This document shows positions 1 through 64,000 of a stretch of DNA of 64,000 nt, piece after piece. The first letter of the stretch is position 1. The number at the start of each line of letters is the position of its first letter. Position numbers and translations under genes: made by a program. Under the pieces are notes generated by a model. The model was not told where the DNA came from and made no database searches. It was given only the letters and a program-made list of their open reading frames with translations. Source of the stretch: Desulfonauticus submarinus (GTDB lineage Bacteria; Desulfobacterota; Desulfovibrionia; Desulfovibrionales; Desulfonatronovibrionaceae); assembly GCF_900104045.1 (NCBI RefSeq), contig NZ_FNIN01000008.1, positions 1-64,000 of the forward strand, read 5' to 3'.

Positions 1-97
1 AACTTGTCAATAACTTTTTTTCCACAACCCCAATCACCACTCCAACTCCAAAACAACTCTCTCCAACCCAACTCCATCCCCTCGTGGCGAAGGAGAG

Positions 98-125
98 AAG
101 ATAAACTTTTTTTTATTTTTGTCAA
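98..125 (-). promoter_or_regulatory. Putative sigma-70 promoter reading off the left edge
   Basis: On the minus strand, TTGACA (125-120) is followed after 16 bases by TATCTT (103-98). A second TTGACA lies at 10-5, right at the edge. Between them is a strikingly G/T-rich leader with repeated GGAGTTGG-like words. This could drive a gene that begins beyond the left edge. No convincing start codon is visible inside the window; an open frame from 77 exists but is unnaturally rich in Trp. Confidence 0.35.
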
Positions 126-153
126 GAAGAAAAAAAGTTTTTTTAAAATTTTT

Positions 154-1527
154 CTAAAACTCCAAACTTTTCGGTGTCCTAGGAAAAGGGATCACATCTC
201 TAATATTACTTACTCCTGTTACAAACATAATAAGTCTCTCAAAACCTAAACCAAAACCAGCATGAGGTACGCTACCAAATCTTCTCAAATCCAAATACCA
301 CCAATATTCTTCTTTATCCAAACCAACTTCATCCATTCTAGTCTCTAGCACGTCTAGTCTTTCTTCTCTTTGACTACCCCCAACTAACTCACCCACTTTT
401 GGAACCAACAAATCCATTGCTGCTACTGTTTTCTGATCCTCATTAAGACGCATATAAAACGCTTTAATCTCTTTGGGATAATCAAAAACAAACACAGGCT
501 TTTTAAAATAGTCTTCTGTCAAATATCGCTCATGCTCAGTTTGAAGATCTAACCCATACTTAACAGGGAACTCAAAACTTCTTTTAGATTTTTGCAAAAT
601 ATGAATAGCTTCACCATAACTAACTCTCTCAAAAGAAGAATTTAACACTAGATCTAATCTATTCTTAAGTTCTTTATCAAGGAATTTTGCAAACAACCCT
701 ATATCATCTTCACAGCTATTCATTATATATTCTACTAACCATTTTACCAAATCTTCGGCCAAGTCCATATCATCCTCAAGATCTGCAAATGCCATTTCTG
801 GTTCTAACATCCAAAATTCAGCCGCATGTCTAGGAGTATTAGAATTTTCTGCTCTAAAAGTGGGACCAAAAGTATATACATCACCTAAAGCACAAGCTAA
901 AATTTCTGCTTCTAATTGTCCTGAAACTGTAAGATGAGCTTTTTTACCAAAAAAATCTTGAGTAAAATCAATTTGCTTGTTTATCTTTTGTAAATCTAAC
1001 GCTGTAACAGTAAACATTTCTCCTGCGCCTTCACAATCCGACCCAGTTAATATGGGAGAGTGAACATAAAAGAAGCCACGCTCATTAAAAAATTTATGAA
1101 TTCCAAAGGCTAAAGCAGAGCGGACTCTATTAATAGCCCCATATTTATTTGTCCTAGGCCTAAGATGAGCTATTGTTCTCAAAAATTCATCACTATGTCT
1201 CTTTTTCTGAAGTGGATATTTATCTGCTGGAGCTTCGCCTAACAATTTAATTTCATTTACTTGAATCTCCCATTTTTGTCCTTTTCCTGGAGATTCAACC
1301 AAATCACCTTTAACACTTACAGCAGCACCTGTAGTAAACTTCGACAAACTATCTTTAGATATCACATCCCAGGACAATATCGCCTGAATATTCTTTAAGC
1401 AAGAACCATCGTTTATCTCCAAAAAAGAAAATCCTTTTGAGTCTCTTCTAGTTCTTATCCATCCCTTTATTACAATATCCTTTTGAGCATTTTCTGATCT
1501 TAAAGCCTGCAATACCTTGAGTCTCAT
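154..1527 (-). CDS. asnS: Asparaginyl-tRNA synthetase
   Basis: This enzyme charges tRNA-Asn with asparagine in the cytoplasm. The 457-residue length is that of a bacterial AsnRS. The N-terminal ~105 residues form the OB-fold anticodon-binding domain. The class II catalytic core follows, with motif 2 ([10 protein letters not shown], about residue 225) and motif 3 (GFGLGFERL, near the end). The terminal sequence VIPFPRTP is typical of AsnRS and argues against AspRS or LysRS. It is the last gene of the long minus-strand run and lies 14 bases after priA, so it is probably cotranscribed. A direct AsnRS suggests that Asn-tRNA does not depend only on the GatCAB transamidation route. Confidence 0.96.
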
Positions 1528-1541
1528 CTTTTCCTCCTAAA

Positions 1542-3848
1542 TTATAAAATGCTTACAGGATCTAAGTCCAAAATTAATTGGACTTGTCTTTTTTTACTTA
1601 ATACTCTCTTGTCTAAAAGATTTGTTTTTAAATTTAGGAAAAAAGTCCTAATATTACTCCACTGTAAACTTTTAAGTAAAATATGATATCTATACTTAGA
1701 GTGCAAATAATAAATAGGAGCAGGAACTGGTCCTAAAACTTTGCCTTCAAAATTTTTAGCAAAAATCAAACACTGTTTAGTTAACTCATCCAAAAAAACA
1801 TCTTTTTCTTCCCAATCACGAGCAAAACTCACCCTAATAAGCCCTAAATTAACAAAGGGAGGATAATCAAAGAGTTTTCTCTTTTTTAACTCTTGCTTAC
1901 AAAAACCGATATAGTCTCCATTTTCCACAAAATTCCAAAAATCTAAGGCTTTATTTCTTGTTTGAATATAAACTTCTCCTCTTTTATCCCTCCTTCCTAC
2001 ACGTCCACAAAGCTGAACCAAAAGCTGAAACAATCTCTCTCTAGCCCTATAGTCAGGAAAATTCAAACCCAAATCACCATCTAAAACAATACCCAGAGTT
2101 ACATTCGCAAAATCATGTCCTTTACTTAACATCTGCGTACCTATTAAAACTTGCCCCTCACCTCGCTCAAAAGATTGTAATATCTCTTTAAATTTATGCC
2201 GAGATTGAACTATATCTTTATCTAATCTCAAAATTGTTATATTAGGGAACTTTTTTTTCAAAAACTCTTCTATTTTTTCTGTTCCTTCTCCATAAAAAGA
2301 AAAATTAGAAGATTCACATACAGAACAAATAGGAGGAAATTTTATTTTAAATCCACAATAATGGCACATAAGACTATTATTTTTTTTATGATAGGTAAGA
2401 CTTATATCACAAGAAGGACACTTGATTGTATTTCCACAAGAACTACAGTATAAAATAGGACAATATCCTCTCCTATTATGGAGAATTATTACTTGTTCTC
2501 CTTTTGTAATAACATCAGATAGTTTATCAAAAATCTTTTGAGAAAAAATATCTTTATTTTGCTTATTTTTTAAGTCAATAACAATAATTTTTGGTGGCAA
2601 ACTTAGACCAAATCTCTTGTCTAGAGTATGTTTAAAAATATTACCTTGATTCGCAGAATAAAAAGTTTTTATATCTGGAGTAGCCGAACCTAAAAGTAAT
2701 AATGCATTATTTTGCTTTGCTAAAAAATACACAATTTCTTTGGTTTGATAGTATATTCCTTGCTCTTGCTTATAACTTTCGACATGCTCTTCATCTACTA
2801 TAATCAAACCCAATTTATAAAAAGGCAAAAAAATACTTGATCGTGTTCCAATTATCAAAGTAGGAGTATGAGAAGAAATATAAAAAATTCTCTGTTTCTC
2901 TAAATCAGGCAAGTTGCCAGTATAAAAATAAATATGTTTATAAGATAAAAGTTTTTTTAATCGCTGGAACATCCCCCAAGCAAGAGCAACTTCTGGCAAA
3001 AGTAAAATCGCACTTTTCCCTTGTTCTAGACATTTCTTTAACAAATGAAGATAAACAAAAGTTTTTCCACTCCCAGTGATACCATGTAATAAATGGGTTT
3101 CAAATTTATGTGTAGTTAAAACCTGCTCCATCTCTTTTGCAATATTATATTGAGAATTATTTAATTTATATTCAACAGAAGATAATCTATTTTGTAGTGT
3201 TTTCTCCTTAAAAATTACAATTAATCCTTCTCTTTCCAGTTTATCGAGAGATGAATATATATTTTTTTTTGCCAAAAAAGATTTAATTTCTGATATAGAT
3301 AAGACATTATTCTCTTTTAATAAATCTATAATAGCTTGTTTTATTTTTCCTCTTATTTTTTTTACACTTTTATTTTTTAATTTTACCAAAAAATTATCAC
3401 TATCTTTAAAAAAATAAACTTTTTTCTCCCGCCAATAAGTAATATATCGTGTATAATCAACATCTGAAGATAGTATTTTATCTACAGAATATACTTTTGA
3501 ACCTATCCATATTTTCCGTGGTATTTTTTTAAAGATACTAGGTAAAACATTGGACAAAATTTGAGCAAAATTTCCTGCATAACGTTTAGACATATCTTCG
3601 ATTAACTTAAAATATGTTTCAGAAATTAATGGATTCTCTAAAGGTAAAACAATCCTTTTTAAGTTAAATTCACAATCGCTATCTAGAAAACAAATACTTT
3701 GCACAATCCCAACACATATCCTTTTTTTACCAAGAGGTACAACCACTCTTGAACCTATCTTTAGGTCCGAAACTTGAACTTCTAAAGGAGGTAAGTAATC
3801 TAATTTTAAATAAGGAGAGTTTAAAAGAAATACTTTAACTACATCCAT
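1542..3848 (-). CDS. priA: Primosomal protein N' (replication restart helicase PriA)
   Basis: PriA is a 3'-to-5' DNA helicase that reloads the replisome at stalled forks. The N-terminal ~105 residues match the 3'-end DNA-binding domain. Walker A is GITGSGKT at 256-263 and the DEEH box is at 352-355. Eight cysteines in four CxxC pairs (468/471, 477/480, 495/498, 508/511) give the two zinc sites inserted in the helicase core. The length, 768 residues, is normal. It lies between the secreted hypothetical gene and asnS in the same transcription direction. Confidence 0.96.
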   Translation of the reverse strand: MDVVKVFLLNSPYLKLDYLPPLEVQVSDLKIGSRVVVPLGKKRICVGIVQSICFLDSDCEFNLKRIVLPLENPLISETYFKLIEDMSKRYAGNFAQILSNVLPSIFKKIPRKIWIGSKVYSVDKILSSDVDYTRYITYWREKKVYFFKDSDNFLVKLKNKSVKKIRGKIKQAIIDLLKENNVLSISEIKSFLAKKNIYSSLDKLEREGLIVIFKEKTLQNRLSSVEYKLNNSQYNIAKEMEQVLTTHKFETHLLHGITGSGKTFVYLHLLKKCLEQGKSAILLLPEVALAWGMFQRLKKLLSYKHIYFYTGNLPDLEKQRIFYISSHTPTLIIGTRSSIFLPFYKLGLIIVDEEHVESYKQEQGIYYQTKEIVYFLAKQNNALLLLGSATPDIKTFYSANQGNIFKHTLDKRFGLSLPPKIIVIDLKNKQNKDIFSQKIFDKLSDVITKGEQVIILHNRRGYCPILYCSSCGNTIKCPSCDISLTYHKKNNSLMCHYCGFKIKFPPICSVCESSNFSFYGEGTEKIEEFLKKKFPNITILRLDKDIVQSRHKFKEILQSFERGEGQVLIGTQMLSKGHDFANVTLGIVLDGDLGLNFPDYRARERLFQLLVQLCGRVGRRDKRGEVYIQTRNKALDFWNFVENGDYIGFCKQELKKRKLFDYPPFVNLGLIRVSFARDWEEKDVFLDELTKQCLIFAKNFEGKVLGPVPAPIYYLHSKYRYHILLKSLQWSNIRTFFLNLKTNLLDKRVLSKKRQVQLILDLDPVSIL

Positions 3849-3907
3849 ATGCCTTCAATTAAAAATATAACTGTTGATAATTAAAAAGGACCTTACAAAT
3901 CTAGGAT

Positions 3908-4621
3908 TTAAGGCAGCGAACGTAGAAGATTCAATAAAGGTTTACAAGATATAGGTAGAAAGCTACCCACTGCTGAGTATCTTGCATCAAACCATTCTCT
4001 AGAGAATTGAATATTCTGAGATCTTGTATTTATACGTCCCCATTTTATTTGAAACTTCCTAGAAAACGACAAATTAGTAATCCACCCCGAGGTAGGCAGA
4101 TAATAATTACCTAAATATACAAAATCTCCCCACCCTAAAGAAACCGTTCCTAATCTCGCACCAAGAGGATAAAATCTCTCATTTGCTAAATAAAGACAAA
4201 AAACATCTTCTCCTATTTTAAGAGCCAACTGATCATTCCAACATACATATCGTTTCTTATTCCAACTCACTCCCAAGGACTTCCAAATTGTAGGAGAATA
4301 GAAAAAACAGTCTATTATACTCTGACTGGGGGCATTAGCAAAAGTGCTTGCTATTACCTTATGTCCATTTCTAAGACAAGCCCCCACCACCTGTAGTATA
4401 CCATTTTTTAGTTCCACCCACTCTTCTAAAGATCTCTCTTGACTCTTCCAAATCCTTATACTCAGTGCAGGATTTTCCCACTTAATTTCACACTCTAGAT
4501 ACTTTAATTTTGAATATTGTTCTTGCCATTGTTTACTTATATCTTCAAATTTCGGGAAAAAAGCCTCTCCTTTTCCAAGGTTTAAAAATAAAATAACTAT
4601 TAATAATAATATTTTTTTCAT
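3908..4621 (-). CDS. Hypothetical secreted protein, possibly LolA/MucB-like fold
   Basis: I do not recognise a specific family. The first ~20 residues are a clear signal peptide (MKKILLLIVILFLNLG, then GEAFF), so the product is likely periplasmic. The mature ~215 residues are rich in Trp and Tyr and in short beta-like stretches (for example WENPALSIRIW near residue 50). That resembles outer-membrane lipoprotein-sorting or sigma-regulatory beta folds such as LolA and MucB. No catalytic motif is visible. It starts one base after the galU stop and is followed by priA, so it is part of the operon. The fold suggestion is an inference and needs a structure prediction. Confidence 0.6.
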   Translation of the reverse strand: MKKILLLIVILFLNLGKGEAFFPKFEDISKQWQEQYSKLKYLECEIKWENPALSIRIWKSQERSLEEWVELKNGILQVVGACLRNGHKVIASTFANAPSQSIIDCFFYSPTIWKSLGVSWNKKRYVCWNDQLALKIGEDVFCLYLANERFYPLGARLGTVSLGWGDFVYLGNYYLPTSGWITNLSFSRKFQIKWGRINTRSQNIQFSREWFDARYSAVGSFLPISCKPLLNLLRSLP

Positions 4622-4622
4622 C

Positions 4623-5489
4623 TTAACAACTTAATAATTCTTTTAAACTATTTAATAATTCACTTTTTAATTCTTCATCTTTGAGTCCAAAGTAAATATT
4701 TGCGGTTAAATAGTCGACCCAGTCGCCAATATCAAATCTTTTCCCCGATACTTTTACAGCAAGTAAACGATTTTCTTTAGCTAAAAAATGAAGTGCGTCT
4801 GTAAGTTGATACTCTCCCTGACTATCTGGTTTAACCTGTTCTAAATATTCAAAAATATCTGGAGTTAAAACATATCTGCCCACTACTGCCAATCTAGATG
4901 GTGCATTCTCTGGTAAAGGTTTTTCATGAAGTTTTTTCACCCTAAATAAACCTGGACTAATCTCTTCTCCACCAATAATTCCATAATTGGATACCCTTTC
5001 TAAAGGCACCTCCATCACTCCCACTACAGGCATTTGTTCTGTCTTTGCAACTTCTATCAGTTGTTCAATGGCAGGAGAAGGACTAAAAATTAAATCATCA
5101 CCCACTAAAACTGCAAAAGGTTCTTTTTTGACCACTTCTCTAGCACATAATACTGCATGTCCAAGACCGAGTTGCTCTTTTTGACGAACAGAAATAATAT
5201 TAACCATCTCTGCTACTTTAATCACTTGATCAAGCAAGTCTTGTTTTCCTGCTCTTTTTAACACCATTTCCAAAGAAAGATTCCTATCAAAATGATCTTC
5301 CAATGCTCTTTTATTTTTATTAGTAACAAATACAACATCAGTAAGTCCTGCCATCATAGCTTCTTCAACCACGTATTGAACAGCTGGTTTTCGATAAACA
5401 GGTAACATTTCTTTTGGTATATTTTTAGTTGCTGGCAAGGAACGAGTACCCCATCCAGCCACAGGTATGACTACTTTTTCTATTTTCAT
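4623..5489 (-). CDS. galU: UTP-glucose-1-phosphate uridylyltransferase
   Basis: This enzyme makes UDP-glucose from UTP and glucose 1-phosphate for surface polysaccharide synthesis. At 288 residues it is full length. The nucleotidyltransferase signature GWGTRSLPATKNIPKEMLP starts at residue 12. VGDDLI carries the metal-binding aspartates. A lysine-containing loop (LHEKPL) and the KRFDIGDWVDYL segment are both typical of GalU. It is 23 bases downstream of glmM, so sugar-nucleotide precursor genes are grouped together. Confidence 0.95.
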   Translation of the reverse strand: MKIEKVVIPVAGWGTRSLPATKNIPKEMLPVYRKPAVQYVVEEAMMAGLTDVVFVTNKNKRALEDHFDRNLSLEMVLKRAGKQDLLDQVIKVAEMVNIISVRQKEQLGLGHAVLCAREVVKKEPFAVLVGDDLIFSPSPAIEQLIEVAKTEQMPVVGVMEVPLERVSNYGIIGGEEISPGLFRVKKLHEKPLPENAPSRLAVVGRYVLTPDIFEYLEQVKPDSQGEYQLTDALHFLAKENRLLAVKVSGKRFDIGDWVDYLTANIYFGLKDEELKSELLNSLKELLSC

Positions 5490-5512
5490 TGTATCCCCCT
5501 TATGCTTTTATA

Positions 5513-6862
5513 CTAAAGCAATTCTTTTTCTGCTATATCTACTAAATAATCCATCCATTTGTCCACTAGATTTAAATTTTCTGCTTCTACCATTATCCTT
5601 AAAACAGGTTCAGTACCTGAATATCTTAACAAAACCCTTCCTTTACCCTGCAATGATTTTTCAGCTTGTTGCAGAGCTTTACATATTTGTCTGCATTCAC
5701 CTAAAGGCACTTTATTTTTTACATGTATGTTCTTAAGCTTTTGAGGAAAGGGGGTAAGAAGTTTCCTCCAATAAGATAATGGTTTGCCTGTTTTCAACAT
5801 AATTTTTAAAAGTTGCAAAGCTGTTACTAAACCATCACCTGTAGTAGTAAAGTTAAGAAACACCATATGTCCTGACTGTTCTCCTCCTAATATATATCCA
5901 CTTCTACACATCTCTTCTACTACAAATCTATCTCCTACAGGAGTTCTAACTAATCTTCCTCCTTTCTGTTCCATAAAAATCTCTAAAGCCATATTACTCA
6001 TTACTGTGGCGACCAATGTTCTTTGCGGCAAAGCATCTTTTTCTAATAAATAATTAGCACAAATTGCCATAATCTGATCACCATCTAAAATGTAGCCCTC
6101 ATCATCAACAGCAATAAGCCTATCTCCATCTCCATCCAGACAAAATCCAACATCAGCCCCAGTCTCTTGCACTAAAGAGGCTGTTACATCAGGATATAGT
6201 GATCCACATTTTTTATTTATATTGAGTCCATTAGGTTCTACTCCTATTTTTATAACCTTTGCTCCCAACTCCTCAAAGACCAAGGGAGCTACCTTATATG
6301 TAGCGCCATTAGCACAGTCTAAAACCACTTTTAAGCCATCTAAAGTTAAATCCTGAGAAAACGTATTTTTTAAAAAAACAATATACCGTCCAGGACTATC
6401 TTCTATCTTTATAGCCCTTCCTAGCAAATCTGATTTTGGAGTATTCCACTCTACATCTGGAGAAAGAACAAGTTCACTAATTCTATTTTCTATCTCATCA
6501 GACAATTTAAAACCTTTGGAGTCAAAAAATTTTATACCATTATCCATATAAGGATTATGCGAAGCTGAAATCACTACCCCTACATCTGCACGCATATTCC
6601 TGGTTAAAAAAGCAATAGCTGGAGTTGGCATAGGACCAACTAAAAAGACATCCATTCCTGAAGCACAAAAACCAGAAGTCAAAGCTGATTCAAAAATATA
6701 TCCAGAAAGTCTTGTATCTTTCCCAATAACAACTCTATGTCTTTTCATTCCATTTCTAAAAATTTGTCCCACTGCCAACCCAACACGTAGAGCTATCTCT
6801 GGTAACATTGGGAATATATTTGCTTGTCCTCTAATTCCATCAGTACCAAAAAGTTTTCCCAT
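5513..6862 (-). CDS. glmM: Phosphoglucosamine mutase
   Basis: GlmM converts glucosamine 6-phosphate to glucosamine 1-phosphate on the route to UDP-GlcNAc and peptidoglycan. The phospho-acceptor serine is S101 in SASHNP. The metal loop DGDGDR carries D243, D245 and D247. RYSGTEP near the C-terminus binds substrate phosphate. The 449-residue length is normal. It directly follows cdaA and cdaR. In Firmicutes this cdaA-cdaR-glmM order is conserved and GlmM binds and inhibits CdaA, so the same control is plausible here (inference). GlmS, which makes the substrate, is encoded at 30691. Confidence 0.96.
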
Positions 6863-6872
6863 TTATTCTCCC

Positions 6873-7775
6873 TTATTTTATGATTATCTTTGCACTCATT
6901 GGTTTTTTTTCTAAAATCAAAATATCTTTTGAACGCCTTACTTGTATAGGAAACTCATATTTACCTTTACCTTTATTTTGTAAATCAACAAATACTTTAA
7001 AGTCTTTTTTCCATTTATTTTCTTCCATTAAATAAAGTGGTACAGAAATATATAATCTACACTTCGATGGCTTAAGATAGATTTTCCTCTTTTTCAGTTT
7101 ATTCTCAACAGAAATATTTCTTACTATCCAAAACTCCTTTCTCTTTGGAGATAACATAATTTTTACATCAACACTTCCTATTTCTGAGTTTATTTCTGGA
7201 AGCAAATCCAAAGGAACCATTTCCTCAAAAGAACACTTTTCAAAAGGATTAATTATTATTTTTTTCGTTTTTATTTTTTTAACATCATTTAAAATTTTAC
7301 TTGGTCCTCTTACTAAAATTTTATTTGGAATAGATGAGACTTCTTCTACTTTAAAATATCTCTCAAAATGGCGAACAGAGGATTTCCAATCAACTACTAC
7401 AGGTACATTTTTATGAGCTATTTTATCAATATTAATTTCTAAGCGAGGCGGAAGAAATGAAACAACTTCTACCGGTAAAGGTAGTTTAATAGCTTCTCCA
7501 TCTAGCACTATTACGTTTTGTCCTATTTTAATTTTAGAAAGATCTAAACTATAACTATATTTACCTTGTTGTAATCTTTCTAAAACTGCCCTTGTTGCCC
7601 TTACCCTAACCTGAATTTTAGAAGGAAGACCTCCTGTTATAATATAATTGTTAGGTAAAGATTCAACTTCTAATGGCACTTCCATCCAATAATCGACTTT
7701 TTCTCTCCCACTTATTAAATACCAAACAAAAATAGCCAGTAAAAGAGCTAAAAGCTTATATTGCCAATTACGCAT
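6873..7775 (-). CDS. cdaR: YbbR/CdaR-like regulator of diadenylate cyclase
   Basis: The protein has 300 residues with one N-terminal membrane anchor (KLLALLLAIFVWYLI). Several YbbR-type beta repeats follow and would lie outside the cytoplasmic membrane. Repeats can be seen as returning segments of the type VPVVVDW and IPNKILVRGPS. In Firmicutes CdaR interacts with CdaA and modulates c-di-AMP synthesis. The gene is 3 bases downstream of cdaA and 10 bases upstream of glmM. The family call is firm; the regulatory role in this organism is inferred from gene order. Confidence 0.85.
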   Translation of the reverse strand: MRNWQYKLLALLLAIFVWYLISGREKVDYWMEVPLEVESLPNNYIITGGLPSKIQVRVRATRAVLERLQQGKYSYSLDLSKIKIGQNVIVLDGEAIKLPLPVEVVSFLPPRLEINIDKIAHKNVPVVVDWKSSVRHFERYFKVEEVSSIPNKILVRGPSKILNDVKKIKTKKIIINPFEKCSFEEMVPLDLLPEINSEIGSVDVKIMLSPKRKEFWIVRNISVENKLKKRKIYLKPSKCRLYISVPLYLMEENKWKKDFKVFVDLQNKGKGKYEFPIQVRRSKDILILEKKPMSAKIIIK

Positions 7776-7778
7776 AAC

Positions 7779-8534
7779 TTACCTTTCCAGTACAGTTTGA
7801 ACGACTCTTCTTAGCCTAACCTCATCCAAAGCAGAAGTTAATTTGCCTCCTATAGCTACAGAAATTGTTCCTCTCTCTTCAGAAACAACAATAGAAACCG
7901 CATCACATTCTTCGGTAAGACCAATAGCAGCTCTATGTCTTGTGCCCAAATCTGACCTATGTTTAATACCCACAGCCAATGGCAACACACAACCAGCTGC
8001 CTCAATCTTACCTTTTCTTAAGATAACTGCTCCATCATGAAGAGGTGAACCAGGATAAAAAATACTCAACAATAATTCTTTAGATAACTTAGCCTTTACC
8101 TCAACTCCTCTTTCAATAATATCTCCCAAAGGGATATTCTTTTCTAATACTACAATAGCCCCTATTCTCTTTTCTGCCATTTTAACTAAAGCTAATACCA
8201 ACTCGTCTAAAATTTTTTCCTCTATCTTCTCTTTAGAAAAAATTCTTTTGGCCCCTACTACAGCCAAAGCCCTTCTTATATCTTTTTGAAATAAGATAAC
8301 AATAACCAAAAAAATATAACTTAAAAAATTACCCAAGAGCCAATGTAAAGTATAAAAACCAAACTCACCAGCTAAAAAATAGAATACTATAACAACTGCA
8401 AGGCCATAAATAACAGCAACAGCTCTTGTTCCTTTAACTAAAACTATAATCAAATAAAAAAGATAACTTACTATTAAAATATCTAATATATCTCGCCATG
8501 AAATAGTAATTCCACCAAAACTAATTACTGACAT
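7779..8534 (-). CDS. cdaA: Membrane diadenylate cyclase CdaA
   Basis: The enzyme makes cyclic di-AMP from two ATP. About three transmembrane helices fill residues 15-85. A DisA_N (DAC) domain follows, with the catalytic DGA motif at 167-169 (SPLHDGAVIL) and the ATP-contacting RHR at 199-201 (GTRHRAA). The length, 251 residues, is typical of CdaA. The start overlaps the folP stop by 10 bases, indicating translational coupling. With cdaR and glmM next to it, this is a complete c-di-AMP synthesis module. No phosphodiesterase of the GdpP type is nearby; the DHH protein at 55049 lacks the GdpP membrane and PAS parts. Confidence 0.94.
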   Translation of the reverse strand: MSVISFGGITISWRDILDILIVSYLFYLIIVLVKGTRAVAVIYGLAVVIVFYFLAGEFGFYTLHWLLGNFLSYIFLVIVILFQKDIRRALAVVGAKRIFSKEKIEEKILDELVLALVKMAEKRIGAIVVLEKNIPLGDIIERGVEVKAKLSKELLLSIFYPGSPLHDGAVILRKGKIEAAGCVLPLAVGIKHRSDLGTRHRAAIGLTEECDAVSIVVSEERGTISVAIGGKLTSALDEVRLRRVVQTVLER

Positions 8535-9370
8535 GTTAAAGCCTTTACAATTGTTAATGTATGTCTTGTTTCCTTAACTTCATGTACCCTATGAATATAC
8601 ACTCCCTTTTCAGCCATTAAAGCTGTAGCTACCTGAGTAGCCATTTGTCTCTTACCAACTTCAAGCCCTAACAATTTTTCCCACATAGATTTATTAGAAA
8701 GCCCCATAAAAATAGGTCTATCAAAGACAAAAAATTTTTCTATATTAGCTAGAATCGTTAAATTATGTTCTAGTAATTTACCAAAACCAATACCTGGGTC
8801 TAAGACAATATTCTCCTCTGGAACTCCTTGCTTGACCAATATATTTAGTTTTTTTTCAAAAAAAGCCTTAATTTCTTCTATAACATTCTTATAAAAAGGG
8901 CCATCTTGCATATTTTCTGGCCTACCTTTACTATGCATTAATACATATCCTGGTTTATACTCAACAATTACCTCTAAAAGTTCAGGATCAAATTCCCACG
9001 CAGAAACATCATTCACAATTTTTACTCCAAGTTCCAAGGCCTCTCTAGCTACCTGTGCTTTATAGGTATCAATAGAAATTATAGCCTCTGGATATTTTTC
9101 CATAGCAGCCTTAATCACAGGTAAAACCCTTTCTTTTTCTTCTTCAACAGAAACTCTTTTTGAATAAGGCCTAGTGCTTTCACCTCCTATATCAATAACA
9201 TCTCCGCCTTCTTCAATAATTTGATCCACCCTTTTCATTGCCTTAGCAATATCCAAATATGCGCCACCATCATAAAAAGAATCTGGAGTGGCATTTAAAA
9301 TACCCACAATTAAAAAAGGGGTAGTATCCAACCTACCCCCTCTAACTTTCCATATAGACTCTTTTCCCAT
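8525..9370 (-). CDS. folP: Dihydropteroate synthase
   Basis: FolP condenses p-aminobenzoate with dihydropterin pyrophosphate in folate synthesis. The family signatures are present: GILNATPDSFYDGG near residue 22, DIGGESTRPYS near 60, and NDVSAWEFDP for the pterin pocket. LDPGIGFGK and SNKS follow further on. At 281 residues it is full length. It sits between ftsH and cdaA. The ftsH-folP-cdaA order is also common in sulfate reducers (my recollection of the group). Confidence 0.95.
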   Translation of the reverse strand: MGKESIWKVRGGRLDTTPFLIVGILNATPDSFYDGGAYLDIAKAMKRVDQIIEEGGDVIDIGGESTRPYSKRVSVEEEKERVLPVIKAAMEKYPEAIISIDTYKAQVAREALELGVKIVNDVSAWEFDPELLEVIVEYKPGYVLMHSKGRPENMQDGPFYKNVIEEIKAFFEKKLNILVKQGVPEENIVLDPGIGFGKLLEHNLTILANIEKFFVFDRPIFMGLSNKSMWEKLLGLEVGKRQMATQVATALMAEKGVYIHRVHEVKETRHTLTIVKALTCQ

Positions 9371-9384
9371 ACCTACCCCATGCC

Positions 9385-11253
9385 TTAGGAAATTTCAAAA
9401 TCATCTTTTATTTTTTCCTCTTTTATCTCACTCTCCTTAGCAACATCTTCACTTTTATCCTGTAAAGGTTCTCCTTTTAATATCTTATCCACTTCCTCGC
9501 CAGTAAGAGTTTCCCGCTCTAAAAGAGCATTAGCTAAATCATGTAGTTTATTTAAATTCTCTTCTAATATTTTTCTAGCCCTCTGATATGCTTTTAAGAC
9601 TACTCTCTTAACTTCTGCATCTATTTGCCTAGCAGTCTCTTCACTATAATCTTTATGATGTACAAGATCTCTTCCCAAAAAAATCTCTTGAGAATTATCG
9701 CCCCAAGCCAAAGGCCCTAAATTATCACTCATCCCCCATTCACAAACCATTCTTCTAGCCATTTTTGTAGCCCGTTCAATATCATTTCCTGCTCCAGTAG
9801 TAAGTTCTCCAAAAACAATCTCTTCTGCTACTCGACCGCCCATTAACACTGCCAAACTAGTTTCTAAATAAGTTTTAGAATATGTATGTCTATCATCAAT
9901 AGGAAGTTGCATAGTAATCCCAAGTGCTCTTCCTCTAGGAATAATAGAAACTTTATGCACAGGATCTGCTTTGGGAGAAAACTTTGCCACCAAGGTATGA
10001 CCAGCTTCGTGATAAGCTGTTGTCTTTTTTTCTTCTTCGCTTAAAATAATACTTCTTCTTTCCTTTCCCATTAAAACTTTATCTTTTGCTTGTTCAAAAT
10101 CCTCCATATCCACCTTATCTTTTCCCAACTTAGCTGCATGTAAAGCTGCTTCATTAACTAGATTTTCTAAATCAGCACCTGAAAATCCTGGAGTACCTCT
10201 AGCTATAACTTCTAGATCAACATCATCTGCCAAAGGTGTTCTTCGCACATGAACCTCTAATATTTTTTTACGACCATTTAAATCTGGATTAGGGACCACT
10301 ACCTGACGATCAAACCTACCAGGTCTAAGCAAAGCAGGATCTAATACATCAGGTCTATTAGTTGCTGCAATTAAAATAACCCCTTCATTTGCTTCAAATC
10401 CATCCATTTCTACTAAAAGCTGATTTAAAGTCTGTTCTCTTTCATCATGCCCGCCTCCCAGTCCAGCTCCTCTCTGTCTTCCTACAGCATCAATTTCATC
10501 AATAAAAATAAGACAAGGTGCATGTCTTTTAGCTTGAATAAACAAATCCCTAACTCTTGCAGCTCCCACACCTACAAACATTTCTACAAATTCTGAACCA
10601 GAAATGGAAAAAAACGGAACACCAGCTTCTCCAGCCACAGCTTTAGCTAAAAGAGTTTTACCTGTACCAGGAGGACCAACTAAAAGCACTCCCTTAGGAA
10701 TCCTACCACCTAATCTTGTAAATTTTTTGGGATCACTTAAAAAATCAACGACCTCTTGAAGCTCTTCTTTTGCCTCTTCTACTCCTGCAACATCTTTAAA
10801 AGTAACCTTTATCTCTTCTTGAGTAATCATCTTAGCTCTTGATCTACCAAAAGAAAGAGCTTTACCACCTCCTCCTTGCATCTGACGCATAAAAAAGATC
10901 CACACCCCTATAAGAAGAATCATTGGAAACCAAGAAATAAATACCGAAATATACCATGGAGTCTCTTCTTGAGGCTGGGCTTCCACTTGGACCTTATTCT
11001 TTAATAGCAGCTGAATTAAATTGGGATCATTTGTTTTATACACATAAAAACGCTGGTTGTCCGTAAGTACGCCATTTATTTTTTCTCCCTGAATTTTGAC
11101 TGCCAATACATCCCCATGCTTTACTTTTTCCACAAATTCAGAATAAGTAAGCTTTAATTGACCTGTTTGGGGCTGGTTAAAAAGATTAAACAAAACAACC
11201 ATGACCAAGGAAATTACAATCCATAAGGCCAGGTTTTTAGAAAAACTATTCAT
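9385..11253 (-). CDS. ftsH: ATP-dependent zinc metalloprotease FtsH
   Basis: FtsH is a membrane-bound AAA protease that degrades misfolded membrane proteins and short-lived regulators. Two transmembrane helices (about residues 7-25 and 105-121) flank a small periplasmic domain. Walker A is GPPGTGKT at 193-200, Walker B is LIFIDEIDA at about 248-256, and the zinc motif HEAGH is at 415-419. The C-terminus is a charged tail. The 622-residue length is normal. It is the first gene of the long minus-strand run; its upstream 245 bases contain no promoter I would call with confidence. Confidence 0.97.
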
Positions 11254-11456
11254 TTATCCTCCATTAATAAAAAAATATTTTCTTAAATAATAAACACGTT
11301 ATACCCAAAAATATCTATCTTCACCTTTCTTTAGGTCTTTTTTAAATAAAAATCTATTGCGTTTACTTTAAATTATTTCTACCATGTTGTCTATTTTAGA
11401 AAAAACGAGCCAAATCATCTCTTGGCACTATTTTTAAAAGACCTTAGAACAAACTC

Positions 11457-11485
11457 TTGCCAAAAAAAAAGTTTATCTTTATATT
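11457..11485 (+). promoter_or_regulatory. Promoter of tRNA-Sec
   Basis: TTGCCA (11457-11462) and TATATT (11480-11485) are separated by exactly 17 bases. They end 13 bases before the tRNA 5' end, so transcription would start only a few bases upstream of the tRNA. This is one of the best sigma-70 matches in the window. Confidence 0.7.
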
Positions 11486-11498
11486 TATTTTTCTTGGT

Positions 11499-11592
11499 GG
11501 AAGCGTATCGTCACCGGTGTGGCGCCTGGACTTCAAATCCAGTGGACGGCCGAAAGGTCGTCGGTAGGTTCGACTCCTATACGCTTCCGCCA
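11499..11592 (+). tRNA. selC: tRNA-Sec (anticodon TCA)
   Basis: This is the selenocysteine tRNA that reads UGA with SelB. The 94-base gene shows an 8-bp acceptor stem (GGAAGCGT with ACGCTTCC) and encoded CCA. It also has a 5-bp T stem, a long 7-bp variable arm closed by GAAA, and the loop CTTCAAA with anticodon TCA at 11533-11535. The 8+5 acceptor/T geometry and the long extra arm are diagnostic for bacterial tRNA-Sec. Its 3' 16 bases overlap the antisense argH C-terminus. A T-run follows directly. No selA, selB, selD or obvious selenoprotein is in this window. Confidence 0.95.
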
Positions 11593-12980
11593 TTTTTTTT
11601 TATCCATTCTTTAAGCAAATTAAGTTGAAATTCCACAGACTTAGGACCAGTTCCCCCTTTAATATTCCGTTTTTGTATCGCTTGTTTATAATCTAAAGCC
11701 TCAAAAACATCTTCTTCAATTTTAGAACATTCTTTTTTCATTTCTTCTAAAGATAGCTCTTCTAAACTTATATTTTTATTTTCTGCTAATTTTACTAACC
11801 GACCTGAAATATGATGAGCTTCTCTAAAAGGTACTCCCTTTAACACTAAATAATCAGCAAGTTCTGTGGCATTTAAAAAACCTTTTTTAATTGCTTTTAG
11901 CATATTTTGTTGTTGAAATTTTAACTTTAAAAACATCTCTTTCATTAAAATAAGAGACAATGAAATAGTTTTATGAGTATCTAAAAACGGCTCCTTATCT
12001 TCTTGCAAATCCCTATTATAGGTTAAAGGTAAACCTTTTATTACAGTAAGTAATGAAACCAAGTTACCATATACCCTTCCTGTTTTCCCTCGCATAATTT
12101 CAGCTACATCAGGATTTTTTTTCTGAGGCATAATGGAAGATCCTGTGGCAAATTCATCTGGAAGTAAAACAAAACCAAAACAAGGATTTGACCATAAAAT
12201 AATTTCTTCACACAAACGACTTAAATGAGCCTGAATAACACTAGCAATAAAAAGACTTTCCAACACAAAATCTCTATCTGAAACAGCATCCATACTGTTA
12301 TTAAAGGAAGCTCTAAATCCAATCTCTTTGGCTACAAAATCAGGATTTAAAGCATAGGCACTACCAGCCAATGCTGCTGCCCCCAACGGCGAAACCTCTA
12401 TTCGCTTTAATGCATCTTGGATTCTTTCAAAATCACGTTTAAACATCCACGCATATGCTAAAAGATGTTGAGCTAAACTAATTGGTTGAGCAGGTTGCAA
12501 GTGAGTAAAACCAGGTAAAAGCGTATCTTTGTTTTTGGAAGCAACTTTGACTAAAGCTGTAATTAACTCTCTTAAATATTCTTGCCATTCTTTTACTGCC
12601 TTGGCTACATATAATCTAAAATCCAATGCCACCTGATCATTTCTACTTCTGCCTGTATGTAATTTTTTCCCCACATCACCAACTAATTCAATAAGTCTCT
12701 TTTCTATATTCATGTGAACATCTTCAAACTCTTTTTTCCACTCAAACACTCCAGTCTCAATCTCAGCCTTAATTTTCTCTAATCCTTGAATCAATAAATT
12801 AAGTTCTTGTGGAGTCAAAATCCCAATCTCTGCCAACATTTTAGCATGAGCAATAGAGCCCTGAATGTCCTCTTGGTAAAAATTAAAATCAAATTCCACA
12901 GATTGAGTATATTCCTCAACTAAAGGAGATTGATTGTTATCAAACCTACCCCCCCACAGTTTTTTCTCTTTTTTAGGCAT
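11577..12980 (-). CDS. argH: Argininosuccinate lyase
   Basis: ArgH splits argininosuccinate into arginine and fumarate, the last step of arginine synthesis. The superfamily signature [12 protein letters not shown] lies near residue 280. [10 protein letters not shown] and the [13 protein letters not shown] region with the catalytic histidine are also clear. The length, 467 residues, is normal. The start overlaps the argG stop by 8 bases. The last four codons (Gly-Gly-Ser-Val) and the stop are read from the complement of the tRNA-Sec acceptor stem, so the two genes converge and overlap. Confidence 0.96.
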
Positions 12981-14169
12981 TTTTCTTTGCTCCTAAAAAC
13001 CTAAGTCCTTGTAAACGAATAAAGCCAGCAGCGTCTTTATGATTGTAAACTTCATCTTCTTCAAAAGTAGCTAAGTCTGACTGATATAAACTAAAAGGAG
13101 AACGTCTTCCCAATGGATAAACCCCACCTTTATATAGTTTTAACCTCACCTCTCCTGTTACTCTCTCCTGTGCTTTATCCATAAATTCCTGCAAAGCTTC
13201 CCTTTCAGGAGAATACCAAAAACCATTATAGACCATTTCTGCATATCGTGGGATTAGGCTATCTCTTAAATGCAAGAGCTCCCTATCTAAACAAATACCT
13301 TCTAAATCTTGATGAGCTATATAAATTATAGTTCCGCCAGGTGTTTCATACACTCCTCTAGACTTAATGCCCACAAATCTATTTTCTACCATATCAATTC
13401 TTCCAACTCCATGCTTTCCACCAAGTATATTTAAACGTTTTAATAAAGTAGCTGGTGATAAGTTTTCTCCGTTTAAACTTATAGGATTTCCTTTTTCAAA
13501 ACCTAAGGTAATAATTTCTGGAGAATCTGGAGCCTTTTCTGGCGGAACAGTAAGCAAATAAGTACCTTCTCCTGCTTCCTGCCAAGGGTCTTCTAGTTCT
13601 CCACCCTCAAAAGAAATATGCAATAAATTTCTATCACAACTATACGGCTTTTCTTTACTAACAGGAATAGGGATACCATTCTCTTTGGCAAAAGTAATAA
13701 GTGCCTTACGCGAATTTAAATTCCATTCCCTCCAAGGGGCAATAGTTTTAATTTCTGGAGCTAGAGCCATAACAGTCAGTTCAAAACGGACCTGATCATT
13801 TCCTTTACCTGTAGCCCCATGTGCTATTGCTTGAGCTCCTTCCTTTTTAGCAATTTCCACTAAACGCTTAGCAATAAGCGGCCTTGCAATAGAAGTTCCC
13901 AACAAATATCTTCCCTCATAAATAGCTTTGGCTCGAAACATTGGAAACACAAAATCCCGCACAAATTCTTCTCTAAGATCTTCAATATAAACTTTACTTG
14001 CTCCTGTTTTTAAAGCCTTTTCTTCGAGCCCATCTAATTCTTCTTCCTGTCCTAAATCTGCAGTAAAAGTAATAACTTCACAATTATAAGTTTTTTTTAT
14101 CCACTTTAAAATAACTGATGTGTCTAAACCACCAGAATAAGCCAAAACTACTTTTTTAATCTCTGACAT
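12973..14169 (-). CDS. argG: Argininosuccinate synthase
   Basis: ArgG joins citrulline and aspartate with ATP to form argininosuccinate. The ATP-pyrophosphatase motif AYSGGLDTS is near the N-terminus. [13 protein letters not shown] and [17 protein letters not shown] are family signatures. I chose the start at MSEIKK (14169) because GGAGG sits about 9 bases upstream. An ATG six codons earlier (14187) has no such site. The product is 398 residues. It lies downstream of argF and is coupled to argH. Confidence 0.96.
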
Positions 14170-14234
14170 ATATCTTCCTCCACACAATTCTATAAAAAAT
14201 CAAAGCTCCCTAATTGTCATGAACAAAAGTAATC

Positions 14235-15131
14235 TTACGAATAAACCCATTCTAAAATTGCCTTTTGCATATGCAATCTGTTTTCTGCCTGATCCCAAAC
14301 TATAGAATTAGGTCCTTCTAAAACTTCTTCTGTAATTTCCTCTCCTCTATGAGCAGGAAGACAGTGCATAATTTTTACATCCTTTTTAGCTAACTTTAAA
14401 AGCTCTGAGTTAACCTGAAATGCACTAAATTTCTCTTGTCTAATCTCAGCTTCTTGTTCCTGTCCCATTGATGCCCATACATCTGTATTAATATAATCCA
14501 CCCCTTCTACAGCTTCTTTAGGATCATTGGTACAAAATATTTTAGCTCCCATATTAAGAGCTCCACTTAAAATCTCAGGATCTGGTTCATAACCTTTAGG
14601 GCAAGCAATATTAAGTTGAAAAGGAAAATAAATTGCCGCATTTATCCAAGAATGAGCCATATTATTGCCATCACCTATCCAAGCAATTTTTAATTTAGAA
14701 TAATCTGGTGTACGTTCAAAAATAGTCAAAAGATCACTCATTACTTGGCAGGGATGAAACATATCTGTTAAAGCATTAATAACAGGAATAGAACCATAAG
14801 AAGCTAAAACTTCTAATTTCTCCTGCTCAAATGTACGCACTATAAGACCATTCACATATCTTGATAACACTCTTGCAGTGTCCTTAAGAGGCTCACTTCT
14901 GCCTAATTGGCAATCTCTTGGGGTCATAAAAATAGTTTCTCCCCCCAGATGTTTAATACCAACCTCAAAGGAAACCCGTGTCCGTGTAGAAGACTTTTCA
15001 AAAATTAAAGCTAAAACTTTTCCTTTTAAAATATCCCCTTGCCATCTCTTTTCTTTTATTTCTTTAGCCCGATAAACTAGTTGTTCTGCTTCGCTAGGTT
15101 TTAAATCTAAAATAGATAAAAAATGACGCAT
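14235..15131 (-). CDS. argF: Ornithine carbamoyltransferase
   Basis: The enzyme forms citrulline from ornithine and carbamoyl phosphate. The carbamoyl-phosphate-binding STRTR lies at 48-52, HPCQVMSD near residue 127 and the ornithine-loop HCLPAHRGEE near 258. The 298-residue size fits a compact anabolic OTC. It is 12 bases downstream of the M16 peptidase gene and upstream of argG. Three consecutive arginine steps are therefore encoded in reaction order (argF, argG, argH); argC is separate at 49745. Confidence 0.95.
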   Translation of the reverse strand: MRHFLSILDLKPSEAEQLVYRAKEIKEKRWQGDILKGKVLALIFEKSSTRTRVSFEVGIKHLGGETIFMTPRDCQLGRSEPLKDTARVLSRYVNGLIVRTFEQEKLEVLASYGSIPVINALTDMFHPCQVMSDLLTIFERTPDYSKLKIAWIGDGNNMAHSWINAAIYFPFQLNIACPKGYEPDPEILSGALNMGAKIFCTNDPKEAVEGVDYINTDVWASMGQEQEAEIRQEKFSAFQVNSELLKLAKKDVKIMHCLPAHRGEEITEEVLEGPNSIVWDQAENRLHMQKAILEWVYS

Positions 15132-15143
15132 TATTTTTCTCCT

Positions 15144-17735
15144 TTAAGGCTTGACTTCTACTAAATAAGAATCTTCTTTTTTTAAATACTTCTCTACAAT
15201 TTCTTTGATTTCTTTCTGAGAAACAGTCTTTATTTTATTTACCATATTTTCATTAAAATTAACATTTAAACCATTTACCCATAACTCTGCCTTTTCCCTT
15301 GCTCTACTCAATAAAGCCTGTTTATCTCTATAATAATTCCCTTCATAAACATTTTGAGCACGCTTTAAATCCTCATCAGAAATTCCTTTTTCTTTTAATT
15401 CCTCAATGGTAGCGTAAAATCCGTCCAAGGCTTTTTTTTCTAATCCCTTATAAGTTCCAATGTAAAAAGCAAACAAGCCCAAGCGAGGGGTCTGCCATAG
15501 AAAAGAAGTTACTGTGTAACCTAAACCTTGTTTATCTCGAAGAGTTCTAAACAAAATCCCAGATTGACCACTTAAAGCTTTATTCAAAACTATAAGGCTT
15601 GGAGTATCTTTTGACTTTAAACCTGCGACTGGAAAAATTAATAAAATATGGCTTTGATTTCTTCCTTCCAGAGTCAAATCTAACTTATCCTGCTTACCCC
15701 ATACAGCATTAACCTTTAAATCCCTTTTAGGAGAAAGAGATCTTTTTAAACTATTTACAAACTCATCTAAACTCTTTTCATCCACTTGCCCACACACAGA
15801 AATAACAAATGGATATTCTTTTTGCTGTTGCCAAAAATTTTTAACATCAGCAGCAGAAAACTTAGAGACTTTTGTTTCAACTCCTAAGTGATATAAAGAA
15901 TATGGACCAGCTTTAAATAAAAACGGAAATAATTCCCTAAACAATAACCCTAGGGGTTGATCTTTTTTCTCTTCTATATCTGAAATCTGTTCTCGAACAG
16001 ACTTAGTTACTTCTGAAGCTAAAAAAGAAGGCTCTAAAATTATTTGCTTTAGAAGAGAAAACATATCTCTGCTATATTTTGAAGGAAATTTGGACTTAAT
16101 AAAAAAAGAAGTTCTACCTGCTGTGGCATCAATGTCGCTAGTATGTTTAGCCAAAAACTCCTGCAATTGTAAAAAAGAAAACTTCTTTGTTCCTCGCAAC
16201 AGACAACGTGCAGTTAGTTCAGCCAACCCCTGGTTTTCTTTACTCAATAAAGCATCTCCACCTCGCCAGGCAATAGTAACCGCAGTATAAGGCAAAGTAG
16301 GATCATACTCTACAAACAAGGCCCTATTGTTACCTAAATCGATGTACTTTGTACCTTCTTGTCTAAGATTAAAATTAGACTGACCTTGTTTTTCCCTGGA
16401 TAAAATAATTTTTTGCTGAAGATCTTGAGCAGTAATATCTACTTCTTTAGGCAACAACAATCCTGCATATAGTCTAGAAGGCAAAATATATTTTCTAAAT
16501 ACATTTTTTAACTCTTGCTTATTCAAAGCCTTAATTCCGTTTAAATACCCTTGTTCAGCTAAAAAATTTCCTTCAAAAAATTGAAAATAACCTAATTTAT
16601 AGGCCATTCCTCCTAAAGTTTCTTTGGCTTCAAAGAGATCATTCTCCATATTAAGCTTAGCTTCTTCTATTTTCTCTTTACTTATTTCTTTCCAGTCAAA
16701 ATTAAACAAAAAGTTAATAAATTTAGTCCAAAATTCATCTAATTTATCAGGATCAAGTGTAATACTAAAATATAGAGCACCTGTTCTATTTAACGACAAA
16801 TTGGAACAAGAAATATCATCTACCAACCCTGTTTCATATTTAAATTTTTTATATAAAATAGAACTCTTATCCCCACCTAAAATATAGGCAAGGATATCTA
16901 AAGCTATTGAATCTTTATTATGCAAAGAAGTTGTAGGAAAAGCTACATCTAAATAAATTTTATTCCATGGTCCTTTCTGGACCTCAACCACAGGTCCCTT
17001 AATTTTAGAATCAAGGCAAGATAAATATAATTGTTCAGATTTTACATTTCTAAGAGCCCCAAAATATTTCTCTGCTTCTTCTACTACTTCTTTTGTTTTT
17101 ACATTCCCACAAACAACTAAAAGCATATTTGAAGGTTGATAATGAGAAGCAATATAATTCTTAAGATCGTTAGAAGTAATGCTGCGAACAGTTTTCTTAT
17201 ACCCAATAATAGGTCTTGCATAAGGTGTTCCTTCAAATACACCTTCCTGAACCATTTTAAAAAGTTTTTGCCCTGGGCTATCTTCTCCTCTTTCTAGCTC
17301 TGCAAGAACAACACTCTTTTCGCTTTCCAAAGCCTTAGGGTCAAATACTGAACCAAAAATCATATCCTCTAAAACATCAAAAGAAGTTTTCCAGTGAGAA
17401 GCAGGCATATCCATAACAAAAACAGTATAGTCAAAACTTGTAGCCGCATTTAAATACCCACCAAGACTTTCAATTGTCTTAGCAATTTCTCCAGGCCCTC
17501 TCTTTTTAGTCCCTTTAAAAACCATATGTTCTAAAAGATGACTTATACCAGCCTGCTTTGGATCTTCATAAGCAGAACCTGTTCGAACGAATAAACGAAC
17601 AGACACTAATGGGAAACGAGAATCCTCTTGAACTAAAACTTGCATTCCATTTGGCAAAACTACTAAATCTGCAGCTTTAGAAGAAGCTACAAAACACATC
17701 ATAATCAGTACCCATCCTATAATCTTTTTACTCAT
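15144..17735 (-). CDS. Secreted M16-family zinc metallopeptidase
   Basis: This is a pitrilysin/insulinase-type protease, probably periplasmic. From the start at 17735 (863 residues) there is a signal peptide (IIGWVLIMMCFVASSKA), then the inverted zinc motif HLLEH at 66-70 with a downstream glutamate in the VVLAELER helix. A second, inactive M16 half fills about residues 440-860 and has no HxxEH. I prefer 17735 because GGAGG lies 8 bases upstream. An upstream in-frame ATG at 17780 falls within the -10 region of the apparent promoter. The gene heads a run with argF, argG and argH; I see no metabolic reason for that link. Confidence 0.9.
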   Translation of the reverse strand: MSKKIIGWVLIMMCFVASSKAADLVVLPNGMQVLVQEDSRFPLVSVRLFVRTGSAYEDPKQAGISHLLEHMVFKGTKKRGPGEIAKTIESLGGYLNAATSFDYTVFVMDMPASHWKTSFDVLEDMIFGSVFDPKALESEKSVVLAELERGEDSPGQKLFKMVQEGVFEGTPYARPIIGYKKTVRSITSNDLKNYIASHYQPSNMLLVVCGNVKTKEVVEEAEKYFGALRNVKSEQLYLSCLDSKIKGPVVEVQKGPWNKIYLDVAFPTTSLHNKDSIALDILAYILGGDKSSILYKKFKYETGLVDDISCSNLSLNRTGALYFSITLDPDKLDEFWTKFINFLFNFDWKEISKEKIEEAKLNMENDLFEAKETLGGMAYKLGYFQFFEGNFLAEQGYLNGIKALNKQELKNVFRKYILPSRLYAGLLLPKEVDITAQDLQQKIILSREKQGQSNFNLRQEGTKYIDLGNNRALFVEYDPTLPYTAVTIAWRGGDALLSKENQGLAELTARCLLRGTKKFSFLQLQEFLAKHTSDIDATAGRTSFFIKSKFPSKYSRDMFSLLKQIILEPSFLASEVTKSVREQISDIEEKKDQPLGLLFRELFPFLFKAGPYSLYHLGVETKVSKFSAADVKNFWQQQKEYPFVISVCGQVDEKSLDEFVNSLKRSLSPKRDLKVNAVWGKQDKLDLTLEGRNQSHILLIFPVAGLKSKDTPSLIVLNKALSGQSGILFRTLRDKQGLGYTVTSFLWQTPRLGLFAFYIGTYKGLEKKALDGFYATIEELKEKGISDEDLKRAQNVYEGNYYRDKQALLSRAREKAELWVNGLNVNFNENMVNKIKTVSQKEIKEIVEKYLKKEDSYLVEVKP

Positions 17736-17773
17736 AACTAAGCCTCCATATAGGCTTGAATAAAGCTTAAACT

Positions 17774-17805
17774 TTGACATTAAGTCTTAGATTTTTAAAT
17801 GTCAA
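17774..17805 (-). promoter_or_regulatory. Promoter with inverted repeat ahead of the M16 peptidase gene
   Basis: On the minus strand TTGACA (17805-17800) and TAATGT (17782-17777) are 17 bases apart. The -35 and -10 elements also form two arms of an 8-bp perfect inverted repeat, TTGACATT and AATGTCAA, separated by 16 bases. This may be an operator or a coincidence. Transcription would start near 17770, downstream of the first ATG of the open frame, supporting the start at 17735. Confidence 0.55.
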
Positions 17806-17851
17806 AAAAAACGTAAGTAATACTCACGAAACTGGTGAATAAAAATAGAAA

Positions 17852-18232
17852 CTATAAATCTAGGTCTTTTACATCAAAGGCGGGATTAGTTAACTCTTCC
17901 TTTACCAAGTCAGGATCAGGAGCATAGAGCCTAATAATATTAAATAAATTTCTAAAAGAAACCTCATCCATCTTAATAAAATCAAAAGAAGCTCCTCTCT
18001 GTGTTTGATCAACAAATTTACTAATAACCTTTATCTCTACGCCTCCCCCTGGAGAAATAATGATTTTATATTTCTCTCCTTTAATTAATTTAACCCTTCC
18101 GCGCTTTAGATTTAAGAGTACTCCCTTTAAACTCAAATTTTTGGTCTCAGTAGAAAACCTTTTATTTTCAATATAAATCCACGCTGGAAGAGCCAGTTCT
18201 ATCCTAATCCGTCTTCTTTGTTCCTTCCTCAT
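17852..18232 (-). CDS. PilZ-domain protein, probable c-di-GMP receptor
   Basis: This 126-residue protein is essentially one PilZ domain. The N-terminal arginine cluster RKEQRRRIR matches the RxxxR c-di-GMP-binding motif. The second motif, normally D/NxSxxG, reads NLSLKG, an accepted variant. Its output is unknown. It ends about 45 bases upstream of the M16 promoter and is probably its own transcription unit. Binding ability is likely but unproven. Confidence 0.8.
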   Translation of the reverse strand: MRKEQRRRIRIELALPAWIYIENKRFSTETKNLSLKGVLLNLKRGRVKLIKGEKYKIIISPGGGVEIKVISKFVDQTQRGASFDFIKMDEVSFRNLFNIIRLYAPDPDLVKEELTNPAFDVKDLDL

Positions 18233-18430
18233 ATCATTAACCTCTTTTTAAAATTAGGTTTAGCTATTTCTAAGACATTCTCAATAAAAAGACAAATAAA
18301 AATCATCTTCAGTTCATTTCCGTTAATATTTTTTACGCAAACTTTTTTCAAATAGAATATTTTAATTTATCCTACTTGTTTAAAATTAAAATTTTAAATA
18401 CATTTCTCAAATACTTATCCCTAAAATTAC

Positions 18431-18459
18431 TTGGAAATTTAAATAATTGTTGCTATTAA
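18431..18459 (+). promoter_or_regulatory. Promoter of the flavodoxin gene
   Basis: TTGGAA (18431-18436) and TATTAA (18454-18459) are 17 bases apart, about 40 bases before the flavodoxin ATG. The rest of the 267-base gap back to the PilZ gene is AT-rich, with nothing else I can call. Confidence 0.5.
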
Positions 18460-18499
18460 AAAAACAACGTTTAAACAACAACTAAAAAAGGAGGGCTAT

Positions 18500-18988
18500 A
18501 TGCAAATATTAATTCTTTACTACTCCAAAGGAGGTAATACTAAAAAATTAGCGACTGCTATTGCAGAAGGAGTCAACAGTGTAGAGGACGTTCAAGCCAT
18601 TATAAAAAACACAGCAGAAGTAAAAAAAGAAGACTTTTTAAACTCCGCAGGAATCATTGCAGGCTCTCCAGTCTACTTTGGAACAATGGCGGCAGAACTT
18701 AAAAAAATTTTTGACGAGTTTGTGTCTTTACGCAAAAAAATGGAAAATAAAATCGGAGCTGCCTTTGCCACTGCAGGCAATGACACAGGAGGCAAAGAAA
18801 CAACTATATTCTCTATACTCCAGGCTATGATGATTTATGGCATGATAATTGTGGGCGATCCTATAAAAGCCACAGGCCATTATGGAGTAGCTTGCGTTGG
18901 AGCACCAAACGAAGAAGTTAAAAATAATGCAAAGTTATTAGGGATTAGAGTGGCAGAGTTGGCTAAAAAACTAAACAAAGATAGTTAA
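18500..18988 (+). CDS. Flavodoxin / WrbA-like flavoprotein
   Basis: The protein has 162 residues with a flavodoxin-like fold. The FMN phosphate loop is YYSKGGNTKKLA at residues 7-18. GSPVYFGTMAAELKKIFDEF follows near residue 54 and is characteristic of WrbA/NAD(P)H:quinone oxidoreductase-type proteins. FATAGNDTGGKETT forms the next flavin loop. It could be an electron carrier or a quinone reductase; the sequence does not decide. A strong GGAGG precedes the ATG. It is monocistronic and converges on the amino-acid transporter genes. Confidence 0.82.
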   Translation: MQILILYYSKGGNTKKLATAIAEGVNSVEDVQAIIKNTAEVKKEDFLNSAGIIAGSPVYFGTMAAELKKIFDEFVSLRKKMENKIGAAFATAGNDTGGKETTIFSILQAMMIYGMIIVGDPIKATGHYGVACVGAPNEEVKNNAKLLGIRVAELAKKLNKDS

Positions 18989-19011
18989 GTGCGTGCTGTA
19001 TTCTCTTCTAC

Positions 19012-19040
19012 TTGAAGACTAAACTTAAAAACTTCTTCAA
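19012..19040 (+). terminator. Possible weak hairpin after the flavodoxin gene
   Basis: A 7-bp inverted repeat (TTGAAGA and TCTTCAA) encloses a 15-base loop, followed shortly by a short T-run. It is weak as an intrinsic terminator, but it is the only candidate between two convergent genes. Confidence 0.22.
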
Positions 19041-19125
19041 CAAATTCTCCTTTTTAAGCACATATATTATCATTAGTTATTAAAGTGTAACCAAGGGAAT
19101 ATTTTATTTTTCCCAATTACAACTA

Positions 19126-19875
19126 TTATTTTCCACTTAAAATTTGCCCTAAAAACAATTTGGTTCTTTCTTCTTTAGGATTCAAAAATAATTCAGAAGG
19201 AATTCCTTCTTCTATAATTTGTCCTTCATCCATAAAAATAACTCTATCTGCCACCTCTTTAGCAAAACCCATTTCATGAGTTACAACAACCATTGTCATA
19301 CCTTCTTGAGCCAAGCTTTTCATAACATCTAAAACCTCTCCTATCATCTCTGGGTCAAGGGCTGACGTTGGTTCATCAAAAAGCATCACTTTTGGATCCA
19401 TGGCTAAAGACCTTGCAATAGCTACTCTTTGCTGTTGCCCACCAGAAAGCTGAGAAGGAAATGCTCTTGCCTTATCTTGCAAACCTACTTTTTTTAAAAG
19501 CATAAATGCTTTATCCTCTGCTTCTTTTCTTTTTCTTTTCCTAACAACCATCTGGGCCATTGTAATATTTTCTAAAACATTCATGTGAGGGAACAAATTG
19601 AAATTTTGAAAAACCATTCCCACCTCTGCCCGAATTTGATTAATTTCTTTTTTAGCTTGCAAAACATTTTTACCATCAATGATAATTTCTCCACTTTCTG
19701 GGAATTCAAGCCGATTTAAACAACGCAAAAAAGTACTTTTACCAGAACCAGAAGGACCAATAATAACTACCACTTCGCCTTGTTTAACTTTACAAGAAAT
19801 ATTCTTTAAGGCATGTAATTTATGAGGTACATAAAAAAATTTATTTAAATTTCTTACTTCTATCATTGCAAACAC
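19126..19875 (-). CDS. glnQ: Polar amino-acid ABC transporter ATP-binding protein
   Basis: This is the ATPase of a glutamine-type (PAAT family) uptake system. Walker A is GPSGSGKST near residue 39, the ABC signature is [16 protein letters not shown] and Walker B is [12 protein letters not shown]. At 249 residues it has the size of GlnQ/ArtP. The preferred start may be MIEVRN four codons in. It abuts the permease gene directly, and the order binding protein, permease, ATPase is complete. The substrate cannot be told from the ATPase. Confidence 0.92.
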
Positions 19876-20880
19876 CTAAATAATCGCCTTTCTTTCTAAA
19901 TACTGAACAAACATTGACAAGGTAAAGGTTAAAACTAAATATAAAAGAGCACACACTATCCACATTTCAAAAGGCTGAAGACTTGTTGTTACAATTTCTC
20001 TAGTCGCTTTTGTAAGTTCTCTAATAGATATAACACCTAATAAAGAAGAGTCTTTTATTAAACTAATAAACTGTCCTGCAAGAGGAGGTAAAATTCGTCT
20101 AAATGCTTGAGGCAATATAACTTTTCTCATAGCTTGACTATAAGACAGTCCTAAAGATCTAGCTGCTTCCATTTGGCCTTTAGAAACAGATTGTATACCT
20201 GCTCGTACAATTTCTGCAATATATGCTCCTGCAAAAATAGCTAATGAAATAACTCCATACCAGAGTGGAGAGATAGGCTCAAAACCATGTTTTGCTAAAA
20301 TAGCATTTACTAACGTTCCCACTACAAAATACCACAAAAATATTTGCACTAAAAGAGGAGAGCCTCTAATAATTTCAATATAGGTAATAGCAAAATACCT
20401 ACAAGCAGGATTTTTAGAAATCCGGGCTAATCCAGTAATTAAACCAATTATAATGCCTAAAACAATTGCCAAACAACTAACTTTTAAAGTTATAAAAAGG
20501 CCTATTAAAAAAAGTCCTGGTTTGCCTTTTTCATACCAGCCTATTTTATCTCCTGGATATACATAATCTCCTTCATCAAGAAGAATATTGCCTTTTGGAA
20601 ATGTTACAACCTGTTTTTCTTCTCCTTTAATGCAAACTTTTATTGCATCTTTGGTTTCTTCTATCTTAATTATTTCACCTTCTATAGGAGATGTTATATT
20701 GATTTTTGCCTTATAGTAAAAATATTGTGGAATTCTATACCACCGCCATGTATATTCTACAGACTGAGAAGCAAAATACACAAGATATGAAACCAAAAAA
20801 ATCACAAAGACAAAAACTGATTGCCAGAATAACTTATATCCACGGCTAAGAGGTCTTTCCATTCCACCTGAAAAATACAT
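19876..20880 (-). CDS. Polar amino-acid ABC transporter permease with a periplasmic insert
   Basis: This is the membrane subunit of the PAAT system. After a first transmembrane helix (about 20-36), residues ~40-122 form a soluble, beta-rich segment (ITSPIEGEIIKIEE near 62, DEGDYVYPGDKIGWYEKG near 102) that should face the periplasm. A normal GlnP-type permease follows, with the EAA loop ARSLGLSYSQAMRKVILPQ. Ordinary GlnP has about 215-230 residues, whereas this has 334. The start at 20880 has AAGGAG upstream. The insert resembles a biotinyl/lipoyl-type or barrel-sandwich fold (inference). Confidence 0.9.
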   Translation of the reverse strand: MYFSGGMERPLSRGYKLFWQSVFVFVIFLVSYLVYFASQSVEYTWRWYRIPQYFYYKAKINITSPIEGEIIKIEETKDAIKVCIKGEEKQVVTFPKGNILLDEGDYVYPGDKIGWYEKGKPGLFLIGLFITLKVSCLAIVLGIIIGLITGLARISKNPACRYFAITYIEIIRGSPLLVQIFLWYFVVGTLVNAILAKHGFEPISPLWYGVISLAIFAGAYIAEIVRAGIQSVSKGQMEAARSLGLSYSQAMRKVILPQAFRRILPPLAGQFISLIKDSSLLGVISIRELTKATREIVTTSLQPFEMWIVCALLYLVLTFTLSMFVQYLERKAII

Positions 20881-20907
20881 TTATCTCATCTCCTTAAAGC
20901 AATCTAA

Positions 20908-20943
20908 AAATCCTAGAGATGAAAATTCATCTCTAGGATTTTT
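20908..20943 (-). terminator. Hairpin between binding-protein and permease genes
   Basis: A 17-bp perfect stem (20908-20924 with 20927-20943) is followed on the minus strand by TTTTTAGATT. Placed after the solute-binding-protein gene, it likely attenuates transcription and/or stabilises the upstream message. That would give more binding protein than permease, a known arrangement in ABC operons. Confidence 0.75.
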
Positions 20944-20948
20944 CTCTT

Positions 20949-21764
20949 TTATTCAGAAATCTTTTTAAACCAATCAGTGCCTTTCATCCATTTATTATAA
21001 ATACGTTCATATCTTCCATCATGTTTGATTTGGCGTAAAAAATTATTTAACCAATTTAAAAAGTCTGGATCTCCTTTTCTTATTCCAAAAGCTAAAGGCT
21101 CATAAGTAAAGGGTTTATCTAAATGAACCACCTTTCCTTCTCCATGTTGAGCCACAAAAACAACATTAAAAGGGAAGTCATATACAAAAGCATCTGCTCT
21201 ACCATTTAAAACTTCTAATGCACCGTCTGCCTCTTTATCAAAAGATTTATACTTTGCCTTTGGAATATATCTTTTTACTGCCATTTCACCAGTAGTGCCA
21301 ATACGAGACACAACAGTATATTTTGGGTTATTTAAATCTTTATAAGATTTTATTTTTCCAGCCAATTTTTTATTTAACAAAATACTTTGACCTACTACAA
21401 TATAAGGATCAGAAAAGTTAATCTGAAGATTTCTTTGTTGAGTAACAGTCATACCACTTATAATAATATCAAATTTTCCTGTCATAAGAGCAGGAATAAT
21501 CCCATCAAAATCTGTATTTACAGGAACAAATTTCACTCCCATTGCTTTGGCCATCTCTTTAGCCAAATCAATATCAAAACCAACATATCTTCCATTTTTA
21601 TCTGTCATTTCAAAAGGCATATATCCTGCGTCAAATCCTACTCTTAATTCTCCTCTTTTTAAAATCTCTTCTAATGTAGATTTTTTAGCCAGTTCAGCAT
21701 CTGCTCCAAAAACAGTTCCAGCCATTAAACACATTGCCAATAAAAAAAACAAAACTTTTCTCAT
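20949..21764 (-). CDS. glnH: Polar amino-acid ABC transporter substrate-binding protein
   Basis: A family 3 solute-binding protein of 271 residues. The signal peptide is MRKVLFFLLAMCLMAGTVFGA. The mature part carries the family motifs: RVGFDAGYMPFEM, GFDIDLAKEMAKAMG, and a hinge with DFDGIIPALMTGKFDIIISGM (aspartates and arginines for the amino-acid backbone). KRGELRVGFD at the start is typical. The ligand could be glutamine, arginine or another polar amino acid; the symbol reflects the family only. It is 16 bases downstream of the small zinc-ribbon gene. Confidence 0.9.
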   Translation of the reverse strand: MRKVLFFLLAMCLMAGTVFGADAELAKKSTLEEILKRGELRVGFDAGYMPFEMTDKNGRYVGFDIDLAKEMAKAMGVKFVPVNTDFDGIIPALMTGKFDIIISGMTVTQQRNLQINFSDPYIVVGQSILLNKKLAGKIKSYKDLNNPKYTVVSRIGTTGEMAVKRYIPKAKYKSFDKEADGALEVLNGRADAFVYDFPFNVVFVAQHGEGKVVHLDKPFTYEPLAFGIRKGDPDFLNWLNNFLRQIKHDGRYERIYNKWMKGTDWFKKISE

Positions 21765-21780
21765 AAATCTCCTCCTAAAT

Positions 21781-21951
21781 TTAATATTTTCCTTCTACTA
21801 ACACCTCTCTTATAACCATCTTAACTTTACAAACAGGACATTGAGGAATTTCTTCCTCAGGAAGATAAATAATCTTTGTCTGTTTGCAAATAGGACAAAT
21901 AACCTCCACAGGCTCACGCTTATAACGGTCTTTTAAAATCTTAGTATCCAT
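21781..21951 (-). CDS. Small zinc-ribbon protein (56 residues)
   Basis: A short, well-formed gene. The start ATG at 21951 is preceded by GGAGG and a purine-rich ribosome binding site, and it stops with TAA at 21781. The translation contains two CxxC pairs, ICPICK and QCPVCK, 16 residues apart, which form a classic one-zinc ribbon. The rest is charged and hydrophilic. It precedes the amino-acid transporter genes by 16 bases and is probably cotranscribed. The function is unknown; such small ribbons may be rubredoxin-like, nucleic-acid-binding or assembly factors. Confidence 0.75.
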   Translation of the reverse strand: MDTKILKDRYKREPVEVICPICKQTKIIYLPEEEIPQCPVCKVKMVIREVLVEGKY

Positions 21952-21975
21952 ATCCACCTCCTCACTCCCTCGGAG

Positions 21976-22004
21976 GTCTTAAAATTTTGACTCAAGTTTG
22001 ACAA
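21976..22004 (-). promoter_or_regulatory. Possible promoter of the zinc-ribbon/transporter operon
   Basis: TTGTCA (22004-21999) and TAAGAC (21981-21976) are 17 bases apart on the minus strand, about 25 bases before the start at 21951. The -10 match is weak. The remaining bases up to the tmRNA (22005-22129) are AT-rich with no other recognisable element. Confidence 0.35.
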
Positions 22005-22129
22005 GATTAAAAAAAAATTTTTTAAATTTAGTTAGTTTGGGGGTTGAGAGATTAATATAAGATTGTCTCAAAATAGATAACTTATAAAATTAAAAACAAA
22101 GTCTGAATTAATTAAAGATAAGATAAAAT

Positions 22130-22492
22130 TGGTGGAGGCGGTGGGAGTCGAACCCACGTCCGAGAATGTTCGGTTCAAGGCTTCTACAGGCTTAGGTCAG
22201 GTTTTAAGTCTCGTTTTTGGATTTGCCCCTGACCAGGCGTCCAAAAACCAGCCCACTTTTATTTCACCAGTAGCTTTGTGGGCAAAAGCCACTAGCTAGC
22301 CTGAATTATCCGCCGTCTTTATTTCTCCCTCAGGCAAGGAAAAATAAAGACGCTGGCTTTAATTAAGCAGCCAGAGCGTATTCGTAATTATCGTTGGCAT
22401 TTATTCGTTTGCTGCGTGTTTTACGAGGACCTCGCAGCACCTCGGCCTGCCACCTTGACCTCAACCATCCCCGTCGAAGCCGTTTCGCCCCC
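22130..22492 (-). ncRNA. ssrA: Transfer-messenger RNA (tmRNA)
   Basis: tmRNA rescues stalled ribosomes and adds a degradation tag. The 5' end GGGGGCGA pairs with the 3' CGCCTCC of the acceptor, followed by A and encoded CCA. The T-arm GGGTTCGACTCCC is present. The tag reading frame encodes ANDNYEYALAA followed by TAA. The AL-A-A end is the protease recognition signal, and the ANDNY start is common in deltaproteobacterial tmRNAs. The 363-base length is normal. It is the one-piece form. No clear terminator hairpin follows it. Confidence 0.96.
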
Positions 22493-22568
22493 ATATTAGG
22501 TGGGGAAATATTAAAGAACTATTTTAAATTAATACCTTTCCTATTCCTTGGCAAGAGCTAAAATAAAT

Positions 22569-22603
22569 AAAAACTCCTGAAAGTTTAACTTTCAGGAGTT
22601 TTT
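22569..22603 (-). terminator. Intrinsic terminator between tRNA-Met and tmRNA
   Basis: A 15-bp perfect stem (22569-22583 with 22589-22603) with a 5-base loop (TTTAA) and A/T tails on both sides. On the minus strand it lies just after tRNA-Met and upstream of the tmRNA, so the tmRNA must have its own promoter. Confidence 0.8.
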
Positions 22604-22610
22604 TCTTCTT

Positions 22611-22687
22611 TGGTAGCGAGGGAGGGACTTGAACCCCCGACTCTGCGGATATGAGCCGCATGCTCTAACCAGCTGAGCTACCTCGCC
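22611..22687 (-). tRNA. tRNA-Met (CAT), elongator type
   Basis: A 77-base cloverleaf with encoded CCA. The acceptor stem is GGCGAGG with CCTCGCT, the D-arm is AGCTCAGCTGGTTAGAGC and the anticodon loop CTCATAT carries CAT. The T-arm is GGGGGTTCAAGTCCCTC. Position 1 pairs with 72 (G-U), so it is not the initiator. Elongator Met is favoured; a lysidine-modified tRNA-Ile with CAT cannot be excluded by eye. Confidence 0.85.
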
Positions 22688-22704
22688 GTCTTAAGAGGGA
22701 TTCT

Positions 22705-22732
22705 CTTTTATCCTTTTTTTAAAAAAAATCAA
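22705..22732 (-). promoter_or_regulatory. Promoter of tRNA-Met
   Basis: On the minus strand TTGATT (22732-22727) and TAAAAG (22710-22705) are 16 bases apart and end 18 bases before the tRNA 5' end. Confidence 0.45.
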
Positions 22733-22745
22733 GAAAAAATTTAGA

Positions 22746-23810
22746 TCATTTTGTACTACCAACAACTCCCTGGACAAACCAGTCCATGCCTAAAAGCTCT
22801 TTATCAGAAGCAACTTGTCCTGCTGGAATTCTTATCTTACCTGTTTGGTCTGCAATTGGGCCTTTAAAAATCTTAAATTTTCCTGCAATAATCTGTTTCT
22901 TCACCTTTTCTACATCTTTTATTATTTTTTTAGGTACCATAGAACCAAAAGGAGCTAAATCTACTACTCCTTTTTCTAAACCATACCAAATCTCTTTACT
23001 TTTAAATTTTCCACCTTGGACTTCATCTACAATTTCTTTGTAAATAGGAAACCAATTCCATACAGCAGCTGTAAGATGAGACTTTGGCGCAAATTTTGTC
23101 ATATCTGAATTATACCCAATAGAATATACGCCTGCTTCTTGAGCAGCTTCCTGGGTTGCAGGGGAATCTTGATGTTGAGTTAAAACATCTGCCCCTACAC
23201 TAAGTAAACTTTTAGCAGCCTCTTTTTCTGTAGCAGGATCATACCAGCTTTTTACCCAGACTACTCTTACCTGAACTTTAGGATTTACATATCTAGCACC
23301 CAACGTAAAAGCATTAATCCCTCTAATTACTTCTGGAATAGGAAATGCTGCCACATATCCTAAGATATTGGTTTTGGTCATAGCTCCTGCTACCATTCCT
23401 GTAAGAAAACGAGCTTGATACATACGACCAAAGTATGTCCCCATATTAGGCCTAGTTTTAAATCCAGAACAGTGCATAAATACGATATGAGGATATTTAG
23501 AAGCAATTTTATACATAGAGTCCATATAACCAAAGCTTGTTCCAAAAATAATATCATATCCTTTACGCGCCATATTTAAAATTACTCGTTCAGCATCACT
23601 TCCTTCTGGCACAGCTTCTACATAAGCAGTAGAAACCCCTGGCATTTGTTCTAATTTTTGGCGTGCTTGATCATGGGCATAAGACCACCCTGCATCACCA
23701 ATAGGTGACACATATATAAAACCTAACTTTAAATTTTTTTTAGCACCAAAACTTACAGAAGCAGTTAAACACAAACAACAAATTAAAAAAAATTTTAAAA
23801 TCTTGTTCAT
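22746..23810 (-). CDS. BMP-family ABC transporter substrate-binding protein
   Basis: This 354-residue secreted protein of the basic membrane protein/PnrA family binds purine nucleosides or related ligands in characterised members. The signal peptide is MNKILKFFLICCLCLTASVSFGA. Family segments are LGFIYVSPIGDAGWSYAHD near residue 28, IFGTSFGYMDSMYKIA and GVYSIGYNSDM. A GGAGGG site precedes the ATG. No ATPase or permease partner is adjacent, so its transporter must be encoded elsewhere. No purine riboswitch motif is visible upstream. Confidence 0.88.
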   Translation of the reverse strand: MNKILKFFLICCLCLTASVSFGAKKNLKLGFIYVSPIGDAGWSYAHDQARQKLEQMPGVSTAYVEAVPEGSDAERVILNMARKGYDIIFGTSFGYMDSMYKIASKYPHIVFMHCSGFKTRPNMGTYFGRMYQARFLTGMVAGAMTKTNILGYVAAFPIPEVIRGINAFTLGARYVNPKVQVRVVWVKSWYDPATEKEAAKSLLSVGADVLTQHQDSPATQEAAQEAGVYSIGYNSDMTKFAPKSHLTAAVWNWFPIYKEIVDEVQGGKFKSKEIWYGLEKGVVDLAPFGSMVPKKIIKDVEKVKKQIIAGKFKIFKGPIADQTGKIRIPAGQVASDKELLGMDWFVQGVVGSTK

Positions 23811-23902
23811 CTATAACACCCTCCGTTCATTTTTTGCGTTGCTTTAACGAGCAAAAACCAGTTTGACAAGTCTTAAAATTATAGAATTTTTTTACAAAAA
23901 AC

Positions 23903-23940
23903 AGAGAGGGCCTCTGTCTATATAGACAGAGGCCCTCTCT
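23903..23940 (-). terminator. Intrinsic terminator of acs
   Basis: A 38-base perfect palindrome (19-bp half-sites, GC-rich towards the base), followed on the minus strand by GTTTTTTG. It lies directly after the acs stop and separates it from the BMP gene. Confidence 0.85.
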
Positions 23941-23963
23941 CACCACTTCGCCTCCCCTTATGG

Positions 23964-25883
23964 CTAATCTTCCAAAGTGGAAGTATCGCCCACATCTTCT
24001 CCAAGTTCTTGCGCTCTTAAAACTCTTCTCATAATCTTTCCACTTCTAGTCTTAGGTAACTTATCTCGTATCTCAATTCCTTTTATCACAGCCACAGGCC
24101 CAAGTTCTCTCCGCACATGAGATTTCAATTCTTTGATCAACTCATCAGTATCTTCTACTTCATATTCAGCACTAAGAATAATAAATGCTTTGGCTACTTC
24201 ACCTTTAATTGGATCAGGAACACCAATTACTGCTGCTTCAGCTACTGCCTTATGAGAAACAAGAGCACTTTCTAATTCGGCAGTACCAACCCTATGACCC
24301 GCAATATTTAAAACATCATCAGAACGTCCTTGAATCCAAAAATAACCATCCTCATCTTTTCTAGCAACATCTCCTGCTAAATACCATCCAGGAAATTTTT
24401 CCCAATATGTCTTTTTATATCTCTCAGGATCATTATAAAGAGTCCTTAACATAGAAGGCCAAGGTTTTTTTATAATCAATAATCCCCCTTTTCCTGGTGG
24501 CAAAGAATTACCTTCTTCATCCACTACATCTGCAAAAATACCAGGCAAAGGCTTAGTCGCAGACCCAGGTTTTAATAAGGTAATCGGAAGGGGACTAATC
24601 ATAAAAGAACCAGTTTCTGTCTGCCACCACGTATCCATAATAGGACATACTTCATTTCCTACGTTTTTATAAAACCACACCCAAGCTTCTGGATTTATAG
24701 GTTCACCTACTGACCCAAGGAGCCGAAGTGTAGATAAATCATGCCTTTTTGGATATTGAGAGCCAAACCGCATCAACATTCTAATTAAAGTTGGTGCAGT
24801 ATAAAAAATAGTGATACCATAACGTTCAATCATATCCCACAATCTATCTGCTTGAGGATATAGTGGATGTCCCTCATACATAACCGTAGTTGTTCCAGCC
24901 ATAAGCGGACCATATACCACATAACTATGTCCAGTAATCCAGCCTACATCCGCAGTACACCAAAAAATATCTGTTGGTTTTATATCAAAAACCCAAGTTA
25001 AAGACCGATGGACTCCTACCATATATCCACCGTGAGTATGCACTATACCTTTTGGTTTTCCTGTAGTCCCAGAGCTATACAACAAAAAAAGCATATCTTC
25101 AGAATCCATAACTTCTGTTGCACACTCAGGGCTTTCTTGCCTTACTAAGTCTTCATACCAAATATCTCTTGCATCAACCATTTCTACATCTACATTTGCT
25201 CTATGAACCACAATCACAGTCTCTACACAATCACAACTCTGAGTTAAAGCGTCATCTACAACAGACTTTAAATTTATCACTCGACCATTACGATAAAAAC
25301 CATCAGCAGTAATAACTAATTTTGCCTTTGCATCTTGGATCCTATCTCTTAACGCCTTCGCAGAAAACCCAGCGAACACCATACTATGTACTGCCCCAAT
25401 TTTAGCTACAGCAAGTAGAGCAATAGCTGTTTCAGGCAAAGGAGGCATGTATAATACTACTCTATCACCTTTTTTAATGCCTAATGCCTTAAGACCATTG
25501 GCTAACCTATTTACAGCTCTATAAAGTTCATAATACGTAAGTTTACGCGTGTCTCCTGGTTCTCCCTCCCAAATAAGAGCCAATTTATTTTTATTAACAG
25601 TTTCTATGTGTCGATCCAGAGCATTATAAACAATATTACACTTTGCTCCTACAAACCATTTATAAAAAGGAGCTTCAGAATCATCTAATACCTTGTCCCA
25701 TTTTTTAAACCAACTTAATTCCTTAGCAGCGTCTTCCCAGTATTCTAAATAATTATCCTCAGCCTTTTTCATTGCTTCTTCATATTCTTGAGGATTAACA
25801 TTTGCCTCAATTACCAACTGAGGTAATGGTCTAAACACTCTTTCTTCTTTTAGTAAGGCATCTAGAGCACCCTTGCTATCCAT
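23964..25883 (-). CDS. acs: Acetyl-CoA synthetase (AMP-forming)
   Basis: Acs activates acetate to acetyl-CoA through acetyl-AMP. The 639 residues carry the AMP-binding motif [18 protein letters not shown], the substrate-pocket region DTWWQTETG, and [21 protein letters not shown]-terminal [11 protein letters not shown] contains the catalytic, acetylation-regulated lysine. The N-terminal ACAS_N region is present. It ends in a strong terminator and seems monocistronic. Its proximity to aldehyde oxidoreductase suggests shared acetate/acetaldehyde chemistry (inference). Confidence 0.95.
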
Positions 25884-26050
25884 ATTATTTCCTCCTTTTT
25901 ACCATCGTCCATTTTTAACGGACTTTTGCTCACAATTTTATTTTCAAAAAAACCTGTCTTTTTCCTATAAATAAACTTTCCAAAAATAAACGAGTTTATC
26001 GACTAAAGGCTAAAAGATATGGTTAAATGGTTAAATGAATTTAAAATTTC

Positions 26051-26896
26051 TTAAAGACCCAATATCTCTTTTAATTCTCCTATTCTCCTTCTACTAATAG
26101 GTAGCTCTATCTTTTTCTTACCTGTGGTCCTAAGCATAAAGTTACTTCCAGGTAATGAAGCAATCTCGGTAACCAACTCTAAATTCACTAAATATTTCCT
26201 ATGAATTCTAAAAAAATTGTATGGGCTTAACTTTTTCTCTAAATGCTTTAATCTATAAGAAGTTAAATAGCGTTCTGAAGTAGTATGAACATAACTATAG
26301 TCTTCATATGCCTCTACAAATACTATTTTATGATATGGGACTAAAATTAATTTTCCATCCTGATTTATAGGTAATTTTTCTATATCCTTGACTTTTCTAT
26401 CCTTAAACTTCCAAGCCTCTTTTAATGCTGCTAAAATCAAAGCTTCTTCTTCATCCTTTAAATCTAAATGAACAGTATCATCATTATCTTCTTGTTTATC
26501 CATTTTAACTACATGTTCTGAAGAAAAATTTAGTTGAATCACTCTTTCAATACTTCTTATAAGCCTCTCTTGCAAAAAAGGCCAAAGAAGATAGTCTATA
26601 GCTCCAACTTCAAAAGCCTTAAAAGCAAAATGCTCTTCCCTAGCTACAAACACTATCTTCGGCCTTTGCTTGCGCTGATTTAAAATCTGAGCCAGTTCAA
26701 ATCCATCAACTCCTCCAGGCAAATCAACACTTACAAAAAAAAGGTCATAGGGAATATTCTCTAGTAATGCTAAGGCTTCAAAAGCTGTCTTTGCCTCTCC
26801 TAAAATTTTAACTCTTTTTTCTTTTGCAAGAAAATCTCTTATACCTTGAGATATTTCTTGCTCTGGTATAACTAACAATATCTTTATTTCAGCCAT
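26051..26896 (-). CDS. LytTR-family regulator with a degenerate receiver domain
   Basis: A 281-residue protein with an N-terminal receiver fold (1-120), a linker, and a C-terminal LytTR DNA-binding domain (about 180-281, with VEAYEDYSYVHTTSERYLT and FFRIHRKYLVNLE). Compared with active receivers the acidic pair reads P11-E12 and the phospho-acceptor Asp is S56 (VSVDLPGG). The Thr is A85 and the conserved Lys is W105 (YLLWPF). All key residues are changed, so ordinary phosphorylation is not expected. No kinase gene is adjacent. It diverges from the AOR genes and may regulate them or acs (inference). Confidence 0.85.
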   Translation of the reverse strand: MAEIKILLVIPEQEISQGIRDFLAKEKRVKILGEAKTAFEALALLENIPYDLFFVSVDLPGGVDGFELAQILNQRKQRPKIVFVAREEHFAFKAFEVGAIDYLLWPFLQERLIRSIERVIQLNFSSEHVVKMDKQEDNDDTVHLDLKDEEEALILAALKEAWKFKDRKVKDIEKLPINQDGKLILVPYHKIVFVEAYEDYSYVHTTSERYLTSYRLKHLEKKLSPYNFFRIHRKYLVNLELVTEIASLPGSNFMLRTTGKKKIELPISRRRIGELKEILGL

Positions 26897-26917
26897 AAAT
26901 CCCTCTCCTTTTTTTCT

Positions 26918-26946
26918 ATTAAAGAAAAAAAATCACTAAAAAGCAA
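26918..26946 (-). promoter_or_regulatory. Promoter of the LytTR regulator gene
   Basis: TTGCTT (26946-26941) and TTTAAT (26923-26918) are 17 bases apart on the minus strand, about 20 bases before the ATG. It shares a divergent ~200-base region with the AOR promoter. Confidence 0.5.
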
Positions 26947-27027
26947 CTTTTAAAACACCCTTTTATCCTTAAATTTACCACCTTTGAACGATTTAAATTT
27001 TTCTTTTTAAAAAAGTAAGGAATATGA

Positions 27028-27056
27028 TTGACGAATTCTTTTTTTATTTTTAAATA
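27028..27056 (+). promoter_or_regulatory. Promoter of the AOR operon
   Basis: TTGACG (27028-27033) and TAAATA (27051-27056) are 17 bases apart, about 38 bases before the AOR start, which has an AAGGGGG ribosome binding site. Confidence 0.6.
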
Positions 27057-27094
27057 ACTACTAAAAGTTTTTTTACACAATAAGGGGGTAAATT

Positions 27095-28831
27095 ATGGCC
27101 AAGCTACTTAGAATTAACACCAAAACAAATGAGTTTAAGTTTGAAGATTTAAACGAAGAAATGAGCCTACTGGGGGGAAGGGCTCTTACTTCTAAAATTA
27201 TCCGAAAAGAAGTACCTGCCACATGTCATCCTTTAGGACCAAGCAACAAACTGGTGGTTGCCACAGGTATTTTAAGTGGAACACCTTTAGCAAACTCAGG
27301 CAGAATATCTGTAGGAGGTAAGTCTCCTTTAACAGGCGGCATTAAAGAAGCAAATTCTGGCGGCACGTTTTCTCAAAAAATGGCAAAACTTGGAATTAGA
27401 GGCATTGTATTAGAAGACAAGCCCGAAAAAAAAGATTCTCCAAAAATCATCTATTTAAACAAAGATGGGGTACAGATTGAAAATATGCCAGAACTTGCCA
27501 ATTTAGGCACTTATGAAACATGCGAGAAACTCTTTGCTAAGTATGGCAAGAAGGTTGGTATTTTGGTTATAGGACCTGCTGGTGAAAACTTAAGATTGGC
27601 TGCTTCTATTCAGTTTACAGATCCTAAAGGTCGTCCAGCAAGAGCTGCAGGCAGGGGAGGACTTGGGGCAGTTATGGGTTCTAAGGGCATAAAAGCTATA
27701 GTAGTAGACGATACGGACGCACCAGGTATAAAATTAAAAGACCCAGAAGCATTTAAAGAAGCTGCCAAACGTTGGGCAGAAATACTTAGAGGCCATGCTG
27801 TCACAGGTCAAGGTCTTCCATCCTTTGGAACTGCGATTCTTATCAATATTATTAACGAAGCAGGAGCTCTTCCTACCAAAAACTTTAGATCTGGCCGTTT
27901 TGAAAAAGCAGCTGAGGTTAGCGGTGAAAAAATGGCTGAACTTATTCAAAAACGAGGAGGAGTAGTTAAAGAAGGTTGTCATCCAGGTTGTATTATTCAA
28001 TGCTCTCAAGCATACGTAGATGAAAATGGAGAATATATCACATCTGGCTTTGAATATGAAACCATTTGGGCAATGGGCCCCAATACTCTTATTGACAATT
28101 TAGACGACCTTGCCCAATTAGATAGGCTATGCGACGATCTAGGTCTAGATACTATTGAAACAGGAAACACTATTGCTGTTGCAATGGAAGGAGGAGTAAT
28201 ACCTTGGGGAGATGGTAAGGCTGCGCAAGAATTATTAAAACGAGTATATGACCCAAAAGACTATCTTGGCAGAATTATTGCTAATGGAGCAGCATTTACA
28301 GGAGAAGCTCTCGGTGTAGACAGAGTGCCTGTAGTAAAAAGGCAAGCCCTGCCTGCTTATGACCCCAGAGCGGTGAAGGGCGTAGGAGTCACTTATGCCA
28401 CCACTCCGATGGGAGCAGATCATACTGCAGGATATGCAGTGTGTCAGAACATATTGAAAGTAGGTGGAGATATTGATCCACTAAAAAAAGAAGGGAATAT
28501 AGAGGTATCTAAGAATCTACAAATTGCTACAGCTGCTATTGATTCAACAGGTTTTTGCCTTTTTGTAGCTTTTGCTGTTTTAGATACAGACGATGCTTTA
28601 GAAACAATGGCTAAACTTTTAAGTGCTAGAACTGGTAAAAATATATCAGTAGATGATATTGTAAATTTGGGTATAAGTGTTTTAAAGGACGAATATGCTT
28701 TTAATAAAGAGGCAGGATTTACCAAATCTAAGGATCAACTACCAGAATTCTTTAGCAAAGAGCCTTTACCCCCACATAATACTATTTGGGATTTTACTAT
28801 AGACGAACTACAGGCAGCTAAGGTAGAATAA
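27095..28831 (+). CDS. aor: Tungsten-containing aldehyde:ferredoxin oxidoreductase
   Basis: This enzyme oxidises aldehydes to acids with ferredoxin, or reduces acids in reverse, using a tungsten bis-pterin and one 4Fe-4S cluster. The 578 residues show the AOR N-terminal domain (LLRINTKTNEF, LGGRALTSKI, GTPLANSGRISVGGKSPLTG). The cluster cysteines are CHPGCIIQC near residue 294, with a distal Cys in DSTGFCLF. ATTPMGADHTAGYAV is a cofactor-domain signature. It is a little shorter than the ~605-residue Pyrococcus enzyme. MoaD-like and ThiF-like genes follow, as commonly seen with AOR, supplying the pterin dithiolene sulfur. Confidence 0.94.
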   Translation: MAKLLRINTKTNEFKFEDLNEEMSLLGGRALTSKIIRKEVPATCHPLGPSNKLVVATGILSGTPLANSGRISVGGKSPLTGGIKEANSGGTFSQKMAKLGIRGIVLEDKPEKKDSPKIIYLNKDGVQIENMPELANLGTYETCEKLFAKYGKKVGILVIGPAGENLRLAASIQFTDPKGRPARAAGRGGLGAVMGSKGIKAIVVDDTDAPGIKLKDPEAFKEAAKRWAEILRGHAVTGQGLPSFGTAILINIINEAGALPTKNFRSGRFEKAAEVSGEKMAELIQKRGGVVKEGCHPGCIIQCSQAYVDENGEYITSGFEYETIWAMGPNTLIDNLDDLAQLDRLCDDLGLDTIETGNTIAVAMEGGVIPWGDGKAAQELLKRVYDPKDYLGRIIANGAAFTGEALGVDRVPVVKRQALPAYDPRAVKGVGVTYATTPMGADHTAGYAVCQNILKVGGDIDPLKKEGNIEVSKNLQIATAAIDSTGFCLFVAFAVLDTDDALETMAKLLSARTGKNISVDDIVNLGISVLKDEYAFNKEAGFTKSKDQLPEFFSKEPLPPHNTIWDFTIDELQAAKVE

Positions 28832-28849
28832 AAACTTTAAAGAAATTAA

Positions 28850-28873
28850 AAGGGGTTGGTATACCAACCCCTT
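28850..28873 (+). terminator. Palindromic hairpin between AOR and the MoaD-like gene
   Basis: A perfect 24-base palindrome centred on TATA (12-bp half-sites, GC-rich). It is not followed by a T-run, so it is more likely a message-stabilising or partial attenuation hairpin than a full terminator. It ends 14 bases before the MoaD-like ATG, which has no visible Shine-Dalgarno sequence. Confidence 0.5.
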
Positions 28874-28887
28874 GCTTTCATACTCTT

Positions 28888-29109
28888 ATGTTAAAAATTA
28901 AATGCTTTGCAACATTAAATGAATACTCCCCTCCCCAAGGGAAACTCACCTATCAACCAAATATGACTGTAAAAGACGTCATACATACTTTAAAAATACC
29001 TCGTGAAGAGGTAAAAGTTGTTTTTGTAAATGGCAAACATGCATCACTTCAAACAAAATTAAAAGATGGCGATAGAATAGGAATATTCCCAGCAGTTGGG
29101 GGAGGATAA
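28888..29109 (+). CDS. MoaD/ThiS-family sulfur carrier
   Basis: A 73-residue ubiquitin-fold protein that ends in GGG, the C-terminal di-glycine that is adenylated and thiocarboxylated. The beta-grasp pattern MLKIKCFATLNEY, KVVFVNGKHA and LKDGDRIGIFPAVGGG is typical. Next to AOR and an E1-like gene it most likely delivers sulfur for molybdopterin/tungstopterin synthesis, perhaps dedicated to AOR. No ribosome binding site is obvious upstream, so translation may be weak or coupled. Confidence 0.85.
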   Translation: MLKIKCFATLNEYSPPQGKLTYQPNMTVKDVIHTLKIPREEVKVVFVNGKHASLQTKLKDGDRIGIFPAVGGG

Positions 29110-29113
29110 GTCT

Positions 29114-29881
29114 TTGGATAAAAGTTACTCTTTTCAAGAAATCTTAAATTTCAAAGATCCCAATAAAAAAATTAATTCTTTACTAAGTCAAAATATTTTT
29201 CCCCTTATATGGACAAGAAATTTTAAAGCTATTTCTGCAGCTCAGCAGAAAAAATTATTCCAAAGTACTGTATTCGTTATAGGGTGTGGTGGACTAGGAG
29301 GATATGTAATAGAACTTCTTGCAAGAATAGGTATAGGACAATTAATTTTTGCTGATGGAGATAAGTTCGAAGAAAGCAATCTAAACCGACAGTTAGGGGC
29401 AACGTTAGATAATCTGGGGGAAAATAAAGCCCTTGAAATGGAAAAAAGAATAAAACAAATCGCCCCTTTTTGCCAAACAACAGCTTTAGACTTTTTCCTC
29501 AATAAAAATAATATCATACCATATTTGGAAAGAAGCAATATACTTATAGACTGTGTAGGAGGAATAGAAATAAAGTCACAACTTATTAGTCTTGCTAAAA
29601 AATATAAAAAACCTCTTGTTATAGGAGCCATCGCAGGCTTAGAAGGTTTTGTGAGCAGCATTTTGCCCAGCTCAAAAACCCCCTTATCTTTTTTTCAAGG
29701 ACAGACAAAAAAAAGTGCGGAAAATATTTTAGGTTCTCCTCCTACCACTGTAAGCCTAATCGCTACTCTCCAAACCCAAGAAACAATCTATTATCTTACT
29801 GCAAAAAAATTGACTCTTGTAAATAAAATTCTCTATCTCTCGCTAAAAACAGGCTTCGCGTTTTATAATTTTGAACTTTAA
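29114..29881 (+). CDS. ThiF/MoeB-like E1 adenylyltransferase
   Basis: An E1-like enzyme that adenylates the C-terminus of a MoaD/ThiS carrier. The ATP-binding loop is VIGCGGLGGYV and the downstream DGDKFEESNLNRQLGA is the classic ThiF signature with the catalytic Arg and Asp. I set the start at TTG 29114 because GGGGGAGG lies about 8 bases upstream; a TTG at 29096 would overlap the MoaD-like gene. The product is 255 residues. Unlike MoeB and ThiF it has no paired CxxC motifs for structural zinc. Its partner is surely the adjacent MoaD-like protein. Confidence 0.85.
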   Translation: MDKSYSFQEILNFKDPNKKINSLLSQNIFPLIWTRNFKAISAAQQKKLFQSTVFVIGCGGLGGYVIELLARIGIGQLIFADGDKFEESNLNRQLGATLDNLGENKALEMEKRIKQIAPFCQTTALDFFLNKNNIIPYLERSNILIDCVGGIEIKSQLISLAKKYKKPLVIGAIAGLEGFVSSILPSSKTPLSFFQGQTKKSAENILGSPPTTVSLIATLQTQETIYYLTAKKLTLVNKILYLSLKTGFAFYNFEL

Positions 29882-30084
29882 AATTCTTCACACTCAAACT
29901 AAACTCATTCTTCTTACCTTTTAAAGCTAGAGTTTTACTCCTGGCAAGAGAAATAAAAAATATAAGAAATGAGAGTGTTTTTAAGTCTATTTTAACTAAA
30001 AAAGCCAATAGGAGAAAAGTTGATTTACCTAAAAATTTCAGGCAAGAAGTTAATTCAGATAAATTACTTTTTTAGAGGTCAAAC

Positions 30085-30690
30085 ATGAAAATTGTACTTG
30101 CCACTACCAATAAAGGAAAAATTCAAGAAATAAAAAAACTTCTGCAGGACTATGACTTAACCTTACTCAGCTTAAAAGACTTTAAACTTGGCCCAATCCC
30201 TGAGACAGGCAAAACATTTAAAGAAAATGCGCTATTAAAAGCCCGCACTGTAAGCGAAAAAACAGGAGAAATAGCATTAGCTGATGATTCTGGACTAGTA
30301 GTACCTTATCTTAATGGAGAACCAGGAGTGTATTCTGCGAGATATAGTGGAGATAATGCCACAGACGCCCAAAATAACGCTAAGTTGCTAAAAAAACTTA
30401 AAAATACTTCTTTAAAAGATAGACAAGCTTTTTTTATCTGTGTAATCGCACTTTGGACACCTGGAGGAAAGCACTTTTGTGTAGAAGGAAAGTGGGAAGG
30501 TTTTATTGCCACTCATCCTAAAGGAGAGCACGGATTTGGGTATGATCCAATATTTGTAGATAAGCAAACAGGTTTGCACGCTGCTCAACTCTCTTTAGAA
30601 CAAAAAAATAAAATTAGTCATAGAGCAAAAGCCCTTCAAGCTTTTTTAAAAAAATGGCCAGAATTTTTAAAAAATTTAAAGGAGTCCTAA
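30085..30690 (+). CDS. rdgB: XTP/dITP pyrophosphatase
   Basis: A house-cleaning nucleotide pyrophosphatase of the HAM1/RdgB family that hydrolyses XTP, ITP and dITP. The substrate loop is ATTNKGKIQEI at residues 5-15. ADDSGLVV carries the catalytic aspartates near residue 72, YSARYSG follows near residue 89, and GFGYDPIF and HRAKALQ lie near the C-terminus. At 201 residues it is normal. It ends immediately before the glmS ATG, so the two are cotranscribed. The 203-base gap upstream (29882-30084) is AT-rich and I see no clear promoter. Confidence 0.95.
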   Translation: MKIVLATTNKGKIQEIKKLLQDYDLTLLSLKDFKLGPIPETGKTFKENALLKARTVSEKTGEIALADDSGLVVPYLNGEPGVYSARYSGDNATDAQNNAKLLKKLKNTSLKDRQAFFICVIALWTPGGKHFCVEGKWEGFIATHPKGEHGFGYDPIFVDKQTGLHAAQLSLEQKNKISHRAKALQAFLKKWPEFLKNLKES

Positions 30691-32514
30691 ATGTGTGGCA
30701 TAATAGGTTATACTGGCCATAGGCCAGCTACTCCAATAATTATAGAGGGATTAAAAAGGTTAGAATATAGAGGATATGACTCCGCTGGGGTAGCCTTTTG
30801 CTTACAAAACAAAGTTCACGTTTTTAAAAGCCAAGGAAAATTAAATAATTTAGAAAATAAACTGTGTTCTCAGGAAATCTATCTTACCACCACTGGAATA
30901 GGACATACCAGGTGGGCTACTCACGGTTTACCTACAGAAAAAAATGCCCATCCCCATTTAAGTCAAAATAAACGCTTTGCCTTAGTCCACAATGGCATTA
31001 TTGAAAATTTCAAAGAATTAAAACATTACTTAAAGGGCAAAGGGATCCAATTTAATTCAGATACTGATACAGAAGTCCTTGTTCAACTAATTGCTTATTA
31101 TCATGAACAAGGCAAATCTATTTTAGATGCTATTTACGAGACTTTAAATCAAGTTAAGGGAAGCTATGCCTTTGCTTTAATAGAGTGTGCTCATCCTAAT
31201 ACTATTTGGGCAGGAAGACACTCTAGCCCTCTTATCTTAGGCATAGGACAAGGAGAAAATTTTATTGCTTCTGATATACCCGCATTTTTAAACTACACAA
31301 GGGAAGTTATTTTCTTAGAAGACAATGAAATTGTAGAGCTCACTCCAAGCACCTATCAAATATACTCTCTTAAAAATAAAAAAGGCATATCTAGAAAAGT
31401 TACTACTATTAATTGGGATATCCAATCTGCCCAAAAAAGTGGTTATAAACACTTTATGCTTAAAGAAATATTTGAACAGCCAAAAGTAATTCAAGATTGC
31501 TTGAGAGGAAGAATAGATGAATGCGAAAACACAGTCTTATTTTCAGAACTAGAAAATTTTCCTCTTCCTGCCAGACTAAATATAGTCGCCTGTGGTACAT
31601 CATTTCATGCCGGAATGTGGGCAAAATATATATTAGAACAAATCGCGCATATTCCTGTAGAAGTAGATATAGCCTCTGAATTTCGTTATCGAAATCCACT
31701 CATCAATAAAAATGATGTTATTATGGTGATTAGTCAGAGCGGAGAAACAGCTGATACCTTAGCAGGTCTGCGGTTAGCAAAAGAAAAAAATGCCAAGGTA
31801 ATTGGCCTATGTAATGTGGTTGGTTCTAGTATCGCCAGAGAAGCAGATGTGGTTATTTATACTCAAGCAGGTCCAGAAATAAGTGTGGCATCTACTAAAG
31901 CAATGTGTAGCCAAATGATAATGCTTTTTTTACTTTCTCTATATTGGGGAAATAAAAAACAACTCTTAACACCCAATTTTAAAAGTCAGTACATTGCCCA
32001 TTTACTTGAACTTCCAGAACAAATAGAAACCAATCTTCAAATATTACACCAAAAAGCAAATCACTTGGCTCACAAGTATTCATGGGCTAACAGTTTTTTC
32101 TACTTAGGAAGAGGTTTAAACTATCCTTTAGCCTTGGAAGGAGCTCTTAAGTTAAAAGAAATATCTTATATCCATGCAGAAGGATATGCGGCAGGAGAGA
32201 TGAAACACGGTCCCATAGCTTTAATAGATCCACAATTTCCCACATTTGCCTTGGCACCTGAAGATGAACTTTTACCTAAAGTGAAGTCAAACCTTGAAGA
32301 AGTCCAAGCTAGAGGAGGAAAAATTATCGCTCTAACTAACATAAACTCAAAATTAGAAGTAGATGATCCATGGATCATTCCAAATTTTAAATCTCCTTTT
32401 ATTTCCTTTCTAATATTGCCCGCACTTCAGTTATTTGCTTATGAAATGGCAGTGTATTTAGGAAAAGATGTAGACCAACCACGTAATCTAGCAAAAAGCG
32501 TTACTGTAGAATAA
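30691..32514 (+). CDS. glmS: Glutamine-fructose-6-phosphate aminotransferase (isomerizing)
   Basis: GlmS makes glucosamine 6-phosphate from fructose 6-phosphate and glutamine. The N-terminal glutaminase begins MCGIIGYTG with the nucleophile Cys2 and includes GHTRWATHG and HNGIIENF. The C-terminal half has two SIS isomerase domains (SQSGETADTLAGLR and the AEGYAAGEMKHGPIALID region), ending NLAKSVTVE. The 607-residue length is standard. No glmS ribozyme is visible upstream. It overlaps the amidase ATG by one base. Confidence 0.96.
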   Translation: MCGIIGYTGHRPATPIIIEGLKRLEYRGYDSAGVAFCLQNKVHVFKSQGKLNNLENKLCSQEIYLTTTGIGHTRWATHGLPTEKNAHPHLSQNKRFALVHNGIIENFKELKHYLKGKGIQFNSDTDTEVLVQLIAYYHEQGKSILDAIYETLNQVKGSYAFALIECAHPNTIWAGRHSSPLILGIGQGENFIASDIPAFLNYTREVIFLEDNEIVELTPSTYQIYSLKNKKGISRKVTTINWDIQSAQKSGYKHFMLKEIFEQPKVIQDCLRGRIDECENTVLFSELENFPLPARLNIVACGTSFHAGMWAKYILEQIAHIPVEVDIASEFRYRNPLINKNDVIMVISQSGETADTLAGLRLAKEKNAKVIGLCNVVGSSIAREADVVIYTQAGPEISVASTKAMCSQMIMLFLLSLYWGNKKQLLTPNFKSQYIAHLLELPEQIETNLQILHQKANHLAHKYSWANSFFYLGRGLNYPLALEGALKLKEISYIHAEGYAAGEMKHGPIALIDPQFPTFALAPEDELLPKVKSNLEEVQARGGKIIALTNINSKLEVDDPWIIPNFKSPFISFLILPALQLFAYEMAVYLGKDVDQPRNLAKSVTVE

Positions 32515-34235
32515 TGGACATAATAAAAAGACGATTTTTTATTATAACTCTTATAATATTTAGTTTAGTAATAAGTGCTAACTATAGTATTGCTTCTCTA
32601 TCTACAAGTTATACAAAAGCAGTTCGCTCATTTATAAGACTACAAAAGAATTATAGAAAAGCAAAATACAGAGATAATTGGTTAAAATTAAAAAGAAAAT
32701 TTTTAAAAATATATAAAGCAAACCCAAGAGGAAAAACAGCTCCTAAAAGTCTTTATTATATAGGTAGAGTTTATGAGGAATTAGGCAAAAGATCTCGTCT
32801 AACTTCTGATTTTATCAAATCTATAGATTACTACAGAAGACTAATACTTCACTTTCCAAAACATTCATGGGCAGATGATGCTCAATTTCATATTGCTAAT
32901 ATCTATTATAAATATTTAAAAGACACAAAACAAGCATATATAGAATTCTTAAAAGTTAGTTACAATTATCCAAAAGGGGATATGAAATATAAAGCAGAAA
33001 AAATTTTAAAAAAAATGGACGAAAAAAATCTGAAAAAAATAAAAAAAATAAAAATTTCTTCTTCTCCAATTATTAGTAATAAAAAAATTACATCTAAAAA
33101 CAAAACAACTCGACTCACAAATATTAGACATTGGTCAAGTGATGAATATACTAGAGTTGTTTTAGATATAGAGGACAAGACAAACTACTTTTATAAACTT
33201 TTAAGTCCTGACAAAACTCTACAGACTCCTTATCGCCTTTTTATAGACTTAGAAAATACCACTCTATCTCCCAAAATACCCAAAGAAACTACAATTGCAG
33301 ATGGTATCCTAAAAAAAGTTAGAGTTGCCCAGCATACAAACAAAGAAGCCAGAGTAGTCCTAGATATAGAATCGCTTAAAGATTATAGATTATTTTCTTT
33401 AACTAGTCCATTTCGAGTAGTTATAGATATTTATGGAGAACCTAAAAAAACAGTTTCTTCACCAACTCAAGTTCATATTTCAAAAAAACTACGAAAACAA
33501 ATAGCTAGTCAAAATTTAATTGAACAGTTAGGTTTAAAAGTAAAAACAATTATGCTTGATGCAGGACATGGAGGAAAAGATCCAGGAGCTATTAGTCATG
33601 GTATAAGAGAAAAAGATATAAATTTAAAAATGGTTAAAATCCTGGGGAAAATGCTTGCAGCTAAAGGTTTTAAGGTACTTTACACTAGAACTAGAGATGT
33701 ATTTATACCCTTAGAAGAACGCACAGCTTTAGCCAACTCCCAAAAAGCAGACCTATTCATATCTATTCACTGCAATGCCCACAGAAACCCAAAAGTGAGA
33801 GGATTAGAAATCTATTACTTAAACTTAACAAGATCAAAAGATGCTTTAAGAGTGGCTGCTAGAGAAAATGCTGTGTCAGAAAAAAGTATAAGCGACCTTC
33901 AGTTAATACTCACTGAATTAATGTTAAATTCTAAAATAAGTGAGTCTCGAGATTTAGCCAAGATTGTGAAAAAAAAGTGTCTATATAGGGCAAAAAAATA
34001 TTATCCTTCTCTGAGAGATCATGGTGTAAAGGAAGCACCTTTTTATGTACTTATGGGTGCAAAAATGCCTGCTATTCTTATAGAATTAGGTTATATTACT
34101 AATTGGCATGATAGAAAAAAACTAACCTCTACTAAATATCTTCAAGAAGTGGCCAAAGGAATTGCAGAGGGTATCTTGAGATATAAAAAGGACGTGGAAA
34201 ATGTAGCAAAGTTTAATGACTCGTATAAAGGATAG
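32514..34235 (+). CDS. N-acetylmuramoyl-L-alanine amidase (AmiC-type)
   Basis: A periplasmic zinc amidase that cleaves septal peptidoglycan. The N-terminal signal peptide or anchor (FFIITLIIFSLVISANYSIA) is followed by a TPR-like region (about 35-160), a Lys-rich linker, and an AMIN domain (about 200-300). The Amidase_3 domain then runs from about 340 to 565, with zinc ligands in LDAGHGGKDPGA, the EKD helix and ISIHCNAH. IELGYITN carries the catalytic glutamate. At 573 residues it matches the TPR-AMIN-amidase form of deltaproteobacteria. It is translationally coupled to glmS. Confidence 0.92.
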   Translation: MDIIKRRFFIITLIIFSLVISANYSIASLSTSYTKAVRSFIRLQKNYRKAKYRDNWLKLKRKFLKIYKANPRGKTAPKSLYYIGRVYEELGKRSRLTSDFIKSIDYYRRLILHFPKHSWADDAQFHIANIYYKYLKDTKQAYIEFLKVSYNYPKGDMKYKAEKILKKMDEKNLKKIKKIKISSSPIISNKKITSKNKTTRLTNIRHWSSDEYTRVVLDIEDKTNYFYKLLSPDKTLQTPYRLFIDLENTTLSPKIPKETTIADGILKKVRVAQHTNKEARVVLDIESLKDYRLFSLTSPFRVVIDIYGEPKKTVSSPTQVHISKKLRKQIASQNLIEQLGLKVKTIMLDAGHGGKDPGAISHGIREKDINLKMVKILGKMLAAKGFKVLYTRTRDVFIPLEERTALANSQKADLFISIHCNAHRNPKVRGLEIYYLNLTRSKDALRVAARENAVSEKSISDLQLILTELMLNSKISESRDLAKIVKKKCLYRAKKYYPSLRDHGVKEAPFYVLMGAKMPAILIELGYITNWHDRKKLTSTKYLQEVAKGIAEGILRYKKDVENVAKFNDSYKG

Positions 34236-34303
34236 GATAATAAATCCTAGCTTATCTTTACTAATTTTAGGCCACAAGAATCAAATCTGGAAATTATTTT
34301 TTT

Positions 34304-34331
34304 ATTGACGAAGAAAATTAAAAAGTATAAG
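34304..34331 (+). promoter_or_regulatory. Promoter of tRNA-Arg
   Basis: TTGACG (34305-34310) with TATAAG (34326-34331), spacing 15-16 depending on register, ends 14 bases before the tRNA. Confidence 0.5.
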
Positions 34332-34345
34332 AAATCTCTTCTCAC

Positions 34346-34422
34346 GCGCCCGTAGCTCAGCTGGACAGAGCAGGAGCCTTCTAAGCTCTTGGTCGGGGGT
34401 TCGAATCCTCCCGGGCGCACCA
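34346..34422 (+). tRNA. tRNA-Arg (TCT)
   Basis: A 77-base cloverleaf with encoded CCA. The acceptor is GCGCCCG with CGGGCGC, the D-arm is AGCTCAGCTGGACAGAGC and the anticodon loop CTTCTAA gives TCT for AGA codons. The T-arm is GGGGGTTCGAATCCTCC. AGA is a frequent codon in such an AT-rich genome. Confidence 0.95.
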
Positions 34423-34430
34423 TTTTAGTT

Positions 34431-34460
34431 AAAAAGCTTACCTAAAAAGGTAAGCTTTTT
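34431..34460 (+). terminator. Terminator of tRNA-Arg
   Basis: A 12-bp perfect stem (34431-34442 with 34449-34460) with a 6-base loop, ending in a T-run, starting 8 bases after the tRNA CCA. Confidence 0.88.
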
Positions 34461-34499
34461 TATTATATAAATATAAACTAACCTTAAAATTTAAAATAA

Positions 34500-35084
34500 A
34501 TGCATTGTAAACGTTGCGCTAAATGCTGTCTTACCTCTCCCCCCACTCTTCACAAAGAAGACTTATCCCTTATAATTGAACAGAAAATACTAAAAGATAA
34601 GCTACTTGTATTAAGAAAAGGTGAAATCATATTTGATCATTTTAAGCAACAATATATTGTCTTAAAACAGGAACTAATTAAAATTGTTAGTACAAAATTA
34701 GGATGTTATTTCTTAAAAAATCAAAATTGTACTATTTATGAATATAGACCAATAGAGTGCAAGCATTTCTTCTGTCAAAACCAACAAAAAATTTTAGAAA
34801 TAAAAGACAAAAATTTATTACAACGCTTTGATATTATAAATAAAAATTCAGCTATTGGCGAGCTCATATCTGAACATGAACAAAAATGCTCTTTACAATT
34901 GATAAAAAAACTTCTCAACACAAAACAATATTCTAAATTAGAAAAGATAATAGAGTGGGACGAATATTTAAGAAAATCTTTAAAAGACAAAATATCTATA
35001 CCTGATAATCTACTCAATTTTTATTTCGGTCGTCCTGTAAAAGAAATAATAAATAACACCTCTCATCTAATCATTCACCTTTAG
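34500..35084 (+). CDS. YkgJ-like cysteine-cluster protein
   Basis: A 194-residue protein of the YkgJ/UPF0153 type, predicted to bind zinc or an iron-sulfur cluster. The N-terminus has C3, C6, C9 and C10 (HCKRCAKCC). A second group is in GCYFLKNQNCTIYEYRPIEC, followed by HFFC and a later Cys near residue 125. No visible ribosome binding site precedes the ATG. Members of this family often accompany radical or iron-sulfur enzymes. Its place just upstream of the ATP-driven reductase genes may be functional (inference), but a promoter-like sequence separates them. Confidence 0.7.
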   Translation: MHCKRCAKCCLTSPPTLHKEDLSLIIEQKILKDKLLVLRKGEIIFDHFKQQYIVLKQELIKIVSTKLGCYFLKNQNCTIYEYRPIECKHFFCQNQQKILEIKDKNLLQRFDIINKNSAIGELISEHEQKCSLQLIKKLLNTKQYSKLEKIIEWDEYLRKSLKDKISIPDNLLNFYFGRPVKEIINNTSHLIIHL

Positions 35085-35197
35085 TATTAAATTAAACAAT
35101 TCACCTTTGAGACTTACCTTGATTAAGTTTAAAATTTCCAATCAAATTCAATAAATTTTATCTATCAAATATCAATCAAATTATTATCTATTTCAAT

Positions 35198-35226
35198 TTG
35201 CCAAATAAAAATACTCCAAATAAGTA
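35198..35226 (+). promoter_or_regulatory. Possible promoter of the double-cubane reductase operon
   Basis: TTGCCA (35198-35203) and TAAGTA (35221-35226) are 17 bases apart, 35 bases before the ATG at 35261. Three ATCAAAT words lie just upstream (35143-35182) and could be regulator sites, though AT-richness makes chance likely. Confidence 0.4.
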
Positions 35227-35260
35227 TTTTATTCTATATTCTTTAAAAGGGGGATACATA

Positions 35261-36538
35261 ATGAATGATCAATACGCTGCCATGTGGGAAAAGCTTAATT
35301 TAGACTTAGAGGCCCACGATGCTTTATTAGAAGTTCTGGGAAAATTTTATAATGATATTTATCTTTCCCAAGAAAAAAGGCTTAGGGGTATGGAATATTT
35401 GGATTTTGTCCTTGCAGAAATACATGGATTACGAATAAAAGAATTAAAAGAAGCAAAAGAAAATGGACAAAAAATTATAGGAACCTTTTGTATTTTTGTC
35501 CCAGAAGAACTCACATTGGCAGCCAATGCTATTCAGGTTGGTTTATGTGCTGGAGCAGAAGCAGGTAAAGAAAAGGCTGAAAAACTTATCCCTAGAAACA
35601 CCTGTGCTCTTATAAAATCATTTATAGGCTTCAAGCTAGCCAGATTATGTCCATTTACTGAGTCATGCGATTTAATAATAGGTGAAACCACATGTGATGG
35701 CAAAAAAAAGGCATATGAGGTATTTTCCCAATATGTACCAATGTATATTATGGAGGTACCTCAACAAAAATACCTTAGCGATCGGGAACTATGGAAAAAT
35801 GAGGTGCTAAAATATAAAAATAAGTTAGAGCATATTACAAAAAACAAAATAACTCCTGACAAGCTCAAAAAAGCCATTAAAATAGTTAACGAGAAAAGAA
35901 AAGCATTACAGCGCCTTAATAAACTGAGAAAAGCTATCCCAACTCCTATTTCTGGTAGAGATGTGCTACTAATTAATCAAATTAGTTTTTACGATGATCC
36001 CCTTCGTTTTACTAAAAAAATAAATGAACTTTGTAATGAGTTAGAAGAAAAAATAAAAAAACAAGAAGGAATAGTATCTCAAGACACTCCCCGCATTCTC
36101 CTTTCTGGCTGTCCTATGGCCGTACCCAACTGGAAGCTACCTTATATAATAGAAAGTTCAGGAGCAATAATTGTGGGAGAAGAGTCTTGTATTGGCACTA
36201 GAAACACAAGAGATTTGGTAGATGAATCTGCTGAAACTTTAGATGAAATGATAGATGCTATTGTAGATAGATACCTTAAGATAGATTGCGCCTGTTTTAC
36301 ACCTAATCTAGAACGTATAGAGCATATTATTTCTCTAGCTAAGGAACTCAAAATAGATGGCGTTATTCACTATAATCTTCTTTTTTGTCAACCCTATGCT
36401 CACGAAAGCATTAAGATAGAAAATATTTTACGTGAAAAGAATATTCCTATTCTTTCTATTGAAACTGACTATAGTATGGAAGATGTTGAACAATTAAAAA
36501 CAAGAGTAGAAGCATTTATAGAAATGATTACTCCTTAA
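35261..36538 (+). CDS. 2-hydroxyacyl-CoA dehydratase-like / double-cubane cluster protein
   Basis: A HgdB-superfamily iron-sulfur protein of 425 residues. Start at 35261 because AAGGGGG lies about 8 bases upstream; the open frame extends further up only from a TTG inside the promoter. Candidate cluster cysteines are C115 (PRNTCALIKS), C145 (GETTCDGKKK), C284 (LSGCPMAVPN), C310 (GEESCIGTR) and C376 (LLFCQPYAHE), plus C130/C136. One large subunit with its own activator, rather than separate alpha and beta subunits, fits the double-cubane cluster proteins (DCCP). These reduce small molecules using ATP. The substrate is unknown. Confidence 0.85.
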   Translation: MNDQYAAMWEKLNLDLEAHDALLEVLGKFYNDIYLSQEKRLRGMEYLDFVLAEIHGLRIKELKEAKENGQKIIGTFCIFVPEELTLAANAIQVGLCAGAEAGKEKAEKLIPRNTCALIKSFIGFKLARLCPFTESCDLIIGETTCDGKKKAYEVFSQYVPMYIMEVPQQKYLSDRELWKNEVLKYKNKLEHITKNKITPDKLKKAIKIVNEKRKALQRLNKLRKAIPTPISGRDVLLINQISFYDDPLRFTKKINELCNELEEKIKKQEGIVSQDTPRILLSGCPMAVPNWKLPYIIESSGAIIVGEESCIGTRNTRDLVDESAETLDEMIDAIVDRYLKIDCACFTPNLERIEHIISLAKELKIDGVIHYNLLFCQPYAHESIKIENILREKNIPILSIETDYSMEDVEQLKTRVEAFIEMITP

Positions 36539-36553
36539 GAAAAGGGACGGCCA

Positions 36554-37351
36554 ATGGCAGTAGCTGGTATAGATATAGGCTCTCGATCGATAGAAATTGT
36601 AGTTTTAAAAAAAGATAAGGTTATTTTTCAAAACAAACTGCCTACAACCTTTAACCCATTAGATCAATTGAAAAAAATAATTAAAGGAATAAAATTTAAA
36701 CTAATAGTAACTACTGGATATGGAAGAGAGCTAATAAATAAAATCCCTTTAACATGTCCTATTTATACTATTACTGAAATTAAGGCCTATGCTTTAGGAG
36801 TGTACCACCTATACCCTAACGCCAAAACAATCCTAGATATAGGAGGCCAAGATACAAAGGCTATTTCTTTAGCGTCCAATGGAAAAGTAAAAAATTTTGA
36901 AATGAATGACCGTTGTGCTGCTGGAACAGGAAAATTCTTAGAATTCACAGCAAGTATATTTCAAATACCTATCCAAAAATTTGGTCATTATGCATTAAAG
37001 GGTAAAATAGCTTTACCTATAAATAGTATGTGTACGGTCTTTGCAGAAACAGAAGCTGTATCCCTTATGGCAAAAGGTGAAGCTCCTGAGAATATTGCCC
37101 TTGGCTTACACAAATCGATTGTAAAAAGATCTATTAATATGCTAAAAAGAGTTGGTTTGAAAACTCCTTTAATTTTTGCAGGAGGAGTAGCCAATAACCC
37201 CTGCGTAGTGCATTTGCTAAAAACAGAGCTAGATATCTCCCCCATAATTCCCCCAAATCCTGACACAATAGGAGCACTTGGAGCGGCATTATGGGGGAGA
37301 TCCCGTTTCAATAGAACTCAAAAAAATAGTTTAAATTTAAAAAAATCTTAA
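36554..37351 (+). CDS. ATP-dependent activator/reductase of the HgdC type
   Basis: A 265-residue ASKHA-fold ATPase homologous to 2-hydroxyglutaryl-CoA dehydratase activator (HgdC/CompA) and DCCP reductase. Nucleotide-binding motifs are AGIDIGSRSIEIVVL at the N-terminus and DIGGQDTKAI at 95-104. C121 (NDRCAAGTG) and C160 (NSMCTVFAE) correspond to the two cysteines per subunit that hold the bridging 4Fe-4S cluster of the dimer. It lies 15 bases downstream of its partner. The protein couples ATP hydrolysis to low-potential electron transfer. Confidence 0.92.
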   Translation: MAVAGIDIGSRSIEIVVLKKDKVIFQNKLPTTFNPLDQLKKIIKGIKFKLIVTTGYGRELINKIPLTCPIYTITEIKAYALGVYHLYPNAKTILDIGGQDTKAISLASNGKVKNFEMNDRCAAGTGKFLEFTASIFQIPIQKFGHYALKGKIALPINSMCTVFAETEAVSLMAKGEAPENIALGLHKSIVKRSINMLKRVGLKTPLIFAGGVANNPCVVHLLKTELDISPIIPPNPDTIGALGAALWGRSRFNRTQKNSLNLKKS

Positions 37352-37375
37352 AAAAATTATAAAAAATGGACATAA

Positions 37376-37403
37376 TTGACAAAAAAAATTATAAATTTAA
37401 TTT
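37376..37403 (+). promoter_or_regulatory. Possible promoter of the binding-fold/HAD gene pair
   Basis: TTGACA (37376-37381) with TAATTT (37398-37403), spacing 16, about 55 bases before the next start. The region is extremely AT-rich, so confidence is modest. Confidence 0.4.
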
Positions 37404-37457
37404 TAGAAATCCATCGTCCTTTTAACCTTAAACAAAAATTAAATAAAACTACACACA

Positions 37458-38285
37458 ATGAGTTTACCTATAATACCAGATCAAAGAAAAGACGATCTTC
37501 ATAATCTACATCTTTTAGATAAAGCAGACTTTATTCTATTTTTAGCTGGTAATCAATTTATGCTAGCTAAAGAACTTATAACTAATTTTCAAAAAAAATA
37601 TCCTGAAATAAAAAATATTTTTTATGAAACCCTTCCTCCTAAACTAGAGTTACAACAAATTCTAGCTAATGGAGCTAAGTTTCAAAATAAAATAATTCCT
37701 GGAAACCCAGATGTATATACCTCTGTATCTATTGAAAATATGCAAATTTTAGAAAAAGAAAATCTAATTTTCAAAGACTATTTCATTTATGCACATAATA
37801 AACTAAGCCTTATGGTACCAAAGGGAAATCCTAAAAAAATTAAATCTGTATATGATCTAGCCAGAACAGATATTACTATATCTCAACCAAATCCAGAAAT
37901 AGAAGATATCGCTCAATATACCATTAATATGTACCACCAAGCAGGAGGAAAAAATTTAGTCAAAACGATTATGAAGGAAAAGGTAAAAGAAGGAAAAACT
38001 ATTTTTACTACAGTTCACCATAGAGAAACCCCAAATAAAATTTTAAAAGGAGAGGTAGATGTAGGTCCTGTATGGCATACAGAAATTTTAAACGCCCAAC
38101 AACAAGGATTAGAAATAGAAGGAGTAGAAATACCTTCTCCTTTAAATCAAGAAACAGAAGTAAATTATTACGCATGTCTTTTAAAAAAAGCTAAAAATAT
38201 CGAAAATGGCAAAAGATTTTTAACATTTCTAAAATCAGATGTAGTAAAAAATATTTATACCAAGTATGGATTCATACCTGAATAA
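37458..38285 (+). CDS. Periplasmic-binding-fold protein without a signal peptide
   Basis: A 275-residue protein that looks like a type 2 periplasmic-binding protein related to molybdate/tungstate or phosphate binders. It has an early strand ADFILFLAGNQFMLAKELI, then GNPDVYTSVS, LMVPKGNPKKIKSVYDLA and VGPVWHTEI (a typical hinge/ligand segment). It ends FLTFLKSDVVKNIYTKYGF, the usual closing helix. Yet the N-terminus (MSLPIIPDQRKDD) is hydrophilic with no signal sequence, so it should be cytoplasmic. No transporter genes are adjacent and no Shine-Dalgarno is visible. It may sense or buffer a ligand for the neighbouring reductase. Confidence 0.65.
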   Translation: MSLPIIPDQRKDDLHNLHLLDKADFILFLAGNQFMLAKELITNFQKKYPEIKNIFYETLPPKLELQQILANGAKFQNKIIPGNPDVYTSVSIENMQILEKENLIFKDYFIYAHNKLSLMVPKGNPKKIKSVYDLARTDITISQPNPEIEDIAQYTINMYHQAGGKNLVKTIMKEKVKEGKTIFTTVHHRETPNKILKGEVDVGPVWHTEILNAQQQGLEIEGVEIPSPLNQETEVNYYACLLKKAKNIENGKRFLTFLKSDVVKNIYTKYGFIPE

Positions 38286-38287
38286 TA

Positions 38288-38758
38288 ATGTTTAAAGTAA
38301 ATATACCAGGGCATGGTCTACTATTATTAGAGCATCTTGTCTTAGATTTTAATGGAACTCTAGCCATTGATGGTAAAGTAAAAACTGATGTTATAAATAG
38401 TTTATCCACTCTCTCAAAATATTTCCATATTCATATTTTAACAGCAGACACTCATAATAATGTAAAGCAATATTTTAGTAATACAGATTATAAAATCCAA
38501 ATTATTTCTTCTCACGAACAAGTCAAAGCAAAACTAAATTTTATTCACCAGCTAGATCCTAATAAATGTGTAGCTATAGGTAATGGATATAATGATTATC
38601 TTATGCTTCAAAAGGCTAAACTAGGTATTGCGGTCTGCCAAGAAGAAGGGTTGTATTCAAAAACATTATTAGCAGCAGACATAATAGTACCCCACATTTT
38701 AGATGCCTTTCATTTATTTATTCATCCTCTTCGTCTTATAGCTACTTTACGAAACTAA
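38288..38758 (+). CDS. HAD-superfamily protein with variant motif I (P-type ATPase-like)
   Basis: A 156-residue protein consisting of a HAD core. Motif I reads LDFNGTLA: the nucleophile Asp is kept but the second Asp of DxDxT is Asn. Motif II is HILTADT (about 54-60) and the last motif is GNGYNDYLML instead of GDGxND. With no cap domain it resembles the phosphorylation domain of P-type ATPases; similar proteins are often annotated as ATPase P. The Asn change usually lowers hydrolysis and may make it a slow phosphatase or a phospho-sensor. It begins 3 bases after the binding-fold gene. Confidence 0.75.
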   Translation: MFKVNIPGHGLLLLEHLVLDFNGTLAIDGKVKTDVINSLSTLSKYFHIHILTADTHNNVKQYFSNTDYKIQIISSHEQVKAKLNFIHQLDPNKCVAIGNGYNDYLMLQKAKLGIAVCQEEGLYSKTLLAADIIVPHILDAFHLFIHPLRLIATLRN

Positions 38759-38783
38759 AAGAGCGACCACAAGGGTCGCTCTT
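38759..38783. terminator. Bidirectional terminator between the HAD gene and porB
   Basis: A 10-bp perfect GC-rich stem (38759-38768 with 38774-38783), loop ACAAG, between two convergent genes. It starts on the last base of the HAD stop codon. T-runs are short on both sides, but no other candidate exists. Confidence 0.7.
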
Positions 38784-38806
38784 AATATTGAAGTTAGCAA
38801 CACAAT

Positions 38807-39739
38807 CTACTCTAGTTCACACAATTTTTTTAACTTCTCAAAATTTTCTTTTACCTTCTCTTGAATAAAAGCAATATCGTCTTCTTTAAGATGCCTAAAT
38901 CTGCGTTGAAGGTTAAGATATTCCTCAACTGGTTTTAACTCTTTCCTGGGTTGAGAAAGCTTAAATTTTCCATACTCTACTTCAAATAAAGGAAAAACTC
39001 CTGTTTGCACAGCTAATTTAGCGATAGTAATACTTTGATCTGGTCTACTTCTCCAACCAGTGGGACAAGGAGAATAAATTTGAATATATGCTGGTCCCTC
39101 TACAGCAAGAGCTTTTCTAACCTTATTCATTAAGTCTAAATGATAAGCAGGACTTGCTGTCGCTACATAAGGAATATCATGAGCAGCAGCAATCATAGCT
39201 ACATTTTTTTTCCAAGTATATTGCCCCTTACTTTTTTTTCCTGGAGGAGAAGTAGTAGTAGCAGCACCAAAAGGGGTTGAACTGGAACGCTGAATTCCTG
39301 TATTCATATATGCTTCGTTATCTAAACATACATATAAAAAATTATGTCCTCTTTCTAATGCCCCTGACAAAGATTGTAACCCAATATCAGCAGTTGCCCC
39401 ATCACCAGCAAAAGCAATTACATTAGGACGATTTTTAAGCTTTCCCTTCTTTTCCAAAACTTTTAAAGCAGCTTCTATTCCTGAGGCTACAGCAGCAGTA
39501 TTTTCAAAAGCCACATGAATCCAAGGAGTTTTCCAAGCTGTTTGAGGGAAAGGAGAGGTAACAATCTCCATACACCCTGTTGCATTAGCCACAATAGTAT
39601 TTGGTCCTGCTGCTTTCATTACCATTCCCATGGCTAAAATTTCACCACACCCCTGGCAAGCTCTATGACCAGAAGCAATTAAAGATTCAGTTGGAATATT
39701 TTTTGCCGTTATTTTCTCAAATTTTATTTCTCTAGTCAT
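38807..39739 (-). CDS. porB: 2-oxoacid:ferredoxin oxidoreductase, beta subunit
   Basis: The thiamine-diphosphate-binding subunit (310 residues) of a pyruvate or related 2-oxoacid:ferredoxin oxidoreductase. [15 protein letters not shown] near residue 23 supplies cluster cysteines. The ThDP/Mg motif is GDGATADIG, followed by DNEAYMNTG. The NATGCMEI and [10 protein letters not shown] segments are typical of pyruvate synthase beta chains. It overlaps porA by 8 bases. The substrate is probably pyruvate, but 2-oxoisovalerate cannot be excluded. Confidence 0.93.
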
Positions 39740-40904
39740 CTTCTCTTACTCCCCAAATTAAATATTCGTCTTTATATTTACCTGTTTGCGCTAACTCATA
39801 CATTTGTTTAAATTCATCTCTAGTAACATCTCTCCCACCAAGACCACAAATAAAATTATAAATTTCAGGTCTAGAACTCTGTTTATATAAAGTAGCTTTT
39901 ACTTCACTCGCCACAGGTCCGTGATGAGCACCAAAGGAAACAGCTCTATCTATAACTATAATCTTTTTAGCGCCAGCAATTGCCTCTAAAAATTCTTCCT
40001 CAGGAAATGGACGCCATAACCTAATTCTCACTTGCCTAGCTTTTACCCCATCTGTATTTAACTCATTTAAAGCAGACATAACTGTTTCACCCAACGACCC
40101 CATGGTAATAAAAACTGTATCTGCTTCTTTAGGCCCATTTTCTTCTATAACTTTATACTTTCTACCAAACATTTCTTCCCACTCTGTAAAAACCTGCTTC
40201 ACAATACTTTTACTACCCAGTAAAGCCATTTCTTGTTGTTTTTTAGCTTCAGCATAAATTTCTGGAACTCCCACAGGCCCCATAGTAACAGGCTGATCCA
40301 CATCAAGTTTTAACTGTGGCTTATAAGGAGGCAAAAATTTATTTATATCCTCCTGAGATTCTATCTCTATAGGCTCAATCATATGGGTTAAAATAAAACC
40401 ATCCATATTTACACCAACAGGGAGCAATACTCTCTTGTCTTCAGCAATCTTAAACGCTATTATAGTTAAATCAAATATTTCTTGTCCATTTTCTCCAAAC
40501 AATTGAATCCATCCTATATCTCTTTCTGCCATAATATCAGAATGATCATTCCAGATAGAAATAGGACCAGATAAAGAACGGTTAGCAATAGTCATAACTA
40601 TAGGTAATCTTAAACTTGAAGCAATAAATAAAATTTCATGCATCAAAGCTAGCCCCTGAGAGGAGGTAGCTGTATAGACCCTTGCTCCCGTAGCCGAAGC
40701 CCCTACTGCAGCACTCATGGCAGAGTGTTCTGATTCAACAGGAATAAAAGCTGCTTCAAGTTCCCCATTTGCTACAATCTGAGAAAGCTCTTCCACAATA
40801 TGCGTTTGAGGAGTAATAGGATAAGCTGCAATAACATCTACATTGGCCAATTTTACAGCCTCTGCCACAGCTAAAGATACTTCTGTTCCTATTCTTTTAG
40901 TCAT
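39732..40904 (-). CDS. porA: 2-oxoacid:ferredoxin oxidoreductase, alpha subunit
   Basis: The 390-residue alpha chain provides the pyrimidine side of the ThDP site. [14 protein letters not shown] near residue 35 is the family signature. [19 protein letters not shown] and [10 protein letters not shown] follow, and the transketolase C-like domain lies at about 255-370 ([12 protein letters not shown]). It overlaps porD by one base and porB by 8, so the three are translationally coupled. Confidence 0.94.
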
Positions 40905-41185
40905 TATTTTTCCTCCAATTCCATAGTTAACGCCTTTTTAGGACACTCATTTGCACAAATACCACACCCCTTACAATAATATAAATCAGCCCTAAAAAAA
41001 CCATCTTCGTCTTGATGAATACAAAATTCAGGACAATATATAGCACACAAACCACATTTAACACATTTTTCTTCATCTAAAATAGGCAGCTCTGTCCTCC
41101 AATCACCTGTTTTTAGTTCTGAGGCATTTCCAGGACTGGTTATAGTTGTTCCAAGGGCCAATGACTTCCAATCAGGATAGATCAT
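40904..41185 (-). CDS. porD: 2-oxoacid:ferredoxin oxidoreductase, delta (ferredoxin) subunit
   Basis: A 93-residue 2[4Fe-4S] ferredoxin-like subunit. The two cluster motifs CVKCGLCAIYCPEFC and CKGCGICANECP are complete (four cysteines each). The N-terminal extension of ~35 residues is typical of PorD. It opens the porD-porA-porB operon. A gamma subunit gene, normally next to these three, is missing here. The 183 bases upstream (41186-41368) are AT-rich and hold the likely promoter, which I cannot place with confidence. Confidence 0.94.
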   Translation of the reverse strand: MIYPDWKSLALGTTITSPGNASELKTGDWRTELPILDEEKCVKCGLCAIYCPEFCIHQDEDGFFRADLYYCKGCGICANECPKKALTMELEEK

Positions 41186-41318
41186 CTTTCTTCCTCCATA
41201 AATTTTAATATAGACAAAAATTTAACCAACTTCTTAATATACATCCTTAGACCACATTTATAACTAAACAACTAAATTACTATTACTTTTTCCTTTATAT
41301 CCTATATACTTTTAGAAC

Positions 41319-41338
41319 TAAATAAAAATTTTTATTTA
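41319..41338. repeat. AT-only palindrome upstream of porD
   Basis: A perfect 20-base palindrome composed only of A and T, between the end of the hypothetical gene and porD. It might be a weak terminator or a regulator site, but such palindromes are frequent by chance at this base composition. Confidence 0.3.
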
Positions 41339-41368
41339 ATATTTTCGGTAAATGGTTAAGACAAACTC

Positions 41369-42406
41369 TTAAAAATCACTTTTTATCTGTTTTTGTAAAA
41401 ATTTTCCTGTTTCTTTAAGCAATTCTGCTAAATTTTTTATTTCAGTAAAGGAAAATTTATCCTGGTCTAATCGTCTATACAACCAAAAACAAAGATATAG
41501 TTTATCCTCTCTAGTGATCTGTTTTAACTGTAATCTTGCTAAGATTTTCCTTTTTAAATATTCTCTAGCAAAAATATTTTTTTTAATTAAATTTCCTAAT
41601 CTCTCTTTTTGGCTAACATCTTTTTCTTCCAATTGCCAGTATTGCTGGTAAACTTTTATTAAACGCCTTTGAATTAAAAAATAATTTCTAATGTCTTTCA
41701 TGTAAGATTCATAAGAATTTAAAAAAAGATTTATAACCTCAGAATAGGAAAGAAGTAAATTAGATAAATTTTTATAAAATATCTTTTTATCATAGTTAGA
41801 AATATTTTTATTTTTAACTAAACTATCTAATTTTAGTTCAATATTCTTAAAAAATAAATTATTTATTATTGGCGTAATATATTTTAAAAAATAACTATCT
41901 AAAACATATTTTAATACCCTTCTCCTACTTTGAAGAATATTTTTAGAATCAGTCCGGAATCCTTTTAAATCTATACCAAAATACAAATTAAGTTGTTTTA
42001 AGCTAAATTTAAATCTTTTTTCCTTAAAATCATAGTTTTTTATTAGAAAATTAGCTGCGATATTAAAGAAACTTTCATCCACAATAGAATCTTTTGGTAA
42101 TGTATCGTATCTTGGTTTTATATTCTTTACAGAAGAGGTTGAATTATTAAAAATAATATTTTGTTCACCCTTAATTATGCTCTCATCTTCACTATTATTT
42201 TCTTTTGAAAAATCTATTGTCTTTTCCTCTTTAGGAAGAACATCTAGTCCATATATCCTCTGTTTATCTACAGGAGAAACAAGTTTATTTCCAGGTTGTT
42301 GAGGGGAACCTCCTTTTTTAGAAAAAAAAGCCTTTTCCACTCCTACATATACTCCCATTCCTAAAAACAAACAAAACACTATCAAAATTAATTTACTAAT
42401 GCGCAT
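41369..42406 (-). CDS. Hypothetical membrane-anchored helical protein
   Basis: I do not recognise this 345-residue protein. It begins with a single hydrophobic segment (LILIVFCLFLGMGVYVGV) that should anchor it in the membrane. A ~90-residue low-complexity, polar linker follows, then a Lys-, Leu- and Asn-rich, predicted all-helical region. There are no cysteines or catalytic motifs in the soluble part. It lies 12 bases downstream of tilS. The composition is normal for this genome, so there is no sign of transfer. Confidence 0.6.
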   Translation of the reverse strand: MRISKLILIVFCLFLGMGVYVGVEKAFFSKKGGSPQQPGNKLVSPVDKQRIYGLDVLPKEEKTIDFSKENNSEDESIIKGEQNIIFNNSTSSVKNIKPRYDTLPKDSIVDESFFNIAANFLIKNYDFKEKRFKFSLKQLNLYFGIDLKGFRTDSKNILQSRRRVLKYVLDSYFLKYITPIINNLFFKNIELKLDSLVKNKNISNYDKKIFYKNLSNLLLSYSEVINLFLNSYESYMKDIRNYFLIQRRLIKVYQQYWQLEEKDVSQKERLGNLIKKNIFAREYLKRKILARLQLKQITREDKLYLCFWLYRRLDQDKFSFTEIKNLAELLKETGKFLQKQIKSDF

Positions 42407-42418
42407 ATCATTTTTCCC

Positions 42419-43420
42419 CTAACCTTTTAAAAAGCTCACGGTCTCGTTGTTTAATAAAACCATTTTGTTACCAGGAAACTCAACTCGCTTTCCTACTTTA
42501 CGAGTAGAGAAAAGTTCTTCTAACTTCATTACATTATCAAACAATACTTGCCCAGGACCAAGTTGTTTTAAGCACTGAGAAAAAATACGCATTCTTTCTC
42601 CTGGTAAAAATAACTCTAACTCCTTTCTATTTATCTCTATTTTATTTTCAAAAATTTTTGGTTTCAACTTTTCAATTTTTGCTTGCCAGTCGTGTCTATC
42701 AATTTTTGCTGCCTGCCACAATCTAAAAATATTTTTTAAAAAAGAAGGGTTTTCTTTACAAAATAACGGTAGAATCGTATGTCTAACTCTATTACGTAAA
42801 GTATCCAGTTGAAAATTACTTTTGTCTATACAAAAATTCTGATTTAACATCTTTAAAAAAGATTTAATTTCATCTTTAGATAAAAAAAGTAACGGCCTCA
42901 CTATTTTATCTTCTTTTAAATAAACATCCATTCCTCCTAAGGCAGGCCAACTAGCACCTCTTAACATCCGTATTAATACATCTTCTGCCAAATCATTTAA
43001 ATGATGACCTAGAGCAATTAAGTCGCAATGTCTTTTTTGGGCAAACTGCTTTAAAATAAAATAACGAATATTTCTACCCGTCTCTTCTATACCTCTGTGC
43101 GTTTTTTTAGCTAGAAGACCTATATTTGTCCTAAGAATATGGGGCTCAAACTTCCACCTTTCTGCAAAATTTTGAATAAATAATTCTTCCTGAAATGCTT
43201 CTTCTCTAAGACCATGATTTAGATACAATGCTTCTATATTTAAAGAGCAACGCTTTTTTAAAAGAGACAAAATAACTGCCAAAGCTGTTGAATCTGGACC
43301 TCCTGAAAGAGCAACTAATATTTTTTTACCTATAAAATCAACATGATAACGCTTTAAAAAGCGTTCCACTCTTAAAACCAAATGAGCACATTTGGGAGGA
43401 ATTGTCTGTAAAGTATACAT
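42419..43420 (-). CDS. tilS: tRNA(Ile)-lysidine synthetase
   Basis: TilS modifies C34 of tRNA-Ile(CAT) to lysidine so that it reads AUA. The N-type ATP-pyrophosphatase loop ALSGGPDSTALA lies near residue 37. LYLNHGLREEAFQEE and ALGHHLNDLAEDVLIRMLRG are TilS signatures, as are LRNRVRHTILPL and DKSN. The 333-residue length suggests a short form with a reduced C-terminal domain. It sits between the binding protein and the hypothetical gene, with gaps of 6 and 12 bases. Confidence 0.93.
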   Translation of the reverse strand: MYTLQTIPPKCAHLVLRVERFLKRYHVDFIGKKILVALSGGPDSTALAVILSLLKKRCSLNIEALYLNHGLREEAFQEELFIQNFAERWKFEPHILRTNIGLLAKKTHRGIEETGRNIRYFILKQFAQKRHCDLIALGHHLNDLAEDVLIRMLRGASWPALGGMDVYLKEDKIVRPLLFLSKDEIKSFLKMLNQNFCIDKSNFQLDTLRNRVRHTILPLFCKENPSFLKNIFRLWQAAKIDRHDWQAKIEKLKPKIFENKIEINRKELELFLPGERMRIFSQCLKQLGPGQVLFDNVMKLEELFSTRKVGKRVEFPGNKMVLLNNETVSFLKG

Positions 43421-43426
43421 GTATTT

Positions 43427-45010
43427 TTAAGGAAGAAAAAATGTCTGTTGTTTCTTGGGCACCCACCAACGAATAAAATTATAACTAATACCTGCTGGAG
43501 CAGGCTTAATATTTTTAAACCTTTTATTCACAATTGGTAAAGACATGGGGACATACAAAAAACAATATGGTTGTTCATAATGCAAAATTTCTTGCATTCT
43601 ATCGTAGATTTTTTTTCTTTTCTCTATATCCAAAGTTTCCCTTCCCTGTTCTAGCAATCTATCCACTTCTTTATTTTTAAAGCCCATAAAGTTAAGTCCA
43701 CCTGGTACAGCCTTTGATGAGTGCCACACATCATATAAATCTGGATCCTGAGGAATTGTCCAACCCAAAAGAACCGTATCAAATCTGCCTTTATCTATAA
43801 AATCATGAATAAAGGTAGCCCATTCAAGAGTTCTAATTTTCACCTTAATGCCTATTTGAGCCAATCTATATTGAATAATAACTGCTGTTTTTAAACGAAG
43901 GCTATTGCCTTGATTAGTAAGCAATGTAAAAATAAATGGTTTACCATCTTTTTCTAAAATTCCATCTCCATCAGTATCTTTAAAACCAGCTTCCAGTAAA
44001 AGGTGCTTTGCTTTTTTAGGATTATAAGGAAACTCTTTAATTTTATTATTATAAACCCATGTACCAGGTTTATAAGGCCCAATAGTTGGCTTACCTAAGC
44101 CCAACAAAACACCCTTTATTATTTCTTTCTTATCCAAAGCTAGGGCAATAGCGTGTCTTACTCGAATATCTTTAAAAAAAGGATGGCGTAAATTGTATGC
44201 CAAGTAGGTATAAGAAAACGATAAGTATCTATACTTATTAAATCTATTTTTCCAAAAAGATCCTTTTGTTTGAAAAATATATTGAAGAGGATTGAGTTGC
44301 ATCAAGTCTAAATTCCCAGCTTTTAACTCTAAAAACATTGTACCTATATCTGGAATAATTCTATAAATTACTTCATCTAAGTAAGGCCTGCCTTCAAAAT
44401 AGTTTTTATTCACATCTAAAACGAGTCTTCTACCACTTTCCCACTTCTTTAGAAAATATGCCCCTGCCCCTAAAGGATTCCTTGCATATTTAGTGGTTAA
44501 CAAATTCTCTTTTTCTAAAACATGCTTTGGCAAGATAGATATACCCCAAGAAGGAAGTGCCTGGGCATATACCTTAGGATATTCAACCTCAAACTCATAA
44601 GGCGACAAAATATTAAATTTTTTTACTAATTTAAAATCCTCTCCATAAGCTGTTGGAGTTTTTGGATCTATCATTAATTTATAAGTAAAATATACATCTT
44701 CAGCAGTGAGAGGCTTCCCATCAAACCAAAAAATATTTTTCCTGAGTTTAAAGTATATCTTTTTCCCACCATCTAAAATCTTAAATTCTTGCGCAGCCCA
44801 CGGAACCAACTTTAGTTCTTTATTATATTTAACAAGACTTACATAAATTAAGTCAGCAACATCATGGGAAACAGTATCTGAGGCTAAAGGAGGGATAAGA
44901 TTACTAGGTTCACCCATTATTCCTAAAATAATTCTTCCTCCAAAATCAGCTCCACGAACTAATGGGGCAAAAGTTAAAATTAATATTGTTACTAAAAAAA
45001 ACTTTTTCAT
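43427..45010 (-). CDS. Peptide/oligosaccharide-type ABC transporter substrate-binding protein
   Basis: A 527-residue family 5 solute-binding protein (DppA/OppA type). The signal peptide is MKKFFLVTILILTFAPLVRGA. Diagnostic segments include EPSNLIPPLASDTVSHDVADL, WFDGKPLTAEDVYFTYKL, VRHAIALALDKKEII and the calcium-like loop DTDGDGILEKDGKPF. No permease or ATPase genes are adjacent. It starts the unit that also includes tilS and the hypothetical gene. Confidence 0.9.
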   Translation of the reverse strand: MKKFFLVTILILTFAPLVRGADFGGRIILGIMGEPSNLIPPLASDTVSHDVADLIYVSLVKYNKELKLVPWAAQEFKILDGGKKIYFKLRKNIFWFDGKPLTAEDVYFTYKLMIDPKTPTAYGEDFKLVKKFNILSPYEFEVEYPKVYAQALPSWGISILPKHVLEKENLLTTKYARNPLGAGAYFLKKWESGRRLVLDVNKNYFEGRPYLDEVIYRIIPDIGTMFLELKAGNLDLMQLNPLQYIFQTKGSFWKNRFNKYRYLSFSYTYLAYNLRHPFFKDIRVRHAIALALDKKEIIKGVLLGLGKPTIGPYKPGTWVYNNKIKEFPYNPKKAKHLLLEAGFKDTDGDGILEKDGKPFIFTLLTNQGNSLRLKTAVIIQYRLAQIGIKVKIRTLEWATFIHDFIDKGRFDTVLLGWTIPQDPDLYDVWHSSKAVPGGLNFMGFKNKEVDRLLEQGRETLDIEKRKKIYDRMQEILHYEQPYCFLYVPMSLPIVNKRFKNIKPAPAGISYNFIRWWVPKKQQTFFLP

Positions 45011-45061
45011 TTTAATAAGTTAGCCTCATAAAATTTTTTTTAAAAAAATTTTTTTCAAATC

Positions 45062-45090
45062 TTGAAAAAAAAAAATAATTTGCTTAAATA
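45062..45090 (+). promoter_or_regulatory. Promoter of the SNF2-family gene
   Basis: TTGAAA (45062-45067) and TAAATA (45085-45090) are 17 bases apart, about 50 bases upstream of the start. A short inverted repeat AGACA-CGT-TGTCT (45090-45102) lies at the expected transcription start and could be an operator. Confidence 0.55.
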
Positions 45091-45140
45091 GACACGTTGT
45101 CTCTTGCTTATCATTTTGAACTGAAGGAGTTGTAGGGTTA

Positions 45141-48100
45141 ATGGTGAAAAATGCTGAGAAAAAAGTCAAAGAAATTTTAGAAAATTTTGTTAAAGAAAAT
45201 ATACCCGAGTATATTTACGAAAGCGCAAAAGAGCTTGCAGCTCAAAAAGAATTAAAAATTAATATTAAACAGCATAGCGACTTTGTAGAGTTAGAGGGTC
45301 AAGTTCAAGGAGAAGAATTTCAAGTTTATAATACAGAAATCTCTCTTAACTTAGATCTAGAGTCTGTTAATTACTACTGTAATTGCCCTGACTCATTTGC
45401 AGGAATATGCAAGCATGTAAGTGCAACCATAATCAAATATTTAAACTCCTTACAAGGTGACGAAGAAAAAAATACTGTTGTAATAAGCACGGATTGGAAA
45501 AGCACTTTTAAAAATTATTTTGCCACCCAATTAGAACCTGAAGCTGGTCAACACTATATTGTATATAGATTTTTTCCTGAAATAGGTCGTCTCCAGGTGG
45601 AGTTCTTTAGGGCAAGACAAAATAAGTCTGGCTTATCTTCTGTTCTCAATCCTATTACCTTAGAACAAATTATTAGAAATCCAGAATGGTGTGAAATTTC
45701 TCCAGATCTTCCAGCTGTGGCAGAACAAATAGGACAATATCTTGATTACTATGGGCATAAAGTAGAAATTCCTTATGGGCTGATGGGCTGGTTTTTTACT
45801 ACTATTAAAAATGAATATTATTTATTTTTTGAGGAAACAGAACAACCGGTTAGAATTTTACCAGCTCCTATGAAATTACAACTTCGTCCTAAACTTACTG
45901 AAGATGGACTCTCTTTTGAAGTTATGTTGGGTAGAGAAGGCAAAATTCCCTTTGCCATTGAAGGAGAAAATGTTTTCTTTTTTGGGGAAATGCCTCTTTG
46001 GGTATTTTGGAAAAATACCTTTTATCCTGTGCATACAGGTCTTCCACCCAGCCTAATTAAAGAATTAGTCACCAAACCTCCAATTATTCCTCATAAAGAA
46101 ATCTCTGAATTTCTAGATAGAGTATGGACTCAAATTCCAGCGTCTGATCTCTTTGAACAAGAAAAATTTTTAGAACGAATGGCTCCTATTTTTGTAAATG
46201 CTACTTATAATCCGAAACTATTTCTCGACGAGGAAGGCAGTTTACTAACCTTGCAGATTCAAAATATATACGAAACAGAGCATGGAGAATTTACTTTTCC
46301 AGGTCCAGATCCAGATCTACAAACAGGTAGTTATCAATTTGAAGGAAAATCCTTTCTAATCCGCAGAGATCAAGAAAAAGAGGGAGAACTTATTAGCAAA
46401 CTCTTAAACTTAGGATTTCAGGCTAGGAGCAACTCTCTATGGTTCTTAGAACCAGAAGAAGCTATAAACTTTTTATTAGACGAATATCCAAAACTTATTC
46501 AAGAATATAGAGTTTATGGAGAAAAAAATCTCAGCAGATATAAAGTTAGACTTTCGCCTCCAAAGGTAGTTGCAAAAGTTGAAAGTAAAGAAGAAAACAC
46601 TTGGTTTAATGTAGATATAATGGTTGAATACGATGATATTTCTGTGCCTATTGAAAAAATATGGAAAGCATGGACTCAAGGGAAACGATATGTTCAATTA
46701 AAAGATGGCTCTTACACTAGTTTGCCAGAATCTTGGTTAGAAAAATTGGGGCACAAGCTCCAAACTATGGGCTTAGATCCAGAAAAAGGTCCCAAAAAGA
46801 AATATGCACACCATGAGGCGCCTATTATAGACAAATTAGTAGAAGATGTAGATGAGTTAAAAGCAGATTCTTTCTGGGACGAATTAAGAGAAAAAATACA
46901 TACTTTTAAAGAAATCACAGAAATATCTCAACCCAAAGGACTTAATGCGACCTTAAGACCCTACCAATTACAAGGTTTAAGCTATTTAAACTTTTTATAC
47001 GAGTATAAATTTGGAGGAATCCTTGCAGACGAGATGGGCTTAGGAAAAACCATCCAAACTCTATCTTTTTTACAACATCTAAAAGAACATGGATTAAAAG
47101 GTCCCCATCTTATTGTAGTTCCTACTTCTGTCTTGCCAAACTGGGAACGGGAAGCAGAAAAATTCGTTCCTACAATGAAACGTTTGGTTATCTATGGTTC
47201 CAAACGAGAACATCTATTTCCCCAAATAAAAGATGCTGAGCTAGTCCTAACTACTTATGCTCTTTTACGAAGAGATTTAGAAAATCTTCTTCCATATGAG
47301 TATGCAAGTATCATTTTAGATGAAGCGCAAAACATAAAAAATCCCAACACCATTACAGCAAAGGCTGTACGAAAACTAAATTCTAGATTTAGACTTTGTC
47401 TTTCTGGAACTCCAATAGAAAACAACCTGTTAGAATTATGGTCTCTTTTTGAGTTCCTCATGCCAGGATTCTTAGGCTCCCAACACGCCTTTCAAAAAGG
47501 ATTTGTCAAGCCTATAAAAGATGGGGATTTAGAAGCTTTAGGATATTTAAAAAATAGAGTTAAACCATTTATTCTAAGAAGAACCAAAGACCAAGTAGCT
47601 AAAGATCTCCCACCAAAAGTGGAAAATGTATACTACACAGCACTTTTGGACGAACAAATGGAATTATACGCATCCTTAGCCAAAAAATTAAAAGAACAGG
47701 TCTTACAAAGAGTGGAAGAAAAAGGCATTGCTGGGTCACAAATGTCTATTTTGGATGCTCTCCTCAAACTTAGACAAATTTGTTGTCATCCAAGGCTCTT
47801 AAAATTAGATATGCCTGGTTTAAATACCAATTTACCTTCTGGTAAATTTGAAGCATTTAAAGAATTGGTGACTACAATCATTGAAGATGGACACAAAGTG
47901 TTGGTCTTTTCCCAGTTCGTTCAAATGCTCCATATAATTCGTTCTTGGCTCTCTATAAATAAAATCCCTTTTGCTTATTTAGATGGCTCAAGTAAAGATA
48001 GATTTGACCAAGTAGATAGATTTAACAATGATCCTAATATTCCAATATTTCTTATCTCCTTAAAAGCAGGCGGAACAGGACTTAACCTTACATCTGCAGA

Positions 48101-48344
48101 TTACGTAATCCACTATGACCCTTGGTGGAATCCTGCAGTTGAAAATCAAGCCACAGATAGAACACACCGTATAGGACAAACCAAACAAGTTTTTGCCTAT
48201 AAAATGATTTGTCAAAACACTGTAGAAGAAAAAATTCTAAAACTACAAGAACAAAAAAGAGGTGTTGCAGAAGCAATAATTCCAGGACAAAGTGCAATTC
48301 AAAGCCTAACAAGAGAAGATCTAGAGATGTTATTTGAAGTATAA
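45141..48344 (+). CDS. SWIM-zinc-finger SNF2-family ATPase (RapA/HepA-like)
   Basis: A 1067-residue DNA-translocating ATPase. The N-terminal SWIM zinc finger uses C80, C82, C90 and H92 (CNCPDSFAGICKH). A long middle region (about 110-580) is the bacterial SNF2 N-terminal domain. The SNF2 core has motif I ILADEMGLGKT (~625), motif II LDEAQNIKNP, motif III SGTPIENN, motif V SLKAGGTGLNLTSAD and motif VI DRTHRIGQ. The likely role is remodelling protein-DNA or RNA-polymerase complexes. It is monocistronic with its own promoter. Confidence 0.93.
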   Translation: MVKNAEKKVKEILENFVKENIPEYIYESAKELAAQKELKINIKQHSDFVELEGQVQGEEFQVYNTEISLNLDLESVNYYCNCPDSFAGICKHVSATIIKYLNSLQGDEEKNTVVISTDWKSTFKNYFATQLEPEAGQHYIVYRFFPEIGRLQVEFFRARQNKSGLSSVLNPITLEQIIRNPEWCEISPDLPAVAEQIGQYLDYYGHKVEIPYGLMGWFFTTIKNEYYLFFEETEQPVRILPAPMKLQLRPKLTEDGLSFEVMLGREGKIPFAIEGENVFFFGEMPLWVFWKNTFYPVHTGLPPSLIKELVTKPPIIPHKEISEFLDRVWTQIPASDLFEQEKFLERMAPIFVNATYNPKLFLDEEGSLLTLQIQNIYETEHGEFTFPGPDPDLQTGSYQFEGKSFLIRRDQEKEGELISKLLNLGFQARSNSLWFLEPEEAINFLLDEYPKLIQEYRVYGEKNLSRYKVRLSPPKVVAKVESKEENTWFNVDIMVEYDDISVPIEKIWKAWTQGKRYVQLKDGSYTSLPESWLEKLGHKLQTMGLDPEKGPKKKYAHHEAPIIDKLVEDVDELKADSFWDELREKIHTFKEITEISQPKGLNATLRPYQLQGLSYLNFLYEYKFGGILADEMGLGKTIQTLSFLQHLKEHGLKGPHLIVVPTSVLPNWEREAEKFVPTMKRLVIYGSKREHLFPQIKDAELVLTTYALLRRDLENLLPYEYASIILDEAQNIKNPNTITAKAVRKLNSRFRLCLSGTPIENNLLELWSLFEFLMPGFLGSQHAFQKGFVKPIKDGDLEALGYLKNRVKPFILRRTKDQVAKDLPPKVENVYYTALLDEQMELYASLAKKLKEQVLQRVEEKGIAGSQMSILDALLKLRQICCHPRLLKLDMPGLNTNLPSGKFEAFKELVTTIIEDGHKVLVFSQFVQMLHIIRSWLSINKIPFAYLDGSSKDRFDQVDRFNNDPNIPIFLISLKAGGTGLNLTSADYVIHYDPWWNPAVENQATDRTHRIGQTKQVFAYKMICQNTVEEKILKLQEQKRGVAEAIIPGQSAIQSLTREDLEMLFEV

Positions 48345-48364
48345 CTACCTAAAATAAAACAAAC

Positions 48365-48394
48365 GTTATTATTTCAAATTCATAATATAATAAC
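48365..48394. terminator. Weak hairpin between convergent genes
   Basis: An 8-bp perfect stem of mostly A/T (48365-48372 with 48387-48394) in the 131-base gap between the SNF2 gene and the EAL-HDOD gene. A weak candidate for a bidirectional terminator. Confidence 0.3.
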
Positions 48395-48475
48395 ACAAAA
48401 GAATGGTTTATTTTGATAAATCACTCAAAAATAACAAAAGTGGAGTAAAGTGAAAAAATTTTTGGTAGTTAATCT

Positions 48476-49705
48476 TTAAGACTCTAAACAACACATTAAA
48501 CTCTTAGCCCACTCATAAGCCTGATTGGCTACTGAAGCAGAAAGAGAAGGTTCTATCTTTAAAATTTTTAAAATTTTTCTTATCTTAACCCAATATCCTC
48601 TTTCAACTGCTTCTACTAAATCCAGCCAAATATGATAAGGATGAGTTAGCAATAACAACCCATCAACAATATCTTCTTCCAAAGGCAATTCTTCCAGGAT
48701 AGCCTTTAAGCTTCTGCCCAAAAGCACATCTAAATAAGAAAGCAAGCCTAAAAGAAAAAACTTTTCTTCTTTATCTTTGCCTAATTCTAATTCTTTAGCC
48801 AAAAGCTGCAAAAATCTTCCTCTAAAAGCAGAGAAAAACACAACTTCTCGTTTTTTATCATCAGCACTAAAATCTGCTAAAATTGCAACTCTAAGCCACT
48901 TTTTTAATTTATCCTCTCCTAAATAGGCAAGGGCTCGAGAAATACTTTCAACTTTTTGCCTTAAACCAAAATACGGAGAATTAATATATTTTAATAATCT
49001 ATAGGTAATTGCTACATCTTTTCTTATAATTTCTTCTAATCGACGAAAACTAATTTTAGAATGACTTAGTTCTTTTAAAATATCTAATTTACTTAATTGA
49101 GAAGAAGATAACTTATGTCCTTCTAAAATTTCAGGTTTACTAAAAAAAAATCCTTGAAAATAATTAAACCCCAGATTTAAACAAAACTTTAACTGCTCTT
49201 CTGTTTCTACCTTTTCTGCTAAAAGAATCTTACTTTGTTTTTTTAAATCAATAACAATATCTTTAACCTTTGTAGGAGAAAGAGCCAGAATATCAACTTT
49301 TACAATATCAGCTATTTTTATAAGAGGAAAAAATTCTATCTGACCTACATAATCATCTACAGCTAACAAGTAACCATTTGCTTTTATTTGGTTACATACT
49401 TCTAATATTTTAGACCCTGGAGTAACATTTTCTAAAATCTCTATTACAGTATTTTCTGTGGGAAGAAGTTCAAAAACTTTATCCAATAAAAGCTTTTCTG
49501 AAAAATTAATAAAATATTTATAAGATTTTTCTGGTTGGTAAACTAAATTCAGACCATCAATAATTACTCTACTTGTAGCCTGCTCATCATCTATCACACC
49601 TGCTTTATTTAATCCTTTACAAGAACGGAACAAAACTTCATAACCTAAAATCTTTTCTTTATCATTGAAAATAGGTTGCCTTGCAATAAAAATACTTTCT
49701 AACAT
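48476..49705 (-). CDS. EAL-like plus HDOD domain signalling protein (YuxH/CdgJ type)
   Basis: A 409-residue protein with an N-terminal EAL-like domain (1-190) and a C-terminal HDOD domain (~195-400). The signature position reads GYEVLFR at 23-29 instead of EALxR. Further metal-binding residues of active c-di-GMP phosphodiesterases are not evident, so the EAL part is probably inactive. This is usual for the YuxH family. HDOD domains act in signalling without phosphohydrolase activity. It follows argC by 39 bases but is functionally unrelated. Confidence 0.88.
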   Translation of the reverse strand: MLESIFIARQPIFNDKEKILGYEVLFRSCKGLNKAGVIDDEQATSRVIIDGLNLVYQPEKSYKYFINFSEKLLLDKVFELLPTENTVIEILENVTPGSKILEVCNQIKANGYLLAVDDYVGQIEFFPLIKIADIVKVDILALSPTKVKDIVIDLKKQSKILLAEKVETEEQLKFCLNLGFNYFQGFFFSKPEILEGHKLSSSQLSKLDILKELSHSKISFRRLEEIIRKDVAITYRLLKYINSPYFGLRQKVESISRALAYLGEDKLKKWLRVAILADFSADDKKREVVFFSAFRGRFLQLLAKELELGKDKEEKFFLLGLLSYLDVLLGRSLKAILEELPLEEDIVDGLLLLTHPYHIWLDLVEAVERGYWVKIRKILKILKIEPSLSASVANQAYEWAKSLMCCLES

Positions 49706-49744
49706 CTTTTACAACTAATAAAAGTTACATTCCCCAAATACATA

Positions 49745-50791
49745 TTAAGGGATCAGAGGAGCAGAAACAGAAAATCCAGTATCTTCTTCAAATCCAACCA
49801 TTAAGTTAGCATTCAATAGTGCTTGCCCTGAAGCTCCTCTGCATAAATTATCAATTGCAGAAACAATAATCAGTTGCTCTGTTTTTTGATCTATTACCAA
49901 GCCTAAAGCACAGCTTATTGTTCCTCTAACCCAACGCACCTGAGGCAATACACCATCTTCCAATACCTTAACCCACTTTTTATGTCCATAAAACTCTAAA
50001 TAACAATCTCTTATTTTATCAATTTTAAGTTCTTTTGTTTTTACATAAACAGTAGTTAAAATCCCCCTATTAATAGGAAGAAGATGAGTACTAAATAATA
50101 TTTTTATATTTCTTCCAGCAGCTAAACTACACTCTTGTTCTATTTCTGGACTATGTCTATGTTTCCCTATATTGTAGGCAAAAAAATTATCATAAACTTC
50201 GCAAAATAAAATATTCTCCTTGGGTGAGCGTCCTGCTCCTGTAGTTCCAGATTTAGAATCAATGATAATTTCATTACTATCAATAAGGCCTGATTTTAAA
50301 GCAGGATAAAGAGCCAAAATCGCTGAGGTTGGATAACACCCAGGATTAGCAACTAAACGAGAATTTTTTATCTTAGAAGCATATATTTCAGGGAGACCAT
50401 ATACTGCCTCTGACATTAAATCCCACGCAACATGTTTTACTTTATACCACTCTTCATAAACTTGTTTATTTTTAAGCCTAAAATCAGCACTCAGATCTAC
50501 TACTTTTTTACCAGCTTGGATTATTTTTTGGGCTAATTTCATAGCTGTACCATGAGGAACAGCTAAAAAATATAATTCTATATCTGCATCAAGACCATCT
50601 TTCTCTATATCCGTAATAATAAGCTCAGAGAATTTGTCTGCAAAAGGAAATACCTCTTTTATTTTTTTACCTCTAAGTTTCCGAGATGTAGCTTGTTTTA
50701 ATTCAAAAAAAGGGTGAGTGCATAATAAACGCAAAAGTTCTATACCTGTATATCCACTAATCCCTACAATTCCTACGTTTATCTTACCCAT
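49745..50791 (-). CDS. argC: N-acetyl-gamma-glutamyl-phosphate reductase
   Basis: ArgC reduces N-acetylglutamyl phosphate to the semialdehyde with NADPH, the third step of arginine synthesis. The NADP-binding start is VGIVGISGYTGIELLRLL. The catalytic cysteine is in NPGCYPTSAILAL near residue 149 and the catalytic His is in HRHSPEIEQE. The 348-residue length is normal. It is 2 bases downstream of the DUF1844 gene. Confidence 0.95.
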   Translation of the reverse strand: MGKINVGIVGISGYTGIELLRLLCTHPFFELKQATSRKLRGKKIKEVFPFADKFSELIITDIEKDGLDADIELYFLAVPHGTAMKLAQKIIQAGKKVVDLSADFRLKNKQVYEEWYKVKHVAWDLMSEAVYGLPEIYASKIKNSRLVANPGCYPTSAILALYPALKSGLIDSNEIIIDSKSGTTGAGRSPKENILFCEVYDNFFAYNIGKHRHSPEIEQECSLAAGRNIKILFSTHLLPINRGILTTVYVKTKELKIDKIRDCYLEFYGHKKWVKVLEDGVLPQVRWVRGTISCALGLVIDQKTEQLIIVSAIDNLCRGASGQALLNANLMVGFEEDTGFSVSAPLIP

Positions 50792-50793
50792 TT

Positions 50794-51189
50794 TTAACCT
50801 GCCTTTTGAACGTATTTCATCCGCAAATCAAATAAAACATCTCTTAATAGTTTTTCTTCTTGCACAGTTAAGTTCCCTTTTGTTTTCTCTTCTAATATCC
50901 CTAACACATCTATTGTATGTTTGGCTAAGGCCAAATTAGGCTGTGTTTTTCCACTTTCTGGTTCTGGAACTTCTCCTAAATGAACAAGGGCAGAAGAGCT
51001 TAAAGAAATAATAAAAGTTGAAAAATCAACTTTTGGAAAATGCAATTCTTTATTCTTTGAAGCTTCTTCATAATCATGAGCCATCTTTTTTTCAGCTAAT
51101 TTCCTAGCCTCACTTTCAGATGGTTCATCATCATCTAATTTTACTCTTCGATCATTCACAATAATTTTTTCTTCATTTTTCTCACTCAT
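50794..51189 (-). CDS. DUF1844-family protein
   Basis: A 131-residue acidic cytosolic protein of unknown function. The C-terminal ~80 residues (FSTFIISLSSSALVHLGEVP, then LALAKHTIDVLGILEEKTKGN) match the DUF1844 family by recollection. The N-terminus is charged and variable. Genes of this family commonly lie next to argC or other housekeeping genes in sulfate reducers, as here, but no function follows from this. Confidence 0.78.
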   Translation of the reverse strand: MSEKNEEKIIVNDRRVKLDDDEPSESEARKLAEKKMAHDYEEASKNKELHFPKVDFSTFIISLSSSALVHLGEVPEPESGKTQPNLALAKHTIDVLGILEEKTKGNLTVQEEKLLRDVLFDLRMKYVQKAG

Positions 51190-51243
51190 ATACCTTCCCT
51201 CCTTAATTTAACAACAAGCTACCTAATAATATAATCTTACTGT

Positions 51244-52395
51244 TTAACTTTCCTCTAAGGTCTTAAAATATATGTCCATTGCTCGCTCTATAAAATTCCT
51301 AGCTCCACTAACTCCCCCTGCTTGAACAAAAGACTTTTGTAAGGCATAAAGACAACCTGCAAGATCAACATAATCTACATATCCCATATGACCTATACGA
51401 ATAATTTTACCTTTTAAAGGTCCTTGGCCCCCAGCTAATACATAACCATATTTTTCTTTTAAAATAGACAATACTTTTGAAGCGTCAAGACCAGCAGGCA
51501 TTTTCACTGCAGTTAGCCCCCAAGTATAATCTTTTAAAGCAAGTAATTCTAAGCCAATTAACTTTACGCCCTCTCGAACCATTTCTGTAAGGGCTTTTTG
51601 TTTTTTATAAATATTTTTAAGCCCACATTCACGAAAATAACGAAGACTTTCTTGTAAACCAACTAATAAATTAATAGAAGAAGTATACGCTGTTTGACAT
51701 TTTAAAATACTTGCATGTTCTTTTAACAAATCAAAATAAAATCCTCTTTGTTTAATTGTTTTTACCTTTTCCAAAGCCTTTTTACTTAAAGAAATAAAAG
51801 CAAGTCCTGGTGGCAACATAAGTCCTTTTTGAGATCCTGTAAGTAAACAATCTATTCCCCATTTATCCATAGGACATGGAGATATTCCCACAGCAGAAAT
51901 ACCATCGACTACGCTAATAATGCCTTTTTTTTGACATAAATTAGCCACCTCTTGAATAGGATGAAGCACTCCTGTAGAAGTTTCAGAGGCTTGAATCAAA
52001 ACACCTTTAATAGATTTAAATTTCTCTAACACATCACTTAGTTTATTAATCTCTACAGCTTCACCCCATTCTACTTCTAACCTAACCACTTTTAAACCAC
52101 GCTCTCTTGCAATCTCTGTCCAGCGCTCTCCAAATTTTCCTGCCTCCACCACTACTACTGTTTCACCAGGAGAAAACAAATTATTCACAGCAGCCACCAT
52201 TGCTCCTGTTCCAGAACTACTTAAGATCAATACAGGCTCTTGAGTACCAAAAAGATATTGCAATCCTTTTTGCACATCCTGTAAGATCTTTTTAAACTCA
52301 GGCTTACGATGATGGATCATATCTTTGGCCAAACTTAACCGCACATTCTCTGGTAAAGGAGTTGGCCCTGGGGTAAGCATTCTTGTTTTTTTCAT
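51244..52395 (-). CDS. Class V PLP aminotransferase (alanine-glyoxylate/serine-pyruvate type)
   Basis: A 383-residue fold-type I aminotransferase. The N-terminus MLTPGPTPLPENVRL is characteristic of the serine-pyruvate/alanine-glyoxylate aminotransferase group, and the PLP lysine is in TGSQKGLMLPPG near residue 194. SSSGTGAMVAAVNNL binds the cofactor phosphate and VDGISAVG holds the PLP aspartate. The exact amino donor is not determinable. A promoter lies just upstream and the DUF1844, argC and EAL-HDOD genes follow. Confidence 0.9.
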   Translation of the reverse strand: MKKTRMLTPGPTPLPENVRLSLAKDMIHHRKPEFKKILQDVQKGLQYLFGTQEPVLILSSSGTGAMVAAVNNLFSPGETVVVVEAGKFGERWTEIARERGLKVVRLEVEWGEAVEINKLSDVLEKFKSIKGVLIQASETSTGVLHPIQEVANLCQKKGIISVVDGISAVGISPCPMDKWGIDCLLTGSQKGLMLPPGLAFISLSKKALEKVKTIKQRGFYFDLLKEHASILKCQTAYTSSINLLVGLQESLRYFRECGLKNIYKKQKALTEMVREGVKLIGLELLALKDYTWGLTAVKMPAGLDASKVLSILKEKYGYVLAGGQGPLKGKIIRIGHMGYVDYVDLAGCLYALQKSFVQAGGVSGARNFIERAMDIYFKTLEES

Positions 52396-52447
52396 CTTCT
52401 CTCCTTAGAATAGAAAATATTTATTATCTTTTATCAAATCCTAGCCT

Positions 52448-52476
52448 AATATAAAAATCAATAGACTTTTAAACAA
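52448..52476 (-). promoter_or_regulatory. Promoter of the aminotransferase-argC unit
   Basis: TTGTTT (52476-52471) and TATATT (52453-52448) are 17 bases apart on the minus strand, about 50 bases before the aminotransferase start. It lies in the only gap between polA and these genes. Confidence 0.5.
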
Positions 52477-52485
52477 TCGTTTAAT

Positions 52486-55056
52486 TTAGTGGGCTTCTTT
52501 CCAATTTGGACCTATACCTAAATCAACTTTCAAAGGAACTTTTAAGGGATAAACCTGTTCCATTAATTCTTTTACTCTCTTACCTGCCTCAAAAGCAACG
52601 TTTTCTGGAACCTCTAATAAAAGTTCATCATGAATTTGAAGAATTTGTCTTGCATTCAATTTATACAATAATGCATCCTTTTCCACCAATAACATTGCCT
52701 TTTTTATAATGTCTGCAGCTGAACCTTGAACAACCGTATTAATTGCCATACGCTTAGCTTGAGCAACTAAATGTTCGTTCCTAGAGTTAATATGGGGAAG
52801 GAGACGCCTACGACCAAATACTGTGGAAACAAACCCATGTGTTTTAGCAAAATTTTCAACTTTTTGATAAAATTCCTTTACTCTGCTTAGCTTTTCAAAA
52901 TAAACTGTAATAAACTGTTTGGCTTCTTTTAAGCTAAATCCTAATTCTCTTGCCAACTTTTGAGGTCCCATTCCATAAAGCAAACCAAAATTGATAGTTT
53001 TTGCCTTTCTTCTGTCATCAGGCGTTATTTGTTCTTTTGACTTAGAAAAAATTAAACACGCAGTAGCAGTGTGAATATCTTCATCTCTATTAAAAGCCTC
53101 TAACAAGACAGGATCTTCTGAAAGATGAGCCAATATCCTCAGCTCAATCTGAGAATAATCTGCAGAGATTAATTTGTAACCATTGGGAGCAATAAAACAC
53201 TCTCGCACTTTTGGCCCATATTCTCCTCGAATAGGGATATTTTGCAGATTAGGATTACTACTAGAAAGCCTTCCTGTAGCAGTAGCTAATTGATTGAAAG
53301 TTGTATGTAATCTTCCATTAATATCTACCTTCTGAGGTAAAGGTTTTAAATAAGTAGACCTCAATTTTTCTAATCTCTTATATTTTAAAACCAGTTCAAC
53401 AATAGGATGAGCTTGCCTAAGCTTTTCCAAAGCTGCTTCTGAGGTAGAAAAAAAACCAGAAGCTGTCTTTTTTTTGCCTTTTAATTTTAGGTCTTGAAAT
53501 AAAACTGCACTTAACTGTTGAGTAGATCTTATATTGAATTCTTTACCTGCTAAAACATATATCTTAGTAGTCAATGAATCTAATTCTTGCTGTACTAAGT
53601 TTAAAAATTTATTAAATTTTTGTTTATCGATTAAAATGCCTCTTTTTTCCATTTCTACTAGAACGGCACTAAGAGGCTGTTCTAATTTTACAAGCAAATC
53701 TTCTAACTCTACAGCTTGAATCTGAGCTAAAAGATGCCTTCCAACTTCTAAAACGGCCAAAGCCTTTCCTTGAATTGATATTCCTCTATCCTGTTCTAAA
53801 CTTTTTTTTAGTCTGGAAAAAGAGTAATCTCTTTGCTCAGGATTTAAAAGATACGCACAAAGACTTAGATCATACCATTGAATACTTAACTCTAATATAT
53901 TAGGAAATCTTTTTAAAATAGGTTTTAATTGAGGACAGAAAACAACTTTCTTCTGAAGAAGGGGAAATAATTCTGATAAATCAAATAATATTTCAAATTC
54001 TTCTTTATCATTACTCAAAAATACTCGCCCTTTCTCTAGAAAAAGACCTAACTGTGAAGGCAAAGATAATATTAAATCTTTTTCTTCAACACGCTTTATT
54101 TTAAATTCATTGGTATTCTCTTTGAGATTATTATCTCTTGAAAAGATAGGTAACCCCTTTGGAACAATAGATGTTTTATTTTCCAAGTTTAGTTCTTTTA
54201 AAAAAGAAAAAAATTCATATTTTTCACAAAATTTTTTTAATTTTATATGATTTATCTTTTCTACTTTAAGGTCTTTTAACTCTATATCTAAACAAGCATC
54301 TGTTTTTAAAAAAGTAAGCTCCCTATAAAGATAAAGGTTATTAAAGTTGCCTTTTATTTTTTGTTGTTCTCTTTTTGTTAAACTTAAAAAATTTTCTTCA
54401 AGTAGTTCGAGCGAAGAAAATTTTTGTAAAATTTTTTGAGCTGTTTTTGGCCCTATTCCTGGAATACCTGGGATATTATCGCTACTATCTCCCACTAAGG
54501 CTTGAAAGTCAGGCCATCGGTTAGGAGAAAATCCCCATTTTTCCTTAAAATCACTGTGGGTGATTATTTTAGATTCTTTTCCCCCTGGATCCCAAATAAC
54601 TACATTTCTATCTAAAAGCTGAAACAAATCTTTGTCTGAGCCAACTATTACTATAGGATATTGCTCTTTAAAACGCTTAGTTAAACTAGCGATGCAATCG
54701 TCAGCTTCCACTCCTTCTGTTATCCAAGAAGAAATTCCAAGTAATTTTAATCCTTCAAGCAAAGGTGGAATCTGCACAGAAAGAGGCTCTGGCATCTTTA
54801 ATCTATTGGCCTTATACTCAGAATAAATTTTGTTTCTAAAGGTAGGGCCTTTTCCATCCACAAAAAAACCCAAATAATCGGGCTCTTCTTCTCTTAAAAT
54901 TTTTAAAGCTAATTTTAATACAATAAAAATTACATTGGTGGGAAAACCATCAGACCTAGTTAAATTGCGATAAGCATAGAAGGCGCGATAAATATAAGAA
55001 CTTCCATCTATAAGAAAAATAGAAGGGCTAGACCATTTAAACTTCTCCTTAAGCAT
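52486..55056 (-). CDS. polA: DNA polymerase I
   Basis: An 856-residue family A polymerase. The N-terminal 5'-nuclease (1-290) has FLIDGSSYIYRAFYA, GVEADDCIASL and DNIPGIPGIGPKTA. The polymerase core has motif A SADYSQIELR, motif B RKAKTINFGLLYG and motif C QIHDELLLEVP. The central 3'-5' exonuclease region (about 320-465) is present but lacks the DxE and other acidic metal ligands, so proofreading is probably lost, as in Taq-type enzymes. It overlaps the DHH gene by 8 bases. Confidence 0.96.
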   Translation of the reverse strand: MLKEKFKWSSPSIFLIDGSSYIYRAFYAYRNLTRSDGFPTNVIFIVLKLALKILREEEPDYLGFFVDGKGPTFRNKIYSEYKANRLKMPEPLSVQIPPLLEGLKLLGISSWITEGVEADDCIASLTKRFKEQYPIVIVGSDKDLFQLLDRNVVIWDPGGKESKIITHSDFKEKWGFSPNRWPDFQALVGDSSDNIPGIPGIGPKTAQKILQKFSSLELLEENFLSLTKREQQKIKGNFNNLYLYRELTFLKTDACLDIELKDLKVEKINHIKLKKFCEKYEFFSFLKELNLENKTSIVPKGLPIFSRDNNLKENTNEFKIKRVEEKDLILSLPSQLGLFLEKGRVFLSNDKEEFEILFDLSELFPLLQKKVVFCPQLKPILKRFPNILELSIQWYDLSLCAYLLNPEQRDYSFSRLKKSLEQDRGISIQGKALAVLEVGRHLLAQIQAVELEDLLVKLEQPLSAVLVEMEKRGILIDKQKFNKFLNLVQQELDSLTTKIYVLAGKEFNIRSTQQLSAVLFQDLKLKGKKKTASGFFSTSEAALEKLRQAHPIVELVLKYKRLEKLRSTYLKPLPQKVDINGRLHTTFNQLATATGRLSSSNPNLQNIPIRGEYGPKVRECFIAPNGYKLISADYSQIELRILAHLSEDPVLLEAFNRDEDIHTATACLIFSKSKEQITPDDRRKAKTINFGLLYGMGPQKLARELGFSLKEAKQFITVYFEKLSRVKEFYQKVENFAKTHGFVSTVFGRRRLLPHINSRNEHLVAQAKRMAINTVVQGSAADIIKKAMLLVEKDALLYKLNARQILQIHDELLLEVPENVAFEAGKRVKELMEQVYPLKVPLKVDLGIGPNWKEAH

Positions 55057-56074
55057 TCTCTTTTTGACCTTCTTTTCCGGATTTTACTTTTCTACTTTTC
55101 TTCCGCACATGATAAAATCTTTGCCATAAAAATTGTTGGGGATGAACACCATTTAAGTTCTCTAAAGGAACTTCTGCTCTAGCCATAGCCCTATGTCCAC
55201 CAGCAGGACCATAATCTGAAAACATCTTCATCGCTAATTTTCCCATATCTCTCCTCAATCCGTCTCCTCTAAAAATAACCACTAACTTATTATCATATAC
55301 TCCTCCAACCATATCCCAGGAAATATTGTGAATTTGGAGAAAAAAATCAGCTAAAATTACCAAAATATCAGGAGATTCCACATTACCCAAACATACTCCA
55401 AGCCCATTACCTAAAAATTTTAATTTGCGGAAAGCCTGACAAAAATATTTAAGCCAGTCTTTATGAAATTCGGACCTAATAATCTTTTGAAGTAATAATG
55501 AATTATAAAATTTTGTTAGATATTTAAAAGCCTTAATATCTGTTTCAGCAAAAGGTCGTTCAAAACTTTGTGTATCTGTTTTAATACCGTAAACCAAAGC
55601 AGTCGCTAATAATTTGCCCGGTCTTATTTTTAAATTATAAAGATACTCGGTTAAAATAGTAGCATTTGCTCCATAATCTGGTCTGATATCTTGAAAATCT
55701 GCCTCTACAGGATGTTCAGAAGATAGCGGATGATGGTCAATGACTATAGAAAAATCAATTTCTTGAAAGCTTGGATGATGATGCGGTTGAGAATCCACCA
55801 GAGCAAACCGATCATACTGAACAATCAAATTAGAAGTTACTTTTTTAGTAGGTATGCGCAATAATCTTATCATAGCTAAATTATCTGGTCTACTAATCTC
55901 ATTAATATGCCCAATACCTACATCTAAAACTCTCCTGGCCATAATCCTTTTTAAAGCCAAAGCAGAAGAAAGGGCATCTGGATCAGCATTAATTAATATT
56001 AGCCATCTCTCTTGTTTATCCAGCAAATTTAATAGCTGAGGAATCTTATCTGTGAGATTTTTAAAATAAGCCAT
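55049..56074 (-). CDS. DHH-family phosphoesterase (NrnA-like)
   Basis: A 341-residue protein with a DHH domain followed by DHHA1. The metal motifs are LINADPDALSSALALKRI near residue 27, LVDSQPHHH near 92 and IVIDHHPLSSEHP near 108. The C-terminal substrate motif is GPAGGHRAMARAEVP near residue 290. Members include nanoRNases and pNpN or pAp phosphatases. It lacks the membrane, PAS and GGDEF parts of GdpP, but a cytosolic c-di-AMP or pApA phosphodiesterase role remains possible. It overlaps cobU by 14 bases and polA by 8. Confidence 0.85.
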   Translation of the reverse strand: MAYFKNLTDKIPQLLNLLDKQERWLILINADPDALSSALALKRIMARRVLDVGIGHINEISRPDNLAMIRLLRIPTKKVTSNLIVQYDRFALVDSQPHHHPSFQEIDFSIVIDHHPLSSEHPVEADFQDIRPDYGANATILTEYLYNLKIRPGKLLATALVYGIKTDTQSFERPFAETDIKAFKYLTKFYNSLLLQKIIRSEFHKDWLKYFCQAFRKLKFLGNGLGVCLGNVESPDILVILADFFLQIHNISWDMVGGVYDNKLVVIFRGDGLRRDMGKLAMKMFSDYGPAGGHRAMARAEVPLENLNGVHPQQFLWQRFYHVRKKSRKVKSGKEGQKENA

Positions 56075-56585
56075 TTTCCTTATCTTCCTTATCCTTTAAT
56101 ATAACAGGACACCCTGCTACTACCAAGTAAACTTTACTACATAACTGAGCAAGTTTTTGATTAAATTCTCCACACTCTCTTACAAGTTCTATATCAATAT
56201 TTACAGGCAAAAAACCCAAACTCATTTCACTGCTTACTAGCACTACATGTTCTCGCCTATTTTTCAAGTTCTTCCAAAAAGAAGATAAAATTTGCTCTTT
56301 ATTTTTCAATTTCACTATAGAAAAGAACCAGAAGTCAAGCCCTTCGATTAAAAGACTATCCAAATCCAAAGGTAAGTTTGCTATTCTTGCGCCCAAATCA
56401 TGACCAGATTCAAAAACTAAAATATCTTTATCTCGCTCTTTTCTATGTTGTAAAATCTGCCTCTTAAAGTTAAAATCCAAACTCTTAGCAGTAACAATTA
56501 ATCCTCTTCTACCTTCTTTCTTTAACAGGCTTAAAGCAAACTTTGATTTTCCACTCCTTACCCCACCAAGAACTAACTCAAACAA
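56061..56585 (-). CDS. cobU: Adenosylcobinamide kinase / phosphate guanylyltransferase
   Basis: CobU phosphorylates adenosylcobinamide and then transfers GMP to give AdoCbi-GDP, the acceptor for the lower ligand of vitamin B12. The P-loop is GGVRSGKSKFAL at 7-18. VLVSSEMSLGFLPVN near residue 115 and the C-terminal NQKLAQLCSKVYLVVAGCPVILK motif are CobU signatures. At 174 residues it is normal. It overlaps both neighbours. The pairing with the downstream-acting CbiR candidate implies cobamide salvage. Confidence 0.9.
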   Translation of the reverse strand: MFELVLGGVRSGKSKFALSLLKKEGRRGLIVTAKSLDFNFKRQILQHRKERDKDILVFESGHDLGARIANLPLDLDSLLIEGLDFWFFSIVKLKNKEQILSSFWKNLKNRREHVVLVSSEMSLGFLPVNIDIELVRECGEFNQKLAQLCSKVYLVVAGCPVILKDKEDKENGLF

Positions 56586-57312
56586 ATTTAACCCCCAAAT
56601 CTTTTTGTTTTTTTCTTAATATTCTTAAGGAATTCAAAAAATCCTTTTTGTTAAACAATTCCAAAACAATTTCAGTTTGGTCAGATATGTTAGTTAGAAT
56701 CTTTTTAAAAAAATTCCAGCCTGCGTCAGACAAAAAACTTAAATCATAATGACGTTCACACGTCTCCTTACCATAAAAATGAAGTAATTTCACCCGTTTC
56801 CAAAATCCAGACAAGTGTAAAATACTCTCTTGGCCATAGGCCAACATATGGCCAATATCAAGGCAAACATTTACCCCTGTACCTAAGACCACAGGCCAAA
56901 GATCTACTAAATCTATACCCTTAATATTTTCAATTAAAAGATCTTCTGCAATCCCGCCTAAGTCTACCCACGTATCAACAAACTTTTGCAATTTCTCTTT
57001 TTCTTTAGGTGGATGCAAAACTCCACTCCAAGGAGATAAAAATTTTACTTTTTCCCATAAACTAAAACATATTTCAGCTTCATAACATCCATCTTTTTGC
57101 CATTTTAAATCTAAAGGGAAATGAATATGATAACGAAAAGGAAAGTTTGCTAAAGACAAAGGTAAATCTTTCTCAGTATATTCCAAACAAGCCTTAGTTT
57201 CAAAAAAAGCTAAATAAATACCTGAAACATATTTTTGTAAAAACAAACAATTTTTTTCTATAGTTGCAGGCAAAACATAGGAAGGAGCACTTAATAAAAA
57301 GGTTTTCATCAT
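56578..57312 (-). CDS. cbiR: Probable cobamide-remodelling phosphodiesterase CbiR
   Basis: A 244-residue AP-endonuclease-like TIM-barrel protein. The start PSYVLPATIEKNC and the RYHIHFPLDLKW segment match my recollection of CbiR, which removes the nucleotide loop of cobamides to yield cobinamide phosphate for rebuilding. Putative metal ligands follow the endonuclease IV pattern: H62/H64, H100, E128, D152, H155, H178, H188 and E218. It overlaps cobU by 8 bases, and CobU acts on the salvaged cobinamide, which supports the call. The alternative is a sugar-phosphate isomerase/epimerase-like enzyme. Confidence 0.72.
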   Translation of the reverse strand: MMKTFLLSAPSYVLPATIEKNCLFLQKYVSGIYLAFFETKACLEYTEKDLPLSLANFPFRYHIHFPLDLKWQKDGCYEAEICFSLWEKVKFLSPWSGVLHPPKEKEKLQKFVDTWVDLGGIAEDLLIENIKGIDLVDLWPVVLGTGVNVCLDIGHMLAYGQESILHLSGFWKRVKLLHFYGKETCERHYDLSFLSDAGWNFFKKILTNISDQTEIVLELFNKKDFLNSLRILRKKQKDLGVKFV

Positions 57313-57334
57313 CAGGCAATTACCAAATAAAAAA

Positions 57335-60300
57335 TTAAAACAACTTATTTTGCTTCTCTTTACGCTTTATTTGTCTTTGAGGCTGTTTGATGATAAAAAG
57401 GTTCTTATTAAGAAGACTTAAAAACCTAGAAGAAGGTAGGGTCAATTTTTTACCATATATTTTCCTAGTTTTAGCAAAACTTAAAAACAAATATTTTCTA
57501 GCCCTTGTTATACCTACATAAAACAGTCTTTTTTCCTCTTCTTCTGCATTAGGCTCTACTTCTTCTGTTTCAAAAAGCTTACTCACACCAACAAAAGGAA
57601 CAATACCATCCTCTAAACAAGGTAAAAATACTGCTTCAAATTCTAACCCTTTACTAGCATGTAGAGTCATTATTCTAACTTGCTGGCTTTTCCCCCTCAC
57701 TAAATCCAACTCTGTTTCTAGTTTAATATAATTTAAAACCCCAAGCCAACCTTCTTCCTGCTCATAAAGCCGTTCCAAGGCCAAAAATGGTTTACTCTCC
57801 CAAAAAAGAGGATCAAAAGGTGGAATATCTTTTAAAAAATTCTTTATCCCTTTTGGTCCCTCAGTTAAAATATGTTCTGGTACAATTGACGTTCCCTTAT
57901 CATTCTCAGGACTAAGACCTAAAACTTTAGATACTTCCTTTAAAATTATTTCTATCCTAGAGTCTTTAAAAAAAGCTTCCTCTTCAGGAACAGAATAAGG
58001 AATACCCCTACTTTTTAAAGCCTGCTTAAAAGGCTCTATTAGGGCCTTAAATCTAACTAAAATAGCAATATCTCCAGGAGATAGTTCCCCGCCATTTAAA
58101 TCTGCCTCCAAATGAGAAGTTCCTCCAAGCAGTTCTTTTACCTTATCTGCAACCCAAAAAGATTCATACATTCCTGAAGGAGCTTTAAGTAAATAAAGCT
58201 TGCTTTTCCTTTTTTGCACGGCTTCTAACTTTTGTTCTTTAAAAAGACAGCTAGCTACATCTAAAATCTTTTGTCCAGAGCGATAACTTTTAGATAAAAA
58301 TAAAATCTTAAGTTTAGGCCAAATGGTTTTAAGATATTGCTCGATATTTGACACTCCACCTCTAAAACTATAAATCGCTTGTTTAGGATCACCAATGGCA
58401 AAAAAGCCAATACCTTCTTCTGGAGCAAGATGAGCAATTAATTCTAACTGTAACGGTGATAAATCTTGAATTTCATCCACTAAAATATGAGTATATGGCC
58501 TTACAAAATTTCCCACCTCTAATTCATGTAACCAAAACTCCAACAAATCCAAATAATCAACTACATTTAGGTCTTTTTTTAAATTAATATAACGTTCAGC
58601 TTGCTCTTCTAATTCCGTTGTATTTAATTTTTTTCTTTGTTCGCGAGCTAAAAGCAAATGCTCCCAACTCTCTTTTATTTCTCTTGACTTTAAATGAGGA
58701 TTGGAAACAGCAAAAAGCTTTTTTGCCCCTTCCTCATCCAAAATCAAAGGCTTTTCTTTATGAACTTTTTGCCAGTAATCATAAGCTAAAGCATGCAAGG
58801 TGTCTGCACATGGCATACCTACACCTTCACCCAAAACAGAGTGCAATCTTTCCTTTAACTCTAAAGCAGCTTTCCGAGTAAAAGTTACTACCAAAATGTG
58901 TCTTGGACTTATTCCTTCTTTTAATAAACGAAAAACTCTACCAAGAAGAGTAAATGTTTTGCCTGTCCCAGGACCAGCTATTGTTAAAACTGGGCCAGGA
59001 TGAGAAATAGCCTGTTTCTGCTCTAGGGTGTAACTATTAGACAATACCTTAAAATCTTCTGGAGTATCTAATTGAAACTTAGAAATATCTCTAGTATACT
59101 TTTTATTTTCTAAATCAACGTTCACAAATAAAAATCTACCCTGTTTAAGTTCTTTCAACTCTTTTGAAGTAAAAAGTGAGATTTGACCATACTCTCCGTC
59201 AAACCCTGGTTTTCTTAACACTTCTCCTCTACGCATTCTAGAAATTGCTATTTGCAATGGTTTAGATATACGTCCTAACTCATCCTCAGGAATCTTTAAT
59301 AAAATATCTAACTCAGAACCAAATTTAGTGATTAAATCTAAATAAAAAGAATGAACTTTTTTACTTTTTGAGCCAACTTGCAAAAACTCTCCTATTATTT
59401 CCTTTAAAGGAATTAACGAAGTATATCCTGGACGATTTTTGGGCTGCTTAGGTTTATCTCTATCAGCTAAGGCAAGTACTCTATGAAGCACTCCTACTGT
59501 TAACTTTTTACCACATACTGGACAAATGCCATTTCTAAGGATTGTTTCTTGCGGAGTTAAAACTACCCCACACTTTCTATGACCATCTAAATGATATTTA
59601 CCTTCTTCAGGGTAAAATTCCAATGTTCCTAAAAATTTATGACTAAGTCCCTGCCCTTGCAAGGCATAAAAAACACCTTCATAACTTATCTCACCTTGAA
59701 AAATATTAGCTTCTCTAGCGAGATTTTCTCCAGAATGCGCATCTGAGTTTGAAACCAAAAAAAATCTATCCAATTTGCTCCACATCCAATTCATCTCAGG
59801 ATCTGAAGAAAGACCTGTTTCTAAAGCAAAAATATACTGACTTAATTCTCCAAAACATTCTTCAATCGAGTCAAAACCTGACTTTGAACCAAATAAAGAA
59901 AACCAAGGTGTCCAAATATGAGCAGGAATAAAGTATGCCTTAGAATCTAACTCTAAAACCATTTCCAGCAAATCTTTTGCATCTAAACCCAATATAGGCC
60001 TTCCATCTGACTCTATATTCCCTATACGGGCTAATCTTTTATTTAAAACTTTTGCTTTATCAAAAGAAGGAACATAAACAAGGTTATGAATTTTTCTAAC
60101 CTTGCCATTTTTTTTATAAATAGAGCTAATCTCTGCACTTAATAAAAAATATACATTACCTTTTAATGGATGTTCCATGCCTGGGATTTCTTTATGAAGA
60201 TTACTTCTATCTTTTAGCTGAAAAAGACCATCTCTTACTGGTTCAAGCTCATTTTCCAAAATCTCAAGCCATTTAGGATGTGTAAAATCACCTGTTGCAA

Positions 60301-60415
60301 GTAAATTTATACCTTTTACTTCTGCCCACGCAGCCAGATTACGAGGCATAAGTTTTTTACTCGTGGCTCTAGAAAATGGTGAATGTATATGTAAATCTGC
60401 GATAAATCTATCCAT
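57335..60415 (-). CDS. Endonuclease Q-like PHP nuclease fused to a UvrD-type helicase
   Basis: A 1026-residue fusion. Residues 1-~425 look like a complete endonuclease Q: PHP metal motifs D7-H9-H11, D43, H46, H166, E199 and D225-H227; a zinc-ribbon with C282, C298 and C301; then GVLHRVLALADR and RPGYTSLIPLKEIIGE. EndoQ nicks DNA 5' of deaminated bases and abasic sites. Residues ~460-1026 are an SF1A helicase with Walker A GPGTGKT (481-487), motif II VDEIQDLSP, motif III GDPKQAIYSFRGG, motif V MTLHASKGLEFEAVFLP and motif VI FYVGITRARKYLFL. It overlaps the kinase gene by 8 bases. Confidence 0.9.
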   Translation of the reverse strand: MDRFIADLHIHSPFSRATSKKLMPRNLAAWAEVKGINLLATGDFTHPKWLEILENELEPVRDGLFQLKDRSNLHKEIPGMEHPLKGNVYFLLSAEISSIYKKNGKVRKIHNLVYVPSFDKAKVLNKRLARIGNIESDGRPILGLDAKDLLEMVLELDSKAYFIPAHIWTPWFSLFGSKSGFDSIEECFGELSQYIFALETGLSSDPEMNWMWSKLDRFFLVSNSDAHSGENLAREANIFQGEISYEGVFYALQGQGLSHKFLGTLEFYPEEGKYHLDGHRKCGVVLTPQETILRNGICPVCGKKLTVGVLHRVLALADRDKPKQPKNRPGYTSLIPLKEIIGEFLQVGSKSKKVHSFYLDLITKFGSELDILLKIPEDELGRISKPLQIAISRMRRGEVLRKPGFDGEYGQISLFTSKELKELKQGRFLFVNVDLENKKYTRDISKFQLDTPEDFKVLSNSYTLEQKQAISHPGPVLTIAGPGTGKTFTLLGRVFRLLKEGISPRHILVVTFTRKAALELKERLHSVLGEGVGMPCADTLHALAYDYWQKVHKEKPLILDEEGAKKLFAVSNPHLKSREIKESWEHLLLAREQRKKLNTTELEEQAERYINLKKDLNVVDYLDLLEFWLHELEVGNFVRPYTHILVDEIQDLSPLQLELIAHLAPEEGIGFFAIGDPKQAIYSFRGGVSNIEQYLKTIWPKLKILFLSKSYRSGQKILDVASCLFKEQKLEAVQKRKSKLYLLKAPSGMYESFWVADKVKELLGGTSHLEADLNGGELSPGDIAILVRFKALIEPFKQALKSRGIPYSVPEEEAFFKDSRIEIILKEVSKVLGLSPENDKGTSIVPEHILTEGPKGIKNFLKDIPPFDPLFWESKPFLALERLYEQEEGWLGVLNYIKLETELDLVRGKSQQVRIMTLHASKGLEFEAVFLPCLEDGIVPFVGVSKLFETEEVEPNAEEEEKRLFYVGITRARKYLFLSFAKTRKIYGKKLTLPSSRFLSLLNKNLFIIKQPQRQIKRKEKQNKLF

Positions 60416-62063
60416 TTTTATCCAATCCTTTATTGTCTTTTTTAAGTCTCTTTGAACTTAACACAACCTTACACCCTTTTTTAACCCCATGATCAAATTC
60501 TAAACTACTCTCATTCAAATGACATAAACGAAGAGCAATAGAAAGACCTAATCCTGTACCTTTCTTTTTAGTAGTAAAAAATGGCTCAAATGCTCTTCTC
60601 TTCTCTTCATCGCTAAGACCATGACCTGTATCCTCAATAATTAACTTTTGTTCATTTTTATTTATTTCTGCTTTAATAAAAATCTTTTTCCCTCCATCTA
60701 AAGAGGCTTCTATGGCATTGACAAGTAAATTTAAAATAACTTGTTTTAACTGTTCTTTGTTCCAATAAAAAATAAGTTTCTCCACTCCAGGTCCTATAAT
60801 AATATCTACATCTTTCAATCTCATCCTCAATAAAAATAATACGTCTTGAATAACATCTCCAACCTTTACCTCTTCTTTAACCTCCTCTTTAGGCTTTGCA
60901 AAGGCCAAGAAATCTTTTACTAATTTATCTAACCTATCTATATCATTTAAGACTATTCTAAAAAGTCTATCTTTTAATACCTTGTCTTGTTCATCTTGTA
61001 ATAATTGCAAACTAGCTTTAATCCCTGCCAAGGGATTTTTTATCTCATGGGCAATACCTGCGGCCAACTCACCTAAACTGGCCATTTTCTCCATTTGAAA
61101 AATTTTTTCCTGTAATTCTTCTTGCTCTGTAACGTCATTTAAAAAGAAAATATAAATATTTTCCCCAGGAAGATACGAAACTTTTGCCCAAAACTTTCTT
61201 CCCTTTAGCACTACCTTAAAGATATTTTTATTTTCTAAATTTTTATTAAAAATATCTGCTAATTCTGAAGAAAAAAATTCTATTTTTTTACCTATTACAA
61301 AACTAGCTTTTTTTCTATCCAAAAATTCTACTGCTTTTTTATTTAAAGAAATGATTTCTCCACTTTCACTTAATACAAAAATTAAAGATTCTACAGAATC
61401 AAAAATGCTCTTTTTTAATGCCTCTGCATGACTTAAAGCTATCTCTTGAGAAAGTAACTCAAATACCAGGCCTCTTTCTTGAGATTTTGTAAGATAAAGC
61501 AAAATATTAATTAAACAAATTGCAACAAAGTTTAAAAAATAAAAAAACAGTAAACTTGTAAATACAAATCTAGTTACTCCCCACCAATAAGGATATTTTA
61601 ACTGCAAAAATAAAATAAAACTATAAAATAGTATAACAATTGTACTTATGATAAAACTAGATTTTAAACCAAATATTCTACCATACAAAAAGATAACCAC
61701 TACAATTAAAAATGAAAAAGCACTTTTTAATCCACCTGTTAAAAAAATTAAATATAAAGTAAAAAATATATCAGATATTAACTGAATTCTTATAAATTTA
61801 TATACTGATTGGAACTTATTCCAAGAAAGAAGATATAAAATATTTATACCAAATCCAGCAACAAAAAAAAGAATATATAAATCTTTATATGTGATAAAAT
61901 AATGAACAGAAGGAATAATATTTATCCAAGTAGAAGCAATTAAGGTAAAAATTATCCCTAATAAGACAAGTCGTATAATACAGACTTTTATCGTAAGAGA
62001 TCGTAAAAACTCTTCGGGAAGAACTTCTTGATCTTTATGAGCCACATTCTGTTGGGTCGCCAT
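60408..62063 (-). CDS. Membrane-bound PAS histidine kinase
   Basis: A 551-residue sensor kinase. About six transmembrane helices fill residues 25-200 with little periplasmic sequence, so the signal is probably sensed in or near the membrane. A PAS domain (about 215-310) precedes the HisKA domain with H-box GIAHEIKNPLAGIKASLQLL near residue 335. The catalytic domain has the N-box LNLLVNAIEASLDGG, G1 EDTGHGLSDEE and G2 KGTGLGLSIALRL. It resembles NtrB/ZraS-type kinases. No response regulator gene is adjacent, so it is an orphan here. It overlaps the MogA-like gene by 29 bases. Confidence 0.92.
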   Translation of the reverse strand: MATQQNVAHKDQEVLPEEFLRSLTIKVCIIRLVLLGIIFTLIASTWINIIPSVHYFITYKDLYILFFVAGFGINILYLLSWNKFQSVYKFIRIQLISDIFFTLYLIFLTGGLKSAFSFLIVVVIFLYGRIFGLKSSFIISTIVILFYSFILFLQLKYPYWWGVTRFVFTSLLFFYFLNFVAICLINILLYLTKSQERGLVFELLSQEIALSHAEALKKSIFDSVESLIFVLSESGEIISLNKKAVEFLDRKKASFVIGKKIEFFSSELADIFNKNLENKNIFKVVLKGRKFWAKVSYLPGENIYIFFLNDVTEQEELQEKIFQMEKMASLGELAAGIAHEIKNPLAGIKASLQLLQDEQDKVLKDRLFRIVLNDIDRLDKLVKDFLAFAKPKEEVKEEVKVGDVIQDVLFLLRMRLKDVDIIIGPGVEKLIFYWNKEQLKQVILNLLVNAIEASLDGGKKIFIKAEINKNEQKLIIEDTGHGLSDEEKRRAFEPFFTTKKKGTGLGLSIALRLCHLNESSLEFDHGVKKGCKVVLSSKRLKKDNKGLDKNG

Positions 62064-62760
62064 GAATCTTTTCTAAACAATGTTTTAATGCTGGTAAAAT
62101 TGATTCTAAATTTTCTCTAACGGCCTTAGGACTACCTGGAAGATTAAGTATCAAAGTTTTTTTACAAATACCACATATAGCTCTAGAAAGCACTGCATGA
62201 GGTGTTTTTTGTAGAGAAGTAAAAAGCATTGCTTGTTCAAAGCCTGGCAAACGCTTTTCAATAACTTCTAAAGTAGCTTCTGGAGTAATGTCTCTGGGAT
62301 AAACGCCTGTTCCTCCTGTGGTTATAATTATATCAACTCCTAAAAACTGGGCTAAATGAATTAATAAATACTTTAAAGAAGAAAAATTATCGGGCAAAAT
62401 ATAATTTTTAACCCAACTTAGAGGCAAAATGGGCTCAACCATACTTTCTATTTGAGGCCCACTTTTATCCTTTCGTAAATTGGAATATCCTTTATCACTT
62501 AAAGTAATAATTGCTAAAGTAAAGCCTTGGCGATTTACTATAAATTCAGAATGTGGCTCAAATTTAGAAAATACAAGATAAAACTCTCCATTTAAACAAA
62601 CTTTATCCAAACATACATAAGAAGAATTAAAAACAGCACCCACCCTTATCGTATCAGGTTCTAGAATATGATCCCTATTAAGAAGAAAATTCTTTAATGG
62701 TACAAAAACTTGCTTTTGAGTATAAATTAAAGGTTTTACATCTTGATAATAAAGTTGCAT
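62035..62760 (-). CDS. MogA/MoaB-like molybdopterin protein with an N-terminal extension
   Basis: A 241-residue protein. The C-terminal ~155 residues are a MoCF_biosynth domain: LAIITLSDKGYSN, the TTGGTGVYPRDITPEAT loop that binds molybdopterin, and LNLPGSPKAVRENLESILP. MogA-type proteins adenylate molybdopterin before metal insertion. The N-terminal ~85 residues (EPDTIRVGAVFNSSYVCLDKV) are not part of MogA and recall a shortened MOSC-like fold (inference). It would serve enzymes such as the AOR encoded at 27095. Confidence 0.87.
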   Translation of the reverse strand: MQLYYQDVKPLIYTQKQVFVPLKNFLLNRDHILEPDTIRVGAVFNSSYVCLDKVCLNGEFYLVFSKFEPHSEFIVNRQGFTLAIITLSDKGYSNLRKDKSGPQIESMVEPILPLSWVKNYILPDNFSSLKYLLIHLAQFLGVDIIITTGGTGVYPRDITPEATLEVIEKRLPGFEQAMLFTSLQKTPHAVLSRAICGICKKTLILNLPGSPKAVRENLESILPALKHCLEKIHGDPTECGS

Positions 62761-62781
62761 TTATTTGCCTCTAAAAAATTT

Positions 62782-63495
62782 TTAAGCAAAAAGCACTGCT
62801 AAAATTCCACACAGAAAAATGCCATCAAAAGTGCCAGCTCCTCCAATAGATAATACAGGACTTACTAATTTATCTTGTTCTCTTGGATCTAATAAGTGCA
62901 ATACATCAGCACCTATCAAAGTACCCAATGTACCTGAAATATAGGCTACCTGAGGAGCTATATCCTTAGGAGCAAACAACCATGTGACTAACACTGTAAC
63001 AAGTGGAGGAATCAAAAAAGGTATGCCAATACCCACTCCAGCAATAGGCCTAGCAAGTTTATAACATACAAAAGCAACTATTAAAAAACAAATCCCTAAA
63101 TTTATTGTAACTCCTATTTGAAATATAAAGTAAATAGAAAGAAGAAGAGGTATTAAACCACCTCCTATATTTAAGGCAATTACTTGCTCATGTTTTGTCA
63201 TAAAATCATAAGGATAAGGACGCACATGCCTAAAAAAAGGACGAAAAAAAGGATCAACATCTAATTCCAAAGAATAAACCTTCAACTCTCTTTTAAGTAA
63301 GGGTAAATTTATACCACTTCCAATTAAAGTTAAAATTAACAGCCAAAAGACCTGCCATCCACTAAGCCCTAGCTTTGAAAAGGCAATAACTATAGCGCCA
63401 ATTTTAATAAGCCCAAAAAGAAAAAAAACTATAAGAAAAAAGATAAATATAACAATAAAGAAAAAAGGAAAATAAAAAAACGGTCCAGGAAACAT
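62782..63495 (-). CDS. DUF1614-family membrane protein
   Basis: A 237-residue multi-pass membrane protein with about six hydrophobic segments. FPGPFFYFPFFFIVIFIFFLIV opens it; GIGIPFLIPPLVTVLVTWLFAP and the LGTLIGADVLHLLDP and LSIGGAGTFDGIFLCGILA segments match the DUF1614 family by recollection. The conserved polar residues in the last two helices (Asp, His, Gly-rich) suggest a functional site, but no activity is known to me. Its ribosome binding site AGGAGG and its ATG lie inside a terminator-like hairpin (63475-63518). Confidence 0.78.
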   Translation of the reverse strand: MFPGPFFYFPFFFIVIFIFFLIVFFLFGLIKIGAIVIAFSKLGLSGWQVFWLLILTLIGSGINLPLLKRELKVYSLELDVDPFFRPFFRHVRPYPYDFMTKHEQVIALNIGGGLIPLLLSIYFIFQIGVTINLGICFLIVAFVCYKLARPIAGVGIGIPFLIPPLVTVLVTWLFAPKDIAPQVAYISGTLGTLIGADVLHLLDPREQDKLVSPVLSIGGAGTFDGIFLCGILAVLFA

Positions 63496-63518
63496 TTCTA
63501 CCTCCTAGACCGTTTTTT
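63475..63518 (-). terminator. Terminator-like hairpin enclosing the ribosome binding site and ATG
   Basis: On the minus strand an 11-bp perfect stem (63518-63508 with 63485-63475), extended by 3 bp after one mismatch, is followed by a T-rich tract. The loop contains the AGGAGG and the ATG of the DUF1614 gene. It probably ends transcription from the livF operon while also controlling translation of DUF1614. Confidence 0.65.
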
Positions 63519-63558
63519 ATCACCTTTCTAGTATATGGTCAAAAATAAAATTACTTTT

Positions 63559-64000
63559 TTATCCTCCTAGATAAGCCTTTCTAACTGCAGGATTAGTCAA
63601 AAGATTTTCAGAATTATCAGCTAATACAATATTGCCAACCTCCATAACATAGCCTCTATGGGCAAGTTTTAAGGCTGCTTTTGCATTTTGTTCTACTAAC
63701 AACACAGTCACTCCACTTTGATTTATCTCTTTAATAGTAGCAAAAATAGATTTCACTAATATAGGGGCTAAACCTAAACTTGGTTCATCTAAAAGAAGAA
63801 TTTTAGGATTAGCCATAAGTCCCCTTGCTATAGCTAACATCTGCTGTTCTCCACCACTTAGGGTACCAGCCAATTGTTCCTTTCTTTCTTCCAACCTAGG
63901 GAATAAACTAAATATCCACTCTAAATTCTTTTTTATAGTTTTCTCATCCTCAACAGTAAACGCTCCTAAATTTAAATTTTCTTGTACAGTAAGAGTAGAA
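63559..64000 (-). CDS. livF: Branched-chain amino-acid ABC transporter ATP-binding protein, partial
   Basis: The 3' part of a LivF ATPase; its 5' end lies beyond the right edge. The open frame continues to position 64000, beginning ...STLTVQENLNLGAF, which is the usual LivF segment after Walker A. Visible motifs are the ABC signature TLSGGEQQMLAIARGL, Walker B LLLDEPSLGLAP and the switch His region LLVEQNAKAALKLAHRGYV. It ends RKAYLGG, typical of LivF. About 147 residues are present of an expected ~235. The other liv genes should lie to the right. Confidence 0.92.
   Translation of the reverse strand, partial: STLTVQENLNLGAFTVEDEKTIKKNLEWIFSLFPRLEERKEQLAGTLSGGEQQMLAIARGLMANPKILLLDEPSLGLAPILVKSIFATIKEINQSGVTVLLVEQNAKAALKLAHRGYVMEVGNIVLADNSENLLTNPAVRKAYLGG

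Follow-up and report, generated by a model that had tools for sequence, protein, structure and literature searches.

The window analysed here is a stretch of 64,000 nucleotides from Desulfonauticus submarinus (contig NZ_FNIN01000008.1, positions 1 to 64,000), and we focus on five of its genes, all on the plus strand and all found at the positions given by an earlier sequence-only reading. The first (34500..35084) encodes a CxxCxxCC protein with a match to PF03692 (35 bits, above the cut-off). It precedes the gene for a 425-residue double-cubane cluster protein, DCCP, which starts with the ATG at 35261 and ends at 36538, and, 15 bp downstream, the gene for an HgdC-type ATPase activator, the DCCP reductase (36554..37351). 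After a further 106 bp comes the gene for a cytosolic ModA-like binding protein (37458..38285), and 2 bp later that for a HAD protein of a DxNGT/GNGxND family (38288..38758). A terminator-like hairpin with a 10-pair stem (38759..38783, reported on the minus strand), recognized by consensus match alone, separates the HAD gene from the convergent Por genes. Upstream of the DCCP gene, a promoter-like site on the plus strand (35107..35135) has 10 of 12 matches and is weak, as comparable sites are similarly common in shuffled sequence.

The Cys-cluster protein had been counted among the unusual partners of the system. We rejected it as a component and judge it to lie outside the system, since it is the product of a near-universal housekeeping gene, present in 54 of the 61 genomes of the order and unlinked to DCCP. 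In one genome of the order (G005) some 350 bp separate this gene from the Por genes; in a genome of the window's own genus (G002) two unrelated genes stand between them. The two arrangements mark the stretch from the Cys-cluster gene to Por as variable in content, and the block of four genes that runs from DCCP to HAD resembles an insertion made in the lineage of the window.

Judged by its sequence, its cysteines and its gene pairing, the large subunit is a DCCP-type protein. It reaches 497 bits with NF040772, the curated equivalog model for DCCP (cut-off 350), and 416 bits, above the cut-off, with PF06050. Among solved structures it comes closest to those of the Carboxydothermus hydrogenoformans DCCP, to which it is 49% identical across 416 columns. 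The phylogeny likewise places the protein with the DCCPs, within the long-form clade (97), in a quickly built tree with long outgroup branches of which we rely on the broad split alone. Seven cysteines (77, 96, 115, 145, 310, 343 and 376) are invariant among about 110 DCCPs and all are found in the window protein; Cys 130 is kept in 107 of 111. Four of the five cysteines singled out in the sequence-only reading (115, 145, 310 and 376) belong to this set; the fifth, C284, is unconserved and is a threonine in C. hydrogenoformans, and 77, 96 and 343 had been missed. The activator scores 216 bits with TIGR00241 (cut-off 125) and keeps both C121 and C160, as had been noted. The proposal of an ATP-driven reductase of the DCCP type with its own activator is thus borne out by the NF040772 score, the identity to the C. 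hydrogenoformans protein and the tree, and the window locus is almost certainly a DCCP pair. Its core is the standard two-gene DCCP/DCCP-reductase system. By analogy with the characterized family pair, from which clusters and electron path are carried over, ATP hydrolysis would drive the transfer of low-potential electrons from the dimeric activator, by way of its [4Fe-4S] cluster, to the DCCP dimer, whose double-cubane [8Fe-9S] cluster would then reduce a small molecule.

The genomic surroundings of DCCP genes were surveyed against a comparison sample of 61 genomes from the order and 297 from the phylum (about 350 related genomes), and in the census 108 loci holding 109 DCCPs were examined. 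Beyond the window, genes were called by our own predictions, in which mis-starts and missed genes are possible; the table of locus contents omits some activators and transporter genes that were seen when single loci were inspected. An activator adjoins DCCP at 68 of the 108 loci. After the activator, YedF and SelD were the most informative neighbors within four genes, at 20 and 11 of the 108 loci, respectively, compared to about 0.3 expected for each by a calculation that presumes uniform placement and ignores shared ancestry. Further neighbors included YedE, TusA, SelB, the selenium-associated LysR regulator LysR_Sec_metab and carriers of the PF11823 type. Selenium genes occurred within five genes of 31 DCCPs from 20 families and near none of 161 background genes; most DCCP loci had no selenium gene nearby. 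Long DCCPs (82) are often accompanied solely by the activator or by selenium genes, short ones (27) often lie within NitT/TauT-type transporter operons, and selenium neighbors recur with both forms. The NitT-type permease beside short DCCPs was considered as SaoP and rejected, with 169 bits falling below the cut-off of 295. Around the DCCPs that group near the window protein in the tree, both the HAD protein and binders of the PstS-like or ModA-like kind are found repeatedly.

The genome that carries the window uses selenium, as it encodes SelD with an in-frame TGA as well as YedF. None of SelD, YedE, YedF, SelA, SelB and DUF3343 was found adjacent to the window locus, which lies on contig C8, with YedF on C14 and SelD on C16. 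A selenium neighborhood is therefore missing from the window locus itself and present at loci of relatives of both its DCCP and its HAD protein. Profiling by presence of SelD was uninformative, SelD being found in 264 of the 297 genomes, and some genomes had the HAD protein and DCCP without a detected SelD.

The HAD protein is assigned by a match to PF08282 (29 bits, above the cut-off), by its family motifs and genomic contexts and by its position directly behind the binding-protein gene. The altered motifs that had drawn attention to it proved to be a trait of the whole family: DxNGT stands where DxDGT is usual, and GNGxND where GDGxND is. The nucleophile D20 is retained, as are T52 and K82. 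The protein hence does not carry the full set of acidic residues of a catalytic HAD phosphatase (DxDGT plus GDGxND type), and the three retained residues may be compatible with phosphatase activity. Its predicted model resembled capless phosphatases of the KdsC/YrbI type in a Foldseek search. The HAD gene stands beside DCCP in 11 other genomes, seven of the order and four of the phylum, compared to 0.09 and 0.2 expected, or about 0.3 together, under uniform placement and with shared ancestry ignored. Co-occurrence judged by presence was not significant (p 0.11), though the linkage is. Members of the family also start or end PstSCAB-like transporter units, including one in G002, and in at least 12 genomes a member is the immediate same-strand neighbor of selD. 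With a further genome contributed by one more locus, direct adjacency to selD extends to at least 13 genomes from seven families. Most of the selD-adjacent proteins score below the close relatives of the window protein against the window profile and may form a sister subfamily; the HAD tree was too weak to place the window copy in any of the context groups. Because the family regularly neighbors selD and DCCP, we take the HAD protein as a selenium-associated phosphatase or regulator.

A connection of this kind has been touched upon before. HgdB-like and activase genes appear in a published STRING table (Lin, 2015, PMC5322559), and DCCP has provisionally been tied to selenium (PMC10418091). When Methanococcus maripaludis is depleted of selenium, mRNA levels rise for YedE, a PstS and a molybdate-type binding protein (PMC11097638), which offers independent, if indirect, backing for the idea that selenium and oxyanion binders are connected. 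The link between DCCP and selenium has thus already been published in provisional form. The literature that we searched, with partial coverage, offered nothing relevant on the HAD family, its position next to selD included. A paper from 2025 states the biological function of DCCP as unknown (PMC11971306).

Considering the neighborhoods together, we lean towards a role of the DCCP pair of this phylum in handling selenium or a closely related chalcogen, with the substrate inferred. A possible substrate would be an oxidized or bound selenium or sulfur species, reduced towards the selenide used by SelD. It is less likely, though well possible, that DCCP is instead a low-potential reductase of some other small substrate. 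Its position near selenium genes would in that case stem from shared anaerobic regulation or from clustering specific to certain lineages, with the binding protein and the HAD protein as passengers. Such a function would agree with the acetylene, hydrazine and azide reduced by the characterized DCCP, the relevance of which is unclear (PMC11971306), with the transporter operons that house short DCCPs, and with the variable site occupied by the window locus. However, it does not sit well with selenium neighbors that recur in about 20 families and with both forms of DCCP, nor with a HAD protein that itself neighbors selD.

The proposal of a role in selenium or chalcogen handling can be carried further, to a more speculative version that we regard as rather unlikely as a whole. 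The DxNGT HAD protein would then be an unrecognized protein of selenium metabolism, for example one that hydrolyzes or gauges selenophosphate beside SelD; together with the DCCP pair it would make up an ATP-driven route by which a selenium species is reduced to the form that SelD uses; and the cytosolic oxyanion binder would have been recruited to the DCCP-HAD unit in this lineage. DCCPs have been suggested as the archetype of the benzoyl-CoA reductase/dehydratase superfamily and range from E. coli to methanogens. The census focuses the search for their function on the handling of selenium and chalcogens, and the HAD family directly beside selD supplies a second marker. Both DCCP and the HAD protein open direct genetic tests in culturable sulfate reducers.

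The binding protein requires separate consideration. It matches PF13531 (122 bits, above the cut-off), belongs to a well conserved family with its own invariant segments HHR and GPxW, and has a confident predicted model that comes closest in fold to ModA, WtpA and sulfate binders. That it is devoid of a signal sequence was confirmed and applies likewise to its close relatives, and no transporter genes turned up when permease and ATPase genes were sought among its neighbors. With neither export signal nor permease or ATPase alongside, it does not fit the usual picture of a substrate-binding protein of an ABC transporter. The family is rare in the phylum sample, where it was found in 20 of the 297 genomes at an E value of 1e-30, and occurs in 7 of the 61 genomes of the order, two of these being weak matches. 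In two genomes (G005 and G008) it adjoins a response-regulator gene. A search of genome contigs with the binding protein as query returned four loci, which were uninformative on linkage to DCCP. As a separate observation that goes part of the way with the sequence-only reading, related DCCP loci often have a different oxyanion-type binder nearby, either PstS-like or ModA-like with an export signal.

That reading had proposed a dedicated system, with the cytosolic binding protein as sensor of a small ligand or as the component that presents it to the reductase. The position of the binding-protein gene, 106 bp after the activator gene and 2 bp ahead of the HAD gene, favors such an arrangement, as do other oxyanion-type binders at comparable places in other DCCP loci, two examples being L085 and L167. 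Nevertheless, we consider it improbable: the binding protein is encoded apart from DCCP in all 11 other genomes found to have both (eight of the phylum and three of the order, one of the latter with a weak match), a genome of the same genus has a DCCP pair without it, and 22 other loci of the binding-protein family share no constant neighbor. The expectation that the gene order of the partners would be conserved therefore held for the HAD protein, which stands beside DCCP elsewhere, and failed for the binding protein. We conclude that the latter is probably a locally added oxyanion binder, whose tie to the enzyme is not supported in other genomes.

The window protein was finally set against the dehydratases and reductases of its superfamily. 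It reaches only 122 bits with the model for the dehydratase subunit HadC (cut-off 700) and 86 bits with that for BzdN (cut-off 454). When a second gene with an HGD-D domain was sought in the genome, which is 98.6% complete, none was found, so that the single large HgdB-like subunit of the sequence-only reading is indeed the product of the only HGD-D gene. In the tree, a supported branch (98) sets apart 13 dehydratase- or reductase-like proteins of the same order, and the phylogenetic test by which the sequence-only reading was to be refuted thus comes out on the side of DCCP. Since a second HGD-D subunit is missing from the genome and the tree splits the DCCPs from these relatives, the large subunit is neither a 2-hydroxyacyl-CoA dehydratase nor a benzoyl-CoA reductase, in line with the earlier doubt about a classical dehydratase. 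That it is nonetheless the beta subunit of a classical 2-hydroxyacyl-CoA dehydratase or class I benzoyl-CoA reductase with a partner encoded elsewhere finds a basis in the common HGD-D domain and is largely refuted, and thus extremely improbable, in view of the single gene, the scores and the tree.

Among known systems, 2-hydroxyisocaproyl-CoA dehydratase (HadBC) and benzoyl-CoA reductase (BzdNO) have the superfamily and an HgdC-type activator in common with the window pair but possess two different catalytic subunits. KdsC/YrbI-type phosphatases share the small capless fold of the window HAD protein, whereas identity is 12-19% and the usual acidic residues are replaced in the window protein. 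ModA, WtpA and Sbp have a fold like that of the window binding protein (Z 22-24 over 220-245 residues) at 15-20% identity; they differ from it in that the window protein has no signal, permease or ATPase and has its own HHR and GPxW segments. The selenium clusters with YedE, YedF, SelD, DUF3343 and LysR_Se (Lin, 2015, PMC5322559) contain HgdB-like and activase genes, as do many DCCP loci here, while the window has no adjacent selenium gene and the HAD family is not among the candidates named for those clusters. DCCP and DCCP reductase of C. hydrogenoformans (PDB 6ENO, 7YYL) resemble the window pair in the full-length long form, the level of identity, the invariant cysteines and the adjacent activator; the window pair, known from sequence, is in contrast followed by the cytosolic ModA-like protein and the HAD protein. 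In E. coli, YjiM, a short form with 37% identity to the window protein, is encoded side by side with its activator YjiL, as in the window, and yjiM-yjiL is followed by ytiA, the gene for a PF11823 protein, a selenium/sulfur carrier.

The double-cubane cluster protein (DCCP) of the window (35261-36538; compare loci L083 and L085) matches its counterpart in G005, a genome of another genus, at 83% and that of G002, a genome of the same genus, at 76%, and this closer relationship across the genus boundary may reflect transfer or differential loss. Short DCCPs of approximately 380 residues are housed in NitT/TauT-type ABC transporter operons (loci L084, L086, L097, L129, L131, L134, L135 and L215). 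At other loci the DCCP is adjoined by DsrK/HdrC-like iron-sulfur proteins (L146, L152, L156, L159 and L216) and, in L159, also by an MvhD-type protein, all of which are possible electron donors.

The DxNGT HAD gene is part of PstSCAB-like transporter units (L104:4597-8613, L150:6667-10627, L243 and L246), including units where no DCCP is nearby. In other genera of the same family as the window organism (L112, L113, L115, L116 and L137), it follows genes for a TIM-barrel protein (PF01261) and a nucleotidyltransferase (PF01467), an arrangement that in L115 adjoins YedE, TusA and a DUF3343-like gene. The SelD gene of the window genome (G000:C16:22471-23394) carries an in-frame TGA and SelD is therefore probably itself a selenoprotein.

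At three loci (L165:2602-3615, L189:5833-6816 and L218:9173-10153), which represent three families, DCCP is accompanied by a NifB-like radical SAM protein and by a ModA-like binding protein of the exported type. No second NifB match was found in these genomes at E 1e-30. The NifB-like proteins themselves scored 268-321 bits, below the NifB model cut-off of 343.65 bits.
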